This document shows, one piece after another, positions 1-32,741 of a stretch of 32,741 nt of DNA (position 1 is its first letter; each line of letters opens with the position of its first letter). The notes beneath the pieces were generated by a model. The model saw only the letters and a list, made by a program, of their open reading frames with translations. It made no database searches and had not been told where the DNA came from. The position numbers were made by a program, and so were the translations under genes. Location of the stretch: the NCBI GenBank assembly GCA_030530315.1, contig JAUMVG010000041.1, forward strand, positions 1 through 32,741, written 5' to 3'. Source of the stretch: Clostridia bacterium (GTDB taxonomy: Bacteria; Bacillota; Clostridia; Christensenellales; Aristaeellaceae).

Positions 1-1
1 A

Positions 2-23
2 GCACGAACTCGCTTGTTCGTGC
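2..23. repeat. Short perfect hairpin at window edge
   Basis: Eight-base perfect arms (GCACGAAC / GTTCGTGC) enclose a six-base loop. The window edge hides the gene it would belong to. Between here and the tRNA terminator (positions 24-142) I see no gene, only AT-richer spacer. Confidence 0.35.
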
Positions 24-142
24 CCCTCGTTGCCCTATCTTAGTGACATTGCCATATCAAGGACATTTATGAATTACAGGGTTACAATTATATAATAGAA
101 GAAACGCGAAAAGAGCAGGTCCAATCCAGCAAAAACAGGCAT

Positions 143-178
143 AAAAAAGCGAAATCCCGCAATCTCTTGCAGGATTTC
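143..178 (-). terminator. Intrinsic terminator of the tRNA-Thr gene
   Basis: On the minus strand a 12-base-pair stem (151-162 with 167-178, one G-U pair) with a GAGA loop is followed by GC and six T (143-148). It starts three bases after the encoded CCA of the tRNA, so it almost certainly ends that transcript. Confidence 0.85.
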
Positions 179-180
179 AA

Positions 181-256
<76 letters not shown>

Positions 257-286
257 GCAGTTCGCATTTCGTCGAACGCAGGTGTT

Positions 287-315
287 ATTATACATCAACT
301 CCTTGGAAAAATCAA
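287..315 (-). promoter_or_regulatory. Sigma-A promoter of the tRNA-Thr gene
   Basis: On the minus strand, -35 TTGATT (310-315), a 17-base spacer and a perfect -10 TATAAT (287-292). Transcription would start near 280, leaving a leader of about 24 bases before the mature tRNA. Confidence 0.75.
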
Positions 316-320
316 TACCC

Positions 321-355
321 AATCGGCAAAATAACCGTTTTGCCCCGATTTTTTA
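321..355. terminator. Hairpin with T-run next to the PilT remnant
   Basis: An 11-base-pair stem with a two-base bulge (AATCGGCAAAA against TTTTGCCCCGATT, 321-350) is followed on the plus strand by TTTTT. On the minus strand it lies about ten bases after the stop of the PilT fragment and just upstream of the tRNA promoter. It may be the old terminator of that gene. The orientation is uncertain. Confidence 0.45.
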
Positions 356-359
356 CATT

Positions 360-614
360 TCACGCCGGACTGACGGCGCAGGTCAGCGCCACCTCACGGA
401 TGATCACGCCCGTGCGGAACAGCCGCGGCAGCTTGCCGTCCATGGAGAGCATGCGCTGGCCGGCGCCGCCAGAGATGGCGATGCCGATCTGGGGAATCCT
501 GCTGTCGCGGATCATGTTTTCCACGGCAGGGTTCACCGTCATGGCCTCGAGCACGGCAGCCTGGCCGCCATCCTTCTTCGGCACCGGGCGCACGGGTAGC
601 AAATAACGGTTCTC
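360..614 (-). pseudogene. C-terminal remnant of a PilT-type twitching-motility ATPase
   Basis: The last ~84 residues of a minus-strand reading frame resemble the C-terminal end of PilT, the retraction ATPase of type IV pili. The matching elements are LLPVRPVPKKDGG (compare PilT LLPRxDGxG), then EAMTVNPAVENMIRD (compare EVMxxNPAVRNLIRE), MLSMDGKLPRLF (compare MQTMDQxLxxL) and GVIIREVAL (compare GLITxExAL). The Walker motifs and the N-terminal three quarters of PilT are absent. Sequence upstream in the same frame (615-752) does not look like PilT, and there is no convincing ribosome-binding site. I read it as a decayed fragment. The likeness is from memory of the family, not from an alignment. 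Confidence 0.6.
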
Positions 615-874
615 CGGAAATAATGCGCCGGGAGAGGGAGCGGATGAAGTCGCGCTCTCAAAAGGGCAGGGAAAAAGCCGAAGGGCGGGTTTCCCTGGCG
701 GCTTGTCTTCCGCAGCATTATCGCCGGGCAAGCATGTGCAGCCCGGCGACAATCAGCGGGAAATCCGCCGCAATTGATCGCGTTCCAAAATGGAGCCCGT
801 CAAATCACATCGGCAATTCGTATGGGGAACGTGCTTTTGAAAACGCTTTACGGGAATACCTTATCCAGGAAACC
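615..874. other. Gene-free spacer with one long imperfect hairpin
   Basis: No supported gene lies between the M18 gene and the PilT remnant. One 13-base-pair hairpin with a single mismatch occupies 717-753 (core CGCCGGGC/GCCCGGCG, 722-729 with 741-748). It has no T-run on either side, so it is not a standard terminator. A stretch at 838-851 resembles a cre site but is not upstream of a gene. Confidence 0.5.
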
Positions 875-2254
875 TCACAGCTTCAGGAACGCCCGGTAGC
901 CCTTGTAGGCCTCCCACAGGTCGGCCTTGGAGATGACCTCCCAGGGCGCGTGCATGGACAGCACCGGCACGCCGCAGTCGATCACGTTCATGGCGTACTT
1001 CGCGCACAGCCAGGCGATGGTCCCGCCGCCGCCGACATCCACCTTGCCCAGCTCGCTGGTCTGCCAGCACACCCCGGCCTCGTCCATCACCCGGCGGACG
1101 ACGCCCATGTACTCGGCGTTGGCGTCGCTGGCGCCGCTCTTGCCCCGGGAGCCGGTGTACTTGTTGAAGCACACGCCCAGGTTCAGCATGGCGGCGTTCT
1201 TCTTCTCAAACACGCCGGAATAGCTGGGGTCGTAGCCCGCGCTGACGTCGCTGGACAGCATGCGGCTGTTCTGCAGCGCCCGGCGGACCGCCAGCTCCCG
1301 CTCGTCTCCCAGCAGGGCGGAGAGCTCCGCCACGGTGTTCTCGAAGAAGTGAGAATTCATGCCGGAGGCGCCCATGCTGCCGATCTCCTCCTTGTCGGTC
1401 AGCACCGCGCACAGGGTGTGCTCCGGGGTGCCCTCGTGATCCACCACGGCCATCAGGCTGGGATAGGCGCAGACACGGTCGTCGTGGCCGTAGCCCAGGA
1501 TCATGCTGCGGTCCAGGCCCATGTCCCGGGACTTTCCGGCGGGCACGGCCTCCAGCTCCGCGGAGATGAAGTCCTCCTCGCCCACGCCGTAGTCCCGCTC
1601 CAGCACCTTCAGCAGCGCCGCCTTCACGGGGTCCTTCTCCTCGTCCGGGTCCGGCGCGCTGGCGATCAGGATGTTCAGTGCCTCGGCGTCGATGAACTTC
1701 GAGGCGGTCTTGCTCATCTGGTCCTGGGCCAGGTGGGGCAGCAGGTCGGAGATGCACAGCACCGGGTCGTCCTCCCCCTCGCCGATGGCCACGGTCACGA
1801 CGCCGCCGTCCTTCTTCACGATCACGCCGTGCAGCGCCAGGGGCATCGCCAGCCACTGATACTTCTTGATGCCGCCGTAGTAGTGGGTATCCAGATAGGC
1901 CAGGCCGTCGTCCTCGAACACCGGGTTCTGCTTGATGTCGATGCGGGGAGAGTCGATGTGCGCCCCCAGGATGTTCATGCCCGTCTCCAGGGGCCGGGCG
2001 CCCACCACGAAGGCCATGAAGCTCTTGTTCATCCACTTGCGGTACACCCGGTCGCCCGCCTTCAGCTTTTCGCCAGAGGCGATCAGCGCGTCCATGTCCC
2101 GGAAGCCCGCCGCCGCGCAGATCTTCTCCGCGCTGGCCGCAGCCTCGCGCTCGGTCTTGGAGGCGTCCAGGTAGCCCTTGTAGGCCTCCGCGAAGGCGTT
2201 CAGCTTTGCCCGCTCGTTTTCGTCATATTGTTTCCATGCGTTTTTGCGATACAT
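875..2254 (-). CDS. M18 family zinc aminopeptidase
   Basis: The 459-residue product is a cytoplasmic M18 metallo-aminopeptidase, a family that removes N-terminal residues (often acidic or neutral) from peptides and forms large dodecameric cages. Expected metal and catalytic residues are visible: H99 in GAHIDSPR, D258/D259 in YGHDDR, the glutamate pair E289-E290 in TDKEEIGS, probably D336, and H435 in SMHAPWE near the C-terminus. VGGGGT at about 408 is also typical. Length matches the family (430-480). The ATG at 2254 is preceded by CAGGAGG at good spacing. It is transcribed alone from a promoter at 2281-2309. No clear terminator was found; the PilT remnant lies downstream. Confidence 0.95.
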   Translation of the reverse strand: MYRKNAWKQYDENERAKLNAFAEAYKGYLDASKTEREAAASAEKICAAAGFRDMDALIASGEKLKAGDRVYRKWMNKSFMAFVVGARPLETGMNILGAHIDSPRIDIKQNPVFEDDGLAYLDTHYYGGIKKYQWLAMPLALHGVIVKKDGGVVTVAIGEGEDDPVLCISDLLPHLAQDQMSKTASKFIDAEALNILIASAPDPDEEKDPVKAALLKVLERDYGVGEEDFISAELEAVPAGKSRDMGLDRSMILGYGHDDRVCAYPSLMAVVDHEGTPEHTLCAVLTDKEEIGSMGASGMNSHFFENTVAELSALLGDERELAVRRALQNSRMLSSDVSAGYDPSYSGVFEKKNAAMLNLGVCFNKYTGSRGKSGASDANAEYMGVVRRVMDEAGVCWQTSELGKVDVGGGGTIAWLCAKYAMNVIDCGVPVLSMHAPWEVISKADLWEAYKGYRAFLKL

Positions 2255-2280
2255 AATTTCAACCTCCTGTCACTGCAGAC

Positions 2281-2309
2281 AGTATAGCACAAAACGGCGG
2301 CGAAGTCAC
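2281..2309 (-). promoter_or_regulatory. Promoter of the M18 aminopeptidase gene
   Basis: On the minus strand, -10 TATACT (2281-2286), a 17-base spacer and a weak -35 GTGACT (2304-2309). The -35 and spacer lie inside the terminator hairpin of the upstream transporter operon, so the two signals overlap. Confidence 0.5.
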
Positions 2310-2333
2310 CACCTTTGGGTGCATTCGCCGCCG
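2291..2333 (-). terminator. Intrinsic terminator of the sugar ABC operon
   Basis: A GC-rich stem of ten perfect base pairs (2295-2304 with 2324-2333; CGGCGGCGAA/TTCGCCGCCG) is followed on the minus strand by TTTTGTG. It lies about 30 bases after the stop of the last gene of the operon. Confidence 0.8.
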
Positions 2334-2365
2334 CGACGTTCAATTTGTCCCTGTTTGCCTGAGGG

Positions 2366-4024
2366 CTATCTCCTCTTCCGCGCCTTCACCTTTTCGGAGA
2401 CGGCGTGGGCACCCAGCAGCAGCCAGATGACCACCAGGGCGATCAGCAGCACCCGGGAGCCCGTGGGCAGCGGCCCGAGGTCTCCGCCGGAGGTCATGCC
2501 GCTGCGGCCGGAGGACTGGTTCAGCCGGTACAGCGAGGCGATGTCCTCGTACAGCTTGTCGATGTACGCGTCGTCCACGGTCTGCTTGCGGCGCACCGAC
2601 TTGGTGACGTTTTCGATCAGCTGGCCCGCGGCGTCGCGCAGCGAAGCGGAGCCGTTGAACACCGGCGTGGTGAAGGTGTTCTCGGTGTTGTCCAGCAGCA
2701 GCCTCGCGGCCTGCAGCTTCACCGGGTAGTGCAGCTCGTCCCCCGCGTCGCTGTTCAGGTACTCCTGATAGGTGTCGGAATCCTGGGCCTTGGAGGTGAC
2801 GGGCACATAGCCCTCCGTCTGGGAATAGGCGATCTGCACGTCGTTGGTCAGCAGGTACTGGGTGAACAGCCAGCTTGCCAGCACCTCCTGGGGATCCGCC
2901 TTGTTGAACACGCACACGCTGGGGCCCTGGCTGATCATCTGCAGGTGCTCCGGGTCGAACTGGGGCACCGGCCGCACGGCGGTCTCGAACTGCACGATGT
3001 TCTCCGGGCTGATGTCCAGCAGCGGCGCGTCGCTGCCCATCCAGGTGGCGCCGGCGGTGGAGTCCACCGCGAAGATGCACTGGCCCGCGTTCAGGAAGTT
3101 GGCCGGATAGCTGGAGATCTTGAAGGTGGAGAAGGCGCCGGACTTGGCGTGCCTGGCGATCTCGAACAGCAGCTCCTTGGTGGTGTCGTTCAGGATCAGG
3201 ATCTCCCCCGCCTCGGTGGAATAGCCCGCGTCCAGCTGGCGCAGCATCTGGATCATCATGTTGTCGGTGCTCTTATAGATGAAGGGAATCATGACCTTCT
3301 GGCCGTTGACGGCAAAGACGCCGTTCGCGTCCTTGGCCGTGGCGGCCTCGGAGACCTCCCAGACGAAGTCCCAAGTCAGCACGTCCGGCAGCTCGTAGCC
3401 CAGGGCTTCCACGTAGGTCTTGTTGATGTACAGCGCCTCGGTGGAGCGCATGTAGGGCAGCGCGTAGCTGTGGCCGCTGAAGGCGCATTCCTCCATGAAC
3501 TGGGGGATCACCTCGTCCCGGGTGGGGCCGTCGAAGAGGAGCTCGCTGCCCCCCAGGCCATAGCGGGCGTCGTCGATCAGCCCGTCCAGCGGCACCACCA
3601 CGTTGTCGCCGGTCATATAGGTGGCGATGTGGTCCGGATAGGTGATGCACACGTTGGGCGTGGTGTCGGTGGAGATGTTGGTGATCACGTCGTTGTAGAT
3701 GCGGCTGTAGTCCGTGTACAACTTCATCGTCACCGTGACGTTGGGGTACAGGGCCTCGAAGCCCGCGATGGCCTTCTTGTAAATCTCCGTCTGGGTCTTG
3801 TTGGTGTCATTCTTCGCCCAGAAGGTGATCTCGTATCTGCGGGAAGTGTCGAACGCCTCCGGCACCTCGAACCCTGCCCTGCCACGGCTGCCGTGGCACC
3901 CGGACAAAGTGAGGGCCAGAAGGACGAGGACCAGCAGCAGGGTTGGCAGCCTATGAGAAAGGGCCATTTTCGGTGCTTCACGCCTTTCTCTCTTAACTCT
4001 TAACTCTTCGCTCTCCACTCTCAT
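2366..4024 (-). CDS. Sugar ABC transporter substrate-binding lipoprotein with C-terminal membrane helix
   Basis: A family 1 extracellular solute-binding protein, last gene of a four-gene importer operon. The mature part begins with RYEITFWAKND and an early IYKKAIAGFEALYPNVTV segment, as in sugar-binding proteins. The start at 4024 overlaps the permease stop (ATGA) and has GGGGAGGG about eight bases upstream. It gives 552 residues, with a charged 20-residue leader before the lipoprotein signal (lipobox LSGC, C43). The alternative ATG at 3967 (533 residues) gives a normal short signal peptide but only a weak ribosome site; the intervening DNA is low-complexity (repeats of GAGTTAA). Unusually, the C-terminus carries a hydrophobic segment (about 525-539) followed by KVKARKRR, like a stop-transfer anchor. 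Confidence 0.88.
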   Translation of the reverse strand: MRVESEELRVKRERREAPKMALSHRLPTLLLVLVLLALTLSGCHGSRGRAGFEVPEAFDTSRRYEITFWAKNDTNKTQTEIYKKAIAGFEALYPNVTVTMKLYTDYSRIYNDVITNISTDTTPNVCITYPDHIATYMTGDNVVVPLDGLIDDARYGLGGSELLFDGPTRDEVIPQFMEECAFSGHSYALPYMRSTEALYINKTYVEALGYELPDVLTWDFVWEVSEAATAKDANGVFAVNGQKVMIPFIYKSTDNMMIQMLRQLDAGYSTEAGEILILNDTTKELLFEIARHAKSGAFSTFKISSYPANFLNAGQCIFAVDSTAGATWMGSDAPLLDISPENIVQFETAVRPVPQFDPEHLQMISQGPSVCVFNKADPQEVLASWLFTQYLLTNDVQIAYSQTEGYVPVTSKAQDSDTYQEYLNSDAGDELHYPVKLQAARLLLDNTENTFTTPVFNGSASLRDAAGQLIENVTKSVRRKQTVDDAYIDKLYEDIASLYRLNQSSGRSGMTSGGDLGPLPTGSRVLLIALVVIWLLLGAHAVSEKVKARKRR

Positions 4025-4896
4025 CCCTTGATCCCTCCCCTCGACACGCCGGCCATGACCTTGTTGCGGAAGATCAGGAACAGCACGATCAGCGGCACGG
4101 AGATGACCACCACCGCCGCCATCATGGCGGGGATGTTCTCGCGGCCGAAGCCATTCTCGCGGATCTCCTGGATGCCGTTGGAGACCAGGAAATAGGCGGG
4201 ATCGTCGGTCACCAGGCGGGGCCAGACGTAGCTGTTCCAGCACTCGATGACCTTCAGGATGATGATCGTGATGATCGTCGGCCGGCAGATGGGCATCATC
4301 ACCCGGGTCAGATACTTCAGGTCGGTGGTGCCGTCCACCTTTGCGGCGTTGTACAGCTCGTCGGGAATCTGGGCGAAGTTCTCGCGAAGCAGGTAGATGT
4401 AAAACACGCTGGTCACCGACGGCAGGATCAGGCCCGCAAAGCTGTTGCGCAGCCCCCAGTTGGTGATGGTCTGGTAGTTGGTGATGATCACCAGCTCGTT
4501 GGGGATCATCATTAGCGCCAGGAACAATGAGAACACCAGGTTCTTGCCCTTGAACTCCAGCCGCGCGAAGGCGAAGGCCGCCGGCACGATGACCAGCATC
4601 ATCAGCCCGGTGGTAACCACGGTGAAGATGATGGAATTCAGGAAGTACCGGGCCAGCGGCACCTCGGAGAAGGCGTTCACGTAGTTCTGGAGCGTGGGCG
4701 TAAGGGTGAAGAAGGTGGGCACGTATTCCCCGTTGTAGGCGCTGTAGCTCTTGACGCTGGTCAGCAGCATCCAGTAGTAGGGAAACAGCACCATCAGCGC
4801 CCAGAAGGTCAGCAGCGCGTAGGTCACGGCGCGCACCGCCGTCCTGCGGGCGCGGGAGGCGCGCTCGATCCGGTCAAAATCATTTTGATTTGCCAT
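4021..4896 (-). CDS. Carbohydrate ABC transporter permease (MalG/UgpE type)
   Basis: The 291-residue inner-membrane permease has six predicted membrane segments, the usual MalG-type size. The cytoplasmic EAA loop that docks on the ATPase is ELYNAAKVDGTTDLKYLTRV followed by a proline. The N-terminal YYWMLLTSVK segment is also characteristic. The ATG at 4896 has AGGAGG nine bases upstream. It follows the partner permease by 13 bases and overlaps the binding-protein start by four. Substrate is not readable from the sequence; the class imports sugars or glycerol phosphates. Confidence 0.95.
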   Translation of the reverse strand: MANQNDFDRIERASRARRTAVRAVTYALLTFWALMVLFPYYWMLLTSVKSYSAYNGEYVPTFFTLTPTLQNYVNAFSEVPLARYFLNSIIFTVVTTGLMMLVIVPAAFAFARLEFKGKNLVFSLFLALMMIPNELVIITNYQTITNWGLRNSFAGLILPSVTSVFYIYLLRENFAQIPDELYNAAKVDGTTDLKYLTRVMMPICRPTIITIIILKVIECWNSYVWPRLVTDDPAYFLVSNGIQEIRENGFGRENIPAMMAAVVVISVPLIVLFLIFRNKVMAGVSRGGIKG

Positions 4897-4909
4897 TGAG
4901 TAACACCTC

Positions 4910-5812
4910 CTAATAATGTACGTTTTTCCTGCTGATCGACAGGTTGATCAGCGTGATGGTGAACACCACGGCGAACAGTATGATCGCCGCTGCCGAGGCG
5001 TAGGACGGATAGCCGCCGCTGTCTCCGTAAAGCATGTCGTAGACGTAGCCCACGATGGTGTTCATCTCCGCGGCGTTCAGGTTCGTGGTGAACAGGGCCA
5101 CCGCGTCGCTGTAGGCCTTGAAGGCGCCGATGAAGCCGGTGATGACCAGGTAGAAGATCATCGGGGAGATCATCGGCAGCGTGATCTTGCGGAAGGTGCG
5201 GAAGGCGGAGGTGCCGTCCACCTTGGCGGCATTGTAATAGTCCTGGTTCACGCTGGCCAGCGCGCTGGTGAGGATCAGCACCTTGAAGGGCATGACCACC
5301 CAGATGGTGTAGAAGCACAGCACGAACATCTTCGCCCAGTAGGGGCCGTCGATGAAGTCGATGGGGCCCTTGCCGAACCAGGCCAGTATCAGGTTCGCCA
5401 GGCCGTCGGTGTAGGCGGTCTTCTTGAACAGGATCATGAACACCAGGCCCACCGCCAGCGTGTTGGTCACGTAGGGCAGGAAGTAGACCGTTTGGTACAG
5501 CTTCTTCAGCGGCGTGATGCTGTTGAGCCCCACGGAAATCAGCAGCGCGATGACCGTGGACAGCGGCACCGTGATGATGACCAGGATGAAGGTGTTCTTC
5601 AGCGCCTGGAGGAAGTACGGGTCGTGGAGCACGTAGGAGTAGTTGTACAGGCCCACGCCGAAAGACGTCTGGGAGGCGGAGTTGTAGCCCTCCTCGAAGG
5701 AATAGATGAACACGTCGATCAGCGGGTAGACCATGAAGAAGCCCAGGAACAGTATCGCGGGCAGCAGGTAAAGCCAGCCCTTCAGGTTGTTGGTATCCTT
5801 CTTGCCCGCCAT
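4910..5812 (-). CDS. Sugar ABC transporter permease (UgpA/MalF type)
   Basis: A 300-residue membrane permease that would pair with the MalG-type protein encoded next. Six membrane segments are apparent, beginning with WLYLLPAILFLGFFMVYPL. The EAA loop is DYYNAAKVDGTSAFRTFRKI, with ITLPMISP after it. Length is normal for the short MalF/UgpA class without the large periplasmic loop. The start is one base away from the ATPase stop (TGA then ATG), with GGGGTGA upstream, so translation is probably coupled. Confidence 0.95.
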   Translation of the reverse strand: MAGKKDTNNLKGWLYLLPAILFLGFFMVYPLIDVFIYSFEEGYNSASQTSFGVGLYNYSYVLHDPYFLQALKNTFILVIITVPLSTVIALLISVGLNSITPLKKLYQTVYFLPYVTNTLAVGLVFMILFKKTAYTDGLANLILAWFGKGPIDFIDGPYWAKMFVLCFYTIWVVMPFKVLILTSALASVNQDYYNAAKVDGTSAFRTFRKITLPMISPMIFYLVITGFIGAFKAYSDAVALFTTNLNAAEMNTIVGYVYDMLYGDSGGYPSYASAAAIILFAVVFTITLINLSISRKNVHY

Positions 5813-5813
5813 G

Positions 5814-6938
<1,125 letters not shown>

Positions 6939-6975
6939 GGGCTTCTCCTCCTTGGAGCGTCAAACTGCTGCCCAC

Positions 6976-6984
6976 ATTATAACA
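6976..6984 (-). promoter_or_regulatory. Extended -10 promoter of the sugar ABC operon
   Basis: On the minus strand TGT followed by TATAAT (6976-6981) forms an extended -10. At the expected distance the -35 region (TAGCCC) is poor. It lies 37 bases upstream of the ATPase start and faces away from the promoter at 7111-7139; the two operons share the interval 6939-7232, which holds no gene. Confidence 0.6.
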
Positions 6985-7110
6985 CACATCCGCCGTTTGG
7001 GCTACGGCTGCGGCAAAAAAACACGAATTTCCGCGATTGAAGCCATGTGCCGTGAATTATTGATTTTTGACGATTTTCTGGTGAAAAAACGGATAAATCT
7101 GCAATTCAAC

Positions 7111-7139
7111 TTGACACTTTATGCAGTCTCTTCTATAAT
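7111..7139 (+). promoter_or_regulatory. Perfect-consensus sigma-A promoter of the DUF3798 importer operon
   Basis: TTGACA (7111-7116), a 17-base spacer and TATAAT (7134-7139), matching consensus at all twelve positions. Transcription should start near 7146, leaving a leader of about 87 bases. Confidence 0.9.
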
Positions 7140-7145
7140 TTATCT

Positions 7146-7232
7146 GTATTACCGCGCTAAACTGATATGAATGTTTTTGCGGCTTTTGCAAAAATAGTGC
7201 GGCTTTGCGCGGGAAAATAAGGAGGTAAAACC
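7146..7232 (+). promoter_or_regulatory. Structured 5' leader of the DUF3798 importer operon
   Basis: The leader can fold into an outer stem CCGCGC/GCGCGG (7152-7157 with 7207-7212) enclosing a hairpin TTTTTGC/GCAAAAA (7174-7180 with 7188-7194). The ribosome-binding site AAGGAGG follows at 7219-7225. It matches no riboswitch class that I recognise. The fold is a hand prediction. Confidence 0.4.
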
Positions 7233-8426
7233 ATGAAGAAACTGCTTTGCGCTCTGCTGGCTGCCCTGATGGTTCTGTCCATGGTGGTCGTCGCGTCCGC
7301 CGAGGAAGCGACCCTGGACTTCCACGTCGGCATCGTCACCGGCACCGTCTCCCAGTCTGAGGACGACCGCCGCGGCGCCGAGGCCTTCCAGGCCAAGTAC
7401 GGCGAGGACGTGGTCACCCTGGCCACCTATCCCGACAACTTCCCGGATGAGAAGGAAACCGTCGTGCAGACCATCGTGAACATGGCCGACGATCCGGACA
7501 TGAAGGCCGTCATCGTCAACCAGGGCGTGCCCGGCACCGCCGAGGCCTTCCGTCAGATCAAGGAGCGTCGCCCCGACATCCTGTGCATCTGCGGTGAGTC
7601 CCAGGAAGACCTGCCCGTGATCGCCGACGCCGCCGACCTGGTGGTCGTCAACGACTTCGTGTCCCGCGGCTATCTGATCATCAAGACCGCCGCCGACCTG
7701 GGCTGCAAGACCTTCGTTCACATCTCCTTCCCCCGCCACCTGGGCATCGAGTCCCTCAGCCGTCGTCTGGCGGTCATGAAGGAAGCGGGCAAGGAGCTGG
7801 GCGTTGAGATCGTCGAGGAGACCGCTCCCGACCCGACCAGCGACGTTGGCGTCGCCGGCGCGCAGCAGTTCATCCTCGAGAAGACCCCCGAGTGGGTTGC
7901 CAAGTACGGCACCGACTCCGCCTACTTCTGCACCAACGACGCTCACACCGAGCCCCTGCTGAAGCAGCTGCTGGAGTACGGCGGATACTTCATCGAGGCC
8001 GACCTGCCCTCCCCGCTGATGGGCTATCCGGGCGCTCTGGGCGTGGACCTGACCGATGCCAACGGCGACTTCCAGAAGATCCTGGAGACCGTTGAGAACG
8101 CTGTCGTCGAGAAGGGCGGCGCGGGCCGCTTCGGCACCTGGGCCTTCTCCTACGGCTACGCTTCTTCCTTCGCCCTGGCCGAGCACGCTGTGAACGTCAT
8201 CAACGGCGACAGCGAGCTGACCGAGCTGGACGACATCGCCGACGCCTTCGGCGAGGTTTCCAACGTTGACTGGTCCGGTGCCAACTACACCGACGCCACC
8301 ACCGGCGTGAAGACCGAAAACCTGTTCCTGGTCTATCAGGACACCTACATTATGGGCCGCGAGGGCGACAAGTTCATGCACACGCCCGATGTGGAGATCC
8401 CCGAGATGTACTACACCGTGAAGTAA
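7233..8426 (+). CDS. DUF3798-like periplasmic-type binding protein
   Basis: The 397-residue secreted protein has a signal peptide ending ASA (residues 21-23), probably cut by signal peptidase I; no lipobox cysteine is present. The mature part resembles DUF3798, a family with a periplasmic-binding fold near the BMP/ribose-binding proteins: an early HVGIVTGTVSQSEDD segment, then KAVIVNQGVPGT and YPGALGVDLTD. The family name is from memory. It heads an operon with an RbsA-type ATPase and two permeases, so it is very likely the substrate-capturing subunit. Substrate is unknown. AAGGAGG lies seven bases upstream of the ATG. A terminator follows (8450-8482), so this gene is probably made in excess over the rest of the operon. 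Confidence 0.85.
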   Translation: MKKLLCALLAALMVLSMVVVASAEEATLDFHVGIVTGTVSQSEDDRRGAEAFQAKYGEDVVTLATYPDNFPDEKETVVQTIVNMADDPDMKAVIVNQGVPGTAEAFRQIKERRPDILCICGESQEDLPVIADAADLVVVNDFVSRGYLIIKTAADLGCKTFVHISFPRHLGIESLSRRLAVMKEAGKELGVEIVEETAPDPTSDVGVAGAQQFILEKTPEWVAKYGTDSAYFCTNDAHTEPLLKQLLEYGGYFIEADLPSPLMGYPGALGVDLTDANGDFQKILETVENAVVEKGGAGRFGTWAFSYGYASSFALAEHAVNVINGDSELTELDDIADAFGEVSNVDWSGANYTDATTGVKTENLFLVYQDTYIMGREGDKFMHTPDVEIPEMYYTVK

Positions 8427-8449
8427 TCCCCACGGGATTGCCCACTGCC

Positions 8450-8482
8450 AGGGGGAGGAGCCGCTCCTCCCCCTCGGTTTTT
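8450..8482 (+). terminator. Attenuating terminator between binding protein and ATPase genes
   Basis: Ten perfect base pairs (AGGGGGAGGA/TCCTCCCCCT, 8450-8459 with 8465-8474), a GCCGC loop, then CGG and TTTTT. It is placed 24 bases after the binding-protein stop, where partial termination would set a high ratio of binding protein to membrane parts. Confidence 0.8.
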
Positions 8483-8498
8483 CGCAAAGGCGCGAAAG

Positions 8499-8599
8499 CG
8501 GTGAAGGATTAGGAATGCGAAATGAAGAAATCCAGGGTTTCCGCTCCTTCGTGAAGGGGGAACCCAAGGCTTTCACCGTTCATTCCCCATTCCTAATCC
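8499..8599. repeat. Nested inverted repeat in the operon spacer
   Basis: Outer arms GGATTAGGAATG (8506-8517) and CATTCCTAATCC (8588-8599) are perfect over 12 bases. A second pair CGGTGAA/TTCACCG (8499-8505 with 8572-8578) lies in register beside them. Inside, GGGTT/AACCC and CCTTC/GAAGG form a further hairpin (about 8535-8565). No gene is present. It could be a small mobile repeat or an mRNA-processing structure. Confidence 0.5.
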
Positions 8600-8666
8600 C
8601 TCATTCCCAATTTCCCATCTATCCCCCTCCCGCCGGGAGAGTTCAACAGAAATAAGGTAGATAGAC

Positions 8667-10250
8667 ATGAGCAATCAAGCCCCCTTGCTGGAACTGAAGA
8701 ACATCAAGAAGGACTTCTACGGCAACCAGGTCCTGACGGACATCAACCTGACCCTCCAGGAGGGCGAGGTGCTGGGCCTGGTGGGCGAAAACGGCGCGGG
8801 CAAGTCCACGCTGATGAAGATCCTGTTCGGCATGACCGAGATCCGGGACACCGGCGGCTACGGCGGCGACGTGCTGCTGAACGGCGAGAAGGTCAGCTTC
8901 AACTCCCCCTTTGACGCGCTGGGCGCGGGCATCGGCATGGTGCACCAGGAGTTTTCGCTGATCCCCGGCTTCACCGCCACGGAGAACATACTGCTCAACC
9001 GCGAGCCCCAGAAGAAGAGCGTGGTCTCCGAGGTGTTCGGCGAGCGCCTGAACACCCTGGACCGCAAGAAGATGGAGAGCCTCTCCGAAAACTCCATCGA
9101 CAAGATGGGCGTGCGCATCGACGGCGGCATGGCCATCTCCGACATGCCCGTGGGCCACAAGCAGTTCACCGAGATCGCCCGCGAGCTGTCCAAGGACCAG
9201 CTGAAGCTGCTGATCCTGGACGAGCCCACCGCCGTGCTGACGGAGCAGGAGGCGGCGGCGCTGCTGGATTCCATCCGCGGCATGTCCGCCCGGGGCATCG
9301 CGGTGATCTTCATCACCCACCGGCTCCAGGAGATCCTGAACGTGTGCAACAAGGTGGTGGTCATGCGCGACGGCGTCCTGGTGAAGGACGTGCCCGCCAG
9401 CGAGACCAGCATCCCGGAGATCACCCGCTGGATGGTGGGCCGCAGCGTGAACACCGACTCCCATTCCCACCGGCAGCCGCCCGAGGCCGACGCCATCATG
9501 TCGATCCGGCGCCTGTGGGTGGACATGCCCGGCGAGACCGTGCGCGATGTCGACCTGGATGTGCGCGAGGGCGAGATCCTCGGCATCGGCGGTTTGGCCG
9601 GCCAGGGCAAGCTGGGCATCCCCAACGGCGTCATGGGCCTGTACCCCGCCGGCGGTTCCGTCGTGTTCGACGGCAAGGAGATCCCGCTGAACCAGCCCCG
9701 GCAGTGCCTGGACGCGCACCTGGCCTTCGTGTCGGAGGACCGGCGCGGCGTGGGCCTGCTGCTGGACGAGACCCTGGAGTGGAACATCGCCTTCCCCGCC
9801 ATGCAGATCCACGACAAGTTCCTGAAGCCCCTGCTGGGCGGGCTGATCAAGTGGCGCGACGAAAAGGCCATCGGCGAGGTCACGCGCAAGTACATCGACG
9901 AGCTGCAGATCAAGTGCACCTCCTCCAAGCAGAAGGCCAAGCAGCTCTCCGGCGGCAACCAGCAGAAGGTGTGCCTGGCCAAGGCCTTCGCCCTGGAGCC
10001 CAGGTTCCTGTTCGTCTCCGAGCCCACCCGGGGCATCGACGTCGGCGCGAAGGCGCTGGTGCTAGAGGCGCTGAAGAAGTTCAACCGCGAAAGCGGCATC
10101 ACCATCGTCATGATCTCCTCGGAGCTGGAGGAGCTGCGCCAGGTCTGCGACCGCATCGCCATCGTCTCCGGCGGCAGGATCGCGGGCATACTGCCCGCCA
10201 GCGAATCCAGCGAGGCGTTCGGCGCGCTGATGGTCAGCTCGGTGGTTTAA
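8667..10250 (+). CDS. RbsA-type double ABC ATPase of the DUF3798 importer
   Basis: The 527-residue protein has two fused nucleotide-binding domains, as in ribose and nucleoside importers. Domain 1 has Walker A GENGAGKST (40-48), Q-loop MVHQEF, a divergent signature MPVGHKQFTEIA (160-171), and Walker B LLILDEPT. Domain 2 has a degenerate Walker A GLAGQGKLG (309-317), a good signature LSGGNQQKVCLA (427-438), and an altered Walker B FLFVSEPTRGID, with serine where aspartate is usual. Domain asymmetry is normal in this class. ATG at 8667 has a modest AAGG upstream. The first permease starts 16 bases after its stop. Confidence 0.93.
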   Translation: MSNQAPLLELKNIKKDFYGNQVLTDINLTLQEGEVLGLVGENGAGKSTLMKILFGMTEIRDTGGYGGDVLLNGEKVSFNSPFDALGAGIGMVHQEFSLIPGFTATENILLNREPQKKSVVSEVFGERLNTLDRKKMESLSENSIDKMGVRIDGGMAISDMPVGHKQFTEIARELSKDQLKLLILDEPTAVLTEQEAAALLDSIRGMSARGIAVIFITHRLQEILNVCNKVVVMRDGVLVKDVPASETSIPEITRWMVGRSVNTDSHSHRQPPEADAIMSIRRLWVDMPGETVRDVDLDVREGEILGIGGLAGQGKLGIPNGVMGLYPAGGSVVFDGKEIPLNQPRQCLDAHLAFVSEDRRGVGLLLDETLEWNIAFPAMQIHDKFLKPLLGGLIKWRDEKAIGEVTRKYIDELQIKCTSSKQKAKQLSGGNQQKVCLAKAFALEPRFLFVSEPTRGIDVGAKALVLEALKKFNRESGITIVMISSELEELRQVCDRIAIVSGGRIAGILPASESSEAFGALMVSSVV

Positions 10251-10266
10251 GGAAGGTGACAGCAAC

Positions 10267-11343
10267 ATGAGCGAAATTACCAACAATGCCAATCCCACGC
10301 CTCTGGAGCGGCTTCAGAGCGCGTTCAGGAGCTTCGGCCTGCCCCGCATGATCATCGCGGGCATGCTGCTGGTGCTGCTGATTGCCGCGCCCTTCGTCGG
10401 CGCGAATTTCTGGATGCAGATCACCAACGTCATCAACCGCTTCACCTGGAACGGCGTGCTGGTGCTGGCGATGGTCCCCATGGTGCACTCCGGCTGCGGC
10501 CTGAACTTCGGCCTGCCGCTGGGCATCATCTCCGGCCTGCTGGGCGCCACCCTGTCGCTGGAGCTGGGCTTCACCGGCCCGATGAGCTTCGTGATGGCCA
10601 TCGTGCTCTCCACCCCCTTCGCCCTGGTCCTCGGCGCGGGCTACGGCTGGCTGCTGAACCGCATCAAGGGCGGTGAGATGATGATCGCCACCTACGTGGG
10701 CTTCTCCTCCGTGTCCTTCATGTGCATGATGTGGCTGCTGCTGCCCTACCACAAGGCGGACATGGTGTGGGGCTACGCGGGCAAGGGCCTGCGCACCACC
10801 ATCTCCCTGGAGGGCTACTACGACCAGGTGCTGGCCAAGTTCCTCCAGATCCGTCTGGGCGATCTGGTCATCCCCACCGGCTCGATCCTGTTCTTCGCGC
10901 TGCTGGCCTTCCTGATGTGGGCCTTCCTGCACACCAAGACCGGCACCGCCATGACGGCCGTGGGCTCCAACGCCACCTTTGCCAAGGCGGCGGGCATCAA
11001 CGTCGATAAGATCCGCCTGCTGTCCGTGGTCATGAGCACCTGGCTGGGCGCCATCGGCATCCTGGTCTACCAGCAGGGCTTCGGCTTCATCCAGCTGTAC
11101 ATGGCGCCGTTCAACATGGCGCTGCCCGCGGTGTCCGCCATACTGATCGGCGGCGCCAGCGTGAACAAGGCCACCATCACCAACGTGGTCATCGGCACGA
11201 TCCTGTTCCAGGGCATCGTCACCATGACCCCCACCGTCATGAACAACATGATCCACATGGACATCAGCGAGGTGCTGCGCATGGTCGTGTCCAACGGCAT
11301 GATCCTCTACGCCCTGACCCGCAAGACGGAGGTGACCCGCTAA
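10267..11343 (+). CDS. ABC permease of the DUF3798 importer, subunit 1 (BPD_transp_2 type)
   Basis: A 358-residue polytopic membrane protein of the branched-chain amino acid/ribose permease superfamily, with about eight to ten hydrophobic segments. GLNFGLPLGIISGLLGA and the late TKTGTAMTAVGSNATFAKAA segment (compare the ribose-permease TxxGRxxxAxGxN motif) support this. AAGGAAGGTGA precedes the ATG. Its stop overlaps the next start (TAATG), so the two permeases are coupled and probably form a heterodimer. Confidence 0.92.
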   Translation: MSEITNNANPTPLERLQSAFRSFGLPRMIIAGMLLVLLIAAPFVGANFWMQITNVINRFTWNGVLVLAMVPMVHSGCGLNFGLPLGIISGLLGATLSLELGFTGPMSFVMAIVLSTPFALVLGAGYGWLLNRIKGGEMMIATYVGFSSVSFMCMMWLLLPYHKADMVWGYAGKGLRTTISLEGYYDQVLAKFLQIRLGDLVIPTGSILFFALLAFLMWAFLHTKTGTAMTAVGSNATFAKAAGINVDKIRLLSVVMSTWLGAIGILVYQQGFGFIQLYMAPFNMALPAVSAILIGGASVNKATITNVVIGTILFQGIVTMTPTVMNNMIHMDISEVLRMVVSNGMILYALTRKTEVTR

Positions 11344-12467
11344 TGAACAGCAAGAATTCCTCCGCGGGCAAGAAGGTGCTGAACTTCCTGGGCAGCAACA
11401 GCGTGCCGATCATGTTCATCATCATCGTGGGCATCTGCATCCCGCTGTCCGGCTTCTCCCCGGTGTTCCTGCTCAACGAGATCATCACCCGCATGGGCCG
11501 CAACATCTTCCTGATCCTCAGCCTGCTGATTCCCATCATGGCCGGCATGGGCCTGAACTTCGGCATGACGCTGGGCGCCATGGCCGGTGAGATCGCGCTG
11601 ATCTTCGTCAGCGACTGGCAGATCTGGGGCATCCCCGGCGTGGTGCTGGCCTGCATACTGTCCATCCCCATCAGCGTGCTGCTGGGCTGGATGTGCGGCA
11701 AGATCCTGAACGCCTCCAAGGGCCGCGAAATGGTGACCAGCTACATCATCAGCTATTTCACCAACGGCCTGTACCAGCTGCTGGTGCTGTACTTCATGGG
11801 CGCCATCATCCCCATCATCCACAGCTCCATCAAGCTGCCCCGCGGCTACGGCGTGCGCCAGACCGTGGGCCTGCTGAACATGCGCCAGAGTCTGGACAAC
11901 GCCCTGGCCCTGCGCATCGGCGGCGTGAAGATCCCGGTGCTGACGTTCATCATCATCGCCGTGATGTGCCTGGTGATCGTGTGGTTCCGCCGCACCAAGC
12001 TGGGACAGGACATGCGCGCCGTGGGGCAGGACATGGACGTTGCCCGTGACGCCGGCATCAACGTGGAGCGCACCCGCATCATCTCCATCATCATCTCCAC
12101 GGTGCTGGCAGGCTTCGGCATGATCATCTACCTGCAAAACATGGGCGACATGGCCACCTACTCCGCCCACAGCCAGATCGGCATGTTCTGCATCGCCGCG
12201 CTGCTGGTCGGCGGCGCCTCCGTGGACCGCGCCTCCATCGGCAACGTGTTCCTGGGCGTGGTGCTGTTCCACCTGATGTTCATCCTCGCGCCCAAGGCGG
12301 GCGGCGTCATCACCGGCGACGAAATGATCGGCGAATACTTCCGCGTGTTCGTGTCCTACGGCGTCATCACCGTGGCGCTGGTGATGTATGAGACCAAGAA
12401 GCGCAGGGCCAAGGCGGGCATGGGCGCCCAGCTGGAGGCCGCGCAGCGGGAGGAGGGCCAGCGATGA
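11343..12467 (+). CDS. ABC permease of the DUF3798 importer, subunit 2 (BPD_transp_2 type)
   Basis: A 374-residue membrane permease, paralogous to the one before it. The shared pattern includes GMGLNFGMTLGAMAGEIAL and RRTKLGQDMRAVGQDMDVA, the counterpart of the TxxGxxxxAxGxN motif. The C-terminal ~25 residues are charged and cytoplasmic. The start overlaps the previous stop, and its own stop overlaps the next start (ATGA). The tight coupling makes the small downstream protein part of the same system. Confidence 0.92.
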   Translation: MNSKNSSAGKKVLNFLGSNSVPIMFIIIVGICIPLSGFSPVFLLNEIITRMGRNIFLILSLLIPIMAGMGLNFGMTLGAMAGEIALIFVSDWQIWGIPGVVLACILSIPISVLLGWMCGKILNASKGREMVTSYIISYFTNGLYQLLVLYFMGAIIPIIHSSIKLPRGYGVRQTVGLLNMRQSLDNALALRIGGVKIPVLTFIIIAVMCLVIVWFRRTKLGQDMRAVGQDMDVARDAGINVERTRIISIIISTVLAGFGMIIYLQNMGDMATYSAHSQIGMFCIAALLVGGASVDRASIGNVFLGVVLFHLMFILAPKAGGVITGDEMIGEYFRVFVSYGVITVALVMYETKKRRAKAGMGAQLEAAQREEGQR

Positions 12468-12952
12468 AGAAGAGAAGAATCCTGTTCTGCGCGGGCACGG
12501 TCCTGCTGCTGATCGCCATCGCCGCGCTGATGATGGTCATCGGCCGCGGCCACACCATCTACTTTGACAACAAGAACCTGGAGGTGGACGGCCAGAAGTA
12601 CGAGGCCGTGCGCCGCATCAACGTGAACGTGAACGGCGAGCAGGTCGCCAAGCTCTCCAAGAAGGAGCGCGGCATGGCCACCTGCATGGGCCAGAAGTTC
12701 AAGTTCGACATCGAGGTCATCCGCGAAAAGGGCGGCGACTCGGAGTTCTACACCTTCAACATCGAGATCCCCTACGGCATGGACGGCCTCGTGGTGAACC
12801 TGCCCGGCATGATCGCCGAGCTCCCCTTCGAGGTCTGCACCGAGGAATTCATCCCGGCGCCCACCGTGGAGGAGGAGGAAGAGGAGCTTCCGGGCGAGGG
12901 CGACGAGCTGGACGACGGCCTGGACGACTTCGACGTGGGCGGCGACCTGTAA
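12464..12952 (+). CDS. Small membrane-anchored accessory protein of the DUF3798 importer
   Basis: The 162-residue product has an N-terminal membrane helix (about 6-27, after KKRRIL), then a soluble, probably external domain of about 110 residues, and ends in a very acidic tail (EEEEEE near 136, then D/E/G-rich). No cysteine lipid anchor is present. I do not recognise the fold; it may be a DUF6672-type protein, but I cannot verify that. The ATG is set by GAGGAGG and overlaps the permease stop, so it is translated with the importer. A partner role, such as binding-protein docking or metal binding through the tail, is inference. The operon terminator follows at once. Confidence 0.85.
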   Translation: MKKRRILFCAGTVLLLIAIAALMMVIGRGHTIYFDNKNLEVDGQKYEAVRRINVNVNGEQVAKLSKKERGMATCMGQKFKFDIEVIREKGGDSEFYTFNIEIPYGMDGLVVNLPGMIAELPFEVCTEEFIPAPTVEEEEEELPGEGDELDDGLDDFDVGGDL

Positions 12953-12978
12953 CCCGCCGGTTTCCCGAATACAACGCC

Positions 12979-13015
12979 AAAGGGCATTCCGTTCAAATGA
13001 GCGGAATGCCCTTTT
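12979..13015. terminator. Bidirectional terminator between convergent genes
   Basis: A perfect 13-base-pair stem (AAAGGGCATTCCG/CGGAATGCCCTTT) flanked by A-runs and T-runs, so it works in both directions. It ends the DUF3798 operon on the plus strand and the mannitol-dehydrogenase-like gene on the minus strand. Confidence 0.9.
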
Positions 13016-13034
13016 CATATACTCTTCTCTGTCT

Positions 13035-14441
13035 CTATTCCTCCGGCAGGTATCTCGGGTCCCGCTGCATGTTGGCGATGTCCAGCGCCACCCGGGCCTC
13101 CAGTCCGTCGATCTGACGCAGGTCCGCGCCCCACAGCTCCCGGTCCGCCAGCGCGGCGTAGGCCAGCGACTCCGGCGGCATGTCGTGGGCCAGCGTAGCG
13201 AACACCGATAATGCCTCCGGGTCGTCCCGCAGGGGCTGGAGCTCCTTGCCCCGGGCCACCTCCCACCGGCCGGATTCCCCGGGCCGCGCCCCGGCGTAGA
13301 GCATGATCGTCGCCGCCAGGGCGAAGCTCAGCCGGCGGGGCGGCTCGAAGTTCTCCTCCGCCCAGGTCCGCATCAGCGGCAGCGGTCCCCGGGCAAAGCG
13401 CCGCAGCAGGTGGTCCGCCGCCCGGAGGATGCGGCAGTCGTTCAGCGGGTTCTCCAACCGCTCGAACACCTCGATCACATAGGGGGCGGCCTCCCCGCGG
13501 GCGGCGGGGTCGGCGGGCAGCAGCTCGTCGTAGCAGGCATGGCCGACGAACGCCCGCAGCGTCTCCCGCTTCATGCATTCCGCCAGCGTGTCGCAGCCCA
13601 GCAGCCACCCCGGCGCGGCCAGCGCGAACAGTGCGCCGTCGAAGTAGCGGCGCTTTCGGGCCATGGCCGGGGCGACGTCCTCCACGAAGGTCACCCCGGG
13701 GACGTCGTCCAGCGGCCAGCGCCGCCGGAAGTTCTCCCCCGCCTGCACAGTCAGGCGGGCGCAGGGCTCCGCCAGGTGGATCATGCCGTCGGCGTAGTTC
13801 ATGTCGGTGCACAGCTTCGCGGCCTCCCGGGCCTCGGCGCGGAAGGCAAAGCCCTCCGCCAGCGCGGGCAGGAAGGCGCAGGCACAGGAAAGCCAGGCCG
13901 GGAAGGTCTCCCCGGCCTCCGGAGCCAGCGCCGGCAGCGCGTCGCGGAGCTTTTCCGCAGCGTCCGGGGTGTCCCCGAGGCAGATCACGTCGAGTCCGCC
14001 GAGCCCCGCCTCCATCCGGGCGGCCAGCAGGCGGGCAGCCTGCCGCAGCGAGGCTTCCTCCCCTTCGCCGTCGATTAGCGCGAGGCCCAGGCCGGGCTCC
14101 GCCGCCAGGGCGTCGAGTTCCTCGTCGGTCTCCGCAAGGCGGAGGATCGACTGCACCACGATCTCCCTGTTCACGGGCGCGTCGTCCCGATACCCCCGTT
14201 CGAACACCGTGAACATGCCGTCCTGCTCCCGCAGCAGCGCCGCCGGAGACTTTCCCTCCCCAGGCAGCGGCTCGCCGGCGGACACGCAGGCGATGCCAAT
14301 TCCCGCGGCGGAGGCGTCGATCAGCCGGTCCACGACTCCCAGCAGCCGCTCGCCCATGCCAAACTGGACGGCGTTCACCGCCCCGGGAATGTGCGCGGGG
14401 ATTTCATAGCGTTCCATCATGCCGCGGTTCAGGCGCTGCAT
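13035..14441 (-). CDS. Mannitol dehydrogenase family protein (UxaB/tagaturonate-reductase-like) with altered active site
   Basis: A 468-residue member of the polyol-specific long-chain dehydrogenase family, nearest to altronate/tagaturonate oxidoreductase. It has an N-terminal Rossmann part with AVQFGMGERLLG (24-35) and a helical C-terminal domain with ENPLNDCRILRAADHLLRR and RLSFALAATIMLYAG, as in UxaB. The family active site KxxxxNGxH appears as ARKRRYFDGALF (261-272). Lysine 263 is kept, but the conserved asparagine is D268 and the histidine is L271. Activity may be lost or changed. The start at 14441 has AGGAGAGG about eight bases upstream; the upstream ATG at 14471 has no such site. No promoter was recognised. 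The palindrome cluster lies upstream. Confidence 0.85.
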   Translation of the reverse strand: MQRLNRGMMERYEIPAHIPGAVNAVQFGMGERLLGVVDRLIDASAAGIGIACVSAGEPLPGEGKSPAALLREQDGMFTVFERGYRDDAPVNREIVVQSILRLAETDEELDALAAEPGLGLALIDGEGEEASLRQAARLLAARMEAGLGGLDVICLGDTPDAAEKLRDALPALAPEAGETFPAWLSCACAFLPALAEGFAFRAEAREAAKLCTDMNYADGMIHLAEPCARLTVQAGENFRRRWPLDDVPGVTFVEDVAPAMARKRRYFDGALFALAAPGWLLGCDTLAECMKRETLRAFVGHACYDELLPADPAARGEAAPYVIEVFERLENPLNDCRILRAADHLLRRFARGPLPLMRTWAEENFEPPRRLSFALAATIMLYAGARPGESGRWEVARGKELQPLRDDPEALSVFATLAHDMPPESLAYAALADRELWGADLRQIDGLEARVALDIANMQRDPRYLPEE

Positions 14442-14510
14442 GGCGTTCACCTCTCCTGTCGATGAATTCAATTATCTATCCAGACCGCCCTTCAGCTTAC
14501 TTGCGGGGAG

Positions 14511-14745
14511 ATATCGGAGGGGCAGAGCCCCTCTGATATTCAATCGTTCCCGGCGGCATGTACGGCGGGAACGGGGGCATTTTTGTGTCGGGAAGCCTGA
14601 CGACCAGAGCAAAAATGCCAACCTTGCAGGTTTTCCGCCCGGAAATCCCTTTGGGATTTCAGGAAAACCTGGAGGGGGTGGTCTCGGCGGGGGAGCTTGC
14701 TCCCTCGTCCGACTGTAACTATTCAGCCTTTGACTGAATAGTTAC
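14511..14745. repeat. Cluster of successive palindromes
   Basis: At least five inverted repeats in 235 bases: 14511-14539 (13 pairs, one G-T, loop AGA); 14545-14573 (8 pairs); 14576-14619 (10 pairs, GGCATTTTTG/CAAAAATGCC); 14627-14671 (10 outer pairs CAGGTTTTCC/GGAAAACCTG around 8 inner pairs GAAATCCC/GGGATTTC); and 14715-14745 (12 perfect pairs GTAACTATTCAG, loop CCTTTGA). A short GGGAGC/GCTCCC hairpin lies near 14690-14705. None ends in a clear T-run. It looks like a mobile intergenic repeat or a structured RNA. Confidence 0.7.
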
Positions 14746-14781
14746 GATTTCAAACAGTATATCACAAGCGGCGGCGCGGCG

Positions 14782-14802
14782 CAATTTTCCCGAAGGAAAT
14801 TG
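14782..14802. promoter_or_regulatory. Inverted repeat upstream of the PfkB promoter
   Basis: CAATTT(T)CC and GGAAATTG flank CGAA and end ten bases before the -35 box. The position suits a regulator-binding site; no regulator is known. Confidence 0.3.
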
Positions 14803-14812
14803 TGTATAAAAG

Positions 14813-14841
14813 TTGTGTTCGAACCGGGAATATGCTAAAAT
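14813..14841 (+). promoter_or_regulatory. Promoter of the PfkB-PAP2 operon
   Basis: -35 TTGTGT (14813-14818), a 17-base spacer, -10 TAAAAT (14836-14841) with a TG extension (TGC just before it). It lies 35 bases upstream of the start codon. Confidence 0.65.
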
Positions 14842-14875
14842 ACAGGGGACAGAAACGACACGGAGGTGACCAATT

Positions 14876-15889
14876 GTGCGCAAGGGCATATGCGTTGCGG
14901 GCAACATGATTGTGGACATACTCTATCCCATCGAGGGCTGGCCCAACCAGGGCGAGCTGGTGCACATCAAGGACGGCATTTCACGGGCCACCGGCGGCGC
15001 GGTGTGCAATGTGATCATGGACCTGGCGACCCTGGACCCCCAGCTGCCGCTGCAGGCCATGGGCAAGATCGGCAAGGATGCCGAGGGCGATTTGATCCTG
15101 GAAAAGCTGGACGCCTTCGCCAACATCGACACCTCCAACGTGCTGCAGGAGGGCATCTCCGCGCTGACGCTGGTGATGAGCGACGTGAAGGCCGGACAGC
15201 GCACCTTCTTCACCTATCCCGGCGCGAACGGCACCTTTGACGAGTCCTGCGTCGACTGGAACCGGGTCAATGCCGACATCTTCCACATCGGCTACATACT
15301 GCTGCTGAACGCGCTGGACGCGCCGGACGAGGCATACGGGTCGAAGATGGCGCGGCTGCTCCACCACGCCCAGCAGCACGGGCTGAAGACCTCCATCGAC
15401 GTGGTCAGCGAGACCAGCGACCGCTTCACGCGGCTGGTGCCCCCGGCGATGAAGTACGCCGACTACTGCATCATCAACGAGTACGAGGCCCAGATGACCA
15501 CCGGCATCCCCCTGCGGGACGATTCCGGCAATCTGATCCGCGAGAACCTGCCCGAGGCGCTGGCCGCCATGAAGCGGATGGGCGTCTCCACCTGGGCGGT
15601 GATCCACTGCCCGGAGGGCGGCTACGGCCTGGACGAGGCCGGGCAGTACGTGGCCCGGGCGAGCCTGGCGCTGCCGGAGGGCTACATCCAGGGCAGCGTG
15701 GGCGCGGGCGACGCCTTCTGCGCCGGCGTGCTCTACGGCGCGGAGCAGCGGTTCTCCCTGGCCGACGCCATCGACCTGGGCGTCGCCTCCGCGGCCGCCG
15801 CGCTCAGCGCGCCCGGGGCCACCGAGGGCATGCGCCCGAAGGACGAGGTCCTCGGGCTTCTCAAAAAATACGACAGAAGACAGGAGTAA
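14876..15889 (+). CDS. PfkB/ribokinase-family carbohydrate kinase
   Basis: A 337-residue cytoplasmic sugar or nucleoside kinase. The N-terminal ribokinase pattern is GNMIVDILYP and the substrate-binding glycine pair is in ATGGAVCN (38-45). The C-terminal signature GSVGAGDAFCAG (273-284) carries the catalytic base D279 and the anion hole. The start codon is GTG, fixed by GGAGGTGA five bases upstream. The phosphate acceptor cannot be told from sequence; the divergent UxaB-like gene hints at sugar-acid metabolism, but the two have separate control regions. The PAP2 gene follows after eight bases. Confidence 0.93.
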   Translation: MRKGICVAGNMIVDILYPIEGWPNQGELVHIKDGISRATGGAVCNVIMDLATLDPQLPLQAMGKIGKDAEGDLILEKLDAFANIDTSNVLQEGISALTLVMSDVKAGQRTFFTYPGANGTFDESCVDWNRVNADIFHIGYILLLNALDAPDEAYGSKMARLLHHAQQHGLKTSIDVVSETSDRFTRLVPPAMKYADYCIINEYEAQMTTGIPLRDDSGNLIRENLPEALAAMKRMGVSTWAVIHCPEGGYGLDEAGQYVARASLALPEGYIQGSVGAGDAFCAGVLYGAEQRFSLADAIDLGVASAAAALSAPGATEGMRPKDEVLGLLKKYDRRQE

Positions 15890-15897
15890 CAGACGAC

Positions 15898-16452
15898 ATG
15901 GACGCCATTCTTCAATTTGACAGTTCCATCCTGCTTTGGATGCAGGATTCCCTGCGCGGCGCCGCGGACCCCATCGTGAAGGTCATCACCCACCTGGGCG
16001 ACAAGGGCATCCTCTGGATCGCGCTGACCCTGGTCCTGCTGGCCTTCCGCAAGACCCGTCGGCTGGGCGTGTTCTGCATGGTCTCGATGCTCATCGGCCT
16101 GGTGGTCACCAACGTGGTGATCAAGAACTGGGTGGCCCGCGTGCGCCCCTACGAGCTGATCGAAGGCCTACAGCGCATCATCGAGGCCCAGCACGACTAC
16201 TCCTTCCCCTCCGGCCACACCACCAACTCCATGGCCTGCGCCTGGGTGCTGTTCCGGCGCGCGCCGAAGAAGTACGGCGTGACCGCGCTGGTGGTCGCCA
16301 TACTGATCTCCCTGTCCCGCCTGTACGTGGGCGTCCACTACCCCACCGACGTGCTGGGCGGCGCGGTGATCGGCATTTGCAGCGCGATGCTGGCCCTGTG
16401 GCTGGTGCCCAAGCTGGAATCGAAGGTCCTGGCGATGAAGAAGCTGTACTGA
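15898..16452 (+). CDS. PAP2-family membrane phosphatase
   Basis: A 184-residue integral membrane phosphatase with about five membrane segments. All three family motifs are intact: K76-x6-R83-P84 in KNWVARVRP, PSGH (104-107) and SR-x5-H-x3-D (S140-R141, H147, D151) in SRLYVGVHYPTD. Such enzymes dephosphorylate lipid phosphates such as undecaprenyl pyrophosphate or phosphatidic acid on the outer membrane face. CAGGAG precedes the ATG. It shares a transcript with the kinase gene. Confidence 0.94.
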   Translation: MDAILQFDSSILLWMQDSLRGAADPIVKVITHLGDKGILWIALTLVLLAFRKTRRLGVFCMVSMLIGLVVTNVVIKNWVARVRPYELIEGLQRIIEAQHDYSFPSGHTTNSMACAWVLFRRAPKKYGVTALVVAILISLSRLYVGVHYPTDVLGGAVIGICSAMLALWLVPKLESKVLAMKKLY

Positions 16453-16489
16453 CCATCTAAAACCCAGAATCGCGCCTTTGGCAGGAAAA

Positions 16490-16528
16490 CGCCCCCGACG
16501 CAGCGAATAACTGTGTCGGAGGCGATTT
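16490..16528 (+). promoter_or_regulatory. Hairpin that contains the ribosome-binding site of the next gene
   Basis: A 14-pair stem with one mismatch and one G-U pair (16490-16503 with 16511-16524). The Shine-Dalgarno GGAGG (16518-16522) lies in the 3' arm, seven bases before the ATG at 16531. The stem is followed by ATTTTC, so it could also act as a weak terminator of the PfkB-PAP2 transcript. Confidence 0.5.
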
Positions 16529-16530
16529 TC

Positions 16531-17064
16531 ATGAACAAAAACACCCGCCGCGTCGCGCTCAGCGGCATCCTGGTGGCGCTGTCCACCGCCATACTGCTGA
16601 TGGGCGGCGTCATCCCGGCGGCCACGTTCTGCGGCCCCGCGCTGGCGGGCCTGCTGCTGGTGCCGGTATTCGTCGAGGGAGGCCTGCGCTACGCGCTGTC
16701 CGCCTGGGCCGCCGTCAGCGCCCTGAGCCTGATGCTCTGCGCGGACAAGGAAGCCGCACTGCTGTTCGCCTTCCTGGGCTGGTACCCCGCCGTCAAGTGG
16801 CCGCTGGAGGCAAAAGTGAGCTCCTGGCCCCGCCGAATCGTGAAGCTCCTGCTTTGGAACGCCGCCGCCGCGGCCATGGCAGCGCTGATCTTCTACGTGC
16901 TGCGCATGGACCAGGTCATCGCCGAGTACCGGGAGATGAGCCGCGCCATGCTGATCATCTTCATACTTCTGGCGAACGTCACCCTGATACTGTACGACCG
17001 GCTGCTGGGCATCATGGGGGCGCTGTACCTGCGACGACTGCGGCCCAAGCTGTTCAAGCACTGA
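16531..17064 (+). CDS. Small polytopic membrane protein of unknown function
   Basis: A 177-residue protein with about five or six hydrophobic helices and short loops. The N-terminal half, with GILVALSTAILLMGG and then PALAGLLLVPVFVEGG, recalls S components of ECF vitamin transporters, but I see no group-defining motif and do not assign one. The C-terminal end is basic (RRLRPKLFKH). The start was chosen because GGAGG lies seven to eight bases upstream; an in-frame ATG six codons earlier has none. The ribosome site is inside a hairpin. Confidence 0.8.
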   Translation: MNKNTRRVALSGILVALSTAILLMGGVIPAATFCGPALAGLLLVPVFVEGGLRYALSAWAAVSALSLMLCADKEAALLFAFLGWYPAVKWPLEAKVSSWPRRIVKLLLWNAAAAAMAALIFYVLRMDQVIAEYREMSRAMLIIFILLANVTLILYDRLLGIMGALYLRRLRPKLFKH

Positions 17065-17075
17065 CACAGGCAGAC

Positions 17076-17128
17076 AAAAAATCAGAAGCGGTTCCGCGCA
17101 TCGCGCATGGGGCCGCTTCCGATTTTTG
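17076..17128. terminator. Bidirectional terminator between convergent genes
   Basis: A 14- to 15-pair stem with one mismatch (AAAAATCAGAAGCGG against CCGCTTCCGATTTTT) with A- and T-runs at its ends. It ends the small membrane protein gene on the plus strand and the cobalamin importer operon on the minus strand. Confidence 0.85.
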
Positions 17129-17139
17129 TTCGGTTCTCA

Positions 17140-17487
17140 TCAATGGGTCCCCCAGACGACCTCCAGGCCCCGGGCAGCGAAGGCCCGGGCCATCTTCGCC
17201 ATGCCGGGGCAGGCGCTCGCCGCGTCCCGTCCCGCGCACACGCTGATGTGCACCGTGGCGACGCCCTCGTCCACAAGCCGCTGCAGCTTCTCCGCGAAGC
17301 CCGCGTCCTCCATCGGATCGCCGCCGTCCTTCAGGCAGTGGGAGCAGCGCATGAACGCCACCAGGCGAATCTCCTCCCCGGCATAGCGTGAAAAGTGCCT
17401 CGTCCTGTCGATAAAGGCGTTCAGGCAGCCGCAGCCCGCGCACACATCGTTGGCCTGCAGGCATGCCGCTATCGCAATTTTCCTCAC
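17140..17487 (-). CDS. CGGC-domain cysteine-rich protein
   Basis: The 115-residue cytoplasmic protein resembles the CGGC domain family (putative metal binding). Eight cysteines are visible: C9, C16, C19, C21, C48, C51, C84 and C93, in the pattern CLQANDVCAGCGCLNAF, then FMRCSHC, then VCAG and ACPG. Flanking EEIRLVAFMRC and VATVHISVC are typical of the family, as is the C-terminal GLEVVWGTH. The start is GTG at 17487 with GAGGGAAG upstream, nine bases after the ATPase stop. It is the last gene of the cobalamin-regulated importer operon, which suggests a corrinoid or cobalt-linked role. That link is inference. Confidence 0.85.
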   Translation of the reverse strand: MRKIAIAACLQANDVCAGCGCLNAFIDRTRHFSRYAGEEIRLVAFMRCSHCLKDGGDPMEDAGFAEKLQRLVDEGVATVHISVCAGRDAASACPGMAKMARAFAARGLEVVWGTH

Positions 17488-17496
17488 GCTCTTCCC

Positions 17497-18264
17497 TCAC
17501 AGTCGCGAAAAGTAGGTCACATACAGCCTTCCGTTCTTCGGATGGCGCTGCACGGCGCAGTCCACCTCGTAGACCTCCCGGATCAGGTCCTCGGTGATCA
17601 CGTCCTCAGTCCTGCCGTGGGCCACGATCCGCCCCTCCTTCAGCACGTACACGGTGTCGCAATACAGCAGCGTCAGGTTCAGATCGTGCAGCGCCGCCAG
17701 CACGCCCACTCCCAGGGACTTCACCACATCCATGATCTGGATCTGGTACTTGATGTCCAGGTGGTTGGTGGGCTCATCCAGGATCAGCAGCTCCACCTGC
17801 TGCGCCAGCGTCCGCGCCAGCAGTATGCGCTGCTTCTCGCCGCCGGAGAGCGTATTGTAGTTGCGGTCCCGGAAGGGCAGCATGTCCACCCGGCGCAGCG
17901 CCTCCTCGGCGATGCGATAGTCCTCCTCCGTGTCCCGGGCAAAGGCCGTCTTGTGGGGCGCGCGCCCCATGAGCACAACCTCCTCCACGGTGAAGTCGAA
18001 GTTCATCACCGTGAACTGGCTGATGACCCCCATGCGCCGGGCAGTATCCCGGTAGCTCAGCCGGTTGATGTCCACATCGTCCAGCGTGACCAGCCCTGCC
18101 GAGGGCTTCAGCACGCGATAGATGCTCTTGAGCAGCGTGGTCTTGCCGCTGCCGTTGGGCCCCAGCAGCCCGACGAACTGCCGGTCCTTCACCTCCAGCG
18201 AGACCTGCTTCACGATCTCCCGGCCCGACAGCGTGACGGATATGTCCTTTGCGTTCAGATTCAT
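17497..18264 (-). CDS. btuD: Cobalamin-type ABC importer ATPase (BtuD/FecE-like)
   Basis: The 255-residue ATPase has Walker A GPNGSGKTT (35-43), signature LSGGEKQRILLARTL, Walker B VELLILDEPTNHLD and the H-loop in ALHDLN. It belongs to the FepC/BtuD group that powers type II importers for siderophores, haem and cobalamin; the riboswitch upstream favours cobalamin. The start at 18264 has GAGGTGA five bases upstream and lies ten bases after the permease stop. A longer frame from 18294 would overlap the permease and lacks a site. Confidence 0.93.
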   Translation of the reverse strand: MNLNAKDISVTLSGREIVKQVSLEVKDRQFVGLLGPNGSGKTTLLKSIYRVLKPSAGLVTLDDVDINRLSYRDTARRMGVISQFTVMNFDFTVEEVVLMGRAPHKTAFARDTEEDYRIAEEALRRVDMLPFRDRNYNTLSGGEKQRILLARTLAQQVELLILDEPTNHLDIKYQIQIMDVVKSLGVGVLAALHDLNLTLLYCDTVYVLKEGRIVAHGRTEDVITEDLIREVYEVDCAVQRHPKNGRLYVTYFSRL

Positions 18265-18274
18265 CCGCGTCACC

Positions 18275-19384
18275 TCATCTTCCGCCGAAGCCATAGGACT
18301 TGCGCACCATCATGTACACGAAGATCGGCGCGCCGATCACCGAGGTGATCACGCCGATGGGGATCTCCGTATTGTGGATCAGTACCCGGGCGAGCACGTC
18401 CGCCCAGATCAGGAAAATGCCGCCCGCCGCCGCCGTCAGCGGAAGAAGGAACCGATGGTCGGAGCCCACGAATCCCCTCACGATGTGAGGGATCATCAGC
18501 CCCACAAAGCCGACGATGCCGCAGGTGCACACCGCCACCGCCGACAGGAACGAGGTGACCACCATGTACACCCGCCGCCGCGCCGCCAGGTTCACGCCCA
18601 GGGTGATGGCGGCCTCGTCTCCCAGCAGCATGGTGTTCAGGGTGCGCGCCTGGGTGAGGTAGAACGTCAGTCCCAACAGCATGCAGGCCCCGGGCAATCC
18701 CAGCCGCTCCCATTTGGCGGAGACCATGCTGCCCAGCAGCCAGTAGGAGACCTCCCGCATGTTCTCGGCATTTCTGCCCAGATAGACCATCATGTTGGTG
18801 AACGCGCTGCACAGGCTGCCGATCACGCAGCCCGCCAGCACCAGCTTGGCGGAGGTGACCCGGCCTCCGCCCACGTGGGCCAGCGCCATCACCAGCGCCA
18901 TGGCTCCCAGCGCGCCGGCAAAGGCCCAGAAGGCCGTTCCCATGCCCGAAAGCCACCCGGTGAACACCGCGGAAGCGCCGATCATGATGGAGAAGGTCGC
19001 CCCCAGGGACGCCCCGGAGGAGATGCCCAGCAGGTAGGGATCCGCCAGCGGGTTTTCCACCGACGCCTGTATCACCACGCCGCAGGTAGCCAGCAGCACG
19101 CCGATGATCGCTCCCATGAGCACCCGGGGCATGCGCACGTTCCAGACGATCTCGTACATCGTGCCCTTGGTCAGAAAGTCGATGTCGCCGATGCGGATGC
19201 CGGTCTCGATGCCGCCGATCCTGAAGTGGGTCGCCTGATACAACACGATGCGGTACACGTCGCCCAGGGGAATCTTCACCGCGCCGATGGTCACCGCAAG
19301 CAGTATGGACAGCAGCAGCAGGCCGATGAAGACGACGATCAGCATGCCCAGCAGGGCGTGTCGGCGCTTGATGTGGGAATTCAC
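18275..19384 (-). CDS. btuC: Cobalamin-type ABC importer permease (BtuC/FecCD family)
   Basis: A 369-residue FecCD-family permease with about ten membrane helices. Recognisable blocks are RMPRVLMGAIIGVLLATCG, then NPLADPYLLGISSGASLGA (the classic NPLA-P-LGxSxGA motif) and the C-terminal GLMIPHIVRGFVGSDHR. It is slightly longer than the usual 330-350, because of a longer loop before the RMPRVL block. The start is GTG at 19384, set by CGGAGG seven bases upstream. It works as a homodimer with the ATPase encoded next. Confidence 0.94.
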   Translation of the reverse strand: MNSHIKRRHALLGMLIVVFIGLLLLSILLAVTIGAVKIPLGDVYRIVLYQATHFRIGGIETGIRIGDIDFLTKGTMYEIVWNVRMPRVLMGAIIGVLLATCGVVIQASVENPLADPYLLGISSGASLGATFSIMIGASAVFTGWLSGMGTAFWAFAGALGAMALVMALAHVGGGRVTSAKLVLAGCVIGSLCSAFTNMMVYLGRNAENMREVSYWLLGSMVSAKWERLGLPGACMLLGLTFYLTQARTLNTMLLGDEAAITLGVNLAARRRVYMVVTSFLSAVAVCTCGIVGFVGLMIPHIVRGFVGSDHRFLLPLTAAAGGIFLIWADVLARVLIHNTEIPIGVITSVIGAPIFVYMMVRKSYGFGGR

Positions 19385-19540
19385 GGGTCAACCTCCGTTT
19401 TGTCTTTCAGTAATGATTGTCGACGTGTTCCTGTGGAACCCGCCGACCCGGAAAACGTTCCGTTTTCCTAATCATACACGGGTCAATGATCGCAACGGGG
19501 AACAGGCGTGCCTGTTCCCCGTCGCCTGTTCCACCAGTGC
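19385..19540 (-). other. Hairpin-rich spacer between binding protein and permease genes
   Basis: Contains a perfect 13-pair hairpin with a two-base loop (19495-19507 with 19510-19522; arm ACGGGGAACAGGC) and a perfect eight-pair hairpin GGAAAACG/CGTTTTCC (19450-19468), itself enclosed by GACCCG/CGGGTC. No T-run follows on the minus strand. Protection of the upstream binding-protein mRNA is a likely role. Confidence 0.55.
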
Positions 19541-20521
19541 TTATTCGCCGTACATGAAGTCGAACATCGCCTTCACGGAGGGCACCATGCGGATGCCGCC
19601 GCCATAGACATCGGTCAGGTTCACGGCCATGACCTTGCCGTTGACCACCGCGGGCACCTCGGCCAGGGTGGCGTTCTCCATGACGGTGGCGATGGCCTTG
19701 GCCTGGTTCTCCTCGGCGGAGACGCCCTCCTCGTCCATGTAGTCCACGATGATGACCTCGGGGTTCAGGTTCACGATGTCCTCGACGGACAGGTCGCCGC
19801 CCTCGGGCAGGGCGTACTCAGCGCCGGCGGAGACCACCAGGGAGCCGGTCAGCGTGTCGCTGCCCCAGCAATAGAAGGTGCCGTCGTAGGGCTCCACGAT
19901 GATGGCGGTCAGGGGCTTCTCCAGGGAGGACACCTTGGCTTTGATCTCCTCCAGCATGGCCCGGGCGTCGGCGATGTAGGCGTCGGTGACTTCCTCAATG
20001 TCAAAGATCGCGCCGATGTCGGCGAAGTCCGCCAGCACGGCCTCGAGGTCGCGCACCTCTGCGGTGTTGTTGGAGCAGCGCAGGATCATGGTGCCGGTGC
20101 CCCGCTCGTTCCACTCGGCCACGTCGCCCAGGCTGTCCTCTGCGAAGGCGCTGCGCCAGCCGAAGATGAAGTCCGGCTCCAGGGCCAGCACGACCTCCTT
20201 GGAGGGATAGCCCTTCACGGTCAGCTCCTTGCCGGCCTCCACCAGCGCTTCATACTGGGGCAGCAGGTCCTCGCGGATAGTGCCGTCCAGGTAGGCGGTG
20301 CCGGCGATGACATCGTCCAGGCCCAGGTACAGCAGCATCTCGGTCTGGGTCTGGTTGGTGCAGACCACCTTTTCGGGCCTGTGGTCGAAGGTGACCTCGA
20401 CGGGCTCCTTGGCGTAATTGTAGCTGGAGATGGTCACGGGATAGTGGCTGTCCTCCGCCACGGCAAAGGCGCACAGGCACAGCGCGAGCGCAAGGCTCAG
20501 GGCAACGATCAGCTTTTTCAT
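19541..20521 (-). CDS. btuF: Cobalamin-type ABC importer substrate-binding protein (BtuF-like)
   Basis: A 326-residue class III (FepB/BtuF) binding protein. The signal peptide ends AVA (20-22) before EDSHYP and has no lipobox, although two cysteines lie within it. The mature part starts with the usual edge strand (VTFDHRPEKVVCTNQTQTEML), has the LEPDFIFGW block at about 112-120, and NPEVIIVDYMD in the C-terminal lobe. GAGAGGT lies upstream of the ATG. It is the first gene behind the cobalamin riboswitch, which is the main reason to prefer corrinoid over siderophore as ligand. Confidence 0.92.
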   Translation of the reverse strand: MKKLIVALSLALALCLCAFAVAEDSHYPVTISSYNYAKEPVEVTFDHRPEKVVCTNQTQTEMLLYLGLDDVIAGTAYLDGTIREDLLPQYEALVEAGKELTVKGYPSKEVVLALEPDFIFGWRSAFAEDSLGDVAEWNERGTGTMILRCSNNTAEVRDLEAVLADFADIGAIFDIEEVTDAYIADARAMLEEIKAKVSSLEKPLTAIIVEPYDGTFYCWGSDTLTGSLVVSAGAEYALPEGGDLSVEDIVNLNPEVIIVDYMDEEGVSAEENQAKAIATVMENATLAEVPAVVNGKVMAVNLTDVYGGGIRMVPSVKAMFDFMYGE

Positions 20522-20608
20522 GGTTTTACCTCTCTCTTTTTTGATCTATTTCATGATGATGGCTCATCAGAAACGCGGCCGGATGGATCAGGCGCCGGAG
20601 TTCCAGAC

Positions 20609-20650
20609 AAAAAACAGGACACGCCGGATCCAAACTCCGGACATGTCCTG
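20609..20650 (-). terminator. Intrinsic terminator of the cobalamin riboswitch leader
   Basis: On the minus strand a nine-pair stem (CAGGACATG/CGTGTCCTG) with an inner CCGGA/TCCGG extension is followed by six T. It lies between the aptamer and the first gene, as expected for control by termination when cobalamin is bound. Confidence 0.85.
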
Positions 20651-20870
20651 CATACCGCTTCACAGCCCGCCGCCAAAGGAGAACAAGCCTCCCCCTTTGC
20701 GGCATGCGCGCAGCCGCAGCGGCACGCCGCCTCCGGCGGCTTCCGCTGCGCTTGGGACATATCTCTCTTTAGTCCGAAGATGAAGGGACCCGCCCACGGC
20801 CGGTCCGTCCCCCAGTGGGAACCGCGCGCCCCGGCAATGCCCCTGGGACGCCGCGCCTCGATATGCGTTC
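20651..20870 (-). other. Long leader segment between aptamer and terminator
   Basis: About 220 bases of transcribed, GC-rich leader. No clear antiterminator was found by eye. A 69-codon open frame (20551-20760) begins here and encodes a peptide with eight cysteines, but its ribosome site (AGAGAG, five bases before ATG) is weak and its end crosses the terminator. I do not call it a gene. Confidence 0.5.
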
Positions 20871-21040
20871 TTTACAGGCAGGTCTTCTGACTCGGCTTCA
20901 TCGCCCCGGCCCCTTCTCAATCCGAAGATCAATGGTCTCGGCCTCGGCTCGACCTCACAGCAGCGGTCCTGTCGGAGATTTTCACTCCGTTCCCTATTCT
21001 CCCGTCCCCTCCCCAAGGAAGGCGGACGGGCACCTGCAAA
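20871..21040 (-). promoter_or_regulatory. Cobalamin riboswitch
   Basis: On the minus strand the conserved core is present: GGGAACGGAGTG, then AAAATC, then ACCGCTGCTGTGA (the B12-box region), and near the 3' end AGTCAGAAGACCTGCC. The closing stem P1 pairs 21033-21040 with 20871-20878 (TTTGCAGG with CCTGTAAA, one G-U). It reads adenosyl- or other cobalamin and controls the importer operon downstream. Identification is by recalled consensus, without a covariance model. Confidence 0.92.
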
Positions 21041-21068
21041 TACCCGTTGTTATTCAATTTTCACGTCG

Positions 21069-21097
21069 ATTATAGCATATCAGCCATGAAAAAACAA
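21069..21097 (-). promoter_or_regulatory. Promoter of the cobalamin importer operon
   Basis: On the minus strand, -10 TATAAT (21069-21074) preceded by TGC (extended), a 17-base spacer and a weak -35 TTGTTT (21092-21097). It places transcription about 20 bases before the riboswitch. Confidence 0.75.
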
Positions 21098-21134
21098 TGC
21101 AATTTCAGCGCGTGCAAATAGTTTAATAGAACTA

Positions 21135-22592
21135 TCAGTTTCGTTTATCCTCCAGCCTCGCGGCCCGCGCCTCAGGGTCGCTCCGCTGCCATAGAGCGTC
21201 CATGCGGGCCTTCAGGCGCTTTTCGGCAAACCGGCCCGCCGCTTCGTGGCCGCGCAGCTCGCTCAGGAAGATCAGCAAGACATTGGGGTCTCCGAAGGCC
21301 GCTTCGGCGAAGTCGAGGCAGCGGGTAAAGTCCCGCTCCAGCGACGATTCCGCCTCCCGGGCGGCGCCTTCGACCCCGGCACAGCGTTCGCGCATGGCGC
21401 GCGCCGCCGCGTCCTCCGGCAGGCCGCGCAGCTCCCCGGCAAGCGCCTCCAGCGCGGACAGCCGGTTCGCCGTCTCCAGCGCCTCCGCCTCGTCCAGCAG
21501 CCCCGCCCGCAGCTTCACCTCCCGGGCCCGCCGCTGCCGCGCCAGCTGCTCCCGGAAGAGCGCCTCGATCGAATCCGATGCGTATGCCGACTGCCGCGCC
21601 ACGCCCTTCACAAAGTTCGCCAGGCCGTCCGCGTCGCGCCGGCGGCGGGCCGCCGCGTCCGATCGGGCCTCCAGCCTGCCCGCTGTGAACAGCGCGGCAA
21701 ACACCGCCTCGTCGAAGGGCAGTCCCGCCAGGGACGCCCCCGCGCCGGCATCGATGGCCTCGTCCAGCCGAGCGCCGACGGACGCGCACAGCCGGTGGTA
21801 GAGGCCGAAGCGCTCCGCCACCTCCTCCACCTGGAGGTATTGGCTGAACAGCGCCTTGCCCGGCGCGTCGCCCATGGCCTCCGCCGCCAACATCATGTCA
21901 GACAGGTCCGTCCAGCTGCGGGCAGTGACGATCCGGTCGCCGTCGGAGACGTAGAAATCCCCGGCACGCAGCTTCAGGTAAGAGCGCACGACGGGGTGCG
22001 CGCCATGCGCCGCGGCGTAGGCCTGCCACGCTTCCAGATCCGGCTCCACCTCGATCACTCGCAGGCGGTCCATCACCACGGGGTCGAAGGTGTGGGCATA
22101 GCGGTTGTACTTCGGCGGGTTTCCGGCGCAGACGATCGTCCAGCCCTGGGGCAGCGCGTGGGTGCCAAAGGTCTTGTACTGCAACAGCTGCAGCACTGCC
22201 GGCATCAGCGATTCCGACACGCAGTTGATCTCGTCCAGGAACAGCACCCCGGTCGCCGCGCCGGCCTCGACCTTCTCCCACACGCCGGCCACGATCTCGC
22301 TCACGGTGTACTCCGTCACCGCGCGCTCCTCCCCGTTCAGCGTCCTGCGCACGATCAGCGGCAGGCCGAGGGCGCTCTGCCGGGTGTGGTGGGTCATCGT
22401 GTAGGCGACGCAGCCGATGCCCAGCTTCGCCGCCACCTGGGCCACCATCGCCGTCTTGCCAACGCCCGGCGGCCCGATCAGGTACACCGGCCGCTGTGCC
22501 GAAGGCGCAACGCGCCAGCCGCCCTCCGACGTCTTCGCCCCGTAGGCCCGTATCGCCTGTTCCAGCTGCCCCGCCGCCTCGCGTATGTTCAC
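21135..22592 (-). CDS. MoxR-type AAA+ ATPase
   Basis: The 485-residue AAA+ protein has Walker A GPPGVGKT (40-47), Walker B LFLDEIN (117-123), a sensor-1 asparagine in CAGNPPKYN and an arginine-finger region DPVVMDRLR (170-178). MoxR ATPases act as chaperones that mature or insert metals into partner proteins, usually together with a VWA protein. Here the VWA gene is directly upstream. The C-terminal ~150 residues beyond the AAA+ core are Ala/Arg/Glu-rich and probably helical, making it longer than the usual 300-350. The start is GTG with GGAGGGGG six bases upstream, one base after the VWA stop, so translation is coupled. Confidence 0.9.
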   Translation of the reverse strand: MNIREAAGQLEQAIRAYGAKTSEGGWRVAPSAQRPVYLIGPPGVGKTAMVAQVAAKLGIGCVAYTMTHHTRQSALGLPLIVRRTLNGEERAVTEYTVSEIVAGVWEKVEAGAATGVLFLDEINCVSESLMPAVLQLLQYKTFGTHALPQGWTIVCAGNPPKYNRYAHTFDPVVMDRLRVIEVEPDLEAWQAYAAAHGAHPVVRSYLKLRAGDFYVSDGDRIVTARSWTDLSDMMLAAEAMGDAPGKALFSQYLQVEEVAERFGLYHRLCASVGARLDEAIDAGAGASLAGLPFDEAVFAALFTAGRLEARSDAAARRRRDADGLANFVKGVARQSAYASDSIEALFREQLARQRRAREVKLRAGLLDEAEALETANRLSALEALAGELRGLPEDAAARAMRERCAGVEGAAREAESSLERDFTRCLDFAEAAFGDPNVLLIFLSELRGHEAAGRFAEKRLKARMDALWQRSDPEARAARLEDKRN

Positions 22593-22593
22593 T

Positions 22594-23799
22594 TCAATCC
22601 CCCTCCAGCACCAGCGTGCGCGCCCAGGACGGCACGTCGATGGCGTCGTAATGCCCCTTGAAAAACACGAAGATCGCGTCGTACTCCGGCGATCGGGGCG
22701 GAAACAGCCCCATGCCGTCCGAGAAGAACAGCGCCGCCCTCAGCCTGCGGAACGCGCCCCGCGCGACGAGGCGGTCGATGCGCTCAAAAGCCGGGCGGAA
22801 GTCCGTGCCGCCCCCGCCGACCAGCGTCAGGCCGTCGATGTAGCGCTCAAAATCCCGAACGCAGGTGATGACGTCATCCCTTCGCACCCGGGCATCGCAC
22901 TGCAATATCCTCAGGTTGAAGCGCCGGGCAAACAGCGCCTCGTCGGCCAGCAGCGCCCGGGTCTCATCCAGGAACCGGGTGGTCAGCGTCTCCAGGCAGG
23001 AGCCGGAGGTATCGATCACCACGGCCAGCTCGTCCACGCGCCGCGCCTGGCGGGTCTCCAGCGGCTCGACGATGGGCGCGCCCCGCTCCAGTCCCCAGCA
23101 GTACAGTCCCGGCTCGAAGCCGTCGGGGTCCTCCCGGAGCTCCTCCACCTCCCCGGCATAGGCGGCGAGCAGGTCCCGGTAGGAGCGCTCCGGCACGCGG
23201 CCCGGGGCGTAGCGCTTCACCGCGTCCCCCGGCGCGCGGCCCCTCCTGCCGCCCCGGGCCTCGCCCAACACCCTGCGGCGCAGGTCCTCCCAGCCGCCGT
23301 TTTCCCCGCTTGCCCGGGCTGCGAGGCCACGCTCCGGCCTCCAAAACCGGTGGTCGTCCACCGTCAGCAGGCGCCGCAGCGCCTCCCGATGCTCCGCGAA
23401 GAACGGGTCCCGGGCCATGGCCCCGGCGACGCCGCCCAGCGGGACGCCCTCCAGGTGGTGCCGGGCCTGCATGAACAGCTCCGCGCCCCGGGCCGGGCAG
23501 AATTCCGGCAGCAGCGCGTCGGTGAGCAGCGCCGCCGCCATGTCCGCGGCCAGCGCGTCCGGATCCCGCATGAAAGGGTGCCCCAGCAGGCAGTGGGACG
23601 CGCAGTGGGCCAGCGCGGCGCTGCCTCCGGCGAGGTCCCGGCGCAGGCGGGCGGGGTCATGGAAAAAGCGGGTCCCGTCCGTGCCGGGCCGCTCCAGGCC
23701 GCGGATTTCTTCTGCCGCCAGCCGGCCGAAGGCCGTCGCCAGCCACGGAGACGCCGCGATGAGCCTGCCCCGAACGATGCCCATGGCTTCGGAATCCAT
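22594..23799 (-). CDS. VWA-like protein (DUF2201 type), partner of the MoxR ATPase
   Basis: The 401-residue protein has an N-terminal helical, metallopeptidase-like domain and a C-terminal von Willebrand A-like domain. The first holds LAHCASHCLLGHPF (H65, H69, H74), where a standard HExxH motif would have glutamate at C66. The second has an intact MIDAS: D263-x-S265-x-S267 in VIDTSGS, and GGGTDFRPAF with T332-D333. The pairing with a MoxR gene is classical for metal-dependent protein remodelling. AAGGAGG lies eight bases upstream of the ATG, behind a strong promoter (23905-23933). The family name is from memory. Confidence 0.85.
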   Translation of the reverse strand: MDSEAMGIVRGRLIAASPWLATAFGRLAAEEIRGLERPGTDGTRFFHDPARLRRDLAGGSAALAHCASHCLLGHPFMRDPDALAADMAAALLTDALLPEFCPARGAELFMQARHHLEGVPLGGVAGAMARDPFFAEHREALRRLLTVDDHRFWRPERGLAARASGENGGWEDLRRRVLGEARGGRRGRAPGDAVKRYAPGRVPERSYRDLLAAYAGEVEELREDPDGFEPGLYCWGLERGAPIVEPLETRQARRVDELAVVIDTSGSCLETLTTRFLDETRALLADEALFARRFNLRILQCDARVRRDDVITCVRDFERYIDGLTLVGGGGTDFRPAFERIDRLVARGAFRRLRAALFFSDGMGLFPPRSPEYDAIFVFFKGHYDAIDVPSWARTLVLEGD

Positions 23800-23904
23800 C
23801 GTCCCGCCCTCCTTTCACGCAAGCGCCTGATATTCGTTTCCAACGGCGCGGCCCGGGTGCCTCCCGGTCCGTCCGCAACCGCGAAACACCCGCCTCAGGT
23901 TTGT

Positions 23905-23933
23905 ATTATAAAGGCGAAATCCGCTGCCGTCAA
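23905..23933 (-). promoter_or_regulatory. Promoter of the VWA-MoxR operon
   Basis: On the minus strand, -35 TTGACG (23928-23933), a 17-base spacer and -10 TATAAT (23905-23910), eleven of twelve consensus bases. The leader is about 100 bases. It diverges from the promoter at 23979-24007. Confidence 0.85.
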
Positions 23934-23978
23934 GCCGCGCGACCGCCACGGCAAGCCCCTCGCCCCGCCACGGCCGCC

Positions 23979-24007
23979 TTGATTTCCGGGCAAAAACGTG
24001 CTATGCT
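23979..24007 (+). promoter_or_regulatory. Promoter of the small cysteine-rich protein gene
   Basis: -35 TTGATT (23979-23984), a 17-base spacer, -10 TATGCT (24002-24007) with a TG extension. Weaker than its divergent neighbour. Confidence 0.5.
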
Positions 24008-24008
24008 T

Positions 24009-24036
24009 GGATGGCGAAGGCACGCCTTCGCCATCC
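24009..24036 (+). promoter_or_regulatory. Perfect palindrome at the transcription start
   Basis: Thirteen perfect pairs (GGATGGCGAAGGC with GCCTTCGCCATCC, loop AC) start two bases after the -10 box. It could be an operator or a 5' mRNA hairpin. No T-run follows. Confidence 0.5.
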
Positions 24037-24073
24037 CGCGACGCCCTCGCGCCGACACAGGAGGAACGTTCCC

Positions 24074-24388
24074 ATGTCCGAGCAGACCAAACACTACGCC
24101 TTTTTCCAGAACCGGGAGTGCGAATACTTCCCCTGCCACCGGGGGGCGGACCCCGAGCGCTTCAACTGCCTGTTCTGCTACTGCCCGCTCTACGCCCTGG
24201 GAAGGCGCTGCGGCGGCAATTTCCGATACAACGCCCAGGGCTACAAGGACTGCACCCATTGCCTGTTTCCCCACCGCCCGGAGAACTATGAAAAGGTCAC
24301 CGGCCGGTACCGGGAGATCATGGACCTCGTCCGGGAAAACGATGCCCGCCTCGCGGAGGCGGAGGGCGATCCAAAGCAGGAAAAATGA
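24074..24388 (+). CDS. Small cysteine-rich putative metal-binding protein
   Basis: A 104-residue cytoplasmic protein with eight cysteines in its first 63 residues: C16, C21, C32, C35, C37, C46, C60 and C63 (CEYFPCHRG, NCLFCYCPLY, then KDCTHCLFPH). This resembles the cysteine-rich small domain family (probable zinc or iron-sulfur site). The C-terminal third is a charged helix without cysteines. The ATG is fixed by AGGAGG about nine bases upstream; the earlier ATG at 24011 lies in the palindrome and lacks a site. It is a single-gene unit between its promoter and the terminator at 24407. Confidence 0.85.
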   Translation: MSEQTKHYAFFQNRECEYFPCHRGADPERFNCLFCYCPLYALGRRCGGNFRYNAQGYKDCTHCLFPHRPENYEKVTGRYREIMDLVRENDARLAEAEGDPKQEK

Positions 24389-24406
24389 GACAATCGCCAT
24401 AGAAAC

Positions 24407-24447
24407 AGGGCCCCGCAGGATCCATTTCCGATCCCACGGGGCCCTTT
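24407..24447. terminator. Bidirectional terminator between convergent genes
   Basis: A nine-pair stem AGGGCCCCG/CGGGGCCCT with an inner GGATC/GATCC, followed by TTTAT on the plus strand and GTTTCT on the minus strand. It serves the cysteine-rich protein gene and glgP. Confidence 0.75.
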
Positions 24448-24511
24448 ATCGTCCGGGCAACAGCACTGCCATGAATCATTCTTTCCCGGGAATGCCGGAA
24501 TCGGCCTTCGC

Positions 24512-26767
24512 CTACAGTCCCCAGATGTCCCGGTTGTACTCCGCGATGGTCCGGTCGGAGGAGAAGTAGCCCGCCCTGGCGATGTTCACCAGGGCCTTTT
24601 TCGCCCACGCCCGCTCGTCGCGCATGTCCGCCAGGGCCCGGGCCTTGGCGTCGCAGTAGGACCGGAAGTCCGGGAAGGTCATGAACCAGTCCTTGTTCAC
24701 CAGCTCGTCCCGCAGGCGGGTCAGGCTGGCGGCGTCGCCTGCGGCCAGCATCTCCGCGCCGGTCAGGAAGTCCACCGCGGCCATCAGCTCGGGGTCGGCC
24801 TCGCAGTACGCCTTCGGATCGTAGTCGCCCCTGCGGTAGCGCTCGATCACATCGTCCGAGGACAGGCCGAAGGTGTAGATGTTCTCCCCGCCCACCAGCT
24901 CGGCGATCTCCACGTTCGCGCCGTCCATCGTGCCCAGGGTCACCGCGCCGTTGAGCATGAACTTCATGTTGCCGGTGCCGCTGGCCTCCTTGCTGGCCAG
25001 GGAGATCTGCTCGGAGATGTCGCAGGCCGGGATCAGCTTTTCGGCGGCGGAGACGTTGTAGTTCTCGATCATGACCACTTTCAGCCACCCGGAGGCCTCG
25101 GGGTCGGCGGCGATCACGTCGGACAGGCACAGTATGGCGTGGATGATGTCCTTGGCGATGGTGTAGGCCGGGGCCGCCTTCGCGCCGAAGATCACGGTCA
25201 CGGGCCGCTCGGGGCGCTCGCCCTCCCGCAGCCTCTGGTACGCCCGGATGGCCCACAGCAGGTTCAACTGCTGCCGCTTGTACTCGTGCAGGCGCTTGGA
25301 CTGGACGTCAAACACGGAATCCGCGTCGATCACCGTCCCCTGGTGGTCGAAGATCCAGTCCGCGAAGCGCCGCTTGTTCACCCGCTTGACCGCCGTCAGC
25401 CGCTCCAGCAGCTCGGGGTCGCCGGCGTGGTCCAGCAGCCGCTCCAGCTGCCCGGCGTCCCGCCGCCAGCCCGCGCCGATGGTCTCGTCGATCAGGCCCG
25501 CCAGGTCCGGATTGCAGCTCATCAGCCAGCGGCGGAAGGTGATGCCGTTGGTCTTGTTGTTGAACTTCTCCGGATACAGGGCGTAGAAGGGCGCCAGCTC
25601 CGAGTGCTTGAGGATCTCGGTGTGCAGCCGCGCCACGCCGTTGACGGAGTGGCTGAAGTGGATGTCCAGGTTGGCCATGTGGACGTTGTCATCGCCGTCG
25701 ATGATCTGCACGAAGGGATCGTCGCAGGCCGCCCGCACCCGCGCGTCCAGCCGCCGGATGATGGGCATCAGGTGGGGCACCGCCCGCTCCAGGTAGGCGA
25801 CGGGCCACTTCTCCAGCGCCTCGGCCAGTATGGTGTGGTTGGTATAGCCGCACACCGCGGTGACGATCTCCACCGCCTCGTCCTCGCCGATGCCCTTCTC
25901 CCCCAGCAGGCGGATCAGCTCCGGGATCACCAGCGTGGGATGGGTGTCGTTGATCTGGATGGCCGCGTAGTCCGCCAGGTCGCGCAGGTCGCTGCCCCGG
26001 GCCGCGCACTCCTCCAGGATCAGCCGCGCGGCGTTAGCCACCATGAAGTATTCCTGGTACACCCGCAGCAGGCGGCCCGCGTCGGTGCTGTCGTCCGGAT
26101 AGAGGAACAGCGTCAGGTTCCGGGCCAGCGCCCCCTGGTCGAAGGCGATGCCGGACTTGATCAGCCGCTCGTCGGCGGTGTCCACGTCGAACAGGCGCAG
26201 CTTTCCGCCCTTGGAACCATAGCCGGTCACATCGATCTCGTACATCGTGGAGCGCAGCGTTCCCTCGCCCATGGGGATGTCGTAGTGGACGTCCGTGCGG
26301 TGCATCCAGCTCTCGGTGCCCCAGCGCAGCCAGGTGTCCGGCGTCTCCGCCTGGCGGTTGTCCACGAAGCTCTGACGGAACAGGCCGCAGTGATAGGCCA
26401 GGCCCAGGCCGTCCGCGGGCAGCCCCAGCGTGGCCAGGCTGTCCAGGAAGCAGGCCGCCAGCCGACCCAGGCCGCCGTTGCCCAGGGAGGGCTCCAGCTC
26501 GAACTCCTCCAGCTCGGCGAGGGAAATGCCTGCCTCCGCCAGCTCCGCGGCCACCGCGTCCCGCAGGCCCAGGTTCAGCAGGTTGTTGCTCAGCAGCTTG
26601 CCGATCAGGAACTCAGCGGAGATGTAGTACAGCTTCTTCTTGCCCTGGTTGTACCCCCGCTCCCGGGCGGCGGCGTCCACGCGGCGCAGCAGCGCGTTGA
26701 ACAGCTCCAGGCGGGTGCAGTCCTTCAGGGGCTTGCCCGCGTATTCAAAAAGGGATTTCTGGCTCAT
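24512..26767 (-). CDS. glgP: Glycogen/starch/alpha-glucan phosphorylase
   Basis: The 751-residue GT35 phosphorylase releases glucose-1-phosphate from alpha-1,4-glucans, using pyridoxal phosphate. The cofactor lysine is K602 in EASGTGNMKFML, followed by GTMDGANVEI. Other hallmarks are the N-terminal YYISAEFLIG and GNGGLGRLAACFLDS, and KRLHEYKRQQLN in the middle. It is a little shorter than the 790-840 usual for the family. The ATG at 26767 has GAGGAGGA about eight bases upstream; an ATG eight codons earlier has none. It diverges from an AraC regulator and lies near a maltodextrin-type importer, which fits intracellular use of imported or stored glucans. Confidence 0.97.
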   Translation of the reverse strand: MSQKSLFEYAGKPLKDCTRLELFNALLRRVDAAARERGYNQGKKKLYYISAEFLIGKLLSNNLLNLGLRDAVAAELAEAGISLAELEEFELEPSLGNGGLGRLAACFLDSLATLGLPADGLGLAYHCGLFRQSFVDNRQAETPDTWLRWGTESWMHRTDVHYDIPMGEGTLRSTMYEIDVTGYGSKGGKLRLFDVDTADERLIKSGIAFDQGALARNLTLFLYPDDSTDAGRLLRVYQEYFMVANAARLILEECAARGSDLRDLADYAAIQINDTHPTLVIPELIRLLGEKGIGEDEAVEIVTAVCGYTNHTILAEALEKWPVAYLERAVPHLMPIIRRLDARVRAACDDPFVQIIDGDDNVHMANLDIHFSHSVNGVARLHTEILKHSELAPFYALYPEKFNNKTNGITFRRWLMSCNPDLAGLIDETIGAGWRRDAGQLERLLDHAGDPELLERLTAVKRVNKRRFADWIFDHQGTVIDADSVFDVQSKRLHEYKRQQLNLLWAIRAYQRLREGERPERPVTVIFGAKAAPAYTIAKDIIHAILCLSDVIAADPEASGWLKVVMIENYNVSAAEKLIPACDISEQISLASKEASGTGNMKFMLNGAVTLGTMDGANVEIAELVGGENIYTFGLSSDDVIERYRRGDYDPKAYCEADPELMAAVDFLTGAEMLAAGDAASLTRLRDELVNKDWFMTFPDFRSYCDAKARALADMRDERAWAKKALVNIARAGYFSSDRTIAEYNRDIWGL

Positions 26768-26797
26768 GGCGCGTTCCTCCTCATTCGTCACGGCTGA

Positions 26798-26803
26798 ATT
26801 ATA
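26798..26803 (-). promoter_or_regulatory. -10 box of the glgP promoter
   Basis: TATAAT on the minus strand, 31 bases before the glgP start codon. No good -35 was found at 16-18 bases, which may point to an activator. Confidence 0.5.
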
Positions 26804-26824
26804 CTCTTATATTCTCAAAAATAC

Positions 26825-26854
26825 TTGCAGCATCTGCTCAGAATATGATACAAT
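26825..26854 (+). promoter_or_regulatory. Promoter of the AraC-family regulator gene
   Basis: -35 TTGCAG (26825-26830), an 18-base spacer, -10 TACAAT (26849-26854) with TG extension. It diverges from the glgP promoter; the two -10 boxes are about 45 bases apart, so the regulator could control both. Confidence 0.55.
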
Positions 26855-26885
26855 ACTATCAAAACCAGCCATCGGGAGGCGCGCC

Positions 26886-27767
26886 ATGGATCTCGAGCAC
26901 TACACCCAGTACCAGGAGACCCGCCTGCACGAGCAGCCGGGCTTCGTCTACAACACCTACCTGTGCACCATCCCCCAGGACTTCGACCGGGTGAACCTGC
27001 ACTGGCACGACCAGGTGGAATTGATCTACATCAAGAAGGGCAGCGGCACGGTGTCGCTGAACCTGCAGAACCTGCCGGTCTCGGCGGGGTGCATCGTGCC
27101 CGTGCTGCCCGGGGAGCTGCACGGCATCGAGGGGGACGCCGGCGTGCGGATGGAGTACGAGAACATCATCTTCTCCCTCGCCCTGCTGGACAGCGCCGAG
27201 GCCAACGATTGGTGCCGGGGCGTGCTGGACAGCCTGCGCCGGGGCGCGCTGTGCTTCGAGCGGCCCATCCGGCCGGGCACGGAGCTGCACGCGGCGGTCA
27301 GCGCCGCGCTGGACGCCGCCGACGAGGCCTGCTCCCGGCGGGAACCCGGGTATCCGCTGCTGGTGAAGAGCCAGCTGTTCATGCTGCTCTACGCCCTGCA
27401 GTGCTTCCAGACCGCGCCGGAAAAGCCCCGCGCCGGCGACGACGCCGAGAAGCTGAAGGGCCTGGTGCGCTTCGTGAAGGCCCACTACGACCGGCCCATC
27501 TCCGTGGCGGACGCCGCTGCCGTGACCGGCTACAGCCCCTCCCACTTCATGCGCATCTTCCGCCAGCTCACCGGGCGGACCTTCGTGGAATACCTGACCG
27601 ACTACCGGCTCTCCGCCGCGGTCTACTACCTGAAGGAGACCGACGAGGACATCGGAACCGTCGCCGCCAACTGCGGCTTTGAGAACATTTCCTATTTTAT
27701 ACGCCGCTTCGGCCGGAAGTATGGCATGTCCCCGGGCCAGTTCCGGCGCAGCGCCGCCCGGAATTGA
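26886..27767 (+). CDS. AraC-family transcriptional regulator with N-terminal cupin
   Basis: The 293-residue regulator has an N-terminal cupin sensor (LHWHDQVELIYIKKGSG, about 39-55, then VPVLPGELHGIEG) and a C-terminal double helix-turn-helix (about 190-290). The latter has VADAAAVTGYSPSHFMRIF and then TVAANCGFENISYFIRRFG, ending with the family's FGRKYGMSPGQFRR. Such proteins sense sugars and activate nearby transport genes. GGGAGG precedes the ATG. It lies between glgP (divergent) and the maltodextrin-type importer (downstream). Tandem 21-base repeats before that operon (27855-27896) are a plausible binding site. Confidence 0.95.
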   Translation: MDLEHYTQYQETRLHEQPGFVYNTYLCTIPQDFDRVNLHWHDQVELIYIKKGSGTVSLNLQNLPVSAGCIVPVLPGELHGIEGDAGVRMEYENIIFSLALLDSAEANDWCRGVLDSLRRGALCFERPIRPGTELHAAVSAALDAADEACSRREPGYPLLVKSQLFMLLYALQCFQTAPEKPRAGDDAEKLKGLVRFVKAHYDRPISVADAAAVTGYSPSHFMRIFRQLTGRTFVEYLTDYRLSAAVYYLKETDEDIGTVAANCGFENISYFIRRFGRKYGMSPGQFRRSAARN

Positions 27768-27854
27768 CACGGCGTTCCCTGCCCTTCCATGCGCGTCCCG
27801 CGCCGCCGGCAAGCCTCCCGCGGGACGCCTCAAACCGCCGCCAAGTGTTGCAGA

Positions 27855-27896
27855 ATCCTATCATTCCGCTGAAAGATCCTATCAGCTTGCCGAAAA
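27855..27896 (+). promoter_or_regulatory. Tandem 21-bp repeat, likely AraC-type operator
   Basis: ATCCTATCA occurs at 27855-27863 and 27876-27884, exactly 21 bases apart. The full 21-base units match at about 15 positions. Direct repeats two helical turns apart upstream of a promoter are the classic binding mode of AraC-type activators. The second unit ends 15 bases before the -35 box. Confidence 0.55.
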
Positions 27897-27911
27897 ATCG
27901 CGCGTTTTGTT

Positions 27912-27940
27912 TTGACTTTAACTTAACAGAGTGCTATAAT
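27912..27940 (+). promoter_or_regulatory. Promoter of the maltodextrin-type importer operon
   Basis: -35 TTGACT (27912-27917), a 17-base spacer, -10 TATAAT (27935-27940) with TGC extension. The leader is about 68 bases and holds a perfect seven-pair hairpin (27974-27990, ACGCCGC/GCGGCGT). Confidence 0.85.
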
Positions 27941-28014
27941 GGGTGTGTCGAAAATGGGGACAAACCCATTCGCACGCCGCACAGCGGCGTACGACACAAA
28001 AAGGAGGATTCACC

Positions 28015-29217
28015 ATGAAGAAATTGCTGACCCTGGTGCTGGCCGTCGCGCTGGTGCTGACCATGAGCTGCGCCGCCTTCGCAGAAGGCTACAGCGGCGA
28101 TCTGAAGGTCTGGGTGGCCGAAGCCGCCGTGGACTTCACCGTGGAACAGGTTGAGGCCTTCAAGGCCGCCAATCCCGAGTATGCCGACATGACCGTCACC
28201 GTGGAGCCCGTGGGCGAAGGCGACGCCGCCGGCAAGGTGATCACCGACGTCGAGGCCGCCGCCGACATCTTCGGCTTTGCGCAGGACCAGCTGGCCCGCA
28301 TGGTCGCCGCCGGCGCCCTGATCGACGTGGAGCCCGAAAACGCTGAGGCCGTCGCCGCCGAGAACGACGCCGGATCCGTGGCCGCCGTCACCCTGGGCGA
28401 CACCATGTACGCCTATCCGATGACCAGCGACAACGGCTACTTCCTGTACTACGACAAGAGCGTCGTGACCGATCCCTCCTCCCTGGAGCAGGTCCTGGCC
28501 GACTGCGAAGCCGCGGGCAAGAGCTTCTACATGGAGATCAACTCCGGCTGGTATCAGACCGCCTTCTTCTTCGGCGCGGGCTGCACCCTGACCTATGACG
28601 TGGACGACGAGGGCAACATCAACGCCTGCAACGCCGACTACGCCAGCGAGAACGGCCTGAAGGCCCTGAAGAGCATGATCGCCCTGGCCAAGAGCCCCGC
28701 GTTCGTCAACGGCTCTTCCGTGTCCAACGCCACCAACGCCGCCGCCATCGTGGACGGCACTTGGGACGCTGTCGCCGCGCAGGAGATGTTCGGCGAGAAC
28801 TACGCCGCTGCCAAGCTGCCCACCGTCGACGGCTATCAGCTGTCCGGCTTCGGCGGCTTCAAGATGCTGGGCGTCAAGCCCCAGACCGACGACGCCAAGC
28901 TGGCCGCCTGCGACGCGCTGGCCGCCTACCTGACCTCCGAAGAGGTCCAGCTGGCTCGTTACGAGGCGCTGGGCTGGGGTCCCTCCAACCTGAACGCTCA
29001 GAAGAGCGAGGCCGTGCAGGCTGACATCGCGCTGTCCGCTCTGGCCGAGCAGCTGGCCTTCACCATCCCGCAGGGCCAGTATCCCGGCGACTACTGGGCT
29101 CTGGCCACCGGCCTGGGCGACAGGATCATCGGCAAGGAATTCGACGATGCCGACGACGACACCCTGATGGGCGTGCTGAACGAGTTCCAGGAGACCTGCA
29201 TTTCCTACGCGGGCTGA
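28015..29217 (+). CDS. Maltose/maltodextrin-type ABC importer substrate-binding protein
   Basis: A 400-residue family 1 binding protein resembling MalE. The signal peptide most likely ends AFA (21-23) before EGYSGDL. A cysteine at 19 follows TMS, which is not a good lipobox. Typical blocks are DLKVWVAEAAVDF near the start, ADIFGFAQDQLARMVAAGAL, then AAIVDGTWD and the late AYLTSEEVQLARYEALGWGPSN. It would deliver alpha-glucosides to the permeases encoded next; exact substrate is inferred from the neighbours (AraC, glgP). AAAGGAGG fixes the ATG; a longer frame from 27943 is leader sequence. Confidence 0.92.
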   Translation: MKKLLTLVLAVALVLTMSCAAFAEGYSGDLKVWVAEAAVDFTVEQVEAFKAANPEYADMTVTVEPVGEGDAAGKVITDVEAAADIFGFAQDQLARMVAAGALIDVEPENAEAVAAENDAGSVAAVTLGDTMYAYPMTSDNGYFLYYDKSVVTDPSSLEQVLADCEAAGKSFYMEINSGWYQTAFFFGAGCTLTYDVDDEGNINACNADYASENGLKALKSMIALAKSPAFVNGSSVSNATNAAAIVDGTWDAVAAQEMFGENYAAAKLPTVDGYQLSGFGGFKMLGVKPQTDDAKLAACDALAAYLTSEEVQLARYEALGWGPSNLNAQKSEAVQADIALSALAEQLAFTIPQGQYPGDYWALATGLGDRIIGKEFDDADDDTLMGVLNEFQETCISYAG

Positions 29218-29229
29218 TGAACCACAGGA

Positions 29230-29263
29230 CGGGCTGGGGAGCGTGCCTCCCCGGCCTGTTTTT
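29230..29263 (+). terminator. Attenuating terminator after the binding-protein gene
   Basis: A stem of about 12 pairs (CGGGCTGGGGAG/CTCCCCGGCCTG, two G-U) is followed by TTTTT, a dozen bases after the stop. Partial read-through would feed the permease genes. Confidence 0.8.
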
Positions 29264-29323
29264 GGTCATAACACGGATTTACAACACTTTGCCATCTACA
29301 AATTTGAAACGGGGGACATCCAC

Positions 29324-30799
29324 ATGGTGGATCTCGATTACTTAAAAATGAGCAAGCCCCAGAAGTTCCTGCACAACCTGGCCGGCTTCTTCAAGGCGCT
29401 GCCGGGCAGGATCGGCGGCGGCCTTGTGAACCTGTGCCGCAGGATCGCGGGCTTCTTCAAGGGCCTCGGGCTGTCCATCGCGGACCTGGTCACCACCTTC
29501 CGGGAGGGCGACTGGAAGACGCGCCTGTCCTATCTGGTGATGGGCTCCGGCTCCATGGCCCGCGGGCAGTGGGGCCGCGGCCTGCTGTTCTTCCTGTTCC
29601 AGACGGTGTTCAACCTGTACATGGTCAACTTCGGCGTGGCCTACCTGTCCAAGCTGAACACGCTGGGCGTGGTGGAGACCTACAAGGAGGGCCGCCGCAC
29701 CGTCTACGGCGACAACTCCTTCCTGATCCTGCTGTACGGCGTGCTGACGCTGTTCTTCATACTCGCCTTCATCTACACCTGGCGGGTGAACATCAAGCAG
29801 AACAAGATCTCCCAGCAGATCCTGAAGTCCGGCAAGAAGCTGAAGAGCACCAAGGAGGACCTGCAGTCGCTGATGGACAGCCAGTTCCACAAGACGCTGC
29901 TGGCCCTGCCCACCCTGGGCGTGTTCGTTTTCACCATCCTGCCGATCTTCTTCATGATCCTGGTGGCGTTCACCAACTTCGACTACAACCACCAGCCGCC
30001 CAGCAAGCTGTTCACCTGGGTGGGGTTTGAGAACTTCAAGACGCTGCTGTCCTCCGGCAGCGCCAGCTACGGCGACACCTTCCGCCAGGTGCTGTTCTGG
30101 ACGCTGGTGTGGGCCTTCTTCGCCACGTTCCTGAACTACTTCCTGGGCATGTTCGTGGCCATCATGATCAACAAGAAGGGCATCAAGCTGAAGAAGATGT
30201 GGCGCACCATCCTGGTCATGACCATCGCCATTCCCCAGTTCGTGTCGCTGCTGTACGTTTCGAAGATGTTCGCCGCGGACGGCCTGATCAACACCTATCT
30301 GATGAAGTGGCACTGGATCAGCCAGCCCATCCCCTTCTGGACCAACCCGGGCTGGGCGCGGTTCACCATCATACTGATCAACATATGGATCGGCATCCCC
30401 TACCTGATGCTGATCGCCACGGGCATCCTGATGAACATCCCCGCGGACCTGTATGAATCCGCCCGCATCGACGGTGCCAACGCCATGCAGATGTACGGCA
30501 AGATCACCCTGCCCTACATGCTGTTCGTCACCGGCCCGTACCTGCTGACGTCCTTCACGGGGAACATCAACAACTTCAACGTCATCTTCCTGCTGTCCCA
30601 GGGCAAGCCGATGGGCCTGAGCGGCAACGCCGGCTACACCGACCTGTTGATCACCTGGCTGTACCGCATGACCGTTTCCGACACCAACTACAAGATCGCC
30701 GCCGTCATCGGCATCATGGTTTTCGTGGTGCTGGCCGTGATCAACCTGGTGGTCTACAACCTGATACCGTCCGTCAAGAATGAGGAGGATTTCCAGTGA
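29324..30799 (+). CDS. Maltodextrin-type ABC importer permease (MalF-like)
   Basis: A 491-residue permease of the long MalF class. The N-terminal ~200 residues carry extra membrane helices and the segment GSMARGQWGRGLLFFLFQ seen in Bacillota MalF homologues. The conserved C-terminal core has the EAA loop DLYESARIDGANAMQMYGKI followed by TLPYM. Hydrophobic segments number about eight. The ATG at 29324 has GGGGGA about seven bases upstream; an upstream in-frame ATG (29243) lies in the attenuator hairpin. The stop overlaps the next start (TGATG). Confidence 0.93.
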   Translation: MVDLDYLKMSKPQKFLHNLAGFFKALPGRIGGGLVNLCRRIAGFFKGLGLSIADLVTTFREGDWKTRLSYLVMGSGSMARGQWGRGLLFFLFQTVFNLYMVNFGVAYLSKLNTLGVVETYKEGRRTVYGDNSFLILLYGVLTLFFILAFIYTWRVNIKQNKISQQILKSGKKLKSTKEDLQSLMDSQFHKTLLALPTLGVFVFTILPIFFMILVAFTNFDYNHQPPSKLFTWVGFENFKTLLSSGSASYGDTFRQVLFWTLVWAFFATFLNYFLGMFVAIMINKKGIKLKKMWRTILVMTIAIPQFVSLLYVSKMFAADGLINTYLMKWHWISQPIPFWTNPGWARFTIILINIWIGIPYLMLIATGILMNIPADLYESARIDGANAMQMYGKITLPYMLFVTGPYLLTSFTGNINNFNVIFLLSQGKPMGLSGNAGYTDLLITWLYRMTVSDTNYKIAAVIGIMVFVVLAVINLVVYNLIPSVKNEEDFQ

Positions 30800-32112
30800 T
30801 GTCTGAGACGAAGCAGCAGAAGCTGCGCAGCAAGAAGGGGCACGAGCGGCGGATCAACGGCACGATCTACACCGTGCTGACGGTCATGAGCATCGTCTGG
30901 CTGGTCCCCTTCGTGTTCCTGGTCCTCCAGTCCTTCCGCTCCTACCAGCTGGAGAAGGGCGGCATGGTGGACTACCTGATTCCCAAGCACTTCTCCCTGG
31001 ACAACTACGCCTTCCTGTTCGAGGGTAGCAACTTCTTCTCCTGGTGCGGCAAGGCGCTGCTGATCGCGCTGATCGTCGCCTGCCTGACGAGCCTGCTGGT
31101 GGTCGTCGCCGGCAAGTGGCTGGACCGCCGGGACACCGTGCGCCGGACCGAGCGGGCCTGCGCCCTGGGCGCCTGCCTGGTGGTGGGCTTCGTGGCGCTG
31201 GCGCTGCTGGCGGGAGCGATGCACGGCTTTGCGCTGGCGGGCAGCCTGGTCCACGCGCTGATCGGCCTGGCACTGTTCATCCTCGCCGGCGCGATCATCG
31301 CCCGCGTCTACCTCAAGCAGGACAGCAAGCTGCTGCGCTCCATCCCCGGCTACGTGGTGGAGGACAAGTACGAGGGCGTCAAGAAGCTCTTTGCCATGGC
31401 GGCGGAGTTCCTGGCCGTGACGCTGATCGTGCAGTGCATCCTCTGCCCCATGACCACCAGCCAGTACCTGAAGTGGTACGGCAACACGCTGACCATCGCG
31501 CTGTTCACCTCCGTGATCCAGACCGTGATCGTGCTCTCCGTCAGCTACGCCCTGTCCCGCCTGCGCTTCAAGGGCCGCAAGCTGATCATGAACGTGGTGC
31601 TGGTGCTGGGCCTGTTCCCGGGCTTCCTGACCATGATCACGCTGTACTTCCTGCTCAAGCAGATGGGCCTGACCCAGGCGGGCTCGGTTCCGGGCCTGAT
31701 CCTGATCTACTGCGCCTCCTCGGGCATGGGCTACTACATCTCCAAGGGCTTCTTCGACACCATTCCGAAATCGCTGGATGAATCCGCCCGCATCGACGGC
31801 GCCACCCGCTTCCAGGTGTTCCTGAAGATCATCATGCCCCTGGCAAAGCCCATCGTCATCTACACCATACTGATGGCCTTCATGGCCCCCTGGGGCGACT
31901 ACGTGTTCGCCAGCTACGTGGCGTTCGGCCACCAGAACGGCTACAACGTGGCCGTCGGCCTCTACAACTGGGTCAACACCAACGACTACCAGAACTACTT
32001 CACCCGCTTCTGCGCGGGCGGCGTGCTGGTGGCCGTGCCGATCACGGCGCTGTTCCTGGCGCTGCAGAAGTACTATGTCGAGGGCGTCACCGGCGGCGCT
32101 GTGAAGGGCTAA
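30799..32112 (+). CDS. Maltodextrin-type ABC importer permease (MalG-like) with large internal insertion
   Basis: A 437-residue MalG-type permease; relatives usually have 275-300 residues. The normal MalG body is present: N-terminal helix VLTVMSIVWLVPFVFLVLQS, then YLKWYGNTLTIALFTSVIQ onward, SYALSRLRFKGRK, the EAA loop LDESARIDGATRFQVFLKI and a C-terminal GGAVKG. Between residues ~79 and ~221 lies extra sequence with three or four hydrophobic helices and a basic loop (DRRDTVRRTERA). Its first part, FFSWCGKALLIALIV, resembles the normal TM2 start. GGAGG lies upstream; a GTG three bases before the ATG is an alternative start. Confidence 0.93.
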   Translation: MSETKQQKLRSKKGHERRINGTIYTVLTVMSIVWLVPFVFLVLQSFRSYQLEKGGMVDYLIPKHFSLDNYAFLFEGSNFFSWCGKALLIALIVACLTSLLVVVAGKWLDRRDTVRRTERACALGACLVVGFVALALLAGAMHGFALAGSLVHALIGLALFILAGAIIARVYLKQDSKLLRSIPGYVVEDKYEGVKKLFAMAAEFLAVTLIVQCILCPMTTSQYLKWYGNTLTIALFTSVIQTVIVLSVSYALSRLRFKGRKLIMNVVLVLGLFPGFLTMITLYFLLKQMGLTQAGSVPGLILIYCASSGMGYYISKGFFDTIPKSLDESARIDGATRFQVFLKIIMPLAKPIVIYTILMAFMAPWGDYVFASYVAFGHQNGYNVAVGLYNWVNTNDYQNYFTRFCAGGVLVAVPITALFLALQKYYVEGVTGGAVKG

Positions 32113-32130
32113 AATTGGGAGGAATAGCAA

Positions 32131-32741
<611 letters not shown>

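Follow-up and report, generated by a model that had tools for sequence, protein, structure and literature searches.

The DUF3798 (PF12683) importers described here are ordinary ABC importers in build and an uncharacterised family in substance; judging from the gene neighbourhoods of relatives, we put the chances at about even that their substrates are short peptides or similar amino-acid conjugates. The operon under study (7233-12952, forward strand) lies in a 32,741-nt stretch of DNA (hereafter the window; contig JAUMVG010000041.1 of assembly GCA_030530315.1) from a Clostridia bacterium of the Aristaeellaceae. Its five genes encode a binding protein, a double ATPase, two permeases and a small membrane protein, which together are predicted to form a type-I binding-protein-dependent ABC importer. 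The new points are an association with peptidase genes, an accessory protein restricted to one clade, and a pocket switch in the binding protein.

Composition and layout of the operon

The initial annotation had proposed a five-gene importer, and all five open reading frames are present at the coordinates given below, each assigned by Pfam and with third-position G+C of 0.89-0.96. The binding-protein gene (7233-8426, +) encodes 397 residues with a signal peptide (ending, by eye, in VVASA before EE) and without a match to the lipobox pattern. Its suspected membership of DUF3798 is borne out by a match to the whole model (398 bits, positions 1-271 of 271, cut-off 24.6); Pfam gives no Bmp (PF02608) match, and besides PF12683 only weak Peripla_BP_3 and CheX matches at E up to 1. 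The fused double ATPase of the RbsA/MglA type (8667-10250, +) contains two ABC_tran stretches and, with a first Walker A of GENGAGKS at 40, LSGGNQ at 427 and a second Walker A (GLAGQGK) lacking the S/T, has by its motifs one canonical and one degenerate nucleotide site. Among its best 25 of 194 matches no NCBIfam equivalog cut-off is reached (top match 385 bits, against 699 for xylose), and the permeases score at most 34.7 bits against an equivalog cut-off of 386; by these scores, neither component is the equivalog of a CUT2 sugar importer of known substrate.

Permease 1 (10267-11343, +; BPD_transp_2, 61.6 bits), permease 2 (11343-12467, +; BPD_transp_2, 74.7 bits) and the small protein (12464-12952, +) are tightly coupled, as had been noted: the permease genes overlap by one base (end and start both at 11343), and the last two genes by four (12464-12467). 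The small protein had been presented as a nameless membrane protein; it is indeed a real membrane protein of the operon, and the search against all Pfam already has a name for it, DUF6672 (PF20377; 172.8 bits, cut-off 24.3). The window's own genome contains one match to each of the DUF3798 and DUF6672 families. A scan of reference genomes gave 349 relatives, from which the 80 best loci (65-96% identical) were retained. In these, the order of the five genes is constant wherever the contig reaches; DUF6672 is carried by 61 of them, and the remaining 19 are cut off by a contig end within the operon.

Upstream of the binding-protein gene, the sigma-70-type promoter reported earlier as a perfect consensus (TTGACA-17-TATAAT; 7111-7139, +) matches at 12 of 12 positions. 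A 12/12 site with a spacer of 16 or 17 is present in nine of 13 sequences, the window included, and the other four match at 9-11 of 12 positions; because the perfect site recurs upstream of the same gene in relatives, we do not attribute it to chance. A gap of 240 bases separates the binding-protein gene from the rest of the operon and contains a terminator-like hairpin (8450-8474, +; 11-pair stem, loop of 3, T-rich tail). The first 70 bases of the gap fold with a z-score below -2, relative to simple shuffles, in 127 of the 153 gaps folded (-3.3 in the window); structured gaps are thus common in relatives, so that transcript levels may differ among the five genes. The hairpin probably lowers downstream transcription, and together with the folded gaps it suggests a surplus of binding protein relative to the membrane components. 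In two close relatives the same gap contains a Clostridiales-1 RNA (RF01699; L032:2513-2678, 90 bits; L034:2364-2528, 88.8 bits), which looks like a local insertion since a profile built from these two copies has no match in any other gap tested.

At Rfam gathering scores, no riboswitch or T-box lies directly upstream of the operon in the window, 20 clade-A loci and 15 other loci (of 169; the clades are defined below). Besides the Clostridiales-1 RNA, matches elsewhere in the loci are tRNA genes, a purine riboswitch downstream in L164, and in L120 two T-boxes, both on the strand opposite the operon. The tRNA genes were seen in six of the 15 scanned group-B or spirochaete loci (L104, L127, L159, L160, L164 and L189), and in L104 and L189 they are upstream of the operon and on its strand.

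Two other importers are encoded on the reverse strand of the window. Peripla_BP_2, FecCD and ABC_tran genes at 17497-21052, with an upstream cobalamin riboswitch (RF00174, 107 bits, 20860-21052), form a probable vitamin B12 uptake operon. A divergent maltose-type ABC importer with an M18 aminopeptidase gene occupies 875-6938; the start of its binding protein at 2366 is uncertain and a lipobox was seen by eye, and relatives of this binding protein and of one permease adjoin the DUF3798 operon in L006.

Two clades and a clade-restricted subunit

Of 398 genomes sampled across the window's phylum, 68 have DUF3798, as do 14 of 149 genomes of a spirochaete's phylum (13 above cut-off). Two main groups emerge from a midpoint-rooted tree of 80 thinned binding proteins. 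The window, the 80 retained loci and most spirochaete loci fall in group A, and most of the loci sampled elsewhere in the phylum fall in group B. Gene neighbourhoods were surveyed at 168 loci, after removal of L138, L139 and L154-L156 (no binding-protein profile match) and L157 (no called genes). Six further loci, L197-L202, belong to group B by score and stand outside all counts; no DUF6672 match was seen in them, and the genes of L199 are arranged 2-3-4-1 and followed by an M24 gene (107 bits).

DUF6672 is present in 69 of the 70 readable operons of the window's clade (A), compared with none of 57 in the sister clade (B). The one readable clade-A locus without it is L142, and in L143 it sits one gene later. 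Across 249 genomes searched with PF20377, only the window's own genome scored above the cut-off and one further genome below it. We read the protein as truly absent from clade B, where a very diverged copy would escape the profile. The check set beforehand, for absence of the small protein from homologous operons, therefore gave a split result (throughout one clade, absent in the other), and the expectation that it is a working part is supported for this operon, where every locus without it among the 80 is contig-ended, and does not extend to importers of the family in general. DUF6672 is a clade-specific part, outside the core machine, and because it is found in group A and not seen in group B it was probably gained once or lost once.

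The DUF6672 model (pLDDT 86) consists of one transmembrane helix (2-26), a beta-sandwich at about 29-128 and an acidic tail of net charge -15, and has no Foldseek match at E below 0.001; the sandwich may have a fold like that of the PepT extracellular domain and, as the N-terminus is basic, is predicted to be extracytoplasmic. We considered whether DUF6672 replaces a lipid anchor on the binding protein and rejected the idea. A strict lipobox pattern, which misses truncated starts and unusual boxes, is matched by 28 of 90 clade-A binding proteins, including 20 whose loci also show DUF6672, and by 33 of the 78 others, and it is missing from the remaining 45 of those 78, whose operons lack DUF6672. 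By the same counts, the description of the binding protein as non-lipidated is right for the window's protein and not for the system as a whole.

The two clades also differ within the binding protein. At positions 236/238/257/258/263, clade A (n=90) has D/H/D/L/M in 88 proteins and D/E/D/L/M in two, whereas 66 of 71 clade-B proteins have C/M/C/C followed by H (61) or Q (5); these counts leave out four proteins with scores no higher than 200 bits (L112, L136 and two of L135). Five clade-B proteins deviate: L127, L184 and three stand-alone proteins from spirochaetes (two in L152, one in L153), which sit beside group A in the tree. Both stretches with switch positions come after beta strands, and the exchange of D/H/D/L/M for C/M/C/C/H between clades may hint at a metal. 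For conserved residues in general, a position after strand ends is not significantly enriched (20 of 46, 14.9 expected, p 0.12).

Some family members depart from the usual form. In L130, L131, L133, L134, L190 and L191 the DUF3798 proteins are longer, the listed open frames being about 500-550 aa, and carry additional N-terminal sequence that may resemble a copper-amine-oxidase-like N domain. Several DUF3798 genes, some of them broken, are clustered in L112 and L135, and a genome of Treponema pallidum size (L152) has two such genes without an adjoining importer, one with an internal stop. One report lists a Treponema pallidum DUF3798 gene, annotated as a pseudogene, among proteome-supported annotation errors (PMC10600179).

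Peptidase neighbours and the candidate substrate

Among the 168 loci, M20 or M24 peptidase genes account for 17 of 203 genes adjacent to the operon on the same strand, compared with one of 1161 other genes, and that one belongs to a tandem pair next to an operon, of which it is the second member; opposite-strand neighbours include none (0 of 80). In loci L141-L196, added after the peptidase lead had been noted, the counts are 6 of 63 adjacent and 0 of 307 other genes. PepD is found in five group-A loci, and PepQ-like M24 and other M20 peptidases in nine and three group-B loci, respectively, one of which has both. Since those of these loci that are in the tree lie on separate branches, and the class and side of the peptidase differ, the association arose repeatedly, and it favours a ligand with an amide bond that is cut in the cell, such as di- or tripeptides or N-acyl amino acids. 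Against this reading, the window, its nearest relatives and, in all, 152 of the 168 loci have no M20/M24 neighbour.

An M24 gene is also directly upstream of the DUF3798 gene in three loci of one genus: in L181 and L182 no transporter stands beside the pair, and L123 lies on a contig that stops after the binding-protein gene. Opp/Dpp-type binding proteins coexist with DUF3798 in all 60 genomes tested (of 68 with the family), which also counts against peptides as the ligand; the idea that the DUF3798 importer replaces Opp/Dpp was rejected on the same ground.

Sugars or nucleosides, the natural candidates of the initial annotation, now seem improbable substrates. They would suit a CUT2-like ATPase and permeases with a ribose/BMP-type binder feeding a kinase, for example the PfkB protein at 14876-15889: the ATPase is most like those of xylose, multiple-sugar and ribose importers, sugar binders are among the structural neighbours, and PfkB and tagaturonate-reductase-like genes lie near the window's operon. 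However, the best 25 of 194 ATPase matches include no sugar equivalog above its cut-off, the mannitol-dehydrogenase-like gene runs on the opposite strand, and no other surveyed locus has a match (E 1e-8) to this gene or to the PfkB gene; among the families operonic in two or more loci none is, by eye, sugar-like, and it is peptidases that recur. We also give a low probability to import of free amino acids or a signal molecule, with the peptidase neighbours being just part of amino-acid scavenging; the upstream regions scanned at gathering scores (the window and 35 further loci, of 169) contain no riboswitch or T-box, and no signal gene recurs, by eye, among the neighbours.

A metal or metal chelate, bound at a site with Asp/His/Asp in the window's clade and Cys/Met/Cys/Cys/His in its sister, is likewise doubtful. 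It would account for the five-position switch and its placement after beta strands, and in one genus (L114, L174) the operon is followed by a gene that by eye encodes a ZupT-like zinc transporter; against this, the switch would partly be explained by a disulfide in clade B as well, metal genes are operonic in at most one genus (by eye), and peptidase neighbours are far commoner. Least probable to us is a composite in which metal-bound peptides or peptide metallophores are the cargo of DUF3798 importers, the switch between these ligand sets coincides with the gain of DUF6672, and adjacent metallopeptidases process the peptide inside.

If short peptides or similar conjugates are the substrates, the exported DUF3798 protein would capture a small ligand (a dipeptide, an Xaa-Pro dipeptide or an N-acyl amino acid, for example) and pass it to the permease heterodimer, powered by the fused double ATPase through its one working ATP site. 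After uptake, cytosolic M20/M24 hydrolases of the kind encoded beside relatives' operons would split the ligand. DUF6672 would be a clade-specific membrane-anchored subunit with its sandwich and acidic tail outside the membrane beside the permease, where it perhaps most likely helps the binding protein to dock, or holds ligand or metal near the gate.

Relation to known importers and significance

The operon resembles the CUT2 sugar importers (RbsABC, MglABC, XylFGH) in having a type-I binding protein, BPD_transp_2 permeases and a fused double ATPase, one site of which is degenerate, and differs from them in its DUF3798 binder, its two different permeases, the lack of recurrent sugar genes and an ATPase below every equivalog cut-off (best 25 of 194 matches). 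BMP/PnrA-type and Rfu importers share the general layout of a binding protein, an RbsA-type ATPase and two permeases; unlike these, the window's system has a binder that matches PF12683 and not PF02608, plus the DUF6672 subunit. With the Opp/Dpp peptide importers, whose binding proteins belong to an unrelated family (PF00496), it shares only the proposed substrate class. The Clostridium difficile structure 3qi7 ('putative transcriptional regulator') lacks the S-F-x-R-H motif that is conserved at 165-169 in the alignment.

The initial statement that importers of this type have no assigned substrate agrees with the literature searched, which covered few subscription journals: in the parts of the sources available, DUF3798 appears as a bare label with no ligand, and DUF6672, 3QI7 and any paper joining a CUT2 ABC transporter with a dipeptidase were not found. 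PF12683 is listed among solute-binding profiles, with no ligand named for it in the accessible portions (PMC9602780). FN1590 of Fusobacterium, a protein with the DUF3798 label, is reported to be upregulated on contact with airway epithelium and is described as a putative virulence lipoprotein (PMC12077211).

The family occurs in both phyla sampled, yet its ligand is absent from the literature searched, and the pocket switch and the clade-restricted DUF6672 open it to direct and cheap tests. We know of no other peptide importer that combines a CUT2-like ATPase with BPD_transp_2 permeases; if peptide uptake is true, the DUF3798 system would be the first.
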